The position numbers and the translations under genes were made by a program. From Kitasatospora mediocidica KCTC 9733 (GTDB lineage: Bacteria > Actinomycetota > Actinomycetes > Streptomycetales > Streptomycetaceae), in contig NZ_JQLN01000005.1 in the NCBI RefSeq assembly GCF_000744225.1, forward strand, positions 1 through 64,000: 64,000 bases of DNA, written 5' to 3'. The notes beneath the pieces were generated by a model that searched no databases, was not told the DNA's origin, and saw only the letters and a program-made list of their open reading frames with translations. Positions 1-64,000 of this stretch are shown in pieces. The first letter of the stretch is position 1; every line of letters starts with the position of its first letter.

Positions 1-250
1 TCAACATATCTGGCGTTGACTTTTGGCACGCTGTTGAGTTCTCAAGGAACGGACACTGTCTTCAAGCCGCTCTCGCAAGCTCTCCGAGTGTTTCGCTCTC
101 TGCGCTAAGCTTATCAGATCAGTTTCACTCCGTTTTACCGGAGTTTCTCTTTTCTTCCTTGCCCTTCGGCGCTTCCAGACTCTATCAGGTTTCCCTGAGC
201 ATCTTTTCCCGCCGGCCGCATCTGGATATTCCTGCCGACCCGCCCGATTG
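1..250 (-). promoter_or_regulatory. rRNA operon leader and promoter zone (16S gene off the left edge)
   Basis: Read on the minus strand, positions 60-1 contain TTGAGAACTCAACAGCG followed by GTGCCAAAAGTCAACGCC. This is the leader that streptomycete rRNA operons carry just upstream of 16S rRNA, with its antitermination and processing signals. Upstream, minus-strand CTGATAGAGT near 180 and CTGATAAGCTT near 115 look like -10 regions of stacked rrn promoters, but I could not match good -35 boxes. The 16S gene itself is not in the window. The identification rests on recognising the conserved leader, not on the mature rRNA. Confidence 0.6.
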
Positions 251-325
251 GGCCGGTCAACGACGCGACCGTGGAACTGTACGTGGCCCGTGGCGCCCAG
301 GCAAATCCGCTCCGAGAGCGCCTCG

Positions 326-370
326 GGCCCGGTCTTCCGAGCCTCCTGAGGAGGCAGGGAAGACCGGGCC
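326..370 (-). terminator. Hairpin terminator after the DUF3710 gene
   Basis: Perfect 13-bp arms at 326-338 and 358-370 enclose a second stem (GCCTCC at 341-346, GGAGGC at 350-355). It lies 12 bp beyond the conserved DUF3710 stop at 383-385 and separates that operon from the rRNA promoter zone. Confidence 0.7.
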
Positions 371-382
371 GAGGGCGGTGAC

Positions 383-514
383 TCAGCGGACCTCGGTGAT
401 CTCCGGGCCGCGCGCGAACGGGCTCAGCGTCGCGTCACCAAAACGCGAGGCCTCGGCCTCGGGGGCGCCGACGCCGCCGTCCGCGACCATCTGAGCGTCC
501 TCCGGCAGCTTGAG
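383..514 (-). pseudogene. Out-of-frame conserved C-terminus of the DUF3710 protein
   Basis: After the codons for APRDPIV (516-536, minus) the expected family tail is found one frame away. It begins LKLPEDAQMV and ends SPFARGPEITEVR, with TGA at 383-385. Removing one base of the CC at 515-516 restores a single frame of about 274 residues from 1208 to 383. The tail still reads as conserved protein, so the lesion is recent or a sequencing error. Confidence 0.75.
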
Positions 515-1208
515 CCACGATCGGGTCGCGCGGAGCCATCGGCGTCTCGCCCCGGACGACCACGGTCTGCCGGAACACCTGCTCCAGCACGCTCGCGGAC
601 TCCGGCTGCACGGCGGCCTGGCCGGAGATGACGCCGCGCAGGAACCAGCGCGGGCCGTCACAGCCGACGAAGCGGACCAGCTGCACGCCGTGCGTGCCGT
701 CGGGCAGCTGGACCGGGACCTGGGCGCGGAGGTGCCAGCCCAGCGGGCCCTCCTCCTCCTCGACCAGTCCGCCCTGCGAGGTGATGCCGCCGGCGATCTC
801 CTCGCGGACCTCGCCCCAGATGCCCTCGGACTTCGGGGCGGCGAAGGCCTGCAGCTGAATGGCGCTGTTGCCGAGCACCAGTGTGGCGGCGACGATCGCG
901 TCGCCGGCCACCTCCACCCGGAGCTCCATACCCTCGACGCCCGGGACCAGCAGACCGCCCAGGTCGACCCGGCCCTCCTCGGGGCTCTCCAGCTCGGAGT
1001 GGTCCCACGGACCGTCCGGGCGGGGGGCCGGCGGCAGCCCGACGCGGTCGGCCGGGTCCACCTCCAGCTCCTCGGCGTCGGTCAGCGGCTCGCTCTCGGA
1101 GTCGGCGGAACCTTCGACGTCATCGGCCGTCTCGTCGGCGCTGATGGCGTCCTCGGCGAGCGGCTCGACAGCGTCCTCGCTCTTGTGGCGACGACGGAAC
1201 ACGGTCAC
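435..1208 (-). CDS. DUF3710 domain protein, frameshifted near its 3' end
   Basis: Actinobacterial DUF3710 protein of unknown function. The N-terminal 85 residues are acidic and low in complexity, and the folded domain runs from about 85 to 225 (GWHLRAQVPVQLPDG, VRFVGCDGPRWFLRG). It is the last gene of a minus-strand operon with the thioesterase and dut, starting 47 bp after the dut stop. The first 233 codons are normal. An extra base near 515-516 then replaces the conserved C-terminus with an arginine- and glycine-rich stretch ending RGRGLAFW. The correct tail is in the next frame (383-514). The domain core is intact, so the product may keep some function. Confidence 0.85.
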   Translation of the reverse strand: MTVFRRRHKSEDAVEPLAEDAISADETADDVEGSADSESEPLTDAEELEVDPADRVGLPPAPRPDGPWDHSELESPEEGRVDLGGLLVPGVEGMELRVEVAGDAIVAATLVLGNSAIQLQAFAAPKSEGIWGEVREEIAGGITSQGGLVEEEEGPLGWHLRAQVPVQLPDGTHGVQLVRFVGCDGPRWFLRGVISGQAAVQPESASVLEQVFRQTVVVRGETPMAPRDPIVAQAAGGRSDGRGRRRRRPRGRGLAFW

Positions 1209-1255
1209 TGTCCTTCCCGGTCCAAGACCGATGCGAATAGCTGAGCGGCTGCGGC

Positions 1256-1726
1256 CTACTGGACCGCGGCATGGCCACCGGTCGACCCGAACCCGCCTTC
1301 GGCTCGTGCAGACCCGGGCAGTTCGGCCACCTCGTGGAAGCGGGCCTTCTCGACCTGCTGGATCACCAGCTGAGCGATACGGTCCCCACGGCGGAAGCTG
1401 ACCCGCTCGCGCGGATCCAGGTTGACGACGATCACCTTGATCTCACCACGGTACCCGGCATCGACCGTCCCTGGGGCGTTCACGAGCGCAACTCCGCAAC
1501 GAGCTGCCAGTCCTGAACGCGGGTGGACGAACGCCGCGTAACCATCCGGCAACGCGATGGCGATACCGGTCGGGATCACCGTGCGCTCGCCGGGTTCCAG
1601 GTCCGCGTCGGCGGCGGCGCAGAGGTCCGCGCCGGCGTCGCCCGGCTGGGCGTACGAGGGCAGCGGAAGTTCTGGGTCGAGCCGCCGGATCAGGACGTCG
1701 ATCTGGGGCCGGGCGGTGGTACTCAC
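1256..1726 (-). CDS. dut: Deoxyuridine 5'-triphosphate nucleotidohydrolase (dUTPase)
   Basis: Hydrolyses dUTP to dUMP and pyrophosphate, which keeps uracil out of DNA and supplies dUMP for thymidylate synthesis. At 156 residues it has the length of a homotrimeric dUTPase. All five motifs are present: [26 protein letters not shown] (catalytic Asp and sugar-stacking Tyr), [10 protein letters not shown], and the C-terminal arm GGFGSTGG. The GTG start overlaps the thioesterase stop (GTGA, 1723-1726), which indicates translational coupling. DUF3710 follows 47 bp downstream. Confidence 0.97.
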
Positions 1727-2385
1727 GGATTCACCTCGAAGGCTCTGGTGCGCATCAACAGGGCAGGGTCGTCCAGGGCAGCCTTGATGTCCTCGGGACG
1801 ACCGTGCGTGGTGAAGTGTTCCAGCTTCACCTCGATGAAGAGTGCCTGCGCCCGGATCGCGACCGGTCCGTCAGGGCCGCCGATCCGGCCCTCGGCGGCG
1901 CAGTAGATCTTCCGGCCGTGCACACCGGTCGCCCAGGCGTGGATATGCAGCAGCGAGTCGACCGGCACCGGCCGGACGAAGTCGCTCTCCAGCCGCCCGG
2001 TGACCGAAGCGGTGTGCAGCATCCAGTTGAGCGTGCCGAGCGTCTCGTCCATCGCCGTGACCAGCAGGCCGCCGTGGGCCAGGCCTGGTCCCCCCTGGTG
2101 GGCCGGGCGGACCAGGAACTCGGACGTCACCTCCACGCCCTCCCCCGCCCGGGCCTCCAGCTGGAGCCCGCCGCTCTGCTGCGGTCCGCACCCGAAGCAG
2201 TGCGAGTAGTGCGAGCTCAGCACCGTGCCGGGGGCCGGAGCGAGCGCATGGCGTTCCGGTATCAGGGCGTCGTCCGGCGGGGTGGTGGGTGCGCGGTGGG
2301 CGCTCGGCGGCAGCGGCACGTGGTCCTGCTCGGCGGGCGAGGCAGAGCCCTGCGGAGCGGATGAGGAGGCAAGGGGTCCGGTCAC
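1723..2385 (-). CDS. PaaI-type hotdog-fold thioesterase
   Basis: Predicted acyl-CoA thioesterase of the PaaI/4HBT hotdog superfamily; the substrate is unknown. The hotdog core occupies about residues 55-190, with HCFGCGP at its start and [14 protein letters not shown] as the substrate-site helix carrying the usual Asp/Glu pair. The first 45 residues are Pro/Ala-rich. I chose GTG at 2385 because TAGGGT stands 8 bases upstream as a -10 box with TGCGAC 16 bases before it, suggesting a very short or absent leader. An in-frame start at 2433 would add 16 residues. It is the first gene of the thioesterase-dut-DUF3710 operon. Confidence 0.8.
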
Positions 2386-2492
2386 AGTCGCCGACCCTAC
2401 CGGCCGGTAGGAACCGTCGCACCGACTGTCCACTTCGCCCGATCCGGGGGGCTGCGCCGAGCCGCGAATGAATCGTGCTCACAATGGGAGCC

Positions 2493-2930
2493 ATGTACGA
2501 CGAACGCCTCACCGCACCCCGCTCCTGGTGGCTGCTTCCGGTCGGCTCCGGCCTCTCGTTCGGCCTGGTCTTCCTTCGCTTCGGCCCGATCCCCGGCCTG
2601 ATCGGCCTGGTGGCGGGCATCGTCGCCGGCGCGATGGGCCTCAGCAGCTACGCCTCCGCCCGGATCCGGGTGGTGCAGGGCTCGCTGGTGGCCGGAAAGG
2701 CCCGGATCCCGCTCACCGCGCTCGGCCGGACCGAGCCGCTCGACGCCGACGAGGCGGTCGCCTGGCGGTCGGTGAAGGCGGATCCGCGGGCCTTCATGCT
2801 GCTGCGCAGCTACGTCCGCACCGCGCTGCGGGTGGAGGTCACCGACCCGGCGGACCCGACGCCGTACCTCTACCTCTCCACCCGGGACCCGGACGGCCTG
2901 GCGGCCGCCATCGCGCAGGCGAAGGGCTGA
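2493..2930 (+). CDS. DUF3093 membrane protein
   Basis: Small actinobacterial DUF3093 protein of unknown function, about 145 residues. MYDERLTAPRSWW is the family N-terminus, followed by two closely spaced membrane segments (about 15-32 and 36-54, LIGLVAGIVAGAMGLSSYA) and a soluble domain ending near YLYLSTRDPDGLAAAIAQ. ATG 2493 fits the family start. The purine-rich GGGAG lies only 2 bases upstream, so ATG 2484 or GTG 2475 in the same frame are possible. It is divergent from the thioesterase operon and has its own terminator. Confidence 0.85.
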   Translation: MYDERLTAPRSWWLLPVGSGLSFGLVFLRFGPIPGLIGLVAGIVAGAMGLSSYASARIRVVQGSLVAGKARIPLTALGRTEPLDADEAVAWRSVKADPRAFMLLRSYVRTALRVEVTDPADPTPYLYLSTRDPDGLAAAIAQAKG

Positions 2931-2962
2931 CCGGGCCGCCGGCAGGCACCGGGGAAAAGGCG

Positions 2963-2994
2963 AAGGGACGGTTCCGCAGAGCGGACCGTCCCTT
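2963..2994 (+). terminator. Terminator after the DUF3093 gene
   Basis: Inverted repeat with about 14 paired bases (arms 2963-2977 and 2981-2994, one bulged T), a 3-base loop, then TT and a pyrimidine tract, 32 bp after the stop codon. Confidence 0.75.
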
Positions 2995-3135
2995 TTCCTT
3001 CGGTGTGCGACCGTACGGCGACGGTCGCGAGATCAGCCTCCGGGCCGGTCACCCGGCCCGGACGGGGCGGTGTGCCGGGACGGTGACTGTGCCTCGCACG
3101 AGGGCCACCGGGTCCGGACCATTGCCGCCCGATGA

Positions 3136-3435
3136 TCAGGCTCCGCAGTCCCGGCAGATCGGGTTGCCGTTCTTCTCGCTGTACAGCTGGCTGCGGTGGT
3201 GCACCAGGAAGCAGCTCATGCAGGTGAACTCGTCGGCCTGGCGCGGCAGCACCCTGACGGACAGTTCCTCGTTGGACAGATCAGCGCCGGGCAGTTCGAG
3301 GCCCTCAGCCGCTTCGAACTCGTCGATGTCGACCGAGCTGGTCGACTTCTCGTTTCGACGTGCCTTGAGCTCCTCGATGCTGTCCTCGTTGAGGTCGTCA
3401 TCGGTCTTGCGCGGGGTGTCGTAGTCCGTTGCCAT
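3136..3435 (-). CDS. DUF4193 small zinc-ribbon-like protein
   Basis: Conserved actinobacterial protein of 99 residues and unknown role. The N-terminal two thirds is acidic (MATDYDTPRKTDDDLNED). The C-terminal 30 residues hold two CxxC pairs, CMSC and CRDC, separated by HHRSQLYSEKNGNPI, which should bind one zinc. Start ATG 3435 has GGGGGAGAG upstream. It is monocistronic, facing DUF3093 tail to tail. Confidence 0.9.
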   Translation of the reverse strand: MATDYDTPRKTDDDLNEDSIEELKARRNEKSTSSVDIDEFEAAEGLELPGADLSNEELSVRVLPRQADEFTCMSCFLVHHRSQLYSEKNGNPICRDCGA

Positions 3436-3521
3436 GTTCGCTCTCCCCCTCTGGGTGTGTGCGGTATCTCCAGCGCACGTAACGCATGAGGGGCCGGTGT
3501 TGTGCCCGACCCGAGGCCGAG

Positions 3522-3552
3522 ATTGTGCCTTACTTCAAGCCCTGTTACTCAA
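3522..3552 (-). promoter_or_regulatory. Candidate vegetative promoter of the DUF4193 gene
   Basis: On the minus strand a -35 box TTGAGT (3552-3547) and a -10 box CACAAT (3527-3522) are 19 bp apart. This would start transcription near 3515 and give a leader of about 80 bases. Confidence 0.4.
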
Positions 3553-3832
3553 TCGACACTCAGCGGCAGGCCCGATCGAGTGATCGAACCATCCTTTCGA
3601 GGGCTTGCGCAGCGTGCCTGCTGGGGCTCATCGGCCCATCGGTTCCGAATACGGAAGGTGATGGTACGCCCTGTCGGGCCAGTGCGCCAGAGCGCCTCCG
3701 CGCTGGTGAGGGCCTCGCCCGGCGCCCGCCGGAGCGGAGCGCTCGCCACCGGATACGACTACGCTCCGCGATGATCACCCGCCGTAGGACGATCACTCTG
3801 CGAGATCATCCGAACGGGTAGGGCCGCTGGAT

Positions 3833-3846
3833 GTGACCTTCGTCAC
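3833..3846. promoter_or_regulatory. Crp-like palindrome
   Basis: GTGACCTTCGTCAC is a perfect inverted repeat (GTGAC, 4-base centre, GTCAC). It fits the GTGNCNNNNGNCAC pattern of actinobacterial Crp sites. It lies about 285 bp upstream of the likely DUF4193 promoter and 61 bp past the desaturase stop, so its target is unclear. Confidence 0.4.
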
Positions 3847-3906
3847 GTCGCGGTATTTTTCGGACGAAACTGCCGGAACCGGCCTACCGGCCGGCCCCGG
3901 CCGAGG

Positions 3907-4881
3907 CTACTTCCGGGCCGCGTTGGCGGCTCGGCGGGCCAGCAGCGCGGCCTGCCGCTCGTCGAAGCGGGTGGCCTGGACGTCCAGACCGTCCAGGAAG
4001 AGTCCGAGCTCCTGCTGGGCCTGCAGGCCGGCCGGGCCGAGGCCGCCGATCTCCATCACCTTGAGGTGGCGCAGCACCGGCTGCAGCACGTCGTCGTGGT
4101 GGATCCGCAGGTTGTAGATGCCGCCGATGGCGATCTGGGCCGCCGAGCGCTCGAAGCCGGGCATGCCGTGACCGGGCATCCGGAAGTCGGTGACGACGTC
4201 GCGGACGGCCTGCATGGCCAGGTCCGGGGCGATCTCCAGGGCGGCCTTGAGCAGGTTCCGGTAGAAGACCATGTGCAGGTTCTCGTCGTTGGCGATCTTC
4301 GCCAGCAGCTGCTCGCAGAGCGGGTCGCCGGCGAAGTGGCCGGTGTTGCGGTGCGAGATCCGGGTGGCGAGCTCCTGGAAGGCCACATAGGCCACCGAGT
4401 GCAGCATGCTGTGCGAGTTGTCGGACTGGAAGCCCTCCCCCATGTGCTCCATCCGAGCCCGCTCCAGGGCCACCGGGTCGACCGCACGGGTCGCCAGCAG
4501 GTAGTCCCGCAGCGCGATGCCGTGGCGGCCCTCCTCGGCCGTCCAGCGGTGCACCCAGGTCCCCCAGGCGCCCTCGCGACCGAACATGGTGGCGATCTCG
4601 TGGTGGTAGCTGGGGAGGTTGTCCTCGGTCAGCAGGTTGACCACCAGCGCGATCCGGCCGAGCGGGGTGACCTTGGACTGCTCCAGCGCCCAGGCCTCAC
4701 CGCCGAGCACCCCGTCGAAGTCCCGCCCCTGGCTCCACGGGATGTACTCGTGGGGCATCCATTCCTTGGCTATGGCGAGGTGCCGGTTGAGCTCGGTCTC
4801 GACCACCTCTTCGAGGGCGAGGATCAGTCGGGCATCGGTCCAGGCGGTCGAACCGGTGCGCTGGGCGGGTGCGATGGTCAC
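3907..4881 (-). CDS. Acyl-ACP desaturase (soluble diiron, fatty-acid desaturase type 2)
   Basis: Introduces a double bond into acyl-carrier-protein-bound fatty acids using a diiron centre, O2 and reduced ferredoxin, acting in the cytosol to adjust membrane fluidity. It has 324 residues, typical of the family. Iron ligands are visible: Glu in LLTEDNLPSYHHE (about 86), E117-x-x-H120 in WTAEEGRHG, and E200-x-x-H203 in NDENLHMVF. GTG 4881 is preceded by CAGGAG at a good distance. Upstream lies a striking nested inverted repeat (4908-4940) overlapping the promoter zone, so it is probably repressor-controlled. It is monocistronic. Confidence 0.92.
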   Translation of the reverse strand: MTIAPAQRTGSTAWTDARLILALEEVVETELNRHLAIAKEWMPHEYIPWSQGRDFDGVLGGEAWALEQSKVTPLGRIALVVNLLTEDNLPSYHHEIATMFGREGAWGTWVHRWTAEEGRHGIALRDYLLATRAVDPVALERARMEHMGEGFQSDNSHSMLHSVAYVAFQELATRISHRNTGHFAGDPLCEQLLAKIANDENLHMVFYRNLLKAALEIAPDLAMQAVRDVVTDFRMPGHGMPGFERSAAQIAIGGIYNLRIHHDDVLQPVLRHLKVMEIGGLGPAGLQAQQELGLFLDGLDVQATRFDERQAALLARRAANAARK

Positions 4882-4907
4882 GACGGTGGCTCCTGAGGGG
4901 ACGGGGC

Positions 4908-4940
4908 ACTTACGGATGCGTAGGTTACGCCACCGTAAGT
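4908..4940 (-). promoter_or_regulatory. Nested inverted repeat, candidate operator of the desaturase gene
   Basis: Outer arms ACTTACGG (4908-4915) and CCGTAAGT (4933-4940) are perfect. An inner perfect pair GCGTA (4918-4922) and TACGC (4926-4930) has the same centre around GGT. The 33-bp element starts 27 bp upstream of the desaturase start. Its size and symmetry suit binding of two dimers of a TetR- or GntR-type lipid regulator, but no regulator gene lies next to it. Confidence 0.65.
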
Positions 4941-5055
4941 TGTTCGGACCGCAAATGACAAGTGCCCTGGCCAGCCCCTTCGTACGTTCCGGGGGCAGGC
5001 TCAGGGCAGCAACGGTCAGCGACCGACAGGGACGGGGAGCAACGGGTGGGGCGGG

Positions 5056-5092
5056 GCCGGGCGGGCGGCCGACCCGCGCTCCGCCGCCCGGC
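5056..5092 (-). terminator. Hairpin after cutS
   Basis: GC-only stem with one bulge: arms 5056-5068 and 5081-5092 around a 12-base loop, 12 bp beyond the cutS stop. Confidence 0.5.
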
Positions 5093-5103
5093 TCCCCCGG
5101 TTT

Positions 5104-6393
5104 TCAGACGCCGGGAATCCGCACCCGCATGGTCAGTCCACCGCCCGCACGGGTCGACGCCTCGATGGAGCCGCCGTGCGCCCGGATCACCGAGCGGACG
5201 ATCGAGAGGCCCAGGCCGACGCCCTTGTCACTGCGCGTCCGGTCGGCTCCCTTGACCCGGCGGAACGGCTCGAAGATGTGCTCCAGCTCGTAGCCGGGGA
5301 CCACCGGGCCGGTGTTGCTGACCACCAGCTCGCCGAGCCCGCCCGGGCCGATCGTGGTGGTGATCTCCACCCAGCCGTCCGGGAGGTTATAGCGCACCGC
5401 GTTCTGCAGCAGGTTCAGCGCGATCCGCTCCAGCAGCACGCCGTTGCCCGAGACGGTGGCCGGCGTCAGCGTCGAGCGGATCTCCACCTCGCGCTTGGCC
5501 GCCTCCGACCGGATCTGTTCGACCGCGCGCAGGGCCACCTCGGAGAGTTCGACCGGTCTGCGGTCGGTCAGCTCGTTGTCGCTGCGGGCCAGCAGCAGCA
5601 GGCCCTCCACCAGCTGTTCGCTGCGCTCGTTGGTGACCAGCAGGGTCTTGCCCAGCTGTTGGAGGTCGGCGGAGGTGTTCGGGTCCGAGAGCTGCACCTC
5701 CAGCAGGGTCCGGTTGATCGCCAACGGAGTGCGCAGCTCGTGCGAGGCGTTGGCCACGAACCGGCGCTGGGAGTCGAAGGAGCGGTCCAGCCGGTCGAGC
5801 ATCCCGTCGAAGGTGTCGGCGAGCTCCTTGAGCTCGTCGTCCGGGCCGTCCAGTTCGATCCGGCGGTGCAGGTCGGAACTGGCCACCTCGCGGGCCGTCC
5901 GGGTGATCCGGCCCAACGGGCGCAGCACCCGGCCGGCCATCGCGTAACCGGCCGCGAAGGCGATCAGCGCGAGCGCCACCAGGACGGTGAGCGACTTGCG
6001 CAGCAGGGTGTCCAGCGCGGTGTGCGACTGCGAGTTCTGGATGCTGTCGATGTAGGCGTTGAACTGGGGGCCGGTGAGCAGCTGACCGTCGGCGGTGCGC
6101 ACCACCACGTCCGGGCTGATGTTGATCTTCGGCAGGGTGGCCTGTTGGAACGCCTGCCGGACGAAGAAGTACATCAGCAGCAACAGCAGCACCCCGGCCA
6201 TCAGGAACATCCCGCCGTAGAGCAGCGTGAGCCGGATCCTGATGGTCGGGCGGAACGGAAGCCAGCTCAGCCCGTCGCCCGGCCGGTACGCCTCGGGCTG
6301 CGGCCGGCCGGCCGGGTGTGGCGGGCGGTCGGGGCGCGGCGGCACGGGTCGGGCGCTGCCGGAGGCCCCGCCGGCGGTGGGCGGGGTGGTCAT
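5104..6393 (-). CDS. cutS: Sensor histidine kinase CutS
   Basis: Membrane partner of CutR in the CutRS two-component system. A Pro-rich cytoplasmic N-terminus (1-50) precedes TM1 (about 55-78), an extracytoplasmic loop (79-131), TM2 (134-155), HAMP, and the dimerisation helix with H218 in FVANASHELRTPL. The ATPase domain has N-box LLQNAVRYNLP and G-box DKGVGLGLSIV. It follows cutR by 40 bp. CutRS was first linked to copper/melanin in S. lividans and, as I recall, more recently to secretion stress sensed through extracellular cysteines. This protein has no cysteine anywhere in its 429 residues. Confidence 0.9.
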   Translation of the reverse strand: MTTPPTAGGASGSARPVPPRPDRPPHPAGRPQPEAYRPGDGLSWLPFRPTIRIRLTLLYGGMFLMAGVLLLLLMYFFVRQAFQQATLPKINISPDVVVRTADGQLLTGPQFNAYIDSIQNSQSHTALDTLLRKSLTVLVALALIAFAAGYAMAGRVLRPLGRITRTAREVASSDLHRRIELDGPDDELKELADTFDGMLDRLDRSFDSQRRFVANASHELRTPLAINRTLLEVQLSDPNTSADLQQLGKTLLVTNERSEQLVEGLLLLARSDNELTDRRPVELSEVALRAVEQIRSEAAKREVEIRSTLTPATVSGNGVLLERIALNLLQNAVRYNLPDGWVEITTTIGPGGLGELVVSNTGPVVPGYELEHIFEPFRRVKGADRTRSDKGVGLGLSIVRSVIRAHGGSIEASTRAGGGLTMRVRIPGV

Positions 6394-6433
6394 GAGTGTC
6401 GTCCCCTTGGGTGGAGAGGGTTGGGGTGGGGGG

Positions 6434-7087
6434 TCAGATCCGGTAGCCGGAGCCCGGCACGGTGACGATGACGGCCGGGTCGCCGAGCTTGCGCCGCAGC
6501 GTCATCACCGTCACCCGGACCACGTTGGTGAACGGGTCGGTGTGCTCGTCCCAGGCCTTCTCCAGCAGCTGCTCGGCGGAGACCACGGCCCCGCCGGCCC
6601 GCATCAGGACCTCCAGGACGGCGAACTCCTTGGGCGCGAGCTGGACGGGCCTGGAGTCACGCAGCACCTCGCGGCGACCCGGGTCCAGCGTGATGCCGGC
6701 CCGTTCCAGGACGGGCGGCAGCGGAGCCGTCGAGCGGCGGCCCAGCGCCCGGACCCGGGCGACGAGCTCGCTGAAGGCGAACGGCTTGGGCAGGTAGTCG
6801 TCGGCGCCGATCTCCAGCCCCTCCACCCGGTCGCTGATGTCGCCGGAGGCGGTCAGCATGATCACCCGGGTGGCCAGGCCCTGCTCGACGACGCTGCGGC
6901 AGACGTCGTCGCCGTGCACCAGGGGCAGGTCGCGGTCGAGGACCACGACGTCGTAGTCGTTGACCGCGATCCGCTGGAGGGCGGCCTCGCCGTCGTACAC
7001 CACGTCGACCGCCATGGCCTCGCGGCGCAGGCCGGTGGCGACGGCTTCGGCGAGCAGCTGCTCGTCCTCGACGACAAGTACCCGCAC
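6434..7087 (-). CDS. cutR: OmpR/PhoB-type response regulator CutR
   Basis: DNA-binding response regulator of CutRS. At 217 residues it has the size I recall for S. lividans CutR. The receiver domain has acidic pocket EDE (7-9), phosphoacceptor D51 in VVVLDRDLPL, and K in LPKPFAF. The C-terminal winged helix includes PVQLAPKEFAVLEVL and RVTVMTLRRKLGDP. GTG 7087 is chosen because AGAAGGGA lies 7 bases upstream and the protein then begins RVLVVEDEQ; longer readings add only low-complexity sequence. It is the first gene of the cutR-cutS operon. Confidence 0.93.
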   Translation of the reverse strand: MRVLVVEDEQLLAEAVATGLRREAMAVDVVYDGEAALQRIAVNDYDVVVLDRDLPLVHGDDVCRSVVEQGLATRVIMLTASGDISDRVEGLEIGADDYLPKPFAFSELVARVRALGRRSTAPLPPVLERAGITLDPGRREVLRDSRPVQLAPKEFAVLEVLMRAGGAVVSAEQLLEKAWDEHTDPFTNVVRVTVMTLRRKLGDPAVIVTVPGSGYRI

Positions 7088-7662
7088 AGCGGTTTCCCTT
7101 CTCTGGCGCGGGCGGTCGCCGGCGGCTGCCGCGGCCCTGCCCGATCCGCTCTCTCCCGGCCCACCGCGACGGCCCGGGCGGGCCTGCGGACCCGGGCACC
7201 GGATCGGGGCACGCACGGCGGGATCCGGAGGTCCCGTTGCTCGGGCCTACGACTCCGACGGTTCCTCCATCCTGCCTGGTGCGTGCGTAAAGCACCGGTA
7301 AGAGGGGGCACTCGACGCCTCCCCTCGCCTTCCGCCGGGCCCGGCGGAGCGGATTCCGGATCCACCGGCTCCAGGGCGCGGATTGTGACAAAGGCAACTT
7401 TCTCGCCCGGATGAGGTTTCCCCGGTATGTGGCTGGGGAGGACGATTGCACACCCGCGATCACGCCGTAGGTCGATCGCACCCACCCGCCGCGCGTTTCA
7501 TCCGCACCGGTCGGGGGATCGCAGTTCACGGAGCGGCCCGAGGCCGCAGCAGCGCCGTACCGGGGCCAGCCGACCGGTCGGGCGCAACCGAAGGACATCG
7601 CACCTCCCCAAGCCGGAGAACGCTCGACCGTGCACGTCCGACACAGCAAGGGGGCCTGCCGC
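7088..7662. other. 575-bp divergent intergenic region between cutR and a small conserved gene
   Basis: No gene recognised. It contains a direct repeat GTAAAG/GTAAG spaced by 11 bp (7287-7302), which is the spacing OmpR-type regulators prefer. Minus-strand readings through 7088-7216 are Arg/Gly-rich and noncoding in character. Confidence 0.5.
7287..7302. promoter_or_regulatory. 11-bp-phased direct repeat, possible CutR site
   Basis: GTAAAG (7287-7292) and GTAAG (7298-7302) begin 11 bp apart, the helical phasing of tandem OmpR-family half sites, about 200 bp upstream of cutR. Autoregulation is inferred only. Confidence 0.3.
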
Positions 7663-7845
7663 ATGGACGCCTTCACCGCCGGAATTCTGCAGCGTATTCA
7701 GAACGCCGAGCAGGATCTGCACCGCGCTCTCGAGTCAGGGGACGAGTTCCTGGCCGAAGTGGAGCAGTCCGAGATCGACGACCTTCGCCGTCTCGCCGCC
7801 GACCACGGCGTCGACCTGGTGCCTGCTCTGCCCCGTAGCGCCTGA
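7663..7845 (+). CDS. Small conserved protein of unknown function
   Basis: 60-residue protein predicted to be an amphipathic helical hairpin (AGILQRIQNAEQDLHRALES, then EVEQSEIDDLRRLAADHG), rich in Glu, Asp and Leu, with no signal peptide or cysteine. AAGGGGG lies 8 bases before ATG 7663. Codon use matches neighbouring real genes and a bipartite terminator zone follows. I do not recognise a named family. Confidence 0.7.
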   Translation: MDAFTAGILQRIQNAEQDLHRALESGDEFLAEVEQSEIDDLRRLAADHGVDLVPALPRSA

Positions 7846-7853
7846 CCGGCGCT

Positions 7854-7886
7854 CCGGACCGGGTGACCACAGCCCTCCCGGTCCGG
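7854..7886 (+). terminator. Terminator of the 60-residue gene
   Basis: Perfect 10-bp stem CCGGACCGGG (7854-7863) and CCCGGTCCGG (7877-7886), beginning 9 bp after the stop. Confidence 0.65.
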
Positions 7887-7930
7887 TCCTCACCCCCCTC
7901 CGGGCCGGTGAACCGGCCCCCGACACGTCC

Positions 7931-7964
7931 CGAGCCCCGGCGCGACCCACTGCGCCGGGGCTCG
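7931..7964. terminator. Bidirectional terminator between converging genes
   Basis: Perfect 13-bp stem (7931-7943 with 7952-7964) around an 8-base loop, 32 bp beyond the stop of the minus-strand gene at 7996. Confidence 0.7.
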
Positions 7965-7995
7965 GTGCGTCTGCTGCGAGCTCCCGTACCTGGTC

Positions 7996-8814
7996 CTAGT
8001 CGTGCCAGGCGCCGAGGGTCTCCAGGCGGTCCTGCAGCAGCTCGAAGACGCCGGGCGGCGCCGCGACGGTGAGCTCGCGGGAGACGGGATCACCCGGGCG
8101 GCCGCCGGTCAGCGCGCCCGCCTCGCGGGCGATCAGCGCCCCGGCGGCGTGGTCCCAGGGGGCCAGGCCGCGCTCGTAGTAGCCGTCCAGCCGGCCGGCC
8201 GCGACGTCGCAGAGGTCGATCGCCGCCGCGCCGCCGCGCCGGATGTCGCGCAGCTCGGGCATCAACTGCCGTAGTACGTCCGCCTGGTGTACCCGCGCGG
8301 ACTGGACGTAGTTGAAGCCGGTACCGATCAGCGCCTGCCCCCACGGCGGCGCCGGACGGACCGAGATCGGGCGGCCGTCCAGCAACGCGCCGCGGCCCAG
8401 CACCGCCTGGAACGTCTCGCGGCGGGCCGGTGCCGCGACCACGCCGACCACGGTCTGCCCGTCCAGCTCGGCGGCCACGCTCACCGCCCAGCCGGGGAGT
8501 CCGTAGAGGTAGTTGACGGTCCCGTCGAGCGGGTCGACGATCCACCGGACGCCGCTGCGGCCGACCCGCTCGGTGCCCTCCTCGCCGAGGTACCCGTCCA
8601 GCGGGCGGCGGGCGGCGATCAGCTCGACGATCAGCTTCTCGGAGGCGAGGTCCATCTCGGTGACGACGTCGACCGGGCTGCTCTTGACGGCCGCCACGCC
8701 GAGGTCGGCGGGGCGGCCGTCGCGCAACAGTTCGCCGGCTTGCCGGGCGGCCTCCAGGGCGACGACGAGCAGCTCGTCCAGCAGGTCTTGGTCGGGCACG
8801 GCTTGGTCGGGCAC
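7996..8814 (-). CDS. Inositol monophosphatase family protein
   Basis: Mg-dependent, lithium-sensitive-type sugar-phosphate phosphatase. The substrate could be inositol-1-phosphate, histidinol phosphate or PAP-like. The family's metal motifs are clear: E78 in LGEEG, D94-P-L-D97-G-T in WIVDPLDGTVNY, and WDHAAGALIAREAGA near 222. It has 272 residues, normal length. It follows ferrochelatase by 57 bp and is probably co-transcribed. GTG 8814 has GGAGGACC upstream. A perfect 15-bp tandem duplication (8787-8816) repeats the start region, giving PDQAVPDQD at the N-terminus. Confidence 0.9.
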   Translation of the reverse strand: MPDQAVPDQDLLDELLVVALEAARQAGELLRDGRPADLGVAAVKSSPVDVVTEMDLASEKLIVELIAARRPLDGYLGEEGTERVGRSGVRWIVDPLDGTVNYLYGLPGWAVSVAAELDGQTVVGVVAAPARRETFQAVLGRGALLDGRPISVRPAPPWGQALIGTGFNYVQSARVHQADVLRQLMPELRDIRRGGAAAIDLCDVAAGRLDGYYERGLAPWDHAAGALIAREAGALTGGRPGDPVSRELTVAAPPGVFELLQDRLETLGAWHD

Positions 8815-8816
8815 GG
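8787..8816 (-). repeat. 15-bp tandem duplication across the inositol-phosphatase start
   Basis: CTTGGTCGGGCACGG occurs at 8787-8801 and again at 8802-8816. Each copy carries an in-frame GTG (8799 and 8814), but only the outer one keeps the ribosome binding site. Confidence 0.9.
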
Positions 8817-8871
8817 TGGTCCTCCGGGTCGGATGACGGGCGGCGGGGACGGGCGGCGGGGAAGCCGGGTC

Positions 8872-10011
8872 TCAGGAGACCTGCGCGGCGGCGGGTCGCG
8901 GAGCCCGCGGGTTGGGGCAGCAGGCGACGGCGCAGACGTCGTGGCTGGCGCCGAACGCTCCCAGCGCGCAGCGTTCGACCGCCGAGCCGCGCTCGACCGC
9001 CGCCCGCTCCAGCAGGAGCCCGCGCACCGCGGCCGTGAAGCGCGGGTCGGCGCCGACGGTCGCGGCGCGGGCCACCGGGAGGCCGAGCTTCGCGGCGTGG
9101 TCGGCGGCCTCGGTGTCGAGGTCGTACTTGACCTCCATGTGGTCCGAGACGAAACCGATCGGGATCATCACGGCGGCGCTCGCGCCGTCCGCGTGCAGCG
9201 CGTCCAGGTGGTCGCAGATGTCGGGTTCCAGCCACGGGATGTGCGGGGCGCCGCTGCGGCTCTGGAAGACCAGCTCCCACGGCCGGTCCGCGACACCGGT
9301 CGCCTCGGCGACGGCCTCGGCGACCAGCCGGGCGACCTCCAGGTGCTGGGCGACGTAGGCCCCGCCCGGCGTACCACGGGCGGGGTCGTCCGGCGCGCCG
9401 GAGGACTCGGCCATCGAGAGCGGGATCGAGTGGGTGGTGAAGGCCAGCCGGGCGCCGTCGCGGGTGTCGGCGGGCAGCTCGGCGAGCGCGGCGAGGGTGG
9501 CGTCGATCATCGGGCGGACGAAGCCGGGGTGGTTGTAGAAGTGCCGGAGCTTGTCGACGGTCAGCGTCGGCAGCCCTTCCTCGGCCAGCCGGGCGAGCGC
9601 GTCGGCGAGGTTCTCGCGGTACTGGCGGCAGCCGGAGTACCCCGCGTACGCGCTGGTGGCCAGGACGGCGATCCGGCGGTGGCCGTCGTTCGCCATCTCG
9701 CGCAGGGTGTCGATCAGGTAGGGCGCCCAGTTCCGGTTGCCCCAGTAGACCGGCAGGCACAGGCCGTGCGCGGCGAAGTCCTCGCGCAGCGCGGCGAGCA
9801 GCTCGCGGTTCTGCGCGTTGATCGGGCTGACGCCGCCGAACAGGAAGTAGTGCTTGCCCACCTCGGCCAGCCGTTCCTTCGGGATGCCCCGGCCGCGGGT
9901 GACGTTCTCCAGGAACGGCACCACGTCCTCGGGTGCCTCCGGGCCGCCGAAGGAGAGCAGCAGCAGCGCGTCGTAGGGGGCAGGGTCGATGAGGGTCTGC
10001 GCGTCGGACAT
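8872..10011 (-). CDS. hemH: Ferrochelatase (heme or coproheme type)
   Basis: Inserts ferrous iron into a porphyrin. In actinobacteria the substrate is normally coproporphyrin III, so cpfC may be the better name. The N-terminal [14 protein letters not shown], catalytic-His FTTHSIP and C-terminal [16 protein letters not shown] motifs are typical. The C-terminus has a cluster [18 protein letters not shown], plausible ligands for the [2Fe-2S] cluster known in actinobacterial enzymes. ATG 10011 gives 379 residues with AGGA upstream; the sequence further upstream is the divergent promoter zone. The phosphatase gene follows. Confidence 0.94.
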
Positions 10012-10088
10012 GGCACCGATCCTGCCACTGCGCACCGGCCCGCCGCGGGCCGGGCCACGCGGGGACGGGCCGGGGCTCCGGTTTGCCA

Positions 10089-10101
10089 AGCTTCGTAAGC
10101 T
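10089..10101. promoter_or_regulatory. 13-bp palindrome in the hemH/MFS divergent promoter region
   Basis: AGCTTCGTAAGCT, perfect 5-bp arms around CGT, lies 38 bp before the MFS start and 78 bp before hemH. It is placed to control the exporter. No adjacent regulator gene is present. Confidence 0.35.
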
Positions 10102-10139
10102 ATGTAGAGGATCAACGTTCCTTACCACCCGGAGCCACC

Positions 10140-11384
10140 GTGCTGTCCAGCTACCGTCAGATATTCGCCGCGCCGGGCAGTCTGGCCTTCTCCACCACCG
10201 GATTCGTCTCCCGGCTGCCGATCTCGATGACCGGGATCGGCATCGTCACCATGCTCGCCGAGCTGCGCGGTTCGTACGGCGTCGCGGGCGCGGTCTCGGC
10301 GACCGTGGCGGTCTCCGCCGCCGTGCTCGGGCCGCAGGTCTCCCGGCTGGTGGACCGGCTCGGCCAGCGCCGGGTCGCGCGGCCCGCCACCGTGCTGACG
10401 GTGCTCGCGGCGATGGCCCTGCTGCTGAGCGCGCACTTCGGCGCGCCGGACTGGGTGCTCTTCGTCTGCGCGGCCGGGATGGGCTGCATGCCCAGCACCG
10501 GCGCGATGGTGCGAGCCCGCTGGGCGCACCTGTACCGCGAGGACGCGGCCAAGCTGCACACCGCGTACTCGCTGGAGGCGGTGGTCGACGAGATCTGCTT
10601 CATCGTCGGCCCGATCCTGGCGATCGGCCTGGCCACCTCGGTCTTCCCGGAGGCCGGGCTGCTGCTGGCGGTGCTCTTCCTCGCCGTCGGCGTGGTGCTG
10701 TTCACCGCGCAGCGCCGGACCGAGCCGCCGGTGCACCCGGCGGCCGGGCAGTCGGGCACGTCGGCGATCCGCTCGGCCGGGCTGCGGGTGCTGGTGCTGA
10801 CCTTCGTGGCGACCGGTGCGATCTTCGGCGCGGTCGAGGTGGTCACCGTGGCCTTCGCCCAGGAGCAGGGGCACACCGCCGTCTCCAGCCTGGTGCTGGC
10901 CGTCTACGCGCTCGGCTCGGGACTGGCCGGGGTGGCCTTCGGCGCCCTGAAGCTGCCCGGCACGCTCGGCCAGCGGTTCCGCGTCGGGGTCTCGCTGATG
11001 GCGGTCAGCATGGTGCCGCTGGTGCTGGTGGCCTCCTGGTGCACCGGGGTGGCCGGGCTGGTCGCACTCGGTGGCGCGCTCTTCGTGGCCGGGCTCTCGA
11101 TATCCCCGACCATGATCACGGCGATGGGCCTGGTCGAGCGGCTGGTCCCGGCCGCCCAGCTGACCGAGGGGATGACCTGGACGACGACCGGGCTCGCGAT
11201 GGGCGTGGCGCTGGGGTCCTCGCTGGCCGGCCTGGTGGTGGACCACGCGGGCGCGGCCACCGGGTACTGGGTGCCGGTGGCCGGCGGGGTGTTCGCCGCG
11301 CTGACCGCGCTGGCCGGCGGCCGCTGGCTGCGGACGGACGCCGAGGCGACGCCGACCGAGGCCGTGCCGGTCGGCCACGGGTGA
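10140..11384 (+). CDS. Major facilitator superfamily transporter
   Basis: About 414 residues with 10-12 hydrophobic segments, including a duplicated six-helix layout either side of a short loop near residue 205. The segment after TM2 carries the MFS motif-A-like [17 protein letters not shown]. The likely function is drug or metabolite export by proton antiport; the substrate cannot be read from sequence. GTG 10140 is chosen because CGGAG lies 5 bases upstream and the reading [13 protein letters not shown] matches a usual MFS N-terminus. It is divergent from hemH. Confidence 0.88.
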
Positions 11385-11407
11385 CCGAAGGGGACGCGCA
11401 GGAGCCA

Positions 11408-11436
11408 TTTACCCGCGCCGGGCTGGTGATTAGGCT
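11408..11436 (+). promoter_or_regulatory. Candidate vegetative promoter of the flavin oxidase gene
   Basis: TTTACC (11408-11413) and TAGGCT (11431-11436) are separated by 17 bp. Transcription would start near 11443, about 33 bases before the ATG. Confidence 0.55.
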
Positions 11437-11475
11437 CCCTACCCACTGGTAGCGCTCTGAGCAGGAGGCCCCCGC

Positions 11476-12792
11476 ATGCCCCCCACCACGACCCCCGGCC
11501 GCTGGAGCAACTGGGCGGGCAACCAGAGTGCCGATCCCCGCCAGGTGGTCACGCCGTCCTCGCCCGACGAGCTGGCCGCCGTGGTCCGGCAGGCCGCCGA
11601 GGACGGACGGACGGTCAAGGCCGTCGGGTCCGGACACTCCTTCACCGCGATCGCCTCGGCCGGCGACGGGGTGCTGGTCCGCCCGGACGGCCTGACCGCG
11701 GTCCGCGAGCTGGACAGTGCGGCCGGCACCGTCACGGTGGAGTCCGGTGTGCCGATCTCCCGGCTCAACCGGCTGCTGGCGACCGCCGGCCTGTCGCTGA
11801 CCAACATGGGCGACATCGAGGTGCAGACCGTCGCCGGGGCGACCAGCACCGGCACCCACGGCACCGGGCGCGACTCGGCCTCGCTCTCCGCGCAGATCCG
11901 GGCCGTGGAGATCGTGCTCGCGGACGGCAGTGTCCGGCACTGCTCACCCACCGAGGAGCCCGAGCTGTTCCAGGGCGCCCGGCTGGGCCTGGGCGCGCTG
12001 GGCCTGGTGAGCGCGCTGACCTTCGGCGTCGAGCCGGCCTTCCTGCTGACCGCCCACGAGCAGCCGATGACCTTCGACCGGGTGATCGCGGACTTCGACG
12101 ACCTGACGGCGGTCAACGAGCACTTCGAGTTCTACTGGTTCCCGCACACCGACCGGTGCAGCACCAAGCGCAACAACCGCTCCCGGGGACCGGCCGCGCC
12201 GCTGCCCGGGTTCAAGGCCTGGCTGGACGACGACTTCCTCTCCAACACGGTCTGGGAGGGCGCCTGCCGGGTCGGCCGGGCCGTCCCGGCGAGCATTCCG
12301 GCGATCGCCGCCGTCGCCAGCCGGGCCTGGTCGGAGCGGACGTACACCGACACCGCGTACAAGGTGTTCACCAGCCCGCGCCGGGTGCGCTTCACCGAGA
12401 TGGAGTACGCGGTGCCGCGCGAGGCGGCGGTCACCGTGCTGCGCGAGCTGAAGGCGCTGGTCGAGCGCTCGCGCTGGCGGATCAGCTTCCCGGTGGAGGT
12501 GCGCACCGCGCCCGCCGACGACCTGTGGCTCTCCACCGCGAGCGGCCGGGACAGCGTCTACATCGCCGTCCACCTCTACCGGGGCACCGCCGAGCAGGGC
12601 TACTTCACCGCGGTCGAGCAGCTGATGACCGCTCACCAGGGCCGTCCGCACTGGGGCAAGCTGCACACCCGGGACGCCGACTACCTGTCAGGCGTCTATC
12701 CGCACTTCGCCGACTTCACGGCGCTGCGTGACCGGGTGGACCCGGAGCGCCGGTTCGCCAACGACTACCTGCGGCGCGTCCTCGGGAAGTAG
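11476..12792 (+). CDS. FAD-linked sugar or alditol oxidase (arabinono-1,4-lactone oxidase type)
   Basis: Oxidises a polyol or sugar lactone with O2 using covalently bound FAD (VAO/PCMH flavoprotein family). The FAD domain covers about residues 20-190. AVGSGHSFTAIA carries H54, the residue that anchors flavin in this family, and GATSTGTHGTG lines the cofactor. The C-terminal ALO domain ends HWGKLHTRDADYLSG, the substrate- and flavin-contacting motif of this family. At 438 residues it is slightly longer than alditol oxidase. GCAGGAGG precedes the ATG. Exact substrate unknown. Confidence 0.9.
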   Translation: MPPTTTPGRWSNWAGNQSADPRQVVTPSSPDELAAVVRQAAEDGRTVKAVGSGHSFTAIASAGDGVLVRPDGLTAVRELDSAAGTVTVESGVPISRLNRLLATAGLSLTNMGDIEVQTVAGATSTGTHGTGRDSASLSAQIRAVEIVLADGSVRHCSPTEEPELFQGARLGLGALGLVSALTFGVEPAFLLTAHEQPMTFDRVIADFDDLTAVNEHFEFYWFPHTDRCSTKRNNRSRGPAAPLPGFKAWLDDDFLSNTVWEGACRVGRAVPASIPAIAAVASRAWSERTYTDTAYKVFTSPRRVRFTEMEYAVPREAAVTVLRELKALVERSRWRISFPVEVRTAPADDLWLSTASGRDSVYIAVHLYRGTAEQGYFTAVEQLMTAHQGRPHWGKLHTRDADYLSGVYPHFADFTALRDRVDPERRFANDYLRRVLGK

Positions 12793-12793
12793 C

Positions 12794-13699
12794 TCACGGG
12801 GACGGCGGCACGGACCCGGCACCCGCCCCGGCGCCCGCCCCCACCGTGGTCGGCGGCACCGCACCGGGCGAGGCCGCCGACCGCTCCGGGGGCGTCGGGG
12901 TCGGCGTGGCAGTCGGGGTCGGGGTCGCCGACGGGCTCGCGGAGCCGCTGCTCGGCGCGCCGGAGGAGCGCGAGGCGTCCGGGGAGGGCGTCGAGGAGGG
13001 TGCGGCGGGATCGGAGGCTCCGGCGCTCGCCCCCGCGCTCGCCGAGGAGCGTGGGGTGGCCGGCGCGTCCGGACTCTCCCGGCCGGCCGGTGGCTGCACC
13101 GGCGCACGGTCCGGCTTGCGGCTGTCGCTGGGGAAGAGCGAGGTGCCGCCCCCGTCCTGGCCGGAGGTCATGGAGTGCACGCTCTTCCCCCAGGCCAGCT
13201 CGACGCCCACGATCGGCACCATCGCCAGCCCGAAGACCAGCGCCGAGACCGCCGCGTAGGTCTTCCAGGTCCAGCGCCGACGGGCCTTGAGCACCGGGGA
13301 GTCGTTCCACTCGCCGTTCGCTCCCGGCGCGCCCTGCGGGAGCCAGGCGGCCGGGATCGGCGCGGTGTCCCGCAGCGGGACCTGGGTCAGCGCGTTGACG
13401 CTCGGCCCGGCCGCGCGGTCGGTGACCTCGCGCAGCTGCCGGCCGGTGTGCCGGAAGACGTGCTGGAAGACCGCGCCCCCGGTGGTCGCGCCGATGCTGA
13501 CCACCGCCGCTCCGATGATCGTGCCGTAGACCCCGAGCTCGGAGGCGAGCACCGCGCCGACCACCGCGGCCAGCGCACTCGCCGCGACCTGGGCGACGCT
13601 CAGGTCGATCCGCTTCGTCCCCTGGGCCGCGTCGCCGGCCTTGCCGTCACCGGGCTCGGCCCCTCCCTCGGCGACCGCCCGCCCGTTCTGCTGCGGCAT
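12794..13699 (-). CDS. Membrane protein with Ser/Pro/Thr-rich extracellular tail
   Basis: 301-residue protein of unknown function. Two adjacent membrane segments (about 36-52 and 56-78), a cytoplasmic stretch, and a third membrane helix (147-168, VSALVFGLAMVPIVGVEL) lead into a long tail of Ser, Ala, Pro and Thr (SASAGASAGAS, PSATPTPTATPTPTP) that probably lies outside the membrane and spans the wall. ATG 13699 has GAGGGAGG upstream. It is convergent with the flavin oxidase with no spacer to speak of. Confidence 0.75.
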   Translation of the reverse strand: MPQQNGRAVAEGGAEPGDGKAGDAAQGTKRIDLSVAQVAASALAAVVGAVLASELGVYGTIIGAAVVSIGATTGGAVFQHVFRHTGRQLREVTDRAAGPSVNALTQVPLRDTAPIPAAWLPQGAPGANGEWNDSPVLKARRRWTWKTYAAVSALVFGLAMVPIVGVELAWGKSVHSMTSGQDGGGTSLFPSDSRKPDRAPVQPPAGRESPDAPATPRSSASAGASAGASDPAAPSSTPSPDASRSSGAPSSGSASPSATPTPTATPTPTPPERSAASPGAVPPTTVGAGAGAGAGSVPPSP

Positions 13700-14258
13700 C
13701 CGCGCCCCTCCCTCAACTTCTCGCACAATTGGTCCATCAATCAGATAAGTCCAACCATCTTGCACAAAGAAGGACACAAGGGTCGAAAATCCACCACCTT
13801 GCAGTCGATATATGTGAAGATGATCACCGTCAACTGATCGGCGGTCCGCCATCGGAGTCCGCAGTCTTGAGATTCCCGTGAATCGCGGGAGACTTGAGCG
13901 GCGAGCCGCCCCTCTGGATGCCACGAATGGAGTACTGTTCGTGGAGCCTGAGCCCTCGGTCATCCTGTCGACTGCCCGTCAACACGGCAGTACGGACAAC
14001 CTCGGTCCAGGCACGCACGGCGGCGCTCGACCCGAACCGTCGCTCCACATCCACGTGCGGGGTACGGCCGGGACCCGAGGCGCGGCGTCACCAGACGACG
14101 CGGCGAACAGGCAACCGTGCCACAGCGGTGTGATCGGACGGAAGTCCGACACGCCGGAGAACTCTGCAAGGTTGTGGCAAGTCGCCAGTGGGCAGGCCAC
14201 ACTCAGTACGGGAGCAGCGACGCAGGTGACGTCGGCAGGCACCACCCGGGAGGTAACC
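13700..14258. other. 559-bp divergent promoter region upstream of sepH
   Basis: Holds a good promoter for the leftward membrane-protein gene (13805-13833) and the presumed long leader of sepH. No convincing short gene is seen; in-frame extension of sepH upstream is rich in rare residues and lacks a start signal. Confidence 0.6.
13805..13833 (-). promoter_or_regulatory. Candidate promoter of the leftward membrane-protein gene
   Basis: Minus-strand TTGACG (13833-13828) and TATCGA (13810-13805) are 17 bp apart in an unusually AT-rich patch, giving a leader of roughly 100 bases. Confidence 0.45.
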
Positions 14259-15323
14259 GTGCCCGAACTGCGCGTCGTGGCTGTCAGCAATGACGGCACA
14301 CGGCTGGTCCTCAAGGCTGCCGACAGCACGGAGTTCACCCTCCCCATCGACGAGCGGCTGCGCGCCGCCATCCGTGGTGACCGGCCACGCCTGGGCCAGA
14401 TCGAGATCGAGGTGGAGAGCCACCTCCGCCCCCGTGACATCCAGGCGCGGATACGAGCCGGCGCCTCCGCCGAGGAGGTCGCCCAGGCCGCCGGGATCTC
14501 GGTGGACCGGGTCCGCCGCTTCGAGGGTCCGGTGCTCGCCGAGCGCGCCTTCATGGCCGAGCGGGCCCGCAAGACCCCGATCCGTCGGCACGGCGAGAGC
14601 ACCGGACCGCAGCTGGGCGAGGCCGTCGCCGAGCGGCTGGTGCTGCGTGGCGCCGAGAAGGACGCCGAGCGCTGGGACTCCTGGCGGCGCGACGACGGTA
14701 CCTGGGAGGTCGTCCTCTCCTACCGGGCCGACGACGAGGGCCGCTCCGCGAGCTGGACGTACGACCCGCCCCGGCGGCTGGTCCAGCCGATCGACGACGA
14801 GGCCCGCGCGCTGATCGGCGAGAACGTCGAGCGCGAGGAGGACTCGGTCTTCCCGTTCATCCCGCGGATCGCCCGGCTCCCGCACGACCGTCCGATGCGC
14901 CCGATGATCGAGCGTCCCTCGGCCGACCGGATCATGTCCCCGCCGCCCGAGCGGATCGTGGCCCGCGAGGCGACGGCCACGGCCGCCACCGCCGACGCCC
15001 GGGATTCGCTGACCAGCCTGCTGGATGTGGTCCCGGCCTTCCGGGGCGACCTCGCGGTCGGCCCGTCGGCGATCGAGGCCGCGCCGCCGGTCGAGGACGA
15101 GCAGTTGGTCGAGGAGCCGGCCGCCGCCGTGGCACCGGCCGTCGGCGCGGGCTCGGCCTACGCGGACATCCTGATGCCCCGGGCGGTCGCACCGCACCGG
15201 GAGCGGCTGGTCGGCACCACCGACCGGCAGGCCGAGGCGGACGGCGTGCGTCCGGGCCGCCGGGCCACGGTGCCCAGCTGGGACGAGATCGTCTTCGGCA
15301 GCCGCCGCAAGAAGCAGGAGTAG
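14259..15323 (+). CDS. sepH: Cell division protein SepH
   Basis: Actinobacterial FtsZ-binding protein that promotes FtsZ assembly and septation in Streptomyces. The N-terminal DUF3071 domain (about 1-170) contains a helix-turn-helix, PRDIQARIRAGASAEEVAQA and GISVDRVRRFEGP, followed by RAFMAERARKTPIRR. A disordered acidic/Pro-rich middle leads to the conserved end VPSWDEIVFGSRRKKQE. GTG 14259 follows GGGAGG by 5 bases and begins PELRVVAVSNDGT as in homologues. 354 residues. A terminator follows immediately. Confidence 0.93.
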   Translation: MPELRVVAVSNDGTRLVLKAADSTEFTLPIDERLRAAIRGDRPRLGQIEIEVESHLRPRDIQARIRAGASAEEVAQAAGISVDRVRRFEGPVLAERAFMAERARKTPIRRHGESTGPQLGEAVAERLVLRGAEKDAERWDSWRRDDGTWEVVLSYRADDEGRSASWTYDPPRRLVQPIDDEARALIGENVEREEDSVFPFIPRIARLPHDRPMRPMIERPSADRIMSPPPERIVAREATATAATADARDSLTSLLDVVPAFRGDLAVGPSAIEAAPPVEDEQLVEEPAAAVAPAVGAGSAYADILMPRAVAPHRERLVGTTDRQAEADGVRPGRRATVPSWDEIVFGSRRKKQE

Positions 15324-15356
15324 CGAAGAGGGGCCCCGGGTGAGGGCCCCTCTTCG
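15324..15356 (+). terminator. Terminator of sepH
   Basis: Perfect 13-bp stem (15324-15336 with 15344-15356), a 7-base loop, directly abutting the sepH stop codon. It also faces the end of the leftward sulfurtransferase gene, so it may act in both directions. Confidence 0.8.
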
Positions 15357-15378
15357 TGCTGCCGGCCGGCGCTCCCGC

Positions 15379-16239
15379 TCAGCCGCGCTCGGCTCCCGTG
15401 GCGACCGGCCTGGCCGGGTCGCGGGACCACTCGCTCCAGGAGCCCGGGTACAGCGAGGCCTGACGCCCCGCCAGCTCCAGGGCCAGCGCCTGGTGCGCCG
15501 CCGTCACCCCCGAGCCGCAGTAGACGCCCACCGCCTGCCCGTCCGCGCCCAGCGCGCGGAACCGCTCCGCCAGCTCGGCGGCGGGCCGGAAGCGCCCGTC
15601 CGGACCGAGGTTCTCGTTGGTCGGCGCGCTGACCGCGCCGGGGATGTGCCCGGCCCGCGGGTCGATCGGCTCGGTCTCGCCGCGGTAGCGCTCGCCGGCC
15701 CGGGCGTCCAGCAGGAGGCCGCCGCGCGCCAGCTCGGCCGCCTGCTCGGCGTCCAGCGTCGGCAGCTGCCCGGGGACCGGCTTGAAGTCACCGTCTCCCG
15801 GCGGCGGAACCTCGGTGGTCTGCGGCTGTCCGGCCGCCAGCCAGGCGGCCAGGCCGCCGTCCAGCACCCGGACGTCGCGGTGGCCGGCCCAGCGCAGCAG
15901 CCACCAGGCCCGGGCCGCCGCCATCGACGTGTTCGCGTCGTAGACCACCACCGGACGGTCCGCGCCGACCCCGGCCCGGCGCAGCGCGGCGCCGAACTCC
16001 TCCGGGTCCGGCAGCGGGTGGCGCCCGCCGACGCCCACCTGGACGGCCGGGGCGGCCAGCACGCGGTCCAGCTCCAGGAAGTGGGCCTGCGGCAGGTGGC
16101 CCACCTCGTAGTCCTCGATGCCGGCCGGGCCGCCCAGCTGCCAGCGGATGTCCAGCAGCACCGGCGGCAGCGGACCGGCCAGCGCCCGCACCAGCTCGTC
16201 GACGGAGATCAACGGAGAAGTCTTGTCCATGCGGGTCAT
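15379..16239 (-). CDS. Thiosulfate/3-mercaptopyruvate sulfurtransferase (two-domain rhodanese)
   Basis: Transfers sulfane sulfur from thiosulfate or mercaptopyruvate to acceptors such as cyanide or thiols. Two rhodanese domains: the N-terminal one (about 10-140) is inactive, with VVVYDANTSMAAAR carrying Asp in place of the catalytic Cys, and the C-terminal one (about 160-275) has active-site C241 in YCGSGVTAAH. 286 residues, normal length. A second start at 16227 (MDKTSPLIS) is possible. Convergent with sepH. Confidence 0.92.
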   Translation of the reverse strand: MTRMDKTSPLISVDELVRALAGPLPPVLLDIRWQLGGPAGIEDYEVGHLPQAHFLELDRVLAAPAVQVGVGGRHPLPDPEEFGAALRRAGVGADRPVVVYDANTSMAAARAWWLLRWAGHRDVRVLDGGLAAWLAAGQPQTTEVPPPGDGDFKPVPGQLPTLDAEQAAELARGGLLLDARAGERYRGETEPIDPRAGHIPGAVSAPTNENLGPDGRFRPAAELAERFRALGADGQAVGVYCGSGVTAAHQALALELAGRQASLYPGSWSEWSRDPARPVATGAERG

Positions 16240-16399
16240 TCTGCCGCCTGCGACGGTCGCATCGGGGTGCGGAACGCTCTTTGTACGGTCTTTGCCGTGG
16301 CGTCAGCGCGGTCCTGCGGTGTGTCGTGCACGAGGAATGGGAGCATCTGGGCCTGGGGCCCGCGCCGCCGGGCCGGGTGCCCCCGCGAGGAGGCCTGTG

Positions 16400-17176
16400 A
16401 TGACTGCGGTGAAGGTCCGGGTGGCGCAGGGCACACCCTGCTGGGTGAGCCTGATGGTCCATGACCTGGAGGGCGCCAAGGCCTTCTACGGTCCGCTGCT
16501 GGACTGGAGTTTCACCCCGGGACCCGCCGAACTCGGCGCCTACGTCCGGGCCAGCCTGCACGGCGCCAAGGTCGCCGGGATCGGGGTGGCCCCGGCCGAC
16601 ACGGCACTGCCCACCGAGTGGACCACGTACTTCGCGGTGGACAGCGCCGACGACGTCTCGCAGCGGGTGCGCGAGTGCGGCGGAACGGTGGCGGTCGGGC
16701 CGCTGCGGTCCGGGCCGGCCGGACGCCTCGCCGTCGCCGCGGACCTCTCGGGAGCCTTCTTCGGGCTCTGGGAGGGCCGCGAGCACCTCGGCTGGGAGGT
16801 GGTCGGCGAGCCGGGCGCGCCGGTCTGGAGCGAACTGGTCACCAACGACGAGCCGCTGGCTGCCGCCTTCTACGGCTCGGTGCTGGGCCGCGCGGTGGTC
16901 GAGGCGGACCCGTCGGCGCTGGCCCGCGGGGACGAGGAGGCCACCCTCCAGGTGGACGGGCACCGGGTGGCCGGCATCCGGCAGACCGGCGACCTGCGGG
17001 ACGGTCCGCCGCGCTGGCGGGTCTACTTCGCGGTCGCGGACGTCGATCTGACCGTGCACCAGGCGCTGGCACTGGGCGGCAGCCTGCTGGTGGCGCCCTA
17101 CGACACCCCGTACGGGCGGGTGGCCCGGCTGGCCGATCCGGAGGGCGGCCGGTTCTCGGTGGTCAGGCTGCCGTAA
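16400..17176 (+). CDS. VOC-family (glyoxalase/bleomycin-resistance fold) protein
   Basis: 258 residues made of two VOC modules, about 8-125 (CWVSLMVHDLEGAKAFYGPLLDW) and 135-255 (VWSELVTNDEPLAAAFYGSVLG), each with the beta-alpha-beta-beta-beta pattern. Streptomycete relatives are often annotated as hydroxylases or resistance proteins, but no activity can be assigned. GAGGAGG lies 6 bases before ATG 16400. The stop is 11 bp from the converging thymidine kinase stop, leaving no room for separate terminators. Confidence 0.85.
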   Translation: MTAVKVRVAQGTPCWVSLMVHDLEGAKAFYGPLLDWSFTPGPAELGAYVRASLHGAKVAGIGVAPADTALPTEWTTYFAVDSADDVSQRVRECGGTVAVGPLRSGPAGRLAVAADLSGAFFGLWEGREHLGWEVVGEPGAPVWSELVTNDEPLAAAFYGSVLGRAVVEADPSALARGDEEATLQVDGHRVAGIRQTGDLRDGPPRWRVYFAVADVDLTVHQALALGGSLLVAPYDTPYGRVARLADPEGGRFSVVRLP

Positions 17177-17187
17177 CCGGCGCGCTG

Positions 17188-17835
17188 TCAGCCCTCGAAG
17201 GGGAGCACGTCCGGGGAGAGGGCGGCCGCGCGGGCGGTGGCGGCGGTGAGCCGGCGGCGGTGATGACGGCGGCAGAGCACCTCGTAGCCGACCTCGTCCT
17301 CGCTGACCGCGACGTCGCCGACCACCACCTGCGGCCCCTCGACCACCATCACCCCGCCGACCGTGCGGGCGTTGTGGGTGGCCCGGGCGCCGCACCAGCA
17401 GAGCGCCTCGACCTGGAGGATCTCCACCCGGTCGGCGAGCTCGACGAGCCGCTGCGAACCGGGGAAGAGCCGGGTGCGGAAGTCGGTGGTGATCCCGAAC
17501 GTGAAGACGTCGATGCCCAGTTCGTCGACCACCCGGGCGAGCTGGTCGACCTGGGCCGCGGTGTAGAAGTTCGCCTCGTCGCAGATCAGGTAGTCCACCC
17601 GGCCGCCCGCCGAGAGCAGTTGCACGACGTAGAGGTGGAAGTCGAAGCCCTCGGTCACCTCGACCGCCTCGGCCCGCAGGCCGAGCCGGCTGGAGATGGT
17701 GGAGGCGCCGGCGCGGTCGTGGCGGGCGAAGATGATGCCCTGTCGGCCGCGCGCGGCGTGGTTGTGGTTCATCTGCAGCGCCAGCGTCGACTTGCCGCAG
17801 TCCATCGTGCCGGAGAAGAACACCAGGTCAGCCAT
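17188..17835 (-). CDS. tdk: Thymidine kinase
   Basis: Phosphorylates thymidine with ATP in nucleoside salvage (type II, TK1-like). P-loop GTMDCGKST is at 9-17, DEANF (Walker B) near 96, and the lasso region follows. Zinc is bound by CWCG near 144 and CRRHH near 184. 215 residues. It is the last gene of a minus-strand run DUF5998 - phosphodiesterase - tdk with gaps of 16 and 33 bp, which points to one operon. Confidence 0.95.
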   Translation of the reverse strand: MADLVFFSGTMDCGKSTLALQMNHNHAARGRQGIIFARHDRAGASTISSRLGLRAEAVEVTEGFDFHLYVVQLLSAGGRVDYLICDEANFYTAAQVDQLARVVDELGIDVFTFGITTDFRTRLFPGSQRLVELADRVEILQVEALCWCGARATHNARTVGGVMVVEGPQVVVGDVAVSEDEVGYEVLCRRHHRRRLTAATARAAALSPDVLPFEG

Positions 17836-17868
17836 GGGTGGAGCGTGGGCCTTTCGGGATGGGGGTGA

Positions 17869-19056
17869 TCAGCCGCGGACTTCGAGCAAGGGCACGAACT
17901 GCTCGACCGGGGTCATCGACCCGTGCAGCCCGGTCATCGCGGACTCCCCCGGCTCGCTGCGTGAAGCGATCACCGCGACGTCGTCACGGGCCGCCGCGAC
18001 CACGTCGCCGATCCGGTGGTAGACCCGGTCGTCGACGGACGGGCCGAACCAGCCGGCCGCTATCGCCTCGTCCCGGCCGGCGACCCACATGCGGTCCCCG
18101 AGCACCTCGCTCCAGACCATCCGCACGTCGGCGGCCGCGCCCGGGACGGCGTAGACGTGCCGGGCGCGGGCCTCGCCGCCGAGCAGGGCGACGCCGGCGC
18201 TCAGCTCCCAGTCGTCGTCGAAGTCGATCCGGTCCTCCGGCGCGATGTCGATCATGCCGTGGTCGGCGGTGACGTACAGCGCCGAGCGCGGCGGCAGTTG
18301 CTCGGCGAGCCGCTGGGCGAGCCGGTCGACGGTGTTGAGCATCATCCGCCACTCGTCGGAGTCGACGCCGTAGCGGTGGCCCATCCCGTCCAGCTCGCTG
18401 ACGTACGTGTAGACCAGCGTGCGGTCGGCGGCGGCCAGTTGGCGGGCTGCCAGGTCCATCCGCTCCTCGCCGGTGGTGCGGCCGAGGAAGTGGCCGCCGG
18501 AGAGCGCGACCTGGGTGAGCGGGGTCTGCGCGAAGAGCGGGGAGGAGACCTGACTGGCCGTCACCCCGGCCGCGTGCACCCGCTCGAAGACCGTCGGGTA
18601 CGGCTGCCACTCGCGCGGCTCCACCGGCGGCTGCCAACGCAGCTGGTTCATCAGCTGGTTGCGCCCCGGGATCGCCACCGTGTAGCCCGCCAGGCCGTGC
18701 AGGCCGGGCGGCAGACCGGTGCCGACCGAGGCCAGCGAGGTCGCGGTGGTGGAGGGGAAGCCCGCGGTGAGCGGCCGGGCGGTGCGGCCGAGCGAGCTGG
18801 GCAGCAGCGAGGTCAGGAAGGGCGCGTACTCGGGGTGGCGCTTGATCAGCTCCCAGCCCATGCCGTCGACCAGGAAGACGCAGACCCGGTCGGCGGGTTC
18901 GATCGGCAGCGTGCTGGTGAAACCGGGGACGCCGAGGCCGGCCGCCACCGAGGGCAGCAGGTCGCAGAGCGAGCCGGTGCCGTAGCGGGGGACGGGCGCG
19001 TCGGCGGGGACGAGAAGCTCGAAGGCGTCGTGGTCCGAGGGAGGGGTGTAGGACAT
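17869..19056 (-). CDS. Nucleotide pyrophosphatase/phosphodiesterase-type alkaline phosphatase superfamily protein
   Basis: Two-metal phosphodiesterase or phosphatase of the alkaline-phosphatase fold. VCVFLVDGMGWEL supplies the first metal Asp. TAGFPSTTATSLASVGTG holds the Thr nucleophile typical of type I phosphodiesterases. DGMGHRYG and YVTADHGMIDI supply the other metal ligands. 395 residues from ATG 19056; longer readings are low-complexity. No signal peptide, so cytoplasmic. Physiological substrate unknown. Lies between DUF5998 and tdk. Confidence 0.85.
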   Translation of the reverse strand: MSYTPPSDHDAFELLVPADAPVPRYGTGSLCDLLPSVAAGLGVPGFTSTLPIEPADRVCVFLVDGMGWELIKRHPEYAPFLTSLLPSSLGRTARPLTAGFPSTTATSLASVGTGLPPGLHGLAGYTVAIPGRNQLMNQLRWQPPVEPREWQPYPTVFERVHAAGVTASQVSSPLFAQTPLTQVALSGGHFLGRTTGEERMDLAARQLAAADRTLVYTYVSELDGMGHRYGVDSDEWRMMLNTVDRLAQRLAEQLPPRSALYVTADHGMIDIAPEDRIDFDDDWELSAGVALLGGEARARHVYAVPGAAADVRMVWSEVLGDRMWVAGRDEAIAAGWFGPSVDDRVYHRIGDVVAAARDDVAVIASRSEPGESAMTGLHGSMTPVEQFVPLLEVRG

Positions 19057-19072
19057 CGTGGGGTGCCGGGCC

Positions 19073-19663
19073 TCAGGAGCGGGTGCTGATGGTGGCCTCG
19101 GACAGCGCCCGGGCGAAGACCAGGGCCTGGGCGACAGTCTCCGGTCCGTCGCCCGCCTCGCTGACCCGCAGGGACAGGTCGTCGGCGGTGGCCGAACCGG
19201 TGTAGCCGTGGTCGGCCTCACAGTTCGGGTCCGAGCAGCCGGCCGGCTCCAGGTCGATCCGCTGGACCGCTCCCCAGCCGATGGTGAGCACCACCTCGCG
19301 CGGCAGCGTGCCCGGGGTGTACGTCTCCGGGTTGGCGACCATGCGGCTGAGCACGACCGAACCGATCCGGTCCAGGCGCACGCACTCGGTGGAGGTCGTG
19401 GCGTAGGGCACCGGGCTGGTCGCGTCGGCGGCCTGCTCGTCGGTGTGGCTGACCACGAACCTGGTGGCGGTCAGCACCAGCACGGTGACATGCCGACGCA
19501 CCTCGTTGGCGTCGAAGGTGGTCTCCTGGTGGACCAGGTAGGAGCTGATCGGCTCGGGGCCCACCGCGGACTCCACGGCCTCGGACACCAACGCGGGGTA
19601 GTAGCCGCTGCGCTCGATCGCCGAGCGCAGGTCCTGCGTGGTGGTGGTACCGGTCTTCGCCAT
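19073..19663 (-). CDS. DUF5998 family protein
   Basis: Conserved actinobacterial protein of 196 residues with no known role. It opens MAKTGTTTTQDLRSAIERSGYYPALV. The middle is a beta-rich domain (VTVLVLTATRFVVSHTDE), and CSDPNCEADHGYTG may bind a metal. AGGATGGAG precedes ATG 19663. First gene of the operon with the phosphodiesterase and tdk. Confidence 0.85.
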   Translation of the reverse strand: MAKTGTTTTQDLRSAIERSGYYPALVSEAVESAVGPEPISSYLVHQETTFDANEVRRHVTVLVLTATRFVVSHTDEQAADATSPVPYATTSTECVRLDRIGSVVLSRMVANPETYTPGTLPREVVLTIGWGAVQRIDLEPAGCSDPNCEADHGYTGSATADDLSLRVSEAGDGPETVAQALVFARALSEATISTRS

Positions 19664-19769
19664 AACTCCATCCTGGCATGTCCCGCCGACGGAGCGGGCT
19701 GGACTGCGCCGTACGTCTCGGGCGGCCGGCTGCACCGGACGTGGCCCGAGCGGGCGCAACCCAGGAAGG

Positions 19770-22562
19770 CTACAGGGTGCTCATGCTGCGCGGGCCCAGA
19801 TCACTGCGGACCGGCAGCGGGGCGATCCGCACCCGGGCCCCCAGGACGGTCAGGCCGTGCGGGGCCACCACCACCGGCTCCAGGTCCACCGAGGCCACTT
19901 CGGGCAGGTCGTCGACCAGCCGGGAGACCCGCAGCAGCAGCTCCTCCAACGCGTCGGTGTCCACCGGATCGGCGCCCCGCCAGCCGAACAGCAGCGGCGC
20001 CGCCCGGACCTCCCGGACCAGGGCGGCGACCTCCAGGTCGGTGGCCGGGACCAGCCGGTGCGCCAGGTCGCCGAGCAGTTCGGCGGGGGCGCCGGCCAGG
20101 CCGAAGGACAGGATCGCGCCGACCGCCGGGTCGACGGTGGCGGCGATCACGGTGTCCACCCCGCGCGGAGCCAGCCGCTGCACCACCAGCTCGGCCTGGG
20201 CCGCGCCGCCGAGCAGCGCGTCCAGCTCGCGGTGCGCGCGGCGCAGGCCCGGCTCGCCGGTCAGGTCGAGCCGGACGCTGCCGAGGTCCGGCCGGTGGCG
20301 CAGGTGGCCGGCGGTGGCCTTGAGCGCGACCGGGTAGCCGAGCTCGGTTGCGGCCAGCACCGCCCGTGCCTCGTCCGGGGCGGGCAATGTGGGCTGGACG
20401 TCGATGCCGTAGCAGGCCAGCAGGGCGGCCGCGTCCCGGTCGGGGAGGGTGGTCCGGCCTCCCACGTGGTGCTGCTCGACCAGGCGGCGGGCGGCGGCCT
20501 CGTCGATCCGGTCCAGCTCGGGCACCCGGGCGGTCTCCTCGGCGGCCTCGGTGGTGCGCCGCCAGGCGCCGTAGCGCACGGCGTGCGCCAGGGCGCTCAC
20601 CGCGCGTTCGGGCGCCGGATAGGTCGGCACGGTGTGCTCGTCGGTGCGCAGCCGGGCGGGCAGGCCGGTGAGGGTCAGATGGGTCAGCAGCAGCGGCTTG
20701 CCACGCCGCTGCGCGGTGCTCGCGGCGGCCAACAGCGCCTCGCCGATCTCCGGGTCGGTGCCGGGCAGCGGCTGGTCGCCCGGGACGGCTCCGGAGATCG
20801 GCGGGATCGCCACCGCGATCACCGCGTCCACGCCGGGGTCGCCGAGCGCGGTCTCCAGGGCGATCCGGAAGTTGTCGCCGGTGGCGGCGGTGGTCAGGTC
20901 CACCGGGGTGCGCGGGCGAAGGCCCGCGCTGAGGCAGGCGTCGTAGGTGAGCAGGCCCAGCGAGTCGGAGTTGCCGACCACCGCCACCCGGTCGCCGGAC
21001 GGCAGCGGCTGGTGGGCCAGCAGCTCGCCGGCGTCGAAGAGCTCGGTGATGGTCTCCACCCGCACCACGCCGGCCTGCTGGAAGAGCGCGTCGACGGTGG
21101 CGTCGCGCAGGCCGGAGGCGATGGACGGAATGGCGTGGCCGGGCGGCAGGCTGCCGGTGTGCCGGGCGCCCTTGACCACCACGACCGGCTTGGCGGAGGC
21201 CAGCCGGCGGGCGATCCGGGTGAACTTGCGCGGGTTGCCGAACGACTCCAGGTAGAGCAGCACCACGTCGGTGGCCGGGTCCTCCTCCCAGTACTGGAGC
21301 AGGTCGTTGCCCGAGACGTCGGCGCGGTTGCCGACCGAGGCGAAGGACGAGACGCCCAGGCCCCGGCGGTGCGCGGCCTCCAGCAGGGCGACACCGATCG
21401 CGCCGGACTGGCAGAACAGCCCGAACCGGCCCGCCGCGGGCAGCGCCGGGGCCAGCGAGGCGTTCAGCCGGTGTTCCGGGTCGGTGTTGATCAGGCCGAA
21501 CGCGTTGGGGCCGATCACCCGCATGCCGGCCGCACGGGCCTGGCGGACCAGGGCGCGCTGACGGTCCCGGCCCTCGGGCCCGGTCTCGGCATACCCGGCG
21601 GTCACCACCACCAGGCCCTGCACCCCGTGCGCGCCGCACTCGGCGACCACCGCCGGGACCGCCGCGACGGGCACGGCGATGATCGCCAGGTCGACCGGTC
21701 CGGGGATCTCCATGAGCGAGGCGCACACCGGCACGCCGTCCAGCACGGTGCCGGGCGGAGCCGCGCTGTTCACCGCGTACACCTCGCCCCGGAACCCGCT
21801 GCCGGTCAGGTCGCGCAGCAGCGCCCGGCCGGCCGACCGCTCGGTGCGCGAGACGCCGACCACCGCGACCGAGCGCGGAGTCAGCAGCCGCTGGACGGAC
21901 CGGGCCTCCGCGCGGTGCTCGCGGGCGCGCATGACCGCGAGCGAGGCGGCGGTGGGTTCGAGGTCGAGTTCGAGGTGCAGCACGCCGTCGGCGAAGCTGC
22001 GCTGCTGGACGTAGCCGGCGTCGGTGAAGACCTTGGCCATCTTGCGGTTCTCCGGCAGCACCTCGGCGACGAAGCGCCGGATGCCGCGCTCCTGGGCGAC
22101 CGCGCCGATATGCTCCAGCAGCGCGGAGGCGACCCCGCGGCCCTGGTGGGCGTCCTGGACCAGGAAGGCCACCTCGGCGTCGGTACCGCTCTCGGAGGGA
22201 CGGCCGGCGGCGTCGATCCGGTCGTAGCGGACGGTGGCGATGAAGCGGTCGCGCACCACGACGGCCAGGCCGACCCGGTTGACATAGTCGTGGTGGGTGA
22301 AGCGCCGGACGTCCTTGGCGGAGAGCCGGGGGTAGGGGGCGAAGAAGCGGAAGTACTTCGACTGGTCGGAGACCAGCGCGTAGAACTCCACCAGCCGGTC
22401 GGCGTCGGCCGGGGTGATCGGGCGGATCCGCGCGGTGCCGCCGTCCCGCAGCAGGACGTCGGCCTCCCAGTGCCGGGGGTAGCTGTGCGCGTCGCCCGGC
22501 GCGGCGCCGCGCGGTATCGCGTTGCCCGGTGCGGCGGCGGCCGAGGTCTGGGGGTCGTCCAC
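19770..22562 (-). CDS. Pat-type protein lysine acetyltransferase (GNAT plus acyl-CoA synthetase-like)
   Basis: Large 930-residue protein. An N-terminal GNAT domain (about 35-195, motif A VQDAHQGRGVASALLEHIG) precedes an ADP-forming acyl-CoA synthetase-like region: CoA-binding (from SVAVVGVSRTERSAGRALL, about 210), ligase CoA domains (VIGPNAFGLIN, FCQSGAIG), and a C-terminal ATP-grasp part (about 700-930). Enzymes of this layout acetylate and switch off acetyl-CoA synthetase and other proteins. GTG 22562 has TAGCCT 7 bases upstream and no ribosome binding site, so the mRNA is probably leaderless. Divergent from ptsH. Confidence 0.88.
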   Translation of the reverse strand: MDDPQTSAAAAPGNAIPRGAAPGDAHSYPRHWEADVLLRDGGTARIRPITPADADRLVEFYALVSDQSKYFRFFAPYPRLSAKDVRRFTHHDYVNRVGLAVVVRDRFIATVRYDRIDAAGRPSESGTDAEVAFLVQDAHQGRGVASALLEHIGAVAQERGIRRFVAEVLPENRKMAKVFTDAGYVQQRSFADGVLHLELDLEPTAASLAVMRAREHRAEARSVQRLLTPRSVAVVGVSRTERSAGRALLRDLTGSGFRGEVYAVNSAAPPGTVLDGVPVCASLMEIPGPVDLAIIAVPVAAVPAVVAECGAHGVQGLVVVTAGYAETGPEGRDRQRALVRQARAAGMRVIGPNAFGLINTDPEHRLNASLAPALPAAGRFGLFCQSGAIGVALLEAAHRRGLGVSSFASVGNRADVSGNDLLQYWEEDPATDVVLLYLESFGNPRKFTRIARRLASAKPVVVVKGARHTGSLPPGHAIPSIASGLRDATVDALFQQAGVVRVETITELFDAGELLAHQPLPSGDRVAVVGNSDSLGLLTYDACLSAGLRPRTPVDLTTAATGDNFRIALETALGDPGVDAVIAVAIPPISGAVPGDQPLPGTDPEIGEALLAAASTAQRRGKPLLLTHLTLTGLPARLRTDEHTVPTYPAPERAVSALAHAVRYGAWRRTTEAAEETARVPELDRIDEAAARRLVEQHHVGGRTTLPDRDAAALLACYGIDVQPTLPAPDEARAVLAATELGYPVALKATAGHLRHRPDLGSVRLDLTGEPGLRRAHRELDALLGGAAQAELVVQRLAPRGVDTVIAATVDPAVGAILSFGLAGAPAELLGDLAHRLVPATDLEVAALVREVRAAPLLFGWRGADPVDTDALEELLLRVSRLVDDLPEVASVDLEPVVVAPHGLTVLGARVRIAPLPVRSDLGPRSMSTL

Positions 22563-22632
22563 AACCGCCAGGCTATCGGGCGGCGGGCCGGTCGGCGCCC
22601 GGCCGGGCCAGGTTCCTCCGCACCCGTGCCAG

Positions 22633-22648
22633 AATGGTCTAGACAACA
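22633..22648 (+). promoter_or_regulatory. DasR-type site (dre) upstream of ptsH
   Basis: AATGGTCTAGACAACA matches the dre consensus ACTGGTCTAGACCAGT at 12 of 16 positions, including the whole core TGGTCTAGAC. It ends 34 bp before the ptsH ATG. DasR is the GntR-family repressor that senses N-acetylglucosamine metabolites and controls PTS genes in Streptomyces. Confidence 0.7.
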
Positions 22649-22682
22649 CAGCTCCAGCAGCTCCACCTGAAAGGCACGTCTC

Positions 22683-22961
22683 ATGGCTGAGCGCCGCGTC
22701 ACCATCGGTTGGCCCGAGGGCCTGCACGCCCGTCCCGCCTCGGTCTTCGTCCGCGCGGTCGGTGCCGTCGGCGTGCCCGTCACCATCGCCAAGGCCGGCG
22801 GCACCCCCGTCAACGCCGCCTCCATGCTCGGCCTGCTGGCGCTCGGCGCCCAGGGCGGCGAGGAGGTCGTGCTCACCGCCGACGCCGAGGGCGCCGAGGC
22901 CGCGCTGGACCGCCTGGCCGCGATGGTGCAGAACGGCCTGGACGCGCTGCCGGAGGCCTGA
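22683..22961 (+). CDS. ptsH: HPr phosphocarrier protein of the sugar phosphotransferase system
   Basis: Carries phosphate from Enzyme I to sugar-specific EIIA proteins. 92 residues, the size of streptomycete HPr. Active-site H15 lies in EGLHARPAS. The Ser47 region is NAASMLGLLALG, which differs from the regulatory-serine motif of Bacillus HPr, consistent with no HPr-kinase control. The gene stands alone with a dre site upstream and a very strong terminator downstream. Confidence 0.97.
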   Translation: MAERRVTIGWPEGLHARPASVFVRAVGAVGVPVTIAKAGGTPVNAASMLGLLALGAQGGEEVVLTADAEGAEAALDRLAAMVQNGLDALPEA

Positions 22962-22968
22962 GCCCGCC

Positions 22969-23008
22969 CCGAAGGGGTGGCACCGCGACTGCGGTGCCAC
23001 CCCTTCGG
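22969..23008 (+). terminator. Terminator of ptsH
   Basis: Perfect 18-bp stem (22969-22986 with 22991-23008) and a 4-base loop, 7 bp after the stop. Confidence 0.9.
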
Positions 23009-23030
23009 CATGTCCTGCCACAATCGCCGG

Positions 23031-23786
23031 GTGCGCGAACTCCACACCGTCCCCGACCTGGACGAGGCCGCCGAGAACGACGGCCTCCTGCTCTGGGCCG
23101 CCCAGGGCCTCGCCCCCGGCGTGCGGGCCTGGGCCCAGCAGGACGCGGTCGCGGTGGCCTCCCCCGGGCTCTCCGGGCGCGACCGGCTGGCCGTTCGCGG
23201 ACCCGCCGGGCCTGCCGCCCGACTGGTCCGACACGCGCTGGCGGAGTTCGGCCCCAGCCTGCGCCCGGTCGGCGACAGCGCGCTGATCGACGACCTGGTC
23301 ACGGCGGTCCCCGGCCTGCGCCGGGCCAGCCCGTTCCGCTGGATGGAACTGCGCGCCGCCGGGCCGGCCGACCCGGACGCCTCTGGCGTCCCGCCGCTCG
23401 CCCGACTGCTCTCCACAACCGAACTTCCCGAGGCCGCCGCCCTCCTCGACGAGGTCTTCCCCGGCTCCTACGCCCACCCGCTGCTGCCCGGCAGCCGCTC
23501 CTGGGCCGGAGTCCGTGACGAGACCGGCCGGCTCACCGCGCTCGCCGCCGACGCCTGGAGCGCCCCCGAGGTCGGCTTCCTGGCCGGCGTCGCCGCCCAC
23601 CCCGTCCACGGGCGCGGCCGCGGACACGCCGCGGCCGCCTGCCGACTGCTGCTCGACACCATGCTGCGGCGCTGCGGACGCGCCGCGCTCATGGTGGACG
23701 AGGACAACCCGGCCGCGATCCGCCTCTACGAACGGCTCGGTATGCATCGGCGCGATCTCCATGCCGCTTTCCTCGACCCCGCATGA
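23031..23786 (+). CDS. GNAT-family N-acetyltransferase
   Basis: 251 residues. The N-terminal half is an unassigned alpha/beta domain (about 1-115). The C-terminal half is a GNAT domain with VGFLAGVAAHPVHGRGRGHA as motif A (R/Q-x-x-G-R/x-G) and DEDNPAAIRLYERLGMHR as the motif B end. Substrate unknown. GTG 23031 has no ribosome binding site but CACAAT stands exactly 6 bases upstream, the pattern of leaderless streptomycete mRNAs. Terminator and promoter of neighbouring genes are thus nearly contiguous. Confidence 0.85.
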   Translation: MRELHTVPDLDEAAENDGLLLWAAQGLAPGVRAWAQQDAVAVASPGLSGRDRLAVRGPAGPAARLVRHALAEFGPSLRPVGDSALIDDLVTAVPGLRRASPFRWMELRAAGPADPDASGVPPLARLLSTTELPEAAALLDEVFPGSYAHPLLPGSRSWAGVRDETGRLTALAADAWSAPEVGFLAGVAAHPVHGRGRGHAAAACRLLLDTMLRRCGRAALMVDEDNPAAIRLYERLGMHRRDLHAAFLDPA

Positions 23787-23855
23787 CGGTGAATCAGTGA
23801 AACCCGGACGCCGCAATCCGCTGCGTCCCGGCCGGCCGGCTGGGACGCTTCAACG

Positions 23856-24560
23856 ATGGACCGTCACCTGACCTCCCACCGCGCCCACGCCCACCACCCC
23901 ATCGCCGCCCCGCTGAGCGACGCGACGGTGGCCGAGCTACTGGCCCGCGCCCTCCCCCGTGGGAACGAGCGCCTGTTGGACCTCGGCTGCGGCGAGGCCG
24001 TCTGGCTGCTGCGCGCACTGGCCGGCCGCCCCGGCGTCACCGGCGACGGCGTCGGCCCAGAGGCGTCCGGCCTGACCAGGGCCCAGCAGACGGCCGAGCA
24101 GCTCGGGGTGGCCCGGCGGCTGGGCCTGCACCACAGCGCGCCGGCGGACTTCATCGCCCCGCACCCGTACGACCTGGTGCTCGGCATCGGTGTCGCGCCG
24201 GCCTTCGGCGGACTGCTGCCCGCCCTCGCGGCCGCCCGCGCCCTCCTGGCCCCGGGCGGCGCCGTGCTGATCGGCGAGGGCTACGACGGGAGTACCCCGC
24301 ACGGCCTGGCCACCCTCGTCGAGCAGATCACCGCCGACGGCTGGGTCCCGGTCCACGGGCACACCAGCACCCGGCAGGAACTGGACGACTACGAGTGGTC
24401 CAGGGCCGGCTCACTCGCCGCCTGGGCCCTCGACCACCCCGACGACCCGGACGCCGCCCCGGCGCTGGAGGCCGCCACCGCCCACCGCAACCACTGGCTG
24501 CGCGAGCGGCGCGGCACCGACGGCTTCGCCGTCCTGCTCCTGCGGCCCACCCCGGCCTGA
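23856..24560 (+). CDS. Class I SAM-dependent methyltransferase
   Basis: 234 residues with a Rossmann-fold core: motif I LLDLGCGEAVWLLRA (about 40-54), an acidic strand 2 end, motif for strand 4 YDLVLGIGVAPAFGG, and ALLAPGGAVLIGEGY for strand 5. It resembles small-molecule methyltransferases; substrate unknown. It converges on the RIO kinase gene with only 4 bp between stops. Confidence 0.82.
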   Translation: MDRHLTSHRAHAHHPIAAPLSDATVAELLARALPRGNERLLDLGCGEAVWLLRALAGRPGVTGDGVGPEASGLTRAQQTAEQLGVARRLGLHHSAPADFIAPHPYDLVLGIGVAPAFGGLLPALAAARALLAPGGAVLIGEGYDGSTPHGLATLVEQITADGWVPVHGHTSTRQELDDYEWSRAGSLAAWALDHPDDPDAAPALEAATAHRNHWLRERRGTDGFAVLLLRPTPA

Positions 24561-24564
24561 GCGC

Positions 24565-25536
24565 TCAGTCGAGACGGGCGTCGAAGGCGAGCTCCCGGGT
24601 CAACTCCTCGACGCGCCGCGCCGCAAGCCCCTGGGAGACGAACCAGGCCCCGACGTTGCGCACATCGCGCTCCAGGAAGGACCGCCCGCGCGGGTTGGCG
24701 ATGACGTCGACGATCTGCGGGACGTCGATGATCACCAACCGGCCCTCGTGGACCAGGATGTTGTACGCGGACAGGTCCCCGTGCGCGTAGCCGTCCCGGG
24801 CGAGCAGCGACAGGCTGCGGCCCAGCTGCTCCCACAGGTCGTCCAACTCCGCGCCCTGCGGCCGGGTCTGGGCCAGCCTCGGGGCGGCCGCGCCGGACCG
24901 GTCGCCGATGAACTCCATCAGGATCTCGGTGCCGACGATCTGGACCGGGTACGGCACGGCCGCGCCCGCCAGCCAGAGCCGGGACAGCGCCGCGAACTCG
25001 GCGGCGGCCCACTGGCCGGCGATGGCCTCCTTGCCGAAGGCCGTGCGCTTCTCCGTCGCGCGGCTGATCCGCGACTCCTTGTGCGCACGGCCCTCCAGAT
25101 AGCCGGAGTCACGGTGGAACAGCCGGTGCTGGCCGTCGCGGTAACGCTTGGCCGCCATCAAAGTGCTGCGGCCACCGCCCGGCACGCCGCGCTCCAGCAG
25201 GAAGACATCGGCCTCCTTGCCGGTCTTCACGATGCCCAACTCGGTGTCGACGGCGGCGAGATCGGTCACCACCCAGTCGGGGCGCGGCTCGGGCCCCTTC
25301 TCGGTCGGCGTCGAGACGTCCCAGGTGGACCAGCGGTCCCCCTGGGGAGGCCCGTCGGGGGCGCCGTCGCCGTCAGCGGGTACGTCCTCGGACGCCTCCG
25401 GCCAGAAGCGCGCGGTGTAGTCGGCGAACGCCTCGTCGAAGGCGGCGTCGTCGTGGTGGGTGGTGCGGTTGCCGCCCTTGCCGCCCTTGGGGCGGATACG
25501 GGCGAAGGACTCACTGTCGGAAAAGCGCTCACGCAC
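24565..25536 (-). CDS. RIO1-type atypical serine kinase
   Basis: 323 residues. The first 80 are acidic and disordered, and the kinase domain spans about 95-320. Visible motifs are the RIO flexible nucleotide loop IVKTGKEADVFLLE (102-115), lysine K130 in LMAAKRYR, catalytic HGDLSAYN (252-259, with S/A where archaeal RIO has S-E/A), and metal-binding IIDVPQ with D271. In eukaryotes and archaea RIO proteins mature the small ribosomal subunit; the bacterial role is unknown. GTG 25536 has CAGGAG 9 bases upstream. rtcB lies immediately upstream on the same strand. Confidence 0.88.
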   Translation of the reverse strand: MRERFSDSESFARIRPKGGKGGNRTTHHDDAAFDEAFADYTARFWPEASEDVPADGDGAPDGPPQGDRWSTWDVSTPTEKGPEPRPDWVVTDLAAVDTELGIVKTGKEADVFLLERGVPGGGRSTLMAAKRYRDGQHRLFHRDSGYLEGRAHKESRISRATEKRTAFGKEAIAGQWAAAEFAALSRLWLAGAAVPYPVQIVGTEILMEFIGDRSGAAAPRLAQTRPQGAELDDLWEQLGRSLSLLARDGYAHGDLSAYNILVHEGRLVIIDVPQIVDVIANPRGRSFLERDVRNVGAWFVSQGLAARRVEELTRELAFDARLD

Positions 25537-25734
25537 TGCGGTGGTCTCCTGCGGAGTGGGCCCACCGGAGGGTGCGTCGGCGAAGGCGACGTCAGCCGGC
25601 GGGCAGATAACGAGAGGAAGCGTCTGGCGCGCAGGGAACAGCGCGCCGCGTCGAGGCGGCAACCACGGAGGCGCACCTCCCCTCTCTCTCGTCACGGCCG
25701 GGCACCGAACGCCCGATTCCGCAGGAACACCACG

Positions 25735-25762
25735 ACCCTATCGACCTCCGCGCAGGGCGCAA
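25735..25762 (-). promoter_or_regulatory. Candidate promoter of the RIO kinase gene
   Basis: Minus-strand TTGCGC (25762-25757) and TAGGGT (25740-25735) are 16 bp apart. The transcript would have an unusually long leader of about 190 bases before GTG 25536, in which I see no recognisable riboswitch. Confidence 0.45.
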
Positions 25763-25818
25763 CCGAATTAACGGCCGGGGTGCGCGGCCCCTCCACTTCC
25801 GCGCACCCTGACCCGACG

Positions 25819-27012
25819 TCAGCCCTTGACGCAGACCACCTGCTTCAACTTGGCCACCACCGCGACCAGGTCCTGCTGCTGCGCCATGACCTTGTCGATC
25901 GACTTGTAGGCGCCCGGGATCTCGTCGACCACGCCGCTGTCCTTGCGGCACTCCACGCCCCGGGTCTGCTCCTCCAGGTCCTTGACCGTGAACTTCCTCT
26001 TGGCCGCGGTCCGGCTCATCTTGCGGCCGGCGCCGTGCGAGGCGGAGTTGAACGAGTCCGCGTTGCCCAGGCCGCGGACGATGTACGACCCGGTGCCCAT
26101 GGAGCCCGGGATGATCCCGAGATCACCGGAGCCGGCCCGGATCGCACCCTTGCGGGTGACCAACAGGTCGACGCCGTCGTAGCGTTCCTCGCTGACGTAG
26201 TTGTGGTGGCAGCTGATCACCTGGTCGAAGGCGACCTCGGCCCGGGGGAACTCACCGCGCACCACGTCCTGGAAGAGCGCCATCATGACCGCCCGGTTGC
26301 GCTTGGCGTACTCCTGCGCCCAGAAGAGGTCCTGGCGGTAGGCGTCCATCTCCGGGGTCTTCGCGAGGAAGACCGCGAGGTCGCGGTCGACCAGACCCTG
26401 GTTGTGCGAGAGCGAGCGAGCGACACCCATGTGGTGGTCCGCCAGCTCCTTGCCGATGTTGCGCGATCCAGAATGCAGCATCAACCAGACGGAATCGGTC
26501 GTGTCGAGACAGAACTCGACGAAGTGGTTCCCGGCCCCGAGCGTGCCCATCTGCTGCATGGCCCGCTCGCGCCGCCACTTCACCTCCGGCGCGACCTGGT
26601 CGAACCGGCCCCAGAAGTCCTCCCACCCCGTCGCCGTGAGGTCCCGCAGTGAGCGCGGGTCGACCGGGTCGGTGTGCAGGCCGCGGCCGACCGGGATGAG
26701 CTGCTCGATCCGCGAGCGCAGTCGGCCGAGATCGTCGGGCAGGTCGCGGGCGGTCAGCGAGGTCTTCACCGCGCTCATCCCGCAGCCGATGTCGACGCCG
26801 ACCGCGGCCGGGCAGACCGCGTCCTTCATGGCGATGACGGACCCGACGGTCGCGCCCTTGCCCAGGTGGACGTCCGGCATCACGGCGAGGCCGTGCAGCC
26901 AGGGCAGGCCGGAGATGTTGCGCAGCTGCTGGAGAGCCTCGCCCTCGACCGTCGCCGGATCGGTCCACATCCGGATCGGGACGCGTGCGCCGGGTACTTC
27001 GGTGTACGACAT
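25819..27012 (-). CDS. rtcB: RNA-splicing ligase RtcB
   Basis: Joins RNA 2',3'-cyclic phosphate or 3'-phosphate ends to 5'-hydroxyl ends using GTP and Mn, acting in RNA repair. 397 residues. Metal and guanylylation motifs are intact: PDVHLGKGATVG, VGVDIGCGM, LGAGNHFVE, MLHSGSRNIG, HHNYV, GSMGTGSYIV, and SHGAGRKMSR with the guanylylated His. The reading is extended upstream by low-complexity sequence, but ATG 27012 (MSYTEVPG) preceded by TTGGGGG is the natural start. The RIO kinase follows 282 bp downstream. Confidence 0.95.
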   Translation of the reverse strand: MSYTEVPGARVPIRMWTDPATVEGEALQQLRNISGLPWLHGLAVMPDVHLGKGATVGSVIAMKDAVCPAAVGVDIGCGMSAVKTSLTARDLPDDLGRLRSRIEQLIPVGRGLHTDPVDPRSLRDLTATGWEDFWGRFDQVAPEVKWRRERAMQQMGTLGAGNHFVEFCLDTTDSVWLMLHSGSRNIGKELADHHMGVARSLSHNQGLVDRDLAVFLAKTPEMDAYRQDLFWAQEYAKRNRAVMMALFQDVVRGEFPRAEVAFDQVISCHHNYVSEERYDGVDLLVTRKGAIRAGSGDLGIIPGSMGTGSYIVRGLGNADSFNSASHGAGRKMSRTAAKRKFTVKDLEEQTRGVECRKDSGVVDEIPGAYKSIDKVMAQQQDLVAVVAKLKQVVCVKG

Positions 27013-27085
27013 GGTGAGACTGACCCCCAAAGGTCGACGATTCCAGGGTAGGACTGCCACGCGAAGAGTCCGGCGTGGCTCGGGA

Positions 27086-27113
27086 AGGCTGTGGCGCGGG
27101 AGGCTGTGGCGCG
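27086..27113. repeat. 15-bp-period tandem repeat upstream of rtcB
   Basis: AGGCTGTGGCGCG occurs at 27086-27098 and 27101-27113, 74 bp upstream of rtcB. Confidence 0.7.
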
Positions 27114-27330
27114 AGAGCGACGGGAACGGCCTGGCGGCAGGGCTCAGGCGGTTCGTCGCGAGCTGCGGGAGGCAACGGACGGCCGCCTCGGGGAGCGCAG
27201 AGCGCTGACGCGCCTGCCTGGTTGCTCGACCCGCACGGTGACCGCCTCCTCTCCCGATTGTCGCCTGTCCGCCGCGCTGTGCGACGGGGATATCAACCCA
27301 TGGAACCGGCGTGCCGGGCAAGGGAATTAC

Positions 27331-27361
27331 CGAGGCCCGGCGGATCATCCGCCGGGCCTCG
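27331..27361 (-). terminator. Terminator of the M16 protease operon
   Basis: Perfect 14-bp stem (27331-27344 with 27348-27361), a 3-base loop, 22 bp beyond the stop of the second M16 gene. Confidence 0.8.
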
Positions 27362-27383
27362 GGCACCACCTGCCGAAACAGCG

Positions 27384-28772
27384 TCAGGAGGAGATGACGG
27401 TGACCTCGCCGATGCCGAGCTCCCTGACCTGCTCACCGATCACCGAGGCGTCCCCGACCAGGACGGTGACCAGCCGCTCGGGCAGGAAGCCGCTGACCAC
27501 GGCGTCCGTGGCGGCCTGCGTGCTCAGGACGGCCATCTGCCGGTAGACCTCGGCCTGGAAGTCGTCCGCGAGGTGCTGTTCGACCTGGTCGGCGAGGGTA
27601 CTCGCCACCGATCCGGCGGTCTCGTAGCGCAGCGGGGCGACCCCGACCAGGTACTGCACGGCCTCCTCGCGCTCGGCGTCGGTGAGGCCCTCGGCGGCGA
27701 GGGTGCGCAGGATGGTCCAGGTGTCGGCCAGCGCGGGTGCGGTGGACGCGGTGTCCACGGAGCCGCTGATGGCGAGCAGCGCGCGGCCCGAGCCGTCGGC
27801 GGCGGAGCGCAGCGGCTGGGCGAAGGCCCGTACGCCGTAGGTGTAGCCCTTCTCCTCGCGCAGCACCTTGTCCAGCCGGGAGGTCAGGGTGCCGCCCAGG
27901 CAGTAGGTGCCGAGCACCTGCGCGGCCCAGGCCGGGTCGTGCCGGTCGGGGCCGATCCGGCCGATCAGCAGCTGGGTCTGGACGGCTCCGGGCCGGTCCA
28001 CGATGACCACCCGCGCGCTGTCGTCGGCGGTGACCGGCGCGGCCTTGCTGGGCTCGGCCCGGTCGCCGCTCCAGCTGCCCAGGGTGGACTCCAGGAGCGC
28101 CGGGAGGTCGACGCCGGTGAGGTCGCCGACCACGACCACGCTGGCGGTGGACGGACGGACGTGCGCGTCGTAGAAGGCCTTGACCGCGGCGCGGTCGATC
28201 CGCTTGACGCTCTCGGCGCTGCCGGCCCGCGGGCGCGACAGGCGGTCCGCGGAGTCGAAGAGCTCGGCGTGCAGCGCCTTGGCCGCGCGGCGGGCCGGGT
28301 TGGCCTGCTCGTGGACGATCTCGTCGAGGCGGTTGGCGACCAGCCGCTCGATCTCGTCCTCGGGCAGCGCGGGAGAGCGCAGCGCGTCGGCGAGGAGGGT
28401 GAGGCCGCGCTCCAGGCGGGAGACCGGCACCTCCAGGGCGACCCGGATGCAGGGGTGGTCGGCGTTCGCGTCGAGGGTGGCTCCGGCGCGCTCCAGCTCG
28501 CCGGCGAACTCCTCGGCGGTGAGCGTGTCCGTGCCCTCGTTGAGCGCCCGCGCCAGGACCGTCGCGACGCCCTCCAGCTCGGTGGGCTCGGCGGCGAGCG
28601 GCGCGTCGACCAGCACGTCGACGGCCACCAGCTGCTGGCCGGGACGGTTGCAGTGCAGCACCGTCAGGCCGTTGGCCAGCACCGAGCGGGTGGGCGCCGG
28701 GAAGGCCCACGGGGTCGGCGTGCCGGGCTGCGGCTGCGGGTGGAAGGTCATGGTGGGGACGAAGGTGCTCAT
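27384..28772 (-). CDS. M16 peptidase-like subunit without the zinc site
   Basis: 462 residues in two M16 half-domains. Where active members have HxxEH this protein has LEGVATVLARALNEGTD, so it cannot bind catalytic zinc. The C-terminal half keeps the substrate-binding R/Y pair in RLDKVLREEKGYTYG. This mirrors the non-catalytic partner of heterodimeric M16B peptidases. ATG 28772 overlaps the upstream gene's stop (ATGA, 28769-28772), implying stoichiometric, coupled translation. A terminator follows. Confidence 0.88.
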   Translation of the reverse strand: MSTFVPTMTFHPQPQPGTPTPWAFPAPTRSVLANGLTVLHCNRPGQQLVAVDVLVDAPLAAEPTELEGVATVLARALNEGTDTLTAEEFAGELERAGATLDANADHPCIRVALEVPVSRLERGLTLLADALRSPALPEDEIERLVANRLDEIVHEQANPARRAAKALHAELFDSADRLSRPRAGSAESVKRIDRAAVKAFYDAHVRPSTASVVVVGDLTGVDLPALLESTLGSWSGDRAEPSKAAPVTADDSARVVIVDRPGAVQTQLLIGRIGPDRHDPAWAAQVLGTYCLGGTLTSRLDKVLREEKGYTYGVRAFAQPLRSAADGSGRALLAISGSVDTASTAPALADTWTILRTLAAEGLTDAEREEAVQYLVGVAPLRYETAGSVASTLADQVEQHLADDFQAEVYRQMAVLSTQAATDAVVSGFLPERLVTVLVGDASVIGEQVRELGIGEVTVISS

Positions 28773-30103
28773 GCGGCGTCCTCCTCGGCGTTGTCGGAGT
28801 CGGCATCGGCGGTGGCCAGCGGCTCGTAGACGAGCACGGCGCGGTTGTCCGGGCGCAGGCGGGCCGCGGCGACCGCCCTGACCTCCTCCGCGGTGACGTC
28901 CAGGACCTTGGCGAGGGCGTCGTTGACCAGGTTGGGGTCGCCGAACAGGACGGCGAACCGGCAGAGTTCGTCGGCGCGGCCGCTGACGGTGGTCAGCCGG
29001 TCGAGCCACTCCCGCTCGATCTGCGCCTGCGCGCGCTCCAGCTCCTGCGGGGTGGGGCCCTCCGCGGCGAACCGGGCGAGCTCCTCGTCGACGGCGCTCT
29101 CGATCTGCTCGATCGTCGCCTCACCGCTGGTCTTGACGTCGAGCCAGCCCAGCGAGGGGGCGCCGGACAGCCGCAGCATGCCGAAGCCGGCCGACACGGC
29201 GGTACGGTCGCGGCGGACCAGCCGGTTGTAGAGACGGCTGGACTCGCCGGAACCGAGGACGGTGAGCGCCAGGTCCACGGCGTCGGCCTCGCGGGTTCCG
29301 TCGTGCGGCAGGCGATAGGCGGACATCAGCGCGCGGGAGGGGACCTCCTCCTCGACCAGCTCGCGGATCTCCTGCCCGATCACCTCGGGCAACGTTCCGT
29401 CGCGCGGCGGCTGCTTGCCGTCGTGCGCGGGGATGGACCCGAAGTACTTCTCGACCCAGGCGACGGCCTGCTCGGCGTCGAAGTCGCCGACGATCGAGAG
29501 CACCGCGTTGTTGGGGGCGTAGTACGTGCGGAAGAAGGCGCGGGCGTCTTCCAGCGTGGCCGCGTCCAGGTCGGCCATCGAGCCGATCGGGGTGTGATGG
29601 TAGGGGTGGCCCTCCGGGTAGGAGAGCCGGGTGAGCTTCTCGAACGCCGTGCCGTAGGGCACGTTGTCGTAGCGCTGGCGGCGCTCGTTCTTGACGACGT
29701 CGCGCTGGTTCTCCATCGACGCGTCGTCCAGCGCGGCGAGCAGCGAGCCCATCCGGTCGGCCTCCAGCCAGAGCGCGAGCTCCAGCTGGTGGGTCGGCAT
29801 GGTCTCGAAGTAGTTGGTGCGCTCGAAGCTCGTGGTGCCGTTGAGCGATCCGCCCGCACCCTGGACGAGCTCGAAGTGGCCGTTGTTCGAGACGTTGGCG
29901 GAGCCCTGGAACATCAGGTGCTCGAACAGGTGCGCCAGACCCGTACGCCCCTTCACCTCATGGCGGGAGCCGACGTCGTACCAGAGGCAGACGGCGGCCA
30001 CCGGAGTGAGGTGGTCCTCTGAGAGCACCACACGCAGGCCGTTGGCCAGGCGGTGCTCGGTGATCGCGATGCCTTTGGTGGAGGCGGGGGCCGGGTTGGC
30101 CAT
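28769..30103 (-). CDS. M16B zinc metalloprotease, catalytic subunit
   Basis: 444 residues. The inverted zinc motif HLFEH (H58, E61, H62) sits in GRTGLAHLFEHLMFQGSANV, with the distal Glu ligand in ENQRDVVKNERRQ. The C-terminal half lacks the R/Y motif of its partner, and the pair should form a processing-peptidase-like heterodimer. No signal peptide is present. Likely roles are degradation of peptides released from processing; the substrate is unknown. First gene of a two-gene operon, divergent from parC by 243 bp. Confidence 0.9.
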   Translation of the reverse strand: MANPAPASTKGIAITEHRLANGLRVVLSEDHLTPVAAVCLWYDVGSRHEVKGRTGLAHLFEHLMFQGSANVSNNGHFELVQGAGGSLNGTTSFERTNYFETMPTHQLELALWLEADRMGSLLAALDDASMENQRDVVKNERRQRYDNVPYGTAFEKLTRLSYPEGHPYHHTPIGSMADLDAATLEDARAFFRTYYAPNNAVLSIVGDFDAEQAVAWVEKYFGSIPAHDGKQPPRDGTLPEVIGQEIRELVEEEVPSRALMSAYRLPHDGTREADAVDLALTVLGSGESSRLYNRLVRRDRTAVSAGFGMLRLSGAPSLGWLDVKTSGEATIEQIESAVDEELARFAAEGPTPQELERAQAQIEREWLDRLTTVSGRADELCRFAVLFGDPNLVNDALAKVLDVTAEEVRAVAAARLRPDNRAVLVYEPLATADADSDNAEEDAA

Positions 30104-30346
30104 GCGCTCGGGTCCTTCCCGTCGAGTTGGGGTCGGGGGGATCGTCGGATGTCAGCAGCCCCCATTGTGGTGCAACGCGGCAGGGCCGCAGATGTGTCCG
30201 CGCGGATGAGCCGTTCGCCAGCGGCGGAAGAGGGTCGTGGGGCGGCCCTTGGCGGGCGGTGTCGGTGAGAGGGTCCACAATGGGGGGCGCCGTACCCCGG
30301 TGACGACACGTGATGCAGCTGACAGACGCAAGGGAGCCCCGCCGCG

Positions 30347-32806
30347 ATGGCCCGCCGCAGTTCGCCGACCCCGCCGCCCGGAGACTTCGAGGAGCGGATC
30401 CTCGATGTCGACGTCGTGGACGAGATGCAGGGTTCGTTCCTGGAGTACGCCTACTCGGTGATCTACTCCCGAGCCCTGCCGGACGCGCGGGACGGCCTCA
30501 AGCCGGTGCACCGCCGAATCCTCTACCAGGCCAACGAGATGGGCCTTCGCCCGGATCGCTCGCACGTGAAGTGCGCCCGCGTGGTCGGCGAGGTGATGGG
30601 TCGCCTCCACCCGCACGGGGACGCCTCGATCTACGACTCGATCGTCCGGATGGCACAGCCGTTCTCCATGCGGGTGCCGCTGATCGACGGGCACGGCAAC
30701 TTCGGCTCGCTCGGCAACGACGACCCGCCGGCCGCGATGCGTTACACCGAGTCACGGCTGACGGCCGCCTCGATGGCGCTGGTCGAGTCGATCCACGAGG
30801 ACACCGTCGACTTCGGGCCGAACTACGACGGCAGCGAGCAGGAGCCGGCGGTGCTCCCCGCCGCGTTCCCGAACCTGCTGGTCAACGGCACCTCGGGGAT
30901 CGCGGTCGGGATGGCGACCAACATGCCGCCGCACAACCTCAGCGAGGTGGTGGCCGCCGCCCGGCACCTGATCAAGCACCCGGGCGCCGACCTCGACACG
31001 CTGATGCGCTTCATCCCCGGTCCGGACCTGCCGACCGGCGGCCGGATCGTCGGCCTCTCCGGCATCCGCGACGCCTACGAGAACGGCCGCGGCACCTTCA
31101 AGATCCGTGCCACCGTCACGGTGGAGGACGTCACCCCGCGCCGCAAGGGCCTCGTGGTGACCGAACTGCCGTTCACGGTCGGCCCGGAGAAGGTGATCGC
31201 CAAGATCAAGGACCTGGTCGGCGCCAAGAAGCTGCAGGGCATCGCGGACGTCAAGGACCTCACCGACCGCGAGCACGGCCTGCGGCTGGTGATCGAGGTC
31301 AAGAACGGCTTCGTCCCCGAGGCACTGCTCCAGCAGCTCTACAAGCTGACGCCGATGGAAGAGACCTTCGGCATCAACAACGTGGCGCTGGTGGACGGCC
31401 AGCCGCTGACGCTGGGCCTCAAGGAGCTGCTGGAGGTCTACGTCGACCACCGCTTCGAGGTGGTCCGCCGGCGCAGCGAGTTCCGCCGGCGCAAGCGCCA
31501 GGAGCGGCTGCACCTGGTCGAGGGCCTGCTGGTGGCGCTGGTCGACATCGACGAGGTCATCGCGCTGATCCGGTCCAGCGACAACGCCTCGCAGGCCAAG
31601 GAGCGCCTGATGGAGCGCTTCTCGCTCTCCGAGGTGCAGACCGCGTACATCCTGGACACGCCGCTGCGCCGGCTGACCCGGTTCGACCGGGTCGAGCTGG
31701 AGGAGGAGCAGGCCAAGCTCTCCGGCGAGATCGCCGAGCTGACCGAGATCCTGGAGTCGGACAGCAAGCTGCGCACCGTCGTCTCCACCGAACTGGGCGC
31801 GGTGGCCAAGCAGTTCGGCACCGAGCGGCGCACGGTGCTGCTGGAGGCCGGCGCACTGCCGTCGGCCGCGCTGGCCGTGCCACTGGAGGTGGCCGACGAC
31901 CCGTGCCGGGTGCTGCTCTCCTCCACCGGGATGCTGGCCCGCACGCCGGACGGCGAGCCGGTCGAGCTCGGGGAGCCCTCGACGAGCCGTTCCAAGCACG
32001 ACGTGATCGTCTCCGCGGTGCCCGCCACCGCGCGGGCCGACGTCGGCGCGGTGACCTCGGCCGGCCGAGTGCTGCGGCTGCCCGTGATCGACCTGCCCGC
32101 GCTGCCGCCGCAGCCCTCGCTCTCGCTGGCCGGCGGGGCGCAGATCGGCGAGCTGCTCCGGCTGGAGCCGGGCGAGCGGTTGATCGCCCTGACCACGCTC
32201 GACGAGTCCTCGCCCGGCCTGGCACTGGGCACCGCGCAGGGCGTGGTCAAGCGGGTGGTGCCGGAATGGCCCGCCAACAAGGACGAGTTCGAGGTGATCG
32301 CGCTCAAGGACGGCGACGAGGTGGTCGGCGCCGTCGAGCTGCGCACCGGTGAAGAAGACCTGGTCTTCATCGCCAGCGACGCCCAGCTGCTGCGCTACCC
32401 GGCCGGTCAGGTCCGCCCGCAGGGCCGGCCGGCGGGCGGGATGGCCGGCATCAAGCTGACCGACGGCGCCCGGGTGCTCTCCTTCACCGCGGTCGACCCG
32501 GCGGTGGACGCCGTGGTGATCTCGGTGGCCGGTGCCTCGGGGACCCTCACCGGCGAGGCGCAGAGCAGCTGGAAGGTGACGCCCTTCGAGCAGTACCCGC
32601 GCAAGGGCCGGGCCACCGGCGGGGTGCGCTGCCAGCGCTTCCTGCGCGGGGAGGACGCGCTGGCGTTCGCCTGGGCGGGCGCGATGCCGGCCCGGGCGGC
32701 CGCGGCCAACGGTGCGCCGGTGACCCTGCCGGAGCGCGACCCGCGCAGGGACGGCTCGGGCACGCCGGTGACCACGCCGGTGGCCGCCGTCGCAGGACCG
32801 GCCTGA
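30347..32806 (+). CDS. parC: DNA topoisomerase IV subunit A
   Basis: DNA breakage-reunion subunit that decatenates daughter chromosomes with ParE. 819 residues. Winged-helix region [21 protein letters not shown]; catalytic Y133 in [10 protein letters not shown]-terminal beta-propeller from about 500. The order parC here and parE at 39780, with neighbours as in the streptomycete core, favours ParC over GyrA, although gyrA/parC cannot be fully told apart by motif alone. Ala93 sits at the position equivalent to E. coli GyrA Ser83. AAGGGAG lies 10 bases before the ATG. Confidence 0.92.
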
Positions 32807-32824
32807 ACAAGGGGCGCTCGCTTG

Positions 32825-32860
32825 GGTCACCCTCCCGTTGACGCGGGTAGGGTGACCTAA
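32825..32860 (+). promoter_or_regulatory. Inverted repeat with iron-box-like half, leaderless promoter zone
   Basis: GGTCACCCTCCCG (32825-32837) pairs with 32844-32857 with one bulge. The right part GGGTAGGGTGACCTAA (32845-32860) agrees with the DmdR/IdeR iron box TTAGGTTAGGCTCACCTAA at 13 of its last 16 positions. TAGGGT at 32848-32853 is 7 bases before the GTG, fitting a leaderless -10 box. It may also serve as the parC terminator. Confidence 0.4.
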
Positions 32861-33763
32861 GTGACCACCTGTGCGACGCTGTCGAGCGAGCTGACCGAGC
32901 CCCTGTCCGCCACCGCCGCCACCGCCACCACCTGGCTGCTGATCGAGCAGTCCGGGCCCTGGGGTGCCAAGGCTCTCGGCGAGAGCCACCTCCCCGAAGG
33001 CCTGGGCGCGGCCCTGGACGCGGCCTGCGCGGGAACCGGCGTGCGCCCGGCGCTGATCCGGCGCCCGGGCCGGCACGCCGACACCCATACCGACGCCGGA
33101 CACCAGGTGGTACTGGCCCACACCGCACCGGGCAACTCCTGGCTGCGACGGGCCGAACTCGCCGACCTGACCGAGCTGTTGACGCTGGATCTGGCGGCGG
33201 CCGGCGCGGGCGAGCACGGCGGCTTCGGCTCCGCGCACACCGGCGGCCCGCTGGCGCTGGTGTGCACCAACGGCCGTCGCGACCGCTGCTGCGCGCTGCT
33301 GGGCCGTCCGCTGGCCGCCGAGCTGGCGGCTGCCGGGCACAGCGAGGTCTGGGAGGTCACCCACCTGGGCGGCCACCGCTTCTCCCCCACCATGCTGGTG
33401 CTGCCGTACGGCTACGCCTACGGGCGGCTGACCGAGGCCCGCGCCAAGGAGGTGCTGGCCGCGACGGCCGCCGGGCACACCGTCCCGCAGTTCTCCCGCG
33501 GACGCTCGTACTGGGACCGTCCGGCGCAGGCGGCCGAGCAGGCGGTCCGGGAGCTGACCGGCGAGACGGCCGCGGACGCCCTGACCATCACCCAGGAGCT
33601 CGCGGGCGACGGGCGTTGGGCGTGCCGGGTGGACCACCTGGACGGCCGGCGCTGGCGGGTCGAGGTGGCAGCGGAGCTGAGCCTGCCGCCGCGCCCGGAG
33701 AGCTGCGGCAAGGCGCCGGGCACCCCGAGCCGGATGGACGTCCGGTCCGTCACGACGGCTTGA
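32861..33763 (+). CDS. Sucrase/ferredoxin-like (thioredoxin-fold ferredoxin) protein
   Basis: 300-residue protein of the sucrase/ferredoxin-like family, which combines a thioredoxin-like fold with cysteines suited to a [2Fe-2S] cluster. Relevant segments are LVCTNGRRDRCCALLGRP (three Cys) and VWEVTHLGGHRFSPTMLVLPYG with conserved histidines. The historic name implies no sucrase activity. GTG 32861 starts at the end of an operator-like repeat and has no ribosome binding site. The role is probably electron transfer or redox; the partner is unknown. Confidence 0.8.
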   Translation: MTTCATLSSELTEPLSATAATATTWLLIEQSGPWGAKALGESHLPEGLGAALDAACAGTGVRPALIRRPGRHADTHTDAGHQVVLAHTAPGNSWLRRAELADLTELLTLDLAAAGAGEHGGFGSAHTGGPLALVCTNGRRDRCCALLGRPLAAELAAAGHSEVWEVTHLGGHRFSPTMLVLPYGYAYGRLTEARAKEVLAATAAGHTVPQFSRGRSYWDRPAQAAEQAVRELTGETAADALTITQELAGDGRWACRVDHLDGRRWRVEVAAELSLPPRPESCGKAPGTPSRMDVRSVTTA

Positions 33764-33836
33764 CCCCGGCGCGCACTCACCAGGAGTGACCGCCCGTCCG
33801 GGGGATTCCACCAGGCGCCGTAGTCGACCCGGTGCC

Positions 33837-33842
33837 TAGCGT
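33837..33842 (+). promoter_or_regulatory. Leaderless -10 box of the NlpC/P60 gene
   Basis: TAGCGT is exactly 6 bases before ATG 33849, and no Shine-Dalgarno sequence lies between. Confidence 0.45.
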
Positions 33843-33848
33843 GACGCC

Positions 33849-34796
33849 ATGGACATACGCACCCAGACCGTCGTGAGCACGGACGCTGCTGAGCAGGTCC
33901 TCCCTTCGACGGCGGCCGAGTCGGCCGAAGACACCCCGGAGACCAGCCACCGGCCGCACGGCCACCGAGTGGCCCGCCTGCGGCGCGGCATCGGGATCGC
34001 CACCGCCGTGGTGGCGGGCGCCGGAGCGATCAGCCTCGGCGCCTCCGTCGGGACCGCGAGCGCGGACCCCGCCCCCAGTCACTCGGGCTGGGACGGCTCG
34101 GTCTACTGGTTCACCAACGCCGACGGCGACTGGCGCTACACCAGTCACCAGGACGTGTACCTGGACCGGATCGGCGCCGACGACAGCGACAGTGACAGCG
34201 GCTACAACAGCTACTCCGATGACAACAGTGACACTGCCGATCCGACGTCCTCCAGCGGCGACATCCAGCAGGGCTGGGACGGGTCGGTCTACTGGTTCAA
34301 GAACAGCAGCGGCACCTGGCGCTACACCAGTCACGAGGACATCTACCTGGACCGGATCGGCTCCGGGTCCGGCTCCGACTCGGCGGGTGACAGCAGCGCC
34401 TCCGACACCTCGGACTCCGCCTCGCGCGGCAGCGGCGACACCGAGTCGGCCGTCGAGTTCGCCCTCGCCCAGGTCGGCAAGCCCTTCGAGATGGGCGGCA
34501 ACGGGCCGGACGACTACGACTGTTCGGGTCTGGTGCAGCAGGCCTACCTGCGCGCCGGCATCTCGCTGCCGCGGATCGCCGACGACCAGTACAGCGCCAC
34601 CACGCCGATCAGCTCCAGCGATCTGCAGCGCGGTGACCTGCTCTACTGGTCCTACGACGGCTCCCCCGGCCAGATCCACCACACCGCCATCTACCTCGGC
34701 GACAACCAGTACGTCGAGGCGGCGCACCCGGGCACGAACGTCCGGATCTCCCAGCTGAACAGCGGGTACTGGCCGACCCAGACCGGCCGTCCCTGA
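33849..34796 (+). CDS. Secreted NlpC/P60 peptidoglycan hydrolase with a duplicated 30-residue module
   Basis: 315 residues. The signal sequence is long: a 40-residue polar n-region, RLRRG, a hydrophobic core (48-70), and cleavage near ASADP. Two near-identical 30-residue modules (80-109 and 142-171), each starting GWDGSVYWF and ending YLDRIG, are joined by Asp/Ser-rich linkers. The C-terminal NlpC/P60 domain (about 198-310) has C225 in YDCSGLVQ, H278 in QIHHTAIYLG and H293 in AAHPGTNV as the likely catalytic triad. It should cleave D-Glu to diamino-acid bonds in wall peptides; the modules may bind the wall. Confidence 0.88.
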   Translation: MDIRTQTVVSTDAAEQVLPSTAAESAEDTPETSHRPHGHRVARLRRGIGIATAVVAGAGAISLGASVGTASADPAPSHSGWDGSVYWFTNADGDWRYTSHQDVYLDRIGADDSDSDSGYNSYSDDNSDTADPTSSSGDIQQGWDGSVYWFKNSSGTWRYTSHEDIYLDRIGSGSGSDSAGDSSASDTSDSASRGSGDTESAVEFALAQVGKPFEMGGNGPDDYDCSGLVQQAYLRAGISLPRIADDQYSATTPISSSDLQRGDLLYWSYDGSPGQIHHTAIYLGDNQYVEAAHPGTNVRISQLNSGYWPTQTGRP

Positions 34797-34815
34797 CCAC
34801 CCCCCGGACCCAAGA

Positions 34816-34859
34816 GGACGGCCGTCCTCGGCAGCGCGCGCTGCCGAGGACGGCCGTCC
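34816..34859 (+). terminator. Terminator of the NlpC/P60 gene
   Basis: Perfect 19-bp stem (34816-34834 with 34841-34859) and a 6-base loop, 19 bp after the stop and 19 bp from the converging symporter stop, so probably bidirectional. Confidence 0.88.
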
Positions 34860-34877
34860 CGTCGTGGTGCGGGCCGC

Positions 34878-36551
34878 TCAGACGGCGCCCGCGCCGGTCA
34901 GCGAGCGGACCTCCAGCTCGGCGAACTTGTCCTCGTCCGCGCGCTCCTCGCCGCTGACCGTGCCGACCCAGCCGAGCAGGAAGCCCAGCGGGATCGAGAT
35001 CAGGCCCGGGTTCTCCAGCGGGAACCAGTGGAAGTCGACGCCCGGGAACATCGCGGTCTTGCTGCCGGAGACCACCGGCGAGAAGAGCACCAGCGCCAGC
35101 GCCGGCACCAACCCGCCGTACGTCGCCCAGCAGGCGCCCCGGGTGGTGAAGCGGCGCCAGAAGAGGTTGTAGAGCAGGGTCGGCAGGTTGGCCGAGGCGG
35201 CCACCGCGAAGGCCAGACTGACCAGGAAGGCGACGTTCAGCCGCTGGGCGAAGAGGCTGAGCACGATCGCCAGCCCGCCGATCAGCACGGCCGCCAGCCT
35301 GGCCACCACCACCTCCCGGCGGTCCGTGACCGGCGGCTTGGCCGGGCTGCGAAAGGCCTGCGCGTAGAGGTCGTGGGCGAACGAGACCGATGAGGCCAGG
35401 GTCAGTCCGGCGACCACCGCGAGGATGGTGGCGAAGGCGATCGCCGAGGTGATGGCGAAGAAGAGGGTGCCGCCGGTGCTGCCCTCACCGCCGCCGAGCT
35501 TCAGCGCGAGCAGCGGGACCGCCGTGTTTCCAGCCGAGTTGGCGCTGCGCACCGCCTTCGAGCCGACCAGCGCGGTGGCGCCGAGCCCGAGCACCACGGT
35601 CATCAGGTAGAAGCAGCCGACCAGGCCGATCGCCCAGATCGTGGAGCGGCGCGCGGCGCGCGCGGTGGGCACGGTGTAGAACCGCGAGAGGATGTGCGGC
35701 AGACCTGCGGTACCGAGCACCAGGGCCAGGCCCAGGCTGACGAAGTCCAGTCGACTGGTGGTGCTGGCACCGTACTTGAGGCCGGGCTCCAGGTACTTGT
35801 CCCCGGAGCCGCTCCCGCGGGCGGCGGCGTGCATCAGCTCGGCGAAGTCGCCGCGGAAGTGCACCATCACCAGGACGGTCAGCAGGACCGCGCCGACCAT
35901 CAGCATCAGTGCCTTGACGATCTGGATCCAGGTGGTGGCCCGCATGCCGCCGACCGTGACATAGATGATCATCAGAGCGCCGACCGCGACGATGGTCCAG
36001 GTCTTGGCGGCGGCACCGGTACTGCCGAGCAGCAGCGCGACCAGGCTGCCCGCGCCGACCATCTGGGCGATCAGGTAGAGCAGCGTGACCACCACGCTGG
36101 AGACGCCGGCCGCGGCCCGCACCGGACGCTGGCGCATCCGGGTCGCCAGCACGTCGGCGAGCGTGTAGCGGCCGGTGTTGCGGACCAGCTCCGCCACCCA
36201 CATCAGCACGACCAGCCAGGCGACCAGGAAGCCGATGCTGTAGAGCATGCCGTCGTAGCCGTACAGCGCGATGAGTCCGGTCACGCCGAGGAAGGAGGCG
36301 GCCGAGAGGTAGTCGCCGGAGAGCGCGATGCCGTTCTGGAGGGGACCGAAGTCGCGGCCGCCCGCGTAGAAGTCCTCGGTGGCCTGGCCTCGGCGGCCGA
36401 CCCAGAGGGTGATCGCCAGGGTGACCACGACCACCAGGGCGAAGAGCACGATGGCCAGGTCGTGGTGCTGACCGGCCGGTGGCGGGGGCGGTGCCAGCCG
36501 GTGGACGGGCACGGGAACCGGGGGAGGCACGGGGATCTCGGAGAGTTTCAT
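34878..36551 (-). CDS. Sodium:solute symporter, acetate/monocarboxylate type
   Basis: Integral membrane symporter of the SSS family closest to ActP/MctC types that import acetate, pyruvate or propionate. 557 residues with about 13 helices. VGRRGQATEDFYAGGRDFGPLQNG and SGDYLSAASFLGVTGLIALYGYDG are the family's N-terminal signature. The partner DUF485 gene overlaps it (ATGA, 36548-36551), an arrangement typical of actP systems. The substrate is inferred from family and partner. Confidence 0.9.
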   Translation of the reverse strand: MKLSEIPVPPPVPVPVHRLAPPPPPAGQHHDLAIVLFALVVVVTLAITLWVGRRGQATEDFYAGGRDFGPLQNGIALSGDYLSAASFLGVTGLIALYGYDGMLYSIGFLVAWLVVLMWVAELVRNTGRYTLADVLATRMRQRPVRAAAGVSSVVVTLLYLIAQMVGAGSLVALLLGSTGAAAKTWTIVAVGALMIIYVTVGGMRATTWIQIVKALMLMVGAVLLTVLVMVHFRGDFAELMHAAARGSGSGDKYLEPGLKYGASTTSRLDFVSLGLALVLGTAGLPHILSRFYTVPTARAARRSTIWAIGLVGCFYLMTVVLGLGATALVGSKAVRSANSAGNTAVPLLALKLGGGEGSTGGTLFFAITSAIAFATILAVVAGLTLASSVSFAHDLYAQAFRSPAKPPVTDRREVVVARLAAVLIGGLAIVLSLFAQRLNVAFLVSLAFAVAASANLPTLLYNLFWRRFTTRGACWATYGGLVPALALVLFSPVVSGSKTAMFPGVDFHWFPLENPGLISIPLGFLLGWVGTVSGEERADEDKFAELEVRSLTGAGAV

Positions 36552-37063
36552 CGGAGCTGGTCCTGGGTGTCCCAGCGCAGGCCGAGGGCAGCTCGGTCGC
36601 GCTTCGTACGGGCATTGCGGGAGTAAAGCCAGGTGATCAGAAAAGTCGAGACGAACTGGAGCAGTCCCAGCAGCCACGCCACACTGAACGGTCCGGCAAC
36701 CTGTTGACGCATCAGGTCGGGCGCGGCCGCCTGGGCAATCACATACAGGAGGTACCAACCGAGGAATACCGCGGTGGCGGGAAAGACGAATGTCCGATAA
36801 CTGCGGCGAATCTCCTGAAAGGCCTCACTGCGCTGGACTTCGCGGTAGACCTGCGCCGCGGCCGGGTCCGGCGGCCGCTCGACCGGCGGCTCCGGCCGCG
36901 GCGCCGGGACGACGGCGGCGGCGGCTACCGGCTTGGGCTTGGCGACGGCGGGCCCTTTGGCCCGCTGCGCCGCGCCGGTCGGGCCCGCTGCCGACCACCA
37001 GTCGAAGCGCTGGCCCGCTCGGGGCCTACGACCGGCCGGTCCGGTGACTTCCTGCTGTGCCAA
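36548..37063 (-). CDS. DUF485 membrane protein (symporter partner)
   Basis: 171 residues. A Pro/Ala-rich N-terminus (1-70) is followed by a DUF485 domain with two helices, TFVFPATAVFLGWYLLYVIA and FSVAWLLGLLQFVSTFLITW. Family members are encoded with acetate symporters and are thought to assist them. I chose TTG at 37063: AGGAG lies 5 bases upstream and the protein begins AQQEVTG. A longer reading to 37168 lacks a ribosome binding site. A perfect 18-bp palindrome at 37225-37242 lies upstream. Confidence 0.82.
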   Translation of the reverse strand: MAQQEVTGPAGRRPRAGQRFDWWSAAGPTGAAQRAKGPAVAKPKPVAAAAVVPAPRPEPPVERPPDPAAAQVYREVQRSEAFQEIRRSYRTFVFPATAVFLGWYLLYVIAQAAAPDLMRQQVAGPFSVAWLLGLLQFVSTFLITWLYSRNARTKRDRAALGLRWDTQDQLR

Positions 37064-37224
37064 AGCTGCTCCTGGCCCGTGATGCGCCACCGAGCGGTGG
37101 GCGTCGATATCGGCGCCGGGCACTCCGGACGGCCCGCCCCGAAGATCCAATCGGCGCACCGACAGCACCCTGACGGGACCATGATGACGGGTCAGAAACC
37201 ATTCTGTGGCATTCAGCAGGACTA

Positions 37225-37242
37225 TTCACCCAATATGGTGAA
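37225..37242 (-). promoter_or_regulatory. 18-bp palindrome between the response regulator and DUF485
   Basis: TTCACCCAATATGGTGAA: perfect 6-bp arms around CAATAT in an AT-rich patch, 162 bp upstream of the TTG of DUF485. Position and symmetry suit the neighbouring NarL-type regulator or a global one. Confidence 0.5.
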
Positions 37243-37244
37243 GA

Positions 37245-37961
37245 TCAGTCGGTTTGCGAATTGCGTGAAATGCCATGACGAAATGCATAACTGACCGCCT
37301 GTGCGCGATCTCGCACCGCGGTTTTCGCGAAGAGATTATTGATGTGAGTCTTCACCGTGGCCGGGCTGACGAAGAGCGCGGCGGCGATCTCGGCGTTGGA
37401 CAGACCCTCCGCGATCAGCGCGAGCACCTCGGCCTCGCGCACCGTGAGCCCGTCCGGCAGCACCCGCTGGACGGGCTTGGGCGACGGCTGCGACGGCGCG
37501 GCCGGCGGCTGCGGCAGCCCGGCGCCCGGTCCGGAGAGCCGCTCCAGCAGCCGCCGCTGGACCTGCGGGGAGAGCCCGGCCGCACCGGAGCGCACGTCGG
37601 CGATGGCCCGGGCGATCTCCTCCGCCCCCGCGTCCTTGGTGAGGTAGCCCCGGGCCCCCGCCTGCAGCGCCGGGAAGAGCGAGTCGTCGTCCGCGTACGT
37701 GGTGAGCACCACCACCTCGGTGCCGGGGTACTCGGACCGGATCCGCCGGGTGGCCTCCACGCCGTCGCAGCGCGGCATCCGCAGGTCCATCAGGACGACG
37801 TGCGGGGCGTGTTCGGCGACCAGCCGGACCGCCTCCTCACCGTCCGCGGCGGCGCCGACCACCTCGATGCCGGGCAGTAGCCCCAGCAGCATCACGATGC
37901 CCTCGCGCACCACCGTCTGGTCATCGGCCACCAGCACCCTGGTGGGGCTCTGCTCCGTCAC
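37245..37961 (-). CDS. NarL/FixJ-type response regulator
   Basis: 238 residues. The receiver domain has VADDQ (11-15), phosphoacceptor D59 in VVLMDLRMPRCDG, and K in YLTKDAGAEE. After a Pro/Gln linker comes a LuxR-type HTH: LTVREAEVLALIAEGLSNAEI with SPATVKTHINNLFAKT. GTG 37961 overlaps the kinase stop (GTGA). Its target may be the DUF485-symporter operon just downstream on the same strand, inferred from position only. Confidence 0.92.
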   Translation of the reverse strand: MTEQSPTRVLVADDQTVVREGIVMLLGLLPGIEVVGAAADGEEAVRLVAEHAPHVVLMDLRMPRCDGVEATRRIRSEYPGTEVVVLTTYADDDSLFPALQAGARGYLTKDAGAEEIARAIADVRSGAAGLSPQVQRRLLERLSGPGAGLPQPPAAPSQPSPKPVQRVLPDGLTVREAEVLALIAEGLSNAEIAAALFVSPATVKTHINNLFAKTAVRDRAQAVSYAFRHGISRNSQTD

Positions 37962-39139
37962 GCCGGCACCCGCAGCAGCACGCGCCATCCTCCGTTGTCC
38001 GGGCCCGCCAGCAGGCTGCCGCCGAGCAGTTCCGCGCGTTCGCGCATCCCCAGCAGACCGTACCCGCTGCCGCTGGCCGCCAGATCGGCGGACACCGCGT
38101 CAGGGGCGCTTCTGGCATTGCGGATCTCCAGCTCCACGTCGTCCTGGAGGTAGCTCAGCTGGAGTGTGCAGGCCCCGCCCGAGGCGTGCTTGCGGACGTT
38201 GGTCAGCGCCTCCTGCGCGGTGCGCCGGACGGCCAGGCCGGCCTCGGCGGCGAGCGGGCGGGGGGTGCCGCGCACGGTGAGCACGGCCCCTTCGGTGCGG
38301 GCGAGTTCCACCAGGAACTCGCCGACCGGGGTGAACTCGCCGCGCAGCGCGGAGAGCGCCTGCCGGGTCTCGACCAGTCCGTCCTGGGCCATCCGCCGTG
38401 CTGCCACGACGCGTTCGCGGATCTGCTCCCGTTCGGCGCCCCGGTCCAGCATCAGCCGGGCCGCCTCCAGGTGGACCAACTGGGCGGAGAGGCTGTGCGC
38501 CAGCACGTCGTGGATCTCCCGGGCGATCCTGGCCCGCTCCGCCAGGGCGGCGCTCTCCGCCTCGGCCGCCCGGGCCGCGAGCTGTTGCTCCACCAGGCGC
38601 TGCGCGCTGCTGCGCGCCTCGCCGTCCAACCGGAGCAGATAGCCGAGTAGGACCATGCCCACCACGGTGGCCAGCATCGCCACGAAGCCGTCCCCGCTGC
38701 CCACCGCGTACGAGGCGAGCGCCGCCACGCAGCTCGGCAGCGCCGCGGCCAGCGGCAACCGCAGCAACCCGATCACCGCGACCGCGCACCAGGTGGCGTT
38801 CGCCAGCAGCAGGGCCCCGCTCTCGTGGGCCAGCGCGGCAGTGGCCAGCAGGCCGGCCACCACCACGAGGGCCGGCCCGATCCGGTGGACCCGGGTGGTC
38901 CGGGTCAGCAGGTAGAAGAGCCCGACGGTCACCAGGATCCGGACCGCCATCAGCACGGCGGACCAGCCGGTGAACCGGCCGGTCGCGTACGTCCCCCAGA
39001 CGATCACGGACAACAGGACCGTGCGGCTGAAGAAGTTGAGCAGTTGCCGGGGCCGCGAGCGCCGCTCCTGGGCGAGGGCCTCCGAGGAGGGCCAGCGGGT
39101 CCAGGTCTCCAGCGGCACGAGCGGTCCTTCCGTGGTCAC
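37958..39139 (-). CDS. NarL-family sensor histidine kinase
   Basis: 393 residues. Five or six membrane helices lie in residues 35-170 with very short loops, so the sensed signal is probably in or near the membrane. A coiled stretch leads to the HisKA_3 box with H210 in ERARIAREIHDVLAHSL. The ATPase domain has RRTAQEALTNVRKHA and GSGYGLLGMRERAELLGG. It starts 8 bp after the DUF1453-like gene and overlaps the response regulator, so all three form one operon. Confidence 0.92.
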   Translation of the reverse strand: MTTEGPLVPLETWTRWPSSEALAQERRSRPRQLLNFFSRTVLLSVIVWGTYATGRFTGWSAVLMAVRILVTVGLFYLLTRTTRVHRIGPALVVVAGLLATAALAHESGALLLANATWCAVAVIGLLRLPLAAALPSCVAALASYAVGSGDGFVAMLATVVGMVLLGYLLRLDGEARSSAQRLVEQQLAARAAEAESAALAERARIAREIHDVLAHSLSAQLVHLEAARLMLDRGAEREQIRERVVAARRMAQDGLVETRQALSALRGEFTPVGEFLVELARTEGAVLTVRGTPRPLAAEAGLAVRRTAQEALTNVRKHASGGACTLQLSYLQDDVELEIRNARSAPDAVSADLAASGSGYGLLGMRERAELLGGSLLAGPDNGGWRVLLRVPA

Positions 39140-39147
39140 GAGGATGA

Positions 39148-39633
39148 TCAGCTCGCCACGTGCAGGCCGGCGGCGGAGTGCACACTGCGGGCCCTCCAGT
39201 TCACCACAGCACCGCGGACCAGCAGCAGCACGCCGAAGGTGAGCAGCAGCGCGTTGGTGCTCTGGTGGACGTGCAGCGCCGAGCCGATGCCGTAGAGGCC
39301 GAAGCGCAGGGCGATCATGCCGACCCAGGCCGCCAGGGTGGCGGCGCTGCCCTTGACCCAGAGGCTGCCGTCGGCCTCGCGCCAGAGCCGTACGGTCCAG
39401 CCCCAGACGACGCCCATCGCCAGGACCAGCACCACCGAGGCGACCAGCAGCGCCACCGCGTCCACCTTGTGGTGCGGGTCGATCAGGTGCGGGTCACGCA
39501 GCGCGAGCACGCCGAGGACGACCGGCAGCACCCAGAAACGCCGCTCGGTGTCGAACTTCTGTGCCCGGAGCTGGCGCCCCACGACCAGGGCCACTACCGC
39601 GACGATCACAACGATGTTCACAAGGCCGCTCAT
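39148..39633 (-). CDS. DUF1453-like small membrane protein
   Basis: 161 residues with five predicted helices, starting MSGLVNIVVIVAVVALVVGRQL. No catalytic motif. It heads the operon with the kinase and regulator, so it may help sensing. GGAGCG precedes the ATG by 9 bases. Confidence 0.78.
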   Translation of the reverse strand: MSGLVNIVVIVAVVALVVGRQLRAQKFDTERRFWVLPVVLGVLALRDPHLIDPHHKVDAVALLVASVVLVLAMGVVWGWTVRLWREADGSLWVKGSAATLAAWVGMIALRFGLYGIGSALHVHQSTNALLLTFGVLLLVRGAVVNWRARSVHSAAGLHVAS

Positions 39634-39732
39634 CGGACTCGCTCCGTCCCACCGATCGGGGTTCTGCTGACCTCTCCGACGCTACGGTTCGCGGCCCCGC
39701 GGCTGATCGGCGCCAGGGTTGAAGAAACGGTT

Positions 39733-39766
39733 GAAGGGCCCTCCACCCGTGGGTGGAGGGCCCTTC
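39733..39766 (-). terminator. Terminator of parE
   Basis: Perfect 16-bp stem (39733-39748 with 39751-39766) closing on a 2-base centre, 13 bp beyond the parE stop. Confidence 0.88.
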
Positions 39767-39779
39767 GGGGCGGCCGGGA

Positions 39780-41891
39780 CTACGCGTCGATGCGCGAGCG
39801 GTCCAGGGTGGCCGCCGAGTCGACGATGAACTCCTTGCGGGGTGCCACGTCGTTGCCCATCAGCAGGTCGAAGACCTGCTCGGCGGCGTCCAGGTTGCCG
39901 AGGTTGATCCGGCGCAGGATGCGGTGGCGCGGGTCCATGGTGGTCTCGGCCAGCTGGTCCGCGTCCATCTCACCGAGGCCCTTGTAGCGCTGGACCGGCT
40001 CCTTCCAGCGCAGGCCCTTGCTCTGGAACTCCAGCATCGTGCGGCGCAGCTCGGCGTCCGAGTACGTGTAGTGGTACTTCTCCATGCCGCGCTTGGGGTT
40101 GGTCAGCTCGATCCGGTGCAGCGGCGGGACGGCCGCGAAGACCCGCCCCTGCTCGACCATCGGCCGCATGTAGCGCTGGAAGAGCGTGAGCAGCAGGGTG
40201 CGGATGTGCGAGCCGTCGACATCGGCGTCGGCCATGAAGATCACCCGGCCGTAGCGGGCCTGGTCGATGTCGAACGTGCGGCCGGAGCCCGCCCCTATCA
40301 CCTGGATGATCGCCGCGCACTCGGTGTTCTTGAGCATGTCCGAGACCGAGGCCTTCTGGACGTTGAGGATCTTCCCGCGGATCGGCAGCAGGGCCTGGAA
40401 CTCGGAGTTGCGGGCCAGCTTGGCGGTGCCGAGCGCGGAGTCACCCTCGACGATGAAGAGCTCGCTGCGCTCCACGTCGTCGCTGCGGCAGTCGGCCAGC
40501 TTGGCGGGGAGCGAGGAGGTCTCCAGCGCGGTCTTCCGGCGCTGGGCCTCCTTGTGCTGGCGGGCCGCGACGCGGGTCCGGGCGGCGGCGGCGACCTTCT
40601 CCAGGACGGCCCGGGCCTGGAGCTTCTCGTCCTTCTTGGCCGAGGTGAGGAAGGCCTTGAGCTCCTTGGCGACGACCGCGGCGACGATCCGGGTGGCGGC
40701 CGAGGTGCCGAGCACCTCCTTGGTCTGGCCCTCGAACTGCGGCTCGGCGAGCCGGACGGTGACCACCGCGGTCAGGCCCTCGGTGGCGTCGTCCTTGGTG
40801 ATGTCGTCCTCGGCCACCCGGAGCAGCTTGGCCGAACGCAGCGCCTCGTTGACGGTCTTGGCGAGCGAGCGCTCGAACCCGCTGACGTGGGTGCCGCCCT
40901 TGGGAGTGGCGATGATGTTGACGAAGGAGCGCAGCGTGGTGTCGTAGCCGGCCCCCCAGCGCAGCGCGATGTCCACGCCGAGCTCGCGGGTGACCTCGGT
41001 CGGGGTCATGTGGCCGAGGTCGTCCAGGACCGGGACGGTCTCCTTGAAGGTGCCCTCGCCGCGCAGCCGCAGCACGTCGCAGATCGGCTTGTCGGGCGCC
41101 AGGAACTCGCAGAACTCGCCGATGCCGCCGTCGAAGCGGAAGGTGGTCTGCTCGACCTTCTCACTCTCCGTCAGGCGTTCGTCACGCACCACGATGGTGA
41201 GGCCGGGGACGAGGAAGGCGGTCTGCCGGGCGCGGCTGTGGATGCCCTCCAGGGAGAGCTTGGCCTCCTTGAGGAAGATCTGCCGGTCGGCCCAGTAGCG
41301 GATCCTGGTGCCGGTACGGGTCCGGGAGACCTTGCGGGCCTTGGTCATGCCGCTGGCCGGGTCGAAGGGCGCGTCCGGGCTCAGCTCGGTGAAGAGGCCG
41401 GGAGTGCCGCGCCGGAAGCTGATCGCGTGGGTGTGGCCGCCGCGGTCCACCTCGACGTCCAGCCGGGCCGAGAGCGCGTTGACGACGGAGGCGCCGACAC
41501 CGTGCAGGCCGCCGGAGGCCGCGTAGGAGCCGCCGCCGAACTTGCCGCCGGCGTGCAGCTTGGTCATCACGACCTCGACGCCGGACAGTCCGGTCTTGGG
41601 CTCGACGTCGACCGGGATGCCACGGCCGTTGTCGCGCACCTCGACCGAGGAGTCGTCGTGCAGCACGACCTCGATGTGGTCGCAGTGGCCGCCCAGGGCC
41701 TCGTCCACCGAGTTGTCGATGATCTCCCACAGGCAGTGCATCAGGCCCCGACTGTCGGTCGAGCCGATGTACATGCCGGGGCGCTTGCGCACCGCCTCCA
41801 GCCCCTCCAGGACGAGCAGGTGCCGAGCGGTGTAGTTGGATCCGTCATCCGCGGCGCGCAGGGCGGGCGGCACGGTCGTTTCGGCACTCAC
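39780..41891 (-). CDS. parE: DNA topoisomerase IV subunit B
   Basis: ATPase subunit that drives chromosome decatenation with ParC. 703 residues. The GHKL ATP site reads WEIIDNSVDEAL, DNGRGIPVD, GGLHGVGASVVNAL. The Toprim domain has VEGDSALGTAK and DADVDGSHIRTLLL. GTG 41891 is chosen because GGAGGAG lies 8 bases upstream; the reading extends further without a start signal. parC is about 7 kb away on the other strand, not in one operon, as I recall for other streptomycetes. Confidence 0.94.
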   Translation of the reverse strand: MSAETTVPPALRAADDGSNYTARHLLVLEGLEAVRKRPGMYIGSTDSRGLMHCLWEIIDNSVDEALGGHCDHIEVVLHDDSSVEVRDNGRGIPVDVEPKTGLSGVEVVMTKLHAGGKFGGGSYAASGGLHGVGASVVNALSARLDVEVDRGGHTHAISFRRGTPGLFTELSPDAPFDPASGMTKARKVSRTRTGTRIRYWADRQIFLKEAKLSLEGIHSRARQTAFLVPGLTIVVRDERLTESEKVEQTTFRFDGGIGEFCEFLAPDKPICDVLRLRGEGTFKETVPVLDDLGHMTPTEVTRELGVDIALRWGAGYDTTLRSFVNIIATPKGGTHVSGFERSLAKTVNEALRSAKLLRVAEDDITKDDATEGLTAVVTVRLAEPQFEGQTKEVLGTSAATRIVAAVVAKELKAFLTSAKKDEKLQARAVLEKVAAAARTRVAARQHKEAQRRKTALETSSLPAKLADCRSDDVERSELFIVEGDSALGTAKLARNSEFQALLPIRGKILNVQKASVSDMLKNTECAAIIQVIGAGSGRTFDIDQARYGRVIFMADADVDGSHIRTLLLTLFQRYMRPMVEQGRVFAAVPPLHRIELTNPKRGMEKYHYTYSDAELRRTMLEFQSKGLRWKEPVQRYKGLGEMDADQLAETTMDPRHRILRRINLGNLDAAEQVFDLLMGNDVAPRKEFIVDSAATLDRSRIDA

Positions 41892-42238
41892 GCGGTGCAC
41901 TCCTCCAATGAGAACTTCTGATCTCGATCCCGGCGGCGGTTCCACCAGCGGCCGTTGCGGTGCGGAGCGGTCGCACTGCACCCGACCGCACACTGCCGCA
42001 CTACGCTCCCGCTGCACACTCCGCCCGTGCCTCGCAGCTTGTACGCGCTGCGCGAACACGGGTCGGGCCCGGGTTGCCGCGCCGAAGCGCCATCTCACCC
42101 CTGCCCCGCGGGTCCTGGCGGACCGTCGAACGAACCGCGAGCTCTGGAACTGCTGAGATGCAGGCTACCGGTGCCCGGGACGGGGCTTATGCTCCAACCC
42201 AGTAGAGGATTATGCTACGCCCACCCTCGGACATCAGT

Positions 42239-42254
42239 TCGATGGAATGTTCGA
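42239..42254. promoter_or_regulatory. LexA-like (SOS box) palindrome
   Basis: TCGATGGAATGTTCGA matches the actinobacterial LexA consensus TCGAAC-N4-GTTCGA at 10 of 12 fixed positions; the right half is perfect and the left half has TG for AC. Confidence 0.35.
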
Positions 42255-42356
42255 GTGATCGACAGGTCACGGTTTCCGACAGGCATGAACCACCGGCAGC
42301 CGGGGCACGTCCTCATCAACACAAGCAGAATCCTCAAAGAAGAAAAGCCACGAGCG

Positions 42357-42383
42357 GGAACGTTTTCGGCCTGGTTGGATGTT
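42357..42383 (+). promoter_or_regulatory. SigR-type promoter candidate
   Basis: GGAAC (42357-42361) and GTT (42381-42383) are separated by 19 bp, the layout of SigR (thiol-oxidative stress) promoters, 41 bp upstream of the DUF7455 GTG. Confidence 0.4.
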
Positions 42384-42424
42384 GACCCTGGTACGACAGC
42401 TCGTCGAGCTAGAGAAGAGGCGAC

Positions 42425-42655
42425 GTGACTACTGTTCTGACACCTGCGAGCCCGCTCACCGCGGCTGACCGCTGCGACCGCTGCGGCGCCCAGGCATACC
42501 TGCGCGTCGTACTGGCGAGTGGCGGAGAGCTGCTCTTCTGCGCCCACCACGGGCGTAAGTTCGAGCCGGAGCTCAAGAAGATCGCTGTGGACATACAGGA
42601 CGAGAGCGGTCGTCTCGCCACCACGGCGGCCCCGGCCAATACCGACGAGCGCTGA
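42425..42655 (+). CDS. DUF7455 zinc-ribbon protein
   Basis: 76 residues, conserved in actinomycetes. CDRCGAQAYLRVVLASGG and LLFCAHHGRKFEP supply C-x2-C and C-x2-H ligands for one zinc ion. Function unknown. GTG 42425 follows GAAGAGG. It sits between parE and hrdB as in other streptomycete genomes and has its own strong terminator. The SigR-type promoter candidate upstream would make it stress-induced. Confidence 0.88.
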   Translation: MTTVLTPASPLTAADRCDRCGAQAYLRVVLASGGELLFCAHHGRKFEPELKKIAVDIQDESGRLATTAAPANTDER

Positions 42656-42703
42656 TCACGACGCTCCCATGACGGGCTGAGGTCGACCCTTGCGGGTCGG
42701 CAC

Positions 42704-42737
42704 CTGAGCGGCAGGCTGTATGCAGCCTGCCGCTCAG
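42704..42737 (+). terminator. Terminator of the DUF7455 gene
   Basis: Perfect 15-bp stem (42704-42718 with 42723-42737), loop TATG, followed by CGTTTT. It faces the converging protease gene. Confidence 0.88.
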
Positions 42738-42773
42738 CGTTTTCAGCCCTCCTGACAGCGCGTCACCGTGCGG

Positions 42774-43640
<867 letters not shown>

Positions 43641-43792
43641 CACAGGGCGCTCCGAACGACTCGACGGCAGGCAACCGCCACAGCGTAGTCGCTTGATCAC
43701 CTTGAGTGGCAGCCCCCGCGCCTGCGGACACTCGGACGGAGGACCTCCGTCACCGCCGGATGACGCGGATCACCACGAGAGGAACACGCCAA

Positions 43793-43821
43793 AGGCCCGG
43801 GGCGGTTGTCGCCCCGGGCCT
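43793..43821 (-). terminator. Terminator of hrdB
   Basis: Perfect 12-bp stem (43793-43804 with 43810-43821) and a 5-base loop, 41 bp beyond the hrdB stop; read leftward it ends in TTTGG. Confidence 0.75.
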
Positions 43822-43862
43822 CCGGTTCACTGCCTGTGGTCCGCCGGCTACCCGGCGACCGG

Positions 43863-45467
43863 TCAGTCGAGGTAGTCGCGCAGCACCTGGGAACGCGACG
43901 GGTGACGCAGCTTCGACATGGTCTTCGACTCGATCTGCCGGATCCGCTCACGCGTGACCCCGTAGACCTTGCCGATCTCGTCCAACGTCTTCGGCTGACC
44001 GTCCGTCAGGCCGAAGCGCATCGAGACCACGCCCGCCTCGCGCTCGCTCAGCGTGTCGAGCACCGAGTGCAGCTGCTCCTGGAGCAGCGTGAAGCTGACC
44101 GCGTCCGCAGGGACGACGGCCTCGGAGTCCTCGATGAGGTCACCGAACTCGCTGTCGCCGTCCTCGCCGAGCGGGGTGTGCAGGGAGATCGGCTCGCGAC
44201 CGTACTTCTGGACCTCGATGACCTTCTCAGGGGTCATGTCGAGCTCCTTGGCCAGCTCCTCCGGGGTGGGCTCGCGGCCCAGGTCCTGGAGCATCTGGCG
44301 CTGGACGCGGGCCAGCTTGTTGATGACCTCGACCATGTGCACCGGGATACGGATGGTGCGGGCCTGGTCGGCCATCGCGCGGGTGATCGCCTGGCGGATC
44401 CACCACGTCGCATAGGTCGAGAACTTGTAGCCCTTGGTGTAGTCGAACTTCTCGACCGCGCGGATCAGACCGAGGTTGCCCTCCTGGATCAGGTCCAGGA
44501 AGAGCATGCCGCGACCGGTGTAACGCTTCGCCAGCGAGACCACGAGGCGGAGGTTGGCCTCCAGCAGGTGGTTCTTGGCGCGGCGGCCGTCCTCGGCGAT
44601 GATCTCCAGCTCGCGCTTGAGCTTGGGGGCCAGCTTGTCGGAGGCGCTGAGCTTGTCCTCGGCGAAGAGGCCGGCCTCGATGCGCTTGGCGAGCTCGACC
44701 TCCTGCTCGGCGTTGAGGAGCGGGACCTTGCCGATCTGCTTGAGGTAGTCCTTGACCGGGTCCGCGGTGGCGCCGGCCACGGCGACCTGCTGGGCAGGCG
44801 CGTCGTCCTCGTCGTCGTCGGAGAGGACGAAGCCCTCGGTGCCCTCTTCCTCCTCGGTGCCCTCGGCCTCGGCCTTGGCCGCACCGGGGGTCGCGGTCTC
44901 TTCGAGCTCCTCGTCGCCGAGCAGCTCGTCCTCGGGCTTGTCGCCCTTGGCGGCGGTCTTCTTGGCGGCGGTCTTCTTGGCCGGGGCGGCCTTCTTGGCG
45001 ACGGCCTTCTTGGCCGGAGCCGCAGCGGCGATCTTCTTGGCCGCGGCGACACCGCCCTCGGAGCCTGCGGGGTCACCCAGCGAGGCCTCGACCGTCACGG
45101 CGGAAGGAGAGATCATCGCGGCGGGAGCGATCCGCACCGGCGGCTTGGTCTGGGCAGTGGGAGTACGCGTGGTGACCGCCTTGGTGGCGGTGCGCTTGGT
45201 GGTGCTCTTGGCCGCAACGCTCTTGCGCTTGGCAGCGGACGGCTCGGCCGCGCTGACCATCAGGTCCACCCCTTCCTCAATCAACACCTGGTTGAGGCTG
45301 CGCATGACGTTCTTCCACTTGGTGACCGGGATCTGGTCCGCCTCGAAGGCCTGACGCACGTCGTCACCGGCGATCTGCCCCTGGGCCTTGCCACGCTCGA
45401 TGAGCGCAAGCAGTGCCGCGGACTCGGCGATCTCGGGGGGGAGCGAACGGGATGTGCTGGCCGACAC
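43863..45467 (-). CDS. hrdB: Principal sigma factor HrdB
   Basis: Essential vegetative sigma factor of the sigma-70 group 1. 534 residues. The N-terminal extension is Lys/Ala-rich ([17 protein letters not shown]) then acidic ([18 protein letters not shown]). Region 1.2 is [16 protein letters not shown]; region 2 has [19 protein letters not shown], and [17 protein letters not shown] recognises the -10 box. Region 4.2 ends [23 protein letters not shown] 45467 has GAGAGG 6 bases upstream; the in-frame TTG at 45473 abuts that site and cannot be used. Monocistronic. Confidence 0.97.
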
Positions 45468-45926
45468 GAACAACCTCTCGGACGAAGAGTGAACTCGAAC
45501 CCGTACCGGACCGCCCGAGAGGGCGAGGAAGGATCACGTGCCACAGGGCACGACGTCGGTTCCGACCGGCTCGGACTTGAGGACTGGGTTTGCAGAACGC
45601 TGGGTGTGTGGGACGGCAGCAGCGCCGCAGACCAACACAGCATTCTGACATGGCGCGGTATTCCGGAGCTGCTTCCGCTCCGTACATATCGCTGCCGCTC
45701 CCCAAGTGTTACGCATGCCGCTCGTGGCACAGGTCACACGCCGTCGTGCAGGTGATCCACTTCGGCCCGATCCGGCTGCGCAGCGGCCTCCGGCGCGGGG
45801 TCCGGGCCCGCAGAGCGGCCCGCAGAGCGTTCCGGAACGCCGCGAGCCCTCCGGTTGCCGCCGCGGCTTCGCGCGGGACGACCGGAGGGCTCTGCTCGCT
45901 CCCAGCGGGTCCGTGGCCGTCCCCGC
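45468..45926. other. 459-bp region upstream of hrdB
   Basis: Presumed hrdB promoters on the minus strand plus the terminator of the FadR-type gene (45844-45892). I could not identify a -35/-10 pair or a SigR-type site with the right spacing. No gene seen. Confidence 0.6.
45844..45892 (-). terminator. Terminator of the FadR-type gene
   Basis: Perfect 12-bp stem (45844-45855 with 45881-45892) around a 25-base GC-rich loop that can itself fold, 35 bp beyond the stop. Confidence 0.65.
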
Positions 45927-46805
45927 TCAGTGCTCGCGCGGGGCCGGCACCGAGTGCTCGACGTCCGGGTGGACGGCCGTGAGCAGCGAGCGCATCGCCG
46001 CCTCGGCCGCACTGCCGTCACCGGTACCCAGCGCCTCGACCAGGCGGGCGTGCACGCTCACGGAGGAGTCGGAGGGGCGCTCACAGGCGGTGGCCGGGCC
46101 GCCGGAGACCTGCAGCGAGGAACCGACGATGCTGGCGAGGTGCTCCAGCATGCGGTTGCCGGCCATCTGCAGGACCAGGCTGTGCAGCTCCGCGTCGGCG
46201 CGCGAGAAGGTGATCAGGTCACCCTGCGCCGCCGAGTGGGTCATGATCTCGGTCATCTCGACCAGCCGCTGCTGGACCTCCTCCCGGCCGTGGCCGGCCG
46301 CGAGACGGGCGGCCAGCGGCTCGATCGCCCAGCGCATCTCGAACAGCTCGCGGCGCTGCTCGTCGCGCTGCGGGCCGAAGGCGCGCCACTCGATGATGTC
46401 GGGGTCGAGCAGGTTCCAGTCGCTCACCGGGCGGACCCGGGTGCCGACGTTCGGCCTGGCGCTGACCAGGCCCTTGGCCTCCAGCACGCGCAGCGACTCG
46501 CGCACGACGGTGCGCGAGACCTCGAAGCGCTGGCCGATCTCCTCCGGGACGAGCGGACGGTCGGCGCCCAGGTCACCGGAGACGATCATCTGGCCGAGCT
46601 GCTGCACGAGCTGTCCGTGGAGCCCGCGGCCGCGGCTGCTGGTGGTCTTGCGGCCGACCCGGGAGAGGTCGTTCTCGCCGTCCCAACGGGGGACGGGCGG
46701 GGTGGGCCGATCGGCGTAGGAAAAGCGGTCGAGCTCGCCAGCGCCGGGGGCAGCGGCCTCGGCGGGGCGAGCGACGGTCATGGCGGGGTGCGCAAGGGTA
46801 CTCAC
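45927..46805 (-). CDS. GntR/FadR-family transcriptional regulator
   Basis: 292 residues. After a 70-residue Ala/Pro-rich lead comes the winged HTH (LHGQLVQQLGQMIVSGDLG, VPEEIGQRFEVSRTVVRESL) and an FCD effector domain (MRWAIEPLAARLAAG, HSLVLQMAGNRML) with His/Asp residues able to bind a metal and a small acid. Ligand unknown; relatives respond to sugar acids or fatty acyl-CoA. GTG 46805 has AAAGGA 4 bases upstream; an ATG 9 codons in is an alternative. Confidence 0.88.
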   Translation of the reverse strand: MSTLAHPAMTVARPAEAAAPGAGELDRFSYADRPTPPVPRWDGENDLSRVGRKTTSSRGRGLHGQLVQQLGQMIVSGDLGADRPLVPEEIGQRFEVSRTVVRESLRVLEAKGLVSARPNVGTRVRPVSDWNLLDPDIIEWRAFGPQRDEQRRELFEMRWAIEPLAARLAAGHGREEVQQRLVEMTEIMTHSAAQGDLITFSRADAELHSLVLQMAGNRMLEHLASIVGSSLQVSGGPATACERPSDSSVSVHARLVEALGTGDGSAAEAAMRSLLTAVHPDVEHSVPAPREH

Positions 46806-47131
46806 AGGTCCTTTGTCGGCGATCGGCGGGTCCGGCTTGAGAATTCTCGTGAAAAGCACACGAAAGGGTGATCGCCCATGACTGGATAATTGACTTCTTA
46901 TCAGGAAGAAATGGCCATACCGGTCATGCCTGGTGGGAGAGTTGGCGACGCGGGCCGCTCAGCCGCCACTGCTCGGCCGTTCTGACTGGCAGTCAGTGCG
47001 ATTGCGCGGCAGGGCTGTTCGAATCCGAATCTCCCTTTGCCCCCGGCAGGCACCGGGCCGACTGGCCGAGCAGGGCGGGCGGGCGGGCGCGCGGTCGGGT
47101 GGTCGGGCGGTCGGGCGGTCAGGCCGCTACG
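46806..47131. other. 326-bp intergenic region with 8-bp tandem repeats
   Basis: AT-rich left part (46850-46925) is the probable promoter zone of the FadR-type gene. The right part is a simple-sequence tract: (GGGC)n at 47073-47088, then four units of GGTCGGGC-type at 47093-47124. No gene. Confidence 0.6.
47093..47124. repeat. Four tandem 8-bp units
   Basis: GGTCGGGT, GGTCGGGC, GGTCGGGC, GGTCAGGC in succession, ending 7 bp from the permease stop. Confidence 0.85.
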
Positions 47132-48001
47132 TCACAGCGAGCGGCGACGCACCTGCGCCAGCAGGCAGCCCAGCATCAGCAGGGCGACCGGGGCGAGCAG
47201 GGCCGCCACGGCGAGCGGGTCGGCCAGCTCGAACAATGAGGCGAGGGGGCCCGACGACAGCGACGCACCCGCCGATCCCACCGACTCCGCCAGCCCGGCC
47301 GGCCGGAGCCCGCTGCCGGCGCCGTAGAGCCGGTCCACGCCGTACTGGAGCGGAAGCGCCTCCCCGGCACGGACCGCCCACCCCGCCCCGGCGCGCTCCG
47401 CCAGCGCCGCCGCGACGGGCTCGACCAGGGTCGGCAGCGCGCAGAACAGGATGATGCCGGCAGCGGCACTGCGGGTCAGCGCGGCGGCCAGCAGTCCCGT
47501 CCAGCCGGCCGCGACCACCACGGCGGCGAAGGTCACCAGCACCAGGAGCGGGCGCGGATCGGCCCGCAACAGCGTCGGCGCGTAGAGGCGGGCGGCCGAG
47601 GTGCCCGGCGGCAGGGCGAAGCGGACGACCACGGCGTCCACCGCCAGCGAGAGGGCGGCCAGGAGTGCCGAGACCACGGCGTTGACGGTGAGCTTGCCCG
47701 CCAGCAGGCGCAGCCGGGTCAGGTAGCGGACCTGCGAGGCCGCCAGGCCCGGGTGCCGGACCTCGTGGGCCGGGGCGAGTGCGCCCAGCGCCCCTGCTGC
47801 CAGGGCGGCGAGCGGGATCGGCAGCAGTGGCAGGGCCGCGGTGATCAGGCGGGTCCCCTCGGTCACCGACAGTGGCCCGGGGGCCGCCTGCCGAGAGGCC
47901 ACCGCTGCGACGGCCGCGTCGGCGAGCAGCGCGGCGACAAGGATCAGCCAGGTCGAACGGAGGCCGAGCAGCCGCCGCCCCTCGTAGGCCAGGACGCGCA
48001 C
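47132..48001 (-). CDS. ABC-2-type transporter permease
   Basis: 289 residues with six predicted helices, for example LRSTWLILVAALLADAAVAA, LPIPLAALAAGALGAL and LLVLVTFAAVVVAAGWTGLL, the ABC-2 membrane layout. It starts 4 bp after the ATPase gene stop and is its membrane partner. Export substrate unknown. Confidence 0.85.
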   Translation of the reverse strand: MRVLAYEGRRLLGLRSTWLILVAALLADAAVAAVASRQAAPGPLSVTEGTRLITAALPLLPIPLAALAAGALGALAPAHEVRHPGLAASQVRYLTRLRLLAGKLTVNAVVSALLAALSLAVDAVVVRFALPPGTSAARLYAPTLLRADPRPLLVLVTFAAVVVAAGWTGLLAAALTRSAAAGIILFCALPTLVEPVAAALAERAGAGWAVRAGEALPLQYGVDRLYGAGSGLRPAGLAESVGSAGASLSSGPLASLFELADPLAVAALLAPVALLMLGCLLAQVRRRSL

Positions 48002-48005
48002 AGGG

Positions 48006-49211
48006 TCACCCGTTCCAGTGGTCGGGCCCGGTCAGGGGCTCGGGGATGAGGTCGGTTTCCGGGCCGTGGGCGGATCCGGGGGAGACGGCGGGGGCAGTGT
48101 GAGCAGTGGGGGCGACGGCGGTGGCGAGCGGGAACGCGACCGTGGCGGTCGATCCCCCGGCGGATTCGGGGCGGGACGAGTGCGGGTGCGGCTGCTGGTG
48201 CGACGTCGGGGCTGGGCTCGCGGCCGGAAGCTCGCGGCTCTGGCGCGCCGCCCCGACCGTCGCCACCGGCTGCGTCGACGCCAGCAGCTGTACGGCAGGC
48301 GGCGCCGCGCTGCGCGCCGCGGTGACCTGTTGGGCCCGTGGAGCCGGCTGCTCCACGACCCGGTCCGCCAGCTCGTGCAGCAGAATTCCGCTGCGGTAGG
48401 CCAGCTCCCCGATCTCCGTACGCTCCAACCCGCTCACCGCGATGCCCGCGCCGCCGTCCTGCCGGACCTGCGCGCCCTGGGCCCGCACCAGGTCGGCGAG
48501 GCGCGCCATCTGCGGACCGCGCACTGCCACCTCCGGGTGCAGCCTGGTCCGGCGGAAGTCGCTGATCGGCTGGTCCGCGACCATCCGTCCGTCGTCCAGG
48601 GTCACCACCCGATCCGCCAGGAGTGCGGCCTCCTGCGGGCTGCGTGTGGTGACCAGCACCGTCCCGCCACCGGCTGGGAAGGCCCGCAGGAAGGCGTGCA
48701 GCCACTCGGCGTTGCGCGGTGAGAGGCCTTGGGTGGGGGCGTCGAGCAGCAGGGTGTTCGGCTCGCCCAGCAGGGCCACCGCAAGCTCCAGGCGGCGGCT
48801 CATGCCCGGCGAGAACGATCGCAGGCGGTGGTCGGCCACCGTCGCGAGCCGGGTCTGTTCCAGCAGTTCCTCGGCCCGCCGGGCCGGCGCGCCGACCGCG
48901 GCGGCGAGCATCCGCAGGTGGCCGCGAGCCGTGCGGCCCGGGTTGCCCGGCGCACCGTGGCCGGTCGGGAGCAGCACACCGACCTCGCGCTCCGGTCGGC
49001 GCAGCCGGCGATAGGTCCGTCCGTTGAAGAGGGTCACGCCCTGGCCCTGCTCCAGTTCGAGCATCAGGCGAAGCGCGGTGGTCTTGCCGGCGTCGGTCGG
49101 CCCCAGAAGTGCCGTGACGCTGCCGGGCCGGACGTCGAAGCCGAGGTCGAGCAGCGCCGGACGACGGCCGCGGCGGTAGGCCTTGGTGAGGCCGTTGACC
49201 TGGATCATCAC
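48006..49211 (-). CDS. ABC transporter ATP-binding protein with degenerate catalytic motifs
   Basis: 401 residues: an ABC ATPase domain (1-215) and a long Ala/Pro/Ser/His-rich C-terminal tail (about 290-401). Walker A GPTDAGKT (37-44) is usable. The signature is SPGMSRRLELA instead of LSGGQ-type. Walker B reads TLLLDAPTQGLSP, with Ala158 where the catalytic Glu belongs and Ser165 for the D-loop Asp. The switch His is replaced by Arg190 (LVTTRSPQEA). ATP binding without normal hydrolysis is expected. Operon partner: permease at 47132. Confidence 0.88.
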   Translation of the reverse strand: MMIQVNGLTKAYRRGRRPALLDLGFDVRPGSVTALLGPTDAGKTTALRLMLELEQGQGVTLFNGRTYRRLRRPEREVGVLLPTGHGAPGNPGRTARGHLRMLAAAVGAPARRAEELLEQTRLATVADHRLRSFSPGMSRRLELAVALLGEPNTLLLDAPTQGLSPRNAEWLHAFLRAFPAGGGTVLVTTRSPQEAALLADRVVTLDDGRMVADQPISDFRRTRLHPEVAVRGPQMARLADLVRAQGAQVRQDGGAGIAVSGLERTEIGELAYRSGILLHELADRVVEQPAPRAQQVTAARSAAPPAVQLLASTQPVATVGAARQSRELPAASPAPTSHQQPHPHSSRPESAGGSTATVAFPLATAVAPTAHTAPAVSPGSAHGPETDLIPEPLTGPDHWNG

Positions 49212-49372
49212 TGGCTGCTCCCACTTGCTCGGCTGCCCTGGCGCGGGACGGCACAGGTCGCCCCGGTCCCAGCACCCTAGGACGGGCGGGGGGAGAAACC
49301 GGGCATTGCGGAAGCGGCACGGGCAACTCGACGGCCCGCCTCACCCGATCAGGCGACGTCGGGTCAGCCTGC

Positions 49373-49408
49373 GGTCACGAGTCCGGTCACGAGTCCGGTC
49401 ACGACTCC
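49373..49408 (-). repeat. Three 12-bp tandem units spanning the Nudix-HTH stop codon
   Basis: GGTCACGAGTCC at 49373-49384 and 49385-49396, then GGTCACGACTCC at 49397-49408. On the minus strand each unit carries TGA in the same frame, so the gene has three in-frame stops 12 bp apart (49401, 49389, 49377). Confidence 0.9.
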
Positions 49409-50142
49409 GGGCGGAGCATCGGCGGGTTGAGGACGGTCGCCCCTCCGGCGGTGAACAGCTGTGCCGGGCGGCCGCCCTGACGGGTCGTGGTGCCGCCCGA
49501 GGGGACCAGGAAGCCGGGTGTGCCGGTGACCTTGCGGTGGAAGTTGCGCGGGTCGAGGACCACACCCCAGACCGCCTCGTAGACCCGACGCAGCTCCCCC
49601 ACGGTGAACTCCTTGGGGCAGAAGGCGGTGGCCAGCGCGGAGTACTCGATCTTGGAGCGGGCCCGCTCGACGCCCTCGGCGAGGATCAGTGCGTGGTCGA
49701 AGGCGAGTGGCTCGTGATCCGCCAGGGCGGGGCCGAGCAGATCGCCGACCGGTGCCCAGCGGGCTCCGCGGGCGTCGCCACCCGGCTTAGGGGTCGGCAG
49801 GTCCGGCGCCAGGGCCAGGTGCGCCACGCTCACCACCCGCATCCGCGGGTCGCGCTGCGGGTGCCCGTAGGTGGCCAGCTGCTCCAGATGCGCGCCGGAG
49901 CTGCCCTGTCCGGGCGTCGCGTGGGCGCGCAGGCCGGTCTCCTCCGCCAGCTCGCGGGAGGCCGCCTCGCCGAGTCCCTCATCCGGGCGCACGAAGCCGC
50001 CGGGCAGGGCCCAGTAGCCCTGGAAGGGCGGCTCGCCTCGGCGAACCAGCAGCGCGCAGAGCGCGTGCTCCCTGACAGTCAGCACCACCAGGTCGACCGT
50101 GACTGCGAATGGGGGGAAGGCCGACGGGTCATAGCGCGACAT
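49399..50142 (-). CDS. Nudix hydrolase-like regulator (NrtR type, Nudix plus winged helix)
   Basis: 247 residues. The Nudix domain (about 10-165) has a complete Nudix box, [20 protein letters not shown] followed by ETGL. The C-terminal winged helix (about 170-230) contains [15 protein letters not shown] and [11 protein letters not shown]. This architecture is the NrtR family, which senses ADP-ribose and controls NAD genes, but many NrtRs have a broken box whereas this one should hydrolyse. ATG 50142 is chosen since [19 protein letters not shown] matches relatives; a small palindrome lies just upstream. No NAD gene is adjacent. Confidence 0.85.
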
Positions 50143-50156
50143 AAGGGCGATCATAG

Positions 50157-50171
50157 TCGTCTTTCTGACGA
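50157..50171. promoter_or_regulatory. Small palindrome before the Nudix-HTH gene
   Basis: TCGTCTTTCTGACGA: perfect 5-bp arms around TTTCT, 15 bp upstream of ATG 50142, a natural autoregulatory position. Confidence 0.35.
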
Positions 50172-50222
50172 TAAGCACAGAGGTGCGCAACACCGTGAGA
50201 TCGCGACAAGCCCGGGCCGGTG

Positions 50223-52352
50223 TCAGCGAGCTCCCAGCTGGAGGTCGGGGGAAGCCTCCTCGACCACCGCCACACCGATCCGGCTGATCCTGACCGCGAA
50301 CGGCTCGCCCGCCACCCGCAGCCCGGAGAGCTCCAACTCCCCCACCGGCGCCGTACTGGCGGGCCTGACCACCACGCGGCGGGCCGGCACGTCGGGCCGC
50401 ACACCGGCCAGCGCGAAGACCGCGTGCGCGGCGGCGGCCGCCGAGACCGCGGCCGGCCGGCAGGCGGCGGGATGCGGAACGGGCGGGCAGTCCGGCAGCC
50501 GCTGCTCCCCCGCGTACATCTCGGGGAGCCGTCCGCCGCTGTGCGCGGCAGCCGCCAGCAATCCCTCCAGCAGTGCGCCGGCCTCGCGTTCGAACCCGGC
50601 CTCCGCCAGCCCGGACACCGCCATGGCGCTCTCCTGGACCCGCACGGCCCCGCTCCGGTGGCCCAGCGGGTTGAACCGTGCCGACTTGGAGCTGAGCGTT
50701 CGCAGGCCCCAGCCGCAGTCCAGCTCCGGCGCCGCCAGCCGTTGTGCCAGCAGTCTCGTCTGCTCACGGTCCAGGAGGCCCGGCAGGGATTCGCCCTCCG
50801 CCGCCAGCCCGAGGTCCAGCAGATGGACGAAGGAGGCGGCCACGGCGGACAGCGTGCGGTCGTCAGCGGTCAGCGCGGCGGCCGGTCGGCCGCCCGACAG
50901 ATCGTCGACCCAGAACCGCTCCCGGAAGCGGCCGCGCAGGCCCGCCGCCCACTCCCGCCACTGCGCCCCGCCGGGGCGCCCGAACGCGTCCAGGAGCTCC
51001 GCCCCGTGCAACGCGGCACGGTGTGCCTGGGCCTGCACCTCGCAACGGGCGGCCGGAGGGTAGCCGGCCCGGTCGTCGGGCGACCGCCCCAGATCGGTGA
51101 CGAAGCCCTCGACGACGCTGCTCTCCGCTGTCGCCCGCAGCGCGCCCAGCGCGCGCTCGGCGGCCGGGAGCAGCTCCAGCACCTCCTGCCGCGGCAGCCC
51201 CCAGCGCCAGGCCTCGGCCAGCACGGTGACGAAGAGCAGGGTGGCCTCAGTGGCCGTGCAGGAGGGCGGTAGTTCCGGACCGGCATGGCGAAGTGCCCCG
51301 GGGACGATGCCGTCCGCCCGCCCGAACGGCCCTGGCCCGCTCTGCTGACGGCGTGCCAGCGCTCGCAGCGTGCCGCCGGCCAGCCGGGTGCCCAGCGGGA
51401 GGGTGTAGCGGGCCGCCCAGAGGGCGTCGGCGGCGGCCAGCCCGAATCTCCACGGCGCACCGGACGCCGCGTACAGATCGGTCGGCCGGTCGGAGTCGGC
51501 GAGCAGCAGGCCGCCGAGCGAGTCCAGTGAGCGCCGCACGAGCAGCTCGGCGCGTGAGTCGTCACAGCGGATCGCCAGGTCCGGCCAGGGCAGCGGGACG
51601 CCCGCTCCCCGACCGATCGGCGGGCGGGCCACCGTCGGCGCGGTCTCCAGCTCCACGTGCAGCTCGACGGACCAGCGGGCCCCCGGCTGAATCTCCAGAT
51701 CCCAGCGCAGCACACCCGCCCCGGCCAGCACGGCGTGCGGCGAGGGCCGGGCCGAAACGACGGCGCCGTAGCCACGGCCGGACCAGCGCAGCCCGGCCGA
51801 CTGGACCTGTCCGGCGACGTCCGGGGAGCGCTGCCCGGCCGCGATCTCGGCAAGGTTGCCCAGATCCGTGCCGAGCGTGATCTCCAGAGGGAGGCGGGCC
51901 GGCCTGCTGCCCGCGTTGCGGACCGTGATCGTCTCCACCCCGTCGGCGTGCCGCAGGCGCTCCACCGTCAGCGCGGGATCGGGGTCCAGATCGCCGGGGG
52001 TGCGCACCGCGGCGAGGAACCGCGCCTGGGCCGCGGAGGAGAGATCCCCCTGCAGGGCCAGCGGCTCGATCCCGCCCAGCCTGAGCTCCACCCGGCTGAG
52101 CATGCGGATGCCGGAACGGAAGAACCCGTGCAGCCCCTCGCCGCGCAGCTGCCCGTCGGGGCCGGATGCCGCCATCGCCGGGGCGTTGACGCAGAGCACG
52201 TCGCCGTGGGTGGAGACGGGCTGCCGTCGTGCCTGCGCGGCGGGACGGACGGGACCGGCGGCCACGGGCTCGGGACGCCCCTGGGTCGCGGGCCGGGACC
52301 CGCCGACCGTCTCGGCCGGCATCGCAGTCTGTGCTGGCCTGGGGGCCGTCAC
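50223..52352 (-). CDS. Glycogen-debranching-type / six-hairpin glycosidase-like protein
   Basis: 709 residues. The N-terminal domain (about 50-280) resembles the glycogen-debranching N-terminal beta domain ([41 protein letters not shown]). The C-terminal half (about 300-640) has an (alpha/alpha)6 toroid pattern ([29 protein letters not shown]). The true substrate and catalytic acids are not certain. GTG 52352 has AGGAGGAG 6 bases upstream; longer readings are noncoding. No signal peptide, so cytoplasmic. Divergent from the S33 hydrolase. Confidence 0.78.
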
Positions 52353-52856
52353 CGGGATCTCCTCCTGTCGGCCGGCAGGGCGGGCCCGTGGGCCGCGGCT
52401 GCCGTGCGTCGTCGTGCGCTCGCTCGGATCCTCCCGGGCGGTCCACCTCGGAGCACCGGGGTCACGGTATGGCAGATCCGGACGCACCGGGTGCCCGCTC
52501 TCCCGCACGCGGCACCCTCGTGCGCTGCGGCCTCGGCGGTGCCCCGCAGAGTGAACGCGGTGCACCGGGCGCAGGTCACGCCCAAGGCGACGGCGGCTCG
52601 GATCGGTAGGCCGTGCGGTTCGACAGACGCCGGTTCTCGGTACCCGTCGCTGTGGCGCAAAGACGCTGGCTGCCGGGTCCTGACGGCCCCGGTCCGGCGC
52701 ACTCGGCGTCAGGATACGGTGCCGGGGTGGCGCCACCTCCGTCGGAACGACCTCCGACCGGCGCCTGGGGCCGCCCGTGAACAGCGCGGGCGTCGCACCC
52801 GGCGCAGCCGGCCCGATGCGACAGCCCAGCAGATCGAGCACAGACCGAGGAGCTTC
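52353..52856. other. 504-bp divergent intergenic region
   Basis: Separates the debranching-like gene (leftward) and the S33 hydrolase (rightward). No gene, no strong palindrome and no promoter I would defend. Confidence 0.5.
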
Positions 52857-54170
52857 ATGTCCGTCGTCAGCCGACAGCCCGGGATCGTCCTGACCGATCA
52901 TCTGTTCCAGGTACCCCTGGACCACCAGGTACCCCAGGGTGAGCAGATCGAGGTCTACGCACGGGAGGTCGTGGCGGCAGGCAAGGAACGGGCCGACCTG
53001 CCGTGGCTGCTCTACCTCCAGGGCGGACCGGGCGGGAAGGCCAACCGGCCCTTGGGGCGGGACTCCTGGCTGGACCGTGCGCTGGACGACTACCGGGTGC
53101 TGCTCCTCGACCAGCGCGGCACCGGCCGGTCGACCCCCGCGACCCGGCAGACCCTCCTGCTGCGCGGCAGCGCGCAGGAGCAGGCGGAGTACCTCGCGTT
53201 CTTCCGGGCCGACTCGATCGTCCGGGACGCCGAACTGATCCGGCGCCAGCTGATCGGGGAGCAGGGCCAGTGGAGCCTGCTCGGTCAGAGCTTCGGTGGC
53301 TTCTGCACGCTGACCTACCTCTCGCTCGCACCCGAGAGCCTGCGGGAGGCCATGGTCACGGGCGGTCTGGCCGGGCTGCGGAGCAGCGCCGCTGACGTGT
53401 ACCGGGCCGCCTACCCCCGGGTCGCACGGAAGAACAAGGGGCACTACGCCCGCTACCCGCAGGACGTCGAGGCGGTCCGCCGGATCGCCGAGCACCTCGC
53501 GACATCGGCGGCCCCACTGCCCGACGGCGGTCTGCTGACGGTGGAGGCCTTCCAGGCGCTCGGCCTGCTGCTCGGCTCCGGCAGTGGCTCGGACTCGCTG
53601 CACTACCTGCTGGAGGAGGCCTGGGTCCGCGGCAGCGCGGGACTGGAACTGTCCGACACCTTCCTTGCCGGGGCCCAGGCGAAGCTCTCGTACGCGGACG
53701 GGCCGCTCTACGCCGTGCTGCACGAATCCATCTACGGGCAGCGTTCCGTCGACCCGGGCGCGACCGACTGGGCCGCTCAGCGCGTCCGGAGTGAGTTCCC
53801 GGAGTTCGACGCCGTGCGGGCGCTGGAGGCGGGGAGCCCGGTGCACTTCACCGGGGAGATGATCTACCCCTGGATGTTCGAGACGGACCCGGCGCTGCGC
53901 CCGCTGCGGGGGGCCGCCGAGCTGCTCGCCCAGCGCACCGACTGGCCCGACCTGTACGCGCCCGAGGTACTGGCGACGAATCAGGTACCGGTGGTGGCAG
54001 CGGTCTACCACGACGACATGTACGTGGACACGGCCGACTCGCTGGCGACGGCCGACGCGGTGCGGGGGCTCCGGACCTGGGTGACCAACGAGTGGGAGCA
54101 CGACGGGCTGCGGGTCAGCGGCAACCAGGTCCTGGACCGGCTGATCCGGATGTCCCGCGGCGAGCTGTAG
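52857..54170 (+). CDS. Alpha/beta hydrolase, proline iminopeptidase type (S33)
   Basis: 437 residues. Oxyanion-hole motif LYLQGGPGGKA (53-63), DQRGTGRST (85-93), nucleophile S145 in LLGQSFGGF, acid Asp in HDDMYVDTADSL, and catalytic His in TNEWEHDGLR near the C-terminus. Such enzymes release N-terminal proline or act on related amides and esters. No signal peptide. GAGGAG lies 5 bases before ATG 52857. Confidence 0.9.
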   Translation: MSVVSRQPGIVLTDHLFQVPLDHQVPQGEQIEVYAREVVAAGKERADLPWLLYLQGGPGGKANRPLGRDSWLDRALDDYRVLLLDQRGTGRSTPATRQTLLLRGSAQEQAEYLAFFRADSIVRDAELIRRQLIGEQGQWSLLGQSFGGFCTLTYLSLAPESLREAMVTGGLAGLRSSAADVYRAAYPRVARKNKGHYARYPQDVEAVRRIAEHLATSAAPLPDGGLLTVEAFQALGLLLGSGSGSDSLHYLLEEAWVRGSAGLELSDTFLAGAQAKLSYADGPLYAVLHESIYGQRSVDPGATDWAAQRVRSEFPEFDAVRALEAGSPVHFTGEMIYPWMFETDPALRPLRGAAELLAQRTDWPDLYAPEVLATNQVPVVAAVYHDDMYVDTADSLATADAVRGLRTWVTNEWEHDGLRVSGNQVLDRLIRMSRGEL

Positions 54171-54542
54171 CGGCCGCGCGCCGAACGGGGGACGGGGAGC
54201 GCGGTGGCGCGCCGCCCCGACCGGCGGCGGCGCAGCCGCTTGGGCCCGCGTGCCACCCGGTGCAGCCACGCCCGGCAGCGCGTCTGCGGGGCCGGTGGGG
54301 CGAGCCGCAGGAGGGCGGGCACCCGGGCCCGCAGGGTTGGAGCGGGTCCGGTCGGCGGGTTCGGCACGGGTGCCGCTACACCTGCGGGCCCGGGTGGCTG
54401 CGGCGACCGGGGCGGCTCGGGGAACCGCACCGGCGGGAAGCGCCGAAGGCGTCGCGCGCCGAGGCGCGCGGGGCGGCGCGCGCCGGGGAGAGCTGCCCTG
54501 CGGTGCCATGAGGCCGGTGCGGGCTGGCGGAACGTGGTCATC
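54171..54542. other. 372-bp extremely GC-rich intergenic region
   Basis: Between two converging genes (S33 hydrolase and DUF4192). Mostly G and C with many short self-complementary patches. Every open frame is Arg/Ala/Gly/Pro-rich without a ribosome binding site. I see no gene or single dominant hairpin. Confidence 0.5.
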
Positions 54543-56048
54543 TCAGGCTCCGATCGAGGTGTCGTGGATGCTGCGAAGGCTTTGCCGCCCGCCCTGGCGC
54601 TCCGGCCGTCCCAGACAGCCGGCGGCGCTCGGCGGGGCGTCCGAGCCGGGCGGGCGGCCGAACTCGCCGGGGAGCCGGGGCGGTGGCGGGCTCCCGCCGG
54701 AGCGCTGACCGGGAATACGCGGGCCGAGCGCCTGCGTGGCCGAGGTGGTCGGGCTCGGCGGCAGCGGCCCGCCCGACTCGCCGGAGCGGGTGGCGCTGTC
54801 CGGATCGGTGGAGCCGGGTCGGCCGGAACCGTCCGCGGGGGCCCGTGAACCGTCGCCGCCAGGGACACGGCCGCTCGGCCGCTCCGGGCCGTCCGCGTCT
54901 GCGGAGCCCGGAGCACCGGGCCGGGAGCGCCGGGAGCGCTCGGCCCGGACGGTCTCCCGGAGCTGATCGGGCTCCAGACCGCCGTTGAGCGAGTGGTAGA
55001 GCAGTTGGGCGAGTGTGTAGTCCTGGTCCAGATCGAGCGCCCTCGCCAGCACCACCCGGCTGGTGGCGCTGTCGCCGGCGAGCCAGGCCGTCCAGGCCAG
55101 CAGCGTCAGCGGCGCGGCCGCGCAGTCCTGGAACGGCGGAACGCAGCGCCGGGCCAGGAACCGCCACAGACGCTGGGCGTGGGCGAGTTCCTCCGGTTCG
55201 GCGTACTCCGCCGCCCGGTCCCGGCTGATCTTGTCCTGCAGGCCGAGAATCAGGCGCGCCGTACGCTCGTCGTCCAGCAGCAGGGCTCCGGCCTGGAACT
55301 CGGCCATCACCTCGTCGAGCAGGCGCCCGGTGCTGTCGAGCAGCCGGTCCCGGCCGTCCCGCTCACCGACTGCCGCCCGCAGGGCGTCCGCCCGGTGCTC
55401 GAGCGCCGTGCGCTGCCGCTCGGCGACGGGCCCGGTGACCGGCCCGAGCGCGTCCGTGATGGCCCTGCGGCTGCCGCGCGGCGCCAGGCCCGCGAAGGTC
55501 GCCGCAGCCACCGCCACCCCCGGGTCCTGCCCGGAGTGGACGGGCGTCCCCGCCGGATCGCAGCAGGCCGGATCCAGACAGAGGAACGACCGCCAACGGC
55601 CGTCCGAGAGGCAGAGGGCCTCCTTCACCGGGAGGTCCTGGGCCCGGAAGGCCCCGACCAGAAGATCGGCCAGCGGGCGCAGCGCACTCGCCACCGGGAG
55701 CGCGCCGGGCGTCGAATCCCGGCACAGGTACAGCAGGACGGCCGCCGGGCGGCGGTCGCGCTCCTCGGAGAGCTCCAGCAGCAGCCGGGCGCTCTCCTCG
55801 GCGATGAAGGGCCAGCTCAGCGGGGCGTCCGGGATGTCGAGCCGGATCACCCCGCCCTGGCGGAAGGACGGGCCCTGGAGTCCGACGGCGACGATGCTGT
55901 CGTCGGGGTAGAAGCCCAGCAGGTAGGGCAGCATCGCGGCCATGTCGGCCGGACTGCGCATCTTGACCGGCAGCCCACCGGAGAGTCGGCCGGGGAGCCG
56001 GCCGGGGCGTTCAGCGCGGAACGGGCGAGTGGTGTCGTCGTGAGTCAT
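54543..56048 (-). CDS. DUF4192 family protein with long disordered tail
   Basis: 501 residues. The DUF4192 domain (about 20-360) opens VKMRSPADMAAMLPYLLGFYPDDSIVAVGL and includes a helical segment LTLLAWTAWLAGDSATSRVVL. The last 130 residues are Gly/Pro/Ser/Arg-rich and disordered (GGDGSRAPADGSGRPGSTDPD). Function unknown; common in actinomycetes. ATG 56048 starts MTHDDTTRPF. Divergent from the helicase gene across a 196-bp region with two DnaA boxes. Confidence 0.82.
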   Translation of the reverse strand: MTHDDTTRPFRAERPGRLPGRLSGGLPVKMRSPADMAAMLPYLLGFYPDDSIVAVGLQGPSFRQGGVIRLDIPDAPLSWPFIAEESARLLLELSEERDRRPAAVLLYLCRDSTPGALPVASALRPLADLLVGAFRAQDLPVKEALCLSDGRWRSFLCLDPACCDPAGTPVHSGQDPGVAVAAATFAGLAPRGSRRAITDALGPVTGPVAERQRTALEHRADALRAAVGERDGRDRLLDSTGRLLDEVMAEFQAGALLLDDERTARLILGLQDKISRDRAAEYAEPEELAHAQRLWRFLARRCVPPFQDCAAAPLTLLAWTAWLAGDSATSRVVLARALDLDQDYTLAQLLYHSLNGGLEPDQLRETVRAERSRRSRPGAPGSADADGPERPSGRVPGGDGSRAPADGSGRPGSTDPDSATRSGESGGPLPPSPTTSATQALGPRIPGQRSGGSPPPPRLPGEFGRPPGSDAPPSAAGCLGRPERQGGRQSLRSIHDTSIGA

Positions 56049-56098
56049 GACGGAAGAGTGCGACCGATTCGGCCGCGCGGTCCGAATCTCTTTTTTCC

Positions 56099-56107
56099 TG
56101 TGGAAAA
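56099..56107 (-). promoter_or_regulatory. DnaA-box-like site 1
   Basis: On the minus strand TTTTCCACA, one base from the streptomycete DnaA box TTGTCCACA, between DUF4192 and the helicase gene. Confidence 0.4.
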
Positions 56108-56191
56108 CCGCCTCCCTGGGGACAATCACCAGCACCCACATGGCCGTACACGCCTCCGAACGGGTGAGTCGCCCCGCGCCTGCGCGCCCAG

Positions 56192-56200
56192 TTGTCCACA
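56192..56200 (+). promoter_or_regulatory. DnaA box 2
   Basis: TTGTCCACA is an exact match to the preferred streptomycete DnaA box, 45 bp upstream of the helicase ATG and in inverted orientation to site 1, 85 bp away. Confidence 0.5.
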
Positions 56201-56244
56201 GGTTCGGAGCAGCGGTTGGCCTGCTGTCCGCCGCACGCTGTTTC

Positions 56245-58485
56245 ATGGACCCCATGGACCAGCCCGAGCCGCACGCCACGTCCCCCGCCCCAGCCGCCTC
56301 CGCCCCAGCCTCCGCCGACCTCGCTCCCACCCCCGCCGATCGTGCGGCGGCCCGCGCCCGCGCCGAGGCGGTGCTGCGAGAACTCGCCGGCCCCGCGGCC
56401 CAGCTGCGCGAGGACCAGTGGCTGGCCATCGAGGCGCTGGTCCTGGACCGCCGCCGGGCGCTGGTCGTCCAGCGCACCGGTTGGGGCAAGTCGGCCGTCT
56501 ACTTCATCGCGACCGCGCTGCTGCGCGCGGCCGGCTCGGGCCCGACGGTGATCGTCTCGCCGCTGCTCGCCCTGATGCGCAACCAGGTGGACTCCGCGGC
56601 CCGAGCCGGTATCCAGGCCCGCACGATCAACTCCGCCAACCCGGAGGAGTGGGACGAGATTCAGGCCGAGGTCGCGGCCGGCTCGGTGGACATCCTGCTG
56701 GTCAGCCCCGAGCGGCTGAACAACCCCGACTTCCGCGACCAGGTGCTGCCCAAGCTCGCCGCCTCCACCGGCCTGCTGGTGGTCGACGAAGCGCACTGCA
56801 TCTCCGACTGGGGACACGACTTCCGGCCCGACTACCGCCGACTGCGCACCATGCTCGCGGAGCTGTCCCCCGGCGTCCCGGTGCTCGCGACCACCGCGAC
56901 CGCCAACGCCCGGGTGACCGAGGACGTCGCCGAGCAGCTGGGCACGGCCGGCTCCGACGGCCGTGCCCTGGTGCTGCGCGGCCCGCTGGACCGCGAGAGC
57001 CTGAGCCTCGCCGTGCTCTCGCTCCCGGATCCGGCACACCGCCTGGGCTGGCTGGCCGACCACCTGGACGAGCTTCCGGGTTCGGGCATCATCTACACCC
57101 TCACGGTGGCCGCCACCGACGAGGTCACCGACTTCCTGCGCGGTCGAGGCTTCCCGGTCGCTTCGTACTCGGGCCGGACCGAGGACGCCGAGCGGCGCAG
57201 CGCCGAGGCCGATCTGCTGGCCAACCGGGTCAAGGCCCTGGTGGCCACCTCCGCGCTGGGCATGGGCTTCGACAAGCCGGATCTGGGCTTCGTGGTCCAC
57301 CTCGGCTCGCCCGGCTCCCCGATCGCCTACTACCAGCAGGTCGGCCGCGCCGGGCGCGGGGTGGACCGGGCCGAGGTCCTGCTGCTGCCCGGCCGCGAGG
57401 ACGAGGCGATCTGGCGCTACTTCGCCTCCCTCGGGTTCCCGCCCGAGGAACAGGTCCGCCGCACCCTCGCCGCCCTGGAGGAGGCCGGCCGGCCGCTCTC
57501 CACCGCGGCCCTGGAGGCCCGGGTGGACCTTCGCCGCGCCCGTCTGGAGACCATGCTCAAGGTGCTGGACGTCGACGGCGCGGTCCGCCGGGTGCGCGGC
57601 GGCTGGCTCGCGACCGGCCAGAGCTGGGCCTACGACGGCGAGCGCTATGCCAAGGTGGCCCGCGCCCGCGAGGCCGAGCAGCAGGCGATGCGCGAATACG
57701 CGACCAGCGACCGCTGCCGGATGGAGTTCCTGCGCCGTCAGCTGGACGACGAGGAGGCCACCGCCTGCGGCCGTTGCGACGTCTGCGCGGGTCCGCGACT
57801 GAAGCCGGACGTCTCCGCCGAGGCGCTGGACGCCGCCCGGGCCGCCCTGGGCCGCCCTGGTGTGGCCTTCGAGCCGCGCAGGCTCTGGCCGACCGGCATG
57901 GACTCGCTGGGTGTGCCGCTCAAGGGCCGGATCCCGGCCGGCGAGCAGGCCCAGTCCGGCCGTGCCCTCGGCCGGCTCTCCGATATCGGCTGGGGCGGCC
58001 GGCTGCGCACCATGCTGACCGCCGGCGCACCGGACGCCCCCGTACCGCCCGACGTGCTGGACGCGCTGGTCACCGTGCTGGCGGACTGGGCGCGTGGCCC
58101 GGGCGGCTGGGCCGGGAGCGGCCCGGAGACCGCCCGGCCGGTGGGCGTCGTCACGATGGCGTCCGCCTCCCGGCCCGAGCTGGTCGCCAGCCTGGGCGCC
58201 CGGATCGGGGCGATCGGCCGGCTCCCGTTGCTCGGCCGGGTCGAGTACGCGGACGGCCGCGCGCCGCAGGGCGCCCGGAGCAACAGCGCGCAGCGCCTGC
58301 ACTCGCTGGCCGGGTCGCTGGTGCTGTCCCCCGGGCTCGCCGAGGCCCTCGCCGCCACGCCCGGGCCCGTCCTGCTGGTGGACGATCTGGTCGACAGCGG
58401 CTGGACGGTCACGGTGGCGGCCCGGCTGCTCCGTCGGTCCGGCGCCGCAGCCGTGCTGCCCCTGGTGCTGGCGGTGCAGGGGTAG
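56245..58485 (+). CDS. RecQ-family helicase fused to a phosphoribosyltransferase-like domain
   Basis: 746 residues. Superfamily 2 helicase core (about 50-410): Walker A QRTGWGKSAVY (K82), VDEAHCISDWGHDFRPDY, ATTATANARV, ALGMGFDKPDLGFVVH and QQVGRAGR. A zinc-like CGRCDVC follows near 490. The C-terminal part (about 530-746) contains ALGRLSDIGWGGRLRTML, then RSNSAQRLHSLAG and the PRPP-binding-type loop VLLVDDLVDSGWTVTVAARLL (about 709-729), as in ComF-like phosphoribosyltransferases. ATG 56245 has no clear ribosome binding site; ATG 56254 is an alternative. Confidence 0.88.
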   Translation: MDPMDQPEPHATSPAPAASAPASADLAPTPADRAAARARAEAVLRELAGPAAQLREDQWLAIEALVLDRRRALVVQRTGWGKSAVYFIATALLRAAGSGPTVIVSPLLALMRNQVDSAARAGIQARTINSANPEEWDEIQAEVAAGSVDILLVSPERLNNPDFRDQVLPKLAASTGLLVVDEAHCISDWGHDFRPDYRRLRTMLAELSPGVPVLATTATANARVTEDVAEQLGTAGSDGRALVLRGPLDRESLSLAVLSLPDPAHRLGWLADHLDELPGSGIIYTLTVAATDEVTDFLRGRGFPVASYSGRTEDAERRSAEADLLANRVKALVATSALGMGFDKPDLGFVVHLGSPGSPIAYYQQVGRAGRGVDRAEVLLLPGREDEAIWRYFASLGFPPEEQVRRTLAALEEAGRPLSTAALEARVDLRRARLETMLKVLDVDGAVRRVRGGWLATGQSWAYDGERYAKVARAREAEQQAMREYATSDRCRMEFLRRQLDDEEATACGRCDVCAGPRLKPDVSAEALDAARAALGRPGVAFEPRRLWPTGMDSLGVPLKGRIPAGEQAQSGRALGRLSDIGWGGRLRTMLTAGAPDAPVPPDVLDALVTVLADWARGPGGWAGSGPETARPVGVVTMASASRPELVASLGARIGAIGRLPLLGRVEYADGRAPQGARSNSAQRLHSLAGSLVLSPGLAEALAATPGPVLLVDDLVDSGWTVTVAARLLRRSGAAAVLPLVLAVQG

Positions 58486-58775
58486 CCAGGGGGAGGGAGG
58501 GACGAGGGAGGCGAGAGCGCGGGGCGAGATTCCGTCGGCGCCCACGGCTGCCGCTTCGTGAGATTTCGGCGGCCTCGATACCCGGATGAGGGCGGGCCAT
58601 CTGGGGAATATATCCAACGGACACAGACCTTTTGGGCGGGATTCGCCAGTGCGTCGTTGCCGCTGAGGCCCATCTGACGTGACAATTGCCCGGTACCCCC
58701 GAGCTCGGTCCTCCGGACCGCGTCTTCGGCGTACGCACGCGCCCGCACGCTCCGCGGGCCCTGGGAAGGAGGAAC

Positions 58776-59426
58776 GTGAGTCACGGGATCGACCGCGACC
58801 GGCTCCCCTCCGTCCCACGGCGGAGCATCGATCTGGAGAGCTGGACGAACACGGCGGTGCCGCCGCTGCGCGATCCACGCGACCTGGTCAGCGAGTTGCA
58901 CCAGCGCCATCTGCCCCCGCCGGGCACCAGCGTGGTCGCCGTACTGGACGGTGACCACCGGGTGGTGGCCTCCGCCTCCGTGACGACCCGCCCCCATGTG
59001 ACGGACGGCTGGCACCACCGGAACGCGATCCTCGGCCAGCTGCGGCGGGTGATCCCGCACGACCTTCGACTCGTCACACCTCGGCGGACCGCCGTGCTGC
59101 TGCGCTGCCGCGAGGGCGATCCCGGTTGGACGGAGGAGGACGGCGCCTGGATGTGGGCCCTGCGCGACGCCTCGTCGCTGCACGGTCTGCGGTGCGGTGC
59201 GTACGTGGCCATGACCCCGGCCGGCTGGCAGGCCTTCGGCGACGACCGCGTGGGTCGCACCCCGCACGCCGGGTCCTGGGCCGAACGTCCGGTGCGGGCC
59301 GTCTCCGCACTGCCGACGCGGGGGATCGACGACGGGCGTGCCGGGCAGGAGATCGCGCGTTCCGCCTGGGCCTGGTACCCGGGAGTTCCGTCCGAGTCCG
59401 AGCACGTACGGCGCGCCGCGCACTGA
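58776..59426 (+). CDS. Conserved protein of unknown function
   Basis: 216 residues, rich in Arg, His and Trp, no membrane segment or signal. A central region VVAVLDGDHRVVASASVTTR with DLRLVTPRRTAVLLRCREGD looks like an alternating beta/alpha core, and TEEDGAWMWALRDASSLHGL is helical. The domain has the feel of a small nuclease or DNA-repair accessory fold, but I recognise no motif. GTG 58776 follows AAGGAGG closely. Lies between the helicase and RNase HII neighbourhood. Confidence 0.7.
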   Translation: MSHGIDRDRLPSVPRRSIDLESWTNTAVPPLRDPRDLVSELHQRHLPPPGTSVVAVLDGDHRVVASASVTTRPHVTDGWHHRNAILGQLRRVIPHDLRLVTPRRTAVLLRCREGDPGWTEEDGAWMWALRDASSLHGLRCGAYVAMTPAGWQAFGDDRVGRTPHAGSWAERPVRAVSALPTRGIDDGRAGQEIARSAWAWYPGVPSESEHVRRAAH

Positions 59427-59430
59427 GTGC

Positions 59431-59452
59431 GGGGGCGGGGGCGGGGGCGGGG
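59431..59452 (+). repeat. G-quadruplex-forming G tract
   Basis: Four consecutive G runs (5, 5, 5 and 4 G) separated by single C residues, 4 bp after the stop codon of the preceding gene and within the convergent intergenic space. The single-base loops predict a very stable parallel quadruplex on the plus strand. Confidence 0.8.
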
Positions 59453-59481
59453 CAGCAGCAGCTGACCCCGGGCAGACCCGA

Positions 59482-59516
59482 CGGGTCGCGCCGCGCCACC
59501 GACGCGGCGCGACCCG
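59482..59516 (-). terminator. Terminator of the Pro-rich protein gene
   Basis: Perfect 13-bp stem (59482-59494 with 59504-59516) and a 9-base loop, abutting the stop at 59518. Confidence 0.75.
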
Positions 59517-59517
59517 G

Positions 59518-60180
59518 TCAGGCCCGGACGGACTGTCCGCCGACGGCCTGGTGTCCGGCCAGTCCCGCCGTGGCGCCGCAGACCAGCAGCAGCGCACCCG
59601 CATGGGTGAGCGCCTTCTGCAGCGCCTGTGTCGCACGGGCCGCCGACGCACCGTCGAGGACCAGCACGACGACCTCGCGGCGGAACGAGCGGGAGGTCGC
59701 CAGGTCCGCGTAGAAGACGTCGGTGCCCTCGGCCAGCTGCGCCCAGTAGTGCTGCTCCCCGAAGGAGAGTTCGTGCTGGTGCCACGGATGCGGCGTGCTC
59801 GCGGTCAGCACCAGGATGTCGCCGGGGTCGCGCCCCGACTCCAACAGCTGGTCGACCGCCTCGTCCGCGCGGTCCAGGGCTGCGGCCGGGGTGGACGGCA
59901 GCAGTTGGACGGTCGGGCCGGCCGGGGCCCGGCGCGGTCCGGGCATCGGGATCTGCGCCGCACGCGGACCGGGCCGCGGCGGGCCGGGGCGCGGCGCCGC
60001 GGGGCGCGGCGGTCCGGGCCGGGGCCCGGGGACGGCAGCGCCCGCAGGGGCGGGGTGGACAGGGGAAACGCCGCCGGCGGCAGGCGTGCTGGGGGCTTGT
60101 GCGTCCGACTCGCGGGGGAAGGGAACGCCGGGGCCCGGGATGCTCTCGTGAATCTCCGGCTCCTCGGGGAAGACAGGCAT
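59518..60180 (-). CDS. Protein of unknown function, Pro-rich N-terminus and helicase-tail-like C-terminus
   Basis: 220 residues. Residues 15-95 are a disordered Pro/Arg/Gly stretch (RPGPPRPAAPRPGPPRPG). The C-terminal 120 residues fold: ADEAVDQLLESGRDPGDILV, HQHELSFGEQHYWAQLAEG, DVFYADLATSRSFRREVVVL. The last segment resembles the C-terminal strand-helix of superfamily 1 helicases where a protein checks for a trigger, but no ATP site is present. Start ATG 60180. It precedes RNase HII by 114 bp in reading direction terms (rnhB lies upstream on the same strand). Confidence 0.7.
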   Translation of the reverse strand: MPVFPEEPEIHESIPGPGVPFPRESDAQAPSTPAAGGVSPVHPAPAGAAVPGPRPGPPRPAAPRPGPPRPGPRAAQIPMPGPRRAPAGPTVQLLPSTPAAALDRADEAVDQLLESGRDPGDILVLTASTPHPWHQHELSFGEQHYWAQLAEGTDVFYADLATSRSFRREVVVLVLDGASAARATQALQKALTHAGALLLVCGATAGLAGHQAVGGQSVRA

Positions 60181-60294
60181 ACCCGGATATCTATCAAATG
60201 CCGGTCGGCTGCGCACGGGCGCCCCACCTGTTGGACGCCCCGCAGACGACTCGATCGGCGCAGCGCACCGGCACCGACCTGCGCTGACCGTCCG

Positions 60295-60987
60295 TCAAAA
60301 GCCCAGCGTGAGCTGCTCGCTGCCGTCGGCGGCGGCCGGCAGCTCGCGGATGATCTTGAGATGCCGCCACTGCGGCAACGCGTCCAGGTAAGCCCAGGAG
60401 AGCCGGTGGTACTCGGTCGGTCCGAACTCCTCCAGCGCGGCCCGGTGCACCGGCGACGGGTAGCCCGCGTTGTCCTCGAAGCCGAACGCCGGGTACTGCG
60501 GCGCGAGCTCGGCCATCACGCCGTCCCGGTGCACCTTGGCCAGCACCGACGCCGCCGCGACGCAGACGCAGCTCTGGTCACCCTTGATCACCGTGCGCAC
60601 GTTCCACGAACCGCCGAGGTAGTCGTGCTTGCCGTCCAGGATCACCGCATCCGGACGAACCGGCAGCGCCTCCAGGGCCCGCTCGGCCGCGAGGCGCAGC
60701 GCCGCCGTCATGCCGAGTTCGTCGCACTCCTGGGCGGAGGCGTGGCCGAGGGCGTGCGCGGTGACCCAGTCCTCCAGGACCGGGGCGAGCTGGTTGCGGC
60801 GGCGCTCGGTGAGGAGCTTGGAGTCGGTCAGCCCCTCGGGCGGGCGGCGCATGCCGGTCACGGCGGCGCCCACGGTCACCGGCCCGGCCCAGGCGCCGCG
60901 CCCCACCTCGTCCAGGCCCACCACGACGGTCGCTCCGGCGCGGCGCAGGGAGCGCTCCACACTGTGGGTCGGCGGGGTGTACGGCAT
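60295..60987 (-). CDS. rnhB: Ribonuclease HII
   Basis: Cleaves the RNA strand of RNA-DNA hybrids and single ribonucleotides in DNA. 230 residues. Metal ligands are D26 and E27 in [14 protein letters not shown], Asp in [10 protein letters not shown], and the later acidic residue in [15 protein letters not shown] region. [12 protein letters not shown] is the substrate-contacting stretch. ATG 60987 ([10 protein letters not shown]) has AAGGACC upstream. Two unknown genes and the RecQ-type helicase lie in the same neighbourhood. Confidence 0.95.
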
Positions 60988-61066
60988 GGCGGGCGGTCCT
61001 TCGCGCAGAGGGTCGGGCGTTCGCTTCACCCTACGGCGGCCGGACCGGTCACCGCGCCGGACCGGG

Positions 61067-62008
61067 TCAGCCCTTGACCGAGCCGGCGAGCAGGCCTCGC
61101 ACGAAGTACCGCTGGAGACTGAAGAAGACGATCAGCGGAATGATGATCGACAGGAACGCCCCGGCGGTGAGCAGCTCCCAGCGCCCGCCGAACGATCCGG
61201 AGAGCTGCGCCAGCCGCACGGTCATCGGCGCGACGTCCGGGGTGCCGCCCGCGAAGGTCAGCGCCACCAGCAGGTCGTTCCAGACCCAGAGGAACTGGAA
61301 GATCGCGAACGAGGCCAGCGCCGGCGCGCAGAGCGGCAGGACGATCGACCGGAAGATCCGGAAGTGCGAGGCGCCGTCCACCACCGCCGCCTCCATCAGG
61401 TCCCTGGGCAGCTGGGAGATGAAGTTGTGCAGCAGGAAGATCGCCAACGGCAGCGCGAACATGGTGTGCGCGAGCCAGACCGGCAGGTAGGTACCGGCCA
61501 GGTCGAAGGACGGCAGGACGGTGAACGAGCCGAGGTGGGCGCCCCCGGAGAACAGCTGGAGCAGTGGGATCAGCGCCATCTGCAACGGCACCACCTGCAA
61601 GGCGAAGATCACGAAGAAGAGGGTGTCGCTCCCCCGGAACCGCACCCAGGCCAGCGCGTAGGCGGCCATCGACGCGAGCACCAGTGGGAAGACCGTCGCC
61701 GGGACACTGATGGCCAACGAGTTGACCAGGTACGGCATCAGCCCGCCGCTGACGCCGAACCCGCCCTCGAAGAGCACCGTGTGGTAGTTGGAGAGCACCA
61801 ACTCGGGGTGGGTGAAGACGTTCCACCATCCGCTGTCGGCCACGTCCTGCTGGTGGCGCAGCGAGGTGGCCAGCAGGCCGAAGGTGGGAAGCGTCCAGAG
61901 GACGGTCACCACGACGACGAAGAGCGAGCCGAGCGGGCTGCTGAAGGACCGGCGTACGGCCTTCACCGCAGGCAACGGCACGGTGACCGAGGACGTCTGA
62001 GTACTCAT
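61067..62008 (-). CDS. Carbohydrate ABC transporter permease (MalG type)
   Basis: 313 residues, six helices. The EAA loop that docks the ATPase is [20 protein letters not shown]. MalG-type proteins are the shorter, second permease. The ATG overlaps the upstream permease stop (ATGA, 62005-62008). No ATPase gene is here; streptomycete sugar importers commonly share the MsiK ATPase encoded elsewhere. Confidence 0.93.
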
Positions 62009-63018
62009 CGGGTGGTCCGCTCCTTGCGCAGCTGGACGATGTTGTAGGCGACCAGCGGAAGCACCGCGAGGAAGAGGATCACCGCGAGCGCACTGCCCCG
62101 CCCGACGTTGAACTGCACGAAGGACTGCGAGTACATCTCGTTGGCGAGCACCTGGGTGCCGAAGTTGCCGCCGGTCATGGTGCGCACGATGTCGAACGCC
62201 TTCAACGTGACGATCATGACGGTGGTGAGCACCACGACCAGCGTGGTGCGGATCATCGGGACCGTGACGTACCAGAACAGCCGCAGGCCGCCGGCCCCGT
62301 CCAGCCGGGCGGCCTCGGTCACCTCGTCCGGGATCGCCTTGATCGCGGCGGAGAGCACCACCATGGCGAAGCCGGTCTGCACCCAGACCATCACGGCCAT
62401 CAGCAGGAAGTCGTTCAGCGGGTGGTCGAGGATCCAGTTGGGCGGGTGTTTCCAGCCGAGCCGGATCACCACCTCGCTGAGCAGGCCGATCTGCGGCTGG
62501 CCCGCCTCGCGGGCCTCGTAGACGAACTTCCAGATGATGCTCGCGCCGACCAGCGAGACCGCCATCGGCATGAAGACCAGCGACTTGTAGAGCGCCTGCC
62601 ACTTCATCCGCTCCACGGCCAGGGCCAGGGCCAGGCCGAGGCCGGTCGCCACCACGGGGGCGACCAGCAGCCAGAGCAGGGTGTTGAGCAGCACCTGGTG
62701 GATCGAGTCGGTGGTCAGCGCCCAGCCGTAGTTCTTGCCGCCGAGGAAGCGGGTGCTGTCGTCATTGCGAAAGCTCAGGTAGACGGTGCGGATCAGCGGC
62801 GCCACCAGCCCGACCAGGAGCAGCAGCACGGCGGGGCCGAGGAATACCGCGATCGCCGTGGGCCGCCCGAACCGCCCGGTCGCCCGGCCCGCCACGAAGA
62901 AGACCACCAGGAGGATGCCCAGGAAGCCGGCGATCGCGCCGAGGCTGTTGCCCAGCTTGATCGCGGCGTCGTTCCAGGCGGAGTCGGCGAGTTGGGCGCC
63001 GGAAAGGGGCATGCGCAC
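62005..63018 (-). CDS. Carbohydrate ABC transporter permease (MalF type)
   Basis: 337 residues with an extra N-terminal helix pair (about 25-45 and 55-80), then the permease core. The EAA loop is EAARLDGAGGLRLFWYVTVP. The overall sequence resembles alpha-glucoside permeases (AglF-like). GTG 63018 has AGGAAGG 5 bases upstream; ATG 63012 is an alternative. Followed by the MalG-type gene in one operon. Confidence 0.92.
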   Translation of the reverse strand: MRMPLSGAQLADSAWNDAAIKLGNSLGAIAGFLGILLVVFFVAGRATGRFGRPTAIAVFLGPAVLLLLVGLVAPLIRTVYLSFRNDDSTRFLGGKNYGWALTTDSIHQVLLNTLLWLLVAPVVATGLGLALALAVERMKWQALYKSLVFMPMAVSLVGASIIWKFVYEAREAGQPQIGLLSEVVIRLGWKHPPNWILDHPLNDFLLMAVMVWVQTGFAMVVLSAAIKAIPDEVTEAARLDGAGGLRLFWYVTVPMIRTTLVVVLTTVMIVTLKAFDIVRTMTGGNFGTQVLANEMYSQSFVQFNVGRGSALAVILFLAVLPLVAYNIVQLRKERTTR

Positions 63019-63069
63019 GGTGTCCTTCCTGCGACGGGCCAGGGACGCTCAAAGGGCGAACGGCGCGGG

Positions 63070-64000
63070 CTACTGCGGCCAGGCCGCGTCGATGTCGGCG
63101 GCCACCCGCTGGATCGACTGCCCCTCGGCGAACCAGGCCGTCAGCGACTTCCACTCCTGGCCCGCACCGACGGCCGCGGGCATCATGTCCGAGGCGTCGA
63201 AGCGGAAGGTGGCAGCCGGGTCGGTCAGCGCGGCGGCCGACAGCTGGTCGATCGGGTCGGTGTAGAGGCTCTTGTCGACCCCCTGGTTGGCCGAGACCCA
63301 CCCGGTGGCGACCTTGATCCTGCTGCTCGCCCAGTCCGCGGTGGACAGGTAGTTCTGCACCGCCTGGACCTCCGGCCGGCTGGAGAACGCGGCCACGAAC
63401 TCGCCACCGCCCTCGACCGGGTTGGCGACCGCCGGGTTCACCGCGGGCAGCTGGAAGGCGAAGACGTCACCGTCCGGCGCGACCTTGGTGGTCTTGGGCC
63501 ACTGCGCCTCGTAGAACGAAGCCTGTTGGAGCATCCAGCACTTGTTGGTCAGGATCGGCGCACCGGCGTCCTGGAAGGTCGTGGTGGCGATCGACTTCAC
63601 GTCGCCGATACCGGCGTTGACCCAGGCCGGGTTCTGCATCCAGTCGGCCACGGTGTGCATCGCGGCGCTGATCGGCGGATCGCTGAACTTGACGGTGTGG
63701 TTGACCCACTTGTCGTAGACGTCACCGCCCTGGCCGCCGAGGACCACCTCCTCCAGCCAGTCGGTGGCGGGCCAGCCGGTGGCCGTGCCGGAGCTGATCC
63801 CGCCGCACCAGGGCTTGCTGCCCCCGGCCTTGGCGATCTTGTCGCTGAGTGCCATCAGGTCGGCCCAGGTCTTCGGCACCTGGTAGCCGGCCTGTTGGAA
63901 GGCCTTGGGCGAATACCAGACCAGCGACTTCATGTTGGCACTCATCGGGGCCGCGTAGAACGTCCCGTTGACCGAGCCGTAGGTCTTCCAGACCGGGCTC
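63070..64000 (-). CDS. Extracellular sugar-binding protein of the ABC importer (partial)
   Basis: C-terminal 310 residues of a solute-binding protein; the reading continues past the right edge (SPVWKTYGSVNGTFYAAPMS at the boundary), so the signal peptide and start are not seen. Family features: MKSLVWYSPKAFQQAGYQVP (hinge strand), TWADLMALSDKIAKAGGSKPW, GGEFVAAFS and the closing YLSTADW segment. First gene of the operon with both permeases, 51 bp apart. Substrate probably an alpha-glucoside or other oligosaccharide, inferred from the permeases. Confidence 0.9.
   Translation of the reverse strand, partial: SPVWKTYGSVNGTFYAAPMSANMKSLVWYSPKAFQQAGYQVPKTWADLMALSDKIAKAGGSKPWCGGISSGTATGWPATDWLEEVVLGGQGGDVYDKWVNHTVKFSDPPISAAMHTVADWMQNPAWVNAGIGDVKSIATTTFQDAGAPILTNKCWMLQQASFYEAQWPKTTKVAPDGDVFAFQLPAVNPAVANPVEGGGEFVAAFSSRPEVQAVQNYLSTADWASSRIKVATGWVSANQGVDKSLYTDPIDQLSAAALTDPAATFRFDASDMMPAAVGAGQEWKSLTAWFAEGQSIQRVAADIDAAWPQ

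What the first reader, a model, noticed from the sequence alone, without database searches (positions are those of the whole stretch)
56245..58485. Helicase fused to a phosphoribosyltransferase-like domain
A complete RecQ-type helicase is followed by about 200 residues ending in the PRPP-loop pattern VLLVDDLVDSGWTV and ComF-like RSNSAQR. The combination suggests a helicase that reads or modifies a nucleotide or DNA end, or senses PRPP. I know no described function for this fusion. With two unknown genes and rnhB nearby, it could belong to a genome-maintenance set handling RNA-DNA hybrids.
Basis: partly seen in the sequence, partly recalled or inferred. Interest (0 to 1): 0.6.

Follow-up and report, generated by a model that had tools for sequence, protein, structure and literature searches.

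The report
Partner-less RqlH helicase with phosphoribosyltransferase-like tail
This is a known kind of bacterial DNA helicase, RqlH, whose tail resembles nucleotide-building enzymes; here it lacks the antitoxin-like partner found elsewhere, and its tail lacks lysines that partner-bearing versions keep, which may be why it needs no partner.

Summary
In detail: window 56245-58485(+) encodes 746 aa, a RecQ motor, a four-cysteine zinc module and a PRTase-like tail with VLLVDDLVDSGWT. The fusion is not new. It is RqlH (M. smegmatis, 2012), also called PsyrT (PADLOC PsyrT, 710 bits, residues 37-744); in E. coli (2015) its PRTase-dependent toxicity is restrained by the DprA-like partner RqlI. The modelled tail (pLDDT 90.6) resembles ComFC and the toxin ShosT. 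RqlH is near full length in 117 of 119 Streptomycetales genomes, and no locus read there has RqlI beside it. The proposed set with rnhB is not supported: rqlH is inverted against the 58776 gene in 16 of 62 loci.

New here: comparing 30 RqlH with, and 90 without, an adjacent RqlI, Lys676 in the PRTase flexible loop is present in 26/30 and 0/90, Lys594 in 27/30 and 4/90. The window protein has neither. In tree-corrected contrasts Lys676 ranks first of 678 columns (7 of 9 with, 0 against); on well-supported branches alone the test is too small to be significant. Best reading: a repair helicase whose PRTase domain still binds PRPP or a nucleotide but has lost the toxic activity. That mechanism is inferred, not shown.

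The parts
56245..58485 (+). rqlH (psyrT-like): RecQ-like helicase with C-terminal PRTase-like domain, 746 aa
   Evidence: PADLOC PsyrT 710.4 bits, residues 37-744 of the protein, 5-683 of 689 in the profile
56410..57357 (+). RecQ-family SF2 motor (DEAD 56-227, Helicase_C 277-371)
   Evidence: Pfam; NCBIfam TIGR00614 221.8 bits, cut-off 219.8; solved RecQ 4q47 E 1.7e-54
57655..57786 (+). four-Cys zinc module (Cys 491, 508, 511, 514)
   Evidence: Pfam RecQ_Zn_bind 23.8 bits, cut-off 25; each of the four Cys in 90 of 90 solo and 27 of 30 paired RqlH
58129..58482 (+). PRTase-like core (residues 629-746); the modelled C-terminal piece starts at residue 511
   Evidence: AF2 model pLDDT 90.6, pTM 0.86; ComFC 7p0h Z 12.6, ShosT 8zvd Z 10.6
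58024..58026 (+). codon of G594, where most partner-bearing RqlH have Lys
   Evidence: Lys in 27/30 paired, 4/90 solo; profile alignment puts that lysine at the ComF 'lKY' lysine
58270..58272 (+). codon of G676 in the flexible loop, where most partner-bearing RqlH have Lys
   Evidence: Lys in 26/30 paired, 0/90 solo; loop between strand 152-158 and helix 171-178 of the C-terminal model
58276..58296 (+). RSNSAQR (678-684), end of the flexible loop and start of the next helix
   Evidence: N680 in 30/30 paired and 80/90 solo
58369..58410 (+). PRPP loop VLLVDDLVDSGWTV (709-722), RqlH form with Trp720
   Evidence: intact Asp-Asp in 30/30 paired and 78/90 solo; W720 in 30/30 and 89/90

Best explanation
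The gene is the partner-less actinobacterial form of RqlH (PsyrT family), a core gene in the Streptomycetales sampled. Family identity is nearly certain. Shown by others for orthologues: the motor is a 3'-5' DNA helicase (M. smegmatis; restated in PMC4670107), and the PRTase domain makes E. coli RqlH genotoxic unless the DprA-like RqlI is present. Inferred here: the partner-bearing PRTase domain is an active enzyme, probably acting on PRPP or the nucleotide pool as reported for ShosT. Where RqlI was lost, the PRTase lost the flexible-loop lysine K676 (and usually K594) but mostly kept the aspartate/Trp PRPP loop. The solo domain, as in this window, would then bind PRPP or a nucleotide and couple the helicase, in recombination or repair, to that ligand without being toxic. 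The 0.5 is for this whole mechanism.
For: Family: PsyrT 710 bits over residues 37-744; 41% identity to an E. coli plasmid RqlH whose gene is followed by a DprA gene. Fold. Core gene: near full length in 117 of 119 Streptomycetales genomes. No partner: the own genome has only a DprA-like match of 107.3 bits, about 105 kb from the gene; 4 paired genomes have partners of 253-296 bits; in 14 solo genomes (the window's included) the best match is 108.2 bits. Lysines: discovery set K676 13/14 paired, 0/68 solo; second set 13/16 and 0/22, Fisher 1.0e-7. Tree-corrected, all branches: 9 contrasts, 7.0 with, 0 against, rank 1 of 678 columns. Looser constraint on the solo tail: at helicase identity 50-55% the C-terminal identity is 44.3% among paired and 33.1% among solo proteins. 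PRPP loop largely kept in solo proteins: Asp-Asp 78/90, W720 89/90. In E. coli the D663A change in the PRPP pocket abolishes the growth, SOS and filamentation effects (PMC4670107 passage).
Against: No ligand, activity or toxicity was measured for any solo RqlH. treekit on well-supported branches alone gives 5 contrasts, 4.3 with and 0 against, p 0.06-0.25, not significant. K676 has no conserved ComF counterpart in the profile alignment, so a catalytic role is argued from loop position only; it could contact RqlI instead. 4 of 30 paired proteins lack K676 (2 Arg, 1 Asn, 1 Ser) and 2 of 9 contrasts show no difference. K668 follows the partner only weakly (22/30 and 5/90; 1.1 of 5 supported contrasts). 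The faster-evolving solo tail also fits simple decay; 12 of 90 solo proteins lack the intact Asp-Asp. In E. coli the helicase domain also restrains the PRTase (motor-dead K49A and D148A raise SOS and lower viability), so loss of toxicity need not lie in the PRTase alone.
Confidence: 0.5

Rival explanations
1. The lysines K676 and K594 belong to the RqlI-binding surface. They disappear with the partner because nothing is left to bind, and the PRTase activity of solo RqlH is unchanged and tolerated for other reasons.
For: RqlH and RqlI interact physically (PMC4670107 abstract and discussion). The co-loss pattern itself cannot tell binding from catalysis.
Against: K676 lies in the PRTase flexible loop, which closes the ligand pocket in ComFC (passage), and K594 aligns with a ComF lysine, although ComF proteins are not RqlH. 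The whole solo domain is less conserved, not only two sites.
Confidence: 0.2
2. The solo PRTase tail is a decaying remnant with no ligand; the protein works as a plain RecQ-like helicase.
For: Lower C-terminal conservation in solo proteins, and 12 of 90 solo proteins without the intact Asp-Asp.
Against: W720 is kept in 89 of 90 solo proteins; D713 and W720 are kept in 80 of 80 named loci; the fold is confidently predicted.
Confidence: 0.2
3. Solo RqlH is an active genotoxic PRTase kept in check by an unlinked regulator or by low expression.
For: E. coli RqlH is toxic without RqlI, and Russell & Mulvey list more distant regulators as one possibility.
Against: Absence of the lysines tracks absence of the partner; no partner above the DprA background in the 14 solo genomes searched.
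Confidence: 0.1

Closest known systems
Mycobacterium smegmatis RqlH (MSMEG_5935), clade named by Ordonez, Unciuleac & Shuman 2012
   Same: RecQ-like motor, tetracysteine zinc module, ComF/PRTase-like C-domain (recalled); 3'-5' unwinding and absence of RqlI (read in PMC4670107).
   Different: Different species. The published biochemistry concerns the motor (recalled). That paper is not held and was not read.
E. coli RqlH with RqlI (Russell & Mulvey 2015); its orthologue PsyrT of Pseudomonas syringae PsyrTA (Sberro et al. 2013, known to me only as cited)
   Same: Same protein family end to end: 41% identity to an E. coli plasmid RqlH, PsyrT profile 710 bits.
   Different: No DprA-like partner here. 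K594, K668 and K676 of most partner-bearing forms are G, Y and G. Present in nearly all Streptomycetales sampled, whereas the one E. coli allele searched, at near identity only, occurs in 53 of 5426 genomes.
ComFC (with ComFA) of natural transformation
   Same: Highest VIA-align Z (7p0h, Z 12.6, but rmsd 8.3 over 181 residues). One-to-one profile comparison with 17 ComF sequences: solo tail E 4.3e-19, partner-bearing tail E 1.6e-22.
   Different: ComFC is a separate small protein with its own zinc finger and the PRPP loop DDIITTGTT; RqlH has DDxxDSxWT behind a RecQ motor.
ShosT of the ShosTA toxin-antitoxin system
   Same: PRTase toxin with a DprA-type antitoxin; structural match 8zvd Z 10.6. 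Reported to act as phosphoribosyltransferase and pyrophosphatase on purine metabolism (one passage of a review, PMC12593503).
   Different: Structural match is to the PRTase part only; the review describes no helicase in it; it has an antitoxin.

Membership tests
RqlH/PsyrT protein family | RecQ-like motor | tested here: met
RqlH/PsyrT protein family | four-Cys zinc module after the motor | tested here: met
   Cys 491, 508, 511, 514 present; RecQ_Zn_bind just below cut-off
RqlH/PsyrT protein family | C-terminal ComF/PRTase-like domain | tested here: met
   fold and structural matches; profile match of the solo tails to ComF
RqlH/PsyrT protein family | end-to-end homology to known members | tested here: met
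   PsyrT profile, residues 37-744, 710 bits; 41% to an E. coli RqlH encoded beside a DprA gene
RqlH/PsyrT protein family | ATP-dependent 3'-5' translocation and unwinding | not testable with these tools
   needs biochemistry
PsyrTA / RqlHI two-gene toxin-antitoxin or defence system | adjacent DprA-like antitoxin gene | tested here: not met
   best own-genome match 107.3 bits, about 105 kb away, at the background of the other solo genomes; no DprA-like gene in the held flanks of 80 of 80 named actinobacterial loci
PsyrTA / RqlHI two-gene toxin-antitoxin or defence system | toxicity of the RqlH protein | not testable with these tools
   needs expression in a laboratory strain
Partner-bearing form of RqlH (sequence type defined here) | Lys at 676 and 594 | tested here: not met
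   G676 and G594 in the window; both Lys together in 24 of 30 paired and 0 of 90 solo proteins. The window has R678 two residues on, so a basic residue elsewhere in the loop is not excluded
Type I PRTase fold | PRTase fold | tested here: met
Type I PRTase fold | PRPP-loop signature with two acidic residues | tested here: met
   VLLVDDLVDSGWT, a variant with Trp720
Type I PRTase fold | PRPP binding and transferase activity | not testable with these tools
   needs purified domain
Canonical RecQ | HRDC domain at the C-terminus | tested here: inconclusive
   no HRDC match among Pfam families at E 0.1, and the place is taken by the PRTase domain; absence from a scan is not proof

The most novel reading that the evidence does not exclude
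Partner-less actinobacterial RqlH is a domesticated toxin. Repeated loss of the DprA-like antitoxin went with loss of flexible-loop lysine(s), turning a genotoxic PRTase-helicase into a housekeeping repair helicase gated by PRPP or nucleotide levels. This would answer why Gram-positive bacteria tolerate RqlH without RqlI.
Probability: 0.35. Interest if true: 0.65.

Novelty: new member of a known kind. Interest (0 to 1): 0.42.

Why it matters
Russell & Mulvey (2015) found it surprising that nearly all Gram-positive bacteria with RqlH lack RqlI, and reported no major sequence differences between RqlH with and without it (PMC4670107 discussion). The lysine pattern found here gives that question a concrete, cheap test: two residues in one domain. 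It could also separate partner-less RqlH from PsyrTA-type systems in defence annotation, where the PADLOC PsyrT profile matches the window protein strongly (710 bits) although partner-bearing ones score higher (934-1019 bits).

Tried and rejected
Genome-maintenance operon with rnhB: rejected. Of 62 loci that hold the 58776 homologue, 46 have the window's arrangement and 16 have rqlH inverted; 18 of 80 lack that gene, 17 of them outside Streptomycetaceae. Some held flanks are short.

Phage origin: the C-terminal domain has no match in 50,697 phage records at E 1e-5. In IMG/VR, 18 loci matched the whole-protein alignment and two (L150, L151) match over residues 39-746.

Other partner-linked columns: K668, Q684 and N687 separate paired from solo RqlH in raw counts but hardly or not at all in tree-corrected contrasts (K668 and N687; Q684 in the smaller tree), so I do not rest on them. 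Loss of D714 is seen only in solo rows but is too rare for a contrast. The first, smaller tree gave only 2 supported contrasts.

A sequence search of the PDB with the C-terminal profile gave weak matches, PRPP synthetases best at E 0.0013; neither ComFC nor ShosT is among the 60 of 79 hits shown.

Phage defence by this family: one held paper that deleted and overexpressed PsyrTA in an E. coli isolate saw no protection under its conditions (PMC12409345, passages).

Selection of rows. Discovery set: 87 rows, of which 14 paired, 68 solo and 5 unknown for lack of downstream DNA. It holds the window protein, six plasmid loci, L150, 60 loci chosen by hand from the listed hits, and 19 of the 80 named loci; L151 was left out. 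12 of those 60 genomes and the six plasmid loci had already been seen in alignment A1. Second set: 40 loci chosen by hand from the hits, fragments mostly left out, before their loops were read: 16 paired, 22 solo, 2 unknown. One paired label (L270) rests on a 61-bit match cut by a contig end, another (L246) on 131 bits. The 112-row tree drops 5 partial or badly diverged rows and thins 10 solo rows. The two sets share lineages, so the second is separate but not fully independent. Partner absence was checked over the whole genome in 14 solo genomes only, some of them incomplete.

Full report
WHAT IS THERE. Residues 56-371 are a RecQ-family motor (NCBIfam recQ_fam 221.8 bits, cut-off 219.8; solved RecQ 4q47 E 1.7e-54). 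Residues 471-514 match the RecQ zinc module just under its cut-off. The tail has only a short sub-threshold Pribosyltran match (709-737), yet AlphaFold2 gives a confident model for residues 511-746 (pLDDT 90.6, pTM 0.86, 28 sequences). Foldseek lists PRTases (1vch first, E 4.5e-4; 2 hits at E 0.001 or better). VIA-align puts ComF/ComFC 7p0h first (Z 12.6, rmsd 8.3 over 181 residues), then ShosT with phosphate (8zvd, Z 10.6, rmsd 3.8, 165 residues); the other 48 rows shown, PRTases and related PRTase-fold proteins, have Z 8.6-9.9. The full-length model has mean pLDDT 84.8.

WHAT IT IS. PADLOC's PsyrT profile covers it end to end, 710 bits, and an E. coli plasmid protein 41% identical to it is encoded next to a DprA gene. 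This is the RqlH family. Ordonez, Unciuleac and Shuman (2012) described M. smegmatis RqlH; that paper is not held, so its domain layout and motor biochemistry are recalled, while its title appears in reference lists. Of Russell & Mulvey 2015 (PMC4670107) I saw the abstract, passages, section 15 and part 1 of the discussion. There, E. coli RqlH causes SOS induction and filamentation without RqlI. Deleting the PRTase domain, or D663A in its putative PRPP pocket, removes the growth and SOS effects, with a modest effect on viability remaining for D663A. The PRTase alone is not toxic, and motor-dead mutants raise SOS and lower viability, so the helicase domain also restrains the PRTase. Deleting both genes had no detected fitness cost. 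RqlI has a DprA-like region. In their survey Streptomyces have RqlH only. They name PsyrT of P. syringae as an orthologue. Passages of PMC5512222 and PMC9122126 place the system beside ComFA/ComFC and its DprA-type protein among antitoxins.

NO PARTNER HERE. In 119 Streptomycetales genomes 117 have one near-full-length match; in G015 it is partial and in G045 it is in pieces, both fragmented assemblies. The own genome has one full-length copy and no RqlI, only a DprA-like protein about 105 kb away. None of 80 named actinobacterial loci has a DprA-like gene in its held flanks. A PsyrA search of 18 whole genomes separates cleanly: 4 paired genomes have partners of 253-296 bits besides lower DprA matches; 14 solo genomes (the window's included) have nothing above 108.2 bits, and one of them no match at all. 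The 119 genomes were not each searched for RqlI.

NEIGHBOURS. Homologues of DUF4192, the 58776 gene, the 59518 gene and rnhB occur in 52, 62, 59 and 60 of the 80 named loci, only in Streptomycetaceae, and rqlH is inverted against the 58776 gene in 16 of 62. I take the arrangement as inherited chromosome order, not an operon.

PAIRED AGAINST SOLO. I fetched further loci and labelled each by a DprA-like gene just downstream. Discovery set: 14 paired, 68 solo: K676 13/14 against 0/68, K594 13/14 against 2/68, K668 13/14 against 2/68. Second set: 16 paired, 22 solo: K676 13/16 against 0/22 (Fisher 1.0e-7), K594 14/16 against 2/22 (1.3e-6), K668 9/16 against 3/22. Combined: 26/30 against 0/90, 27/30 against 4/90, 22/30 against 5/90. 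The window has G676, G594 and Y668. Other columns, some in the helicase, also differ (G378 28/30 against 13/90), as expected of related groups.

RELATEDNESS. On a quick tree of helicase columns only (112 rows) the partner label needs at least 9 changes, at least 5 of them forced by well-supported branches. On those branches alone K676 goes with the partner in 4.3 of 5 contrasts and never against, p 0.06-0.25, not significant. With all branches my own pairing script gives 9 contrasts, 7.0 with, 0 against and 2 without difference, first of 678 columns (mean net 0.34, SD 1.41); K594 gives 6.66 with and 1.00 against. A two-sided sign test on seven of seven would be p 0.016 (by hand), but K676 was chosen on part of these data and weakly supported branches are used.

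CONSTRAINT. At helicase identity 50-55% the C-terminal domain is 44.3% identical among paired and 33.1% among solo proteins; the gap narrows at higher identity (48.4 against 43.4 at 60-65%). Asp-Asp 713-714 is intact in 30/30 paired and 78/90 solo, W720 in 30/30 and 89/90. A one-to-one profile comparison matches the paired tail to ComF (17 sequences) at E 1.6e-22 and the solo tail at E 4.3e-19, and puts K594 on ComF's 'lKY' lysine; K676 has no conserved ComF counterpart.

MECHANISM. Shown by others: 3'-5' helicase activity (M. smegmatis), PRTase-dependent genotoxicity and its restraint by RqlI (E. coli), PRPP binding by ComFC (PMC9005727, passages), and disturbance of purine metabolism by ShosT (review PMC12593503, one passage; the original was not seen). 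Shown here: family membership, predicted fold, absence of the partner, and absence of K676 wherever the partner is absent. Inferred: that K676 is needed for the toxic PRTase activity, and that the solo domain is a ligand-binding regulator.

NOVELTY. The fusion, the family and solo occurrence in Streptomyces are known. I found no report of the lysine difference in the searches made: 12 held papers with RqlH and helicase, 13 with PsyrTA, 4 with PsyrT and helicase. Of these I saw passages of PMC4670107, PMC5512222, PMC9122126, PMC13316683, PMC12278908, PMC12409345, PMC10287943, PMC9005727, PMC12593503 and PMC10482375; the rest only as listings. PMC4670107 says that no major differences were detected. 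Most subscription journals are not in this library.

Noticed in passing
L064 (E. coli plasmid NZ_OX030731.1) 5956-9473; L067 (Acinetobacter plasmid NZ_CP090068.1) 5959-9488: RqlH plus DprA pairs sit inside defence operons: between type I restriction S and R genes in L064; in L067 after BREX pglX, with a DUF262 gene between the pair and pglZ.
   Followed up: partly
   Followed up: no
L069 and L150 (RqlH of Sinorhizobium pSymB and of a viral contig): These RqlH lack the zinc-module cysteines although a DprA-like gene follows and the three lysines remain.
   Followed up: no
window 59518-60216 (-): Uncharacterised 232-aa gene between the 58776 gene and rnhB, without a Pfam or NCBIfam match; its C-terminal part recalls the end of SF1 helicases without a motor (impression, not tested).
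   Followed up: no
L102, L103, L108, L109, L111, L112, L114-L116, L118, L119, L121, L122, L124, L128, L132: rqlH is inverted against its neighbour in 16 Streptomycetaceae loci whose proteins look alike at their ends (by eye); one old inversion or a replacement by a related copy.
   Followed up: partly
L065 (Halanaeroarchaeum plasmid NZ_CP008875.1) 5938-8019: A haloarchaeal plasmid encodes a full-length RqlH without a DprA-like gene nearby.
   Followed up: partly
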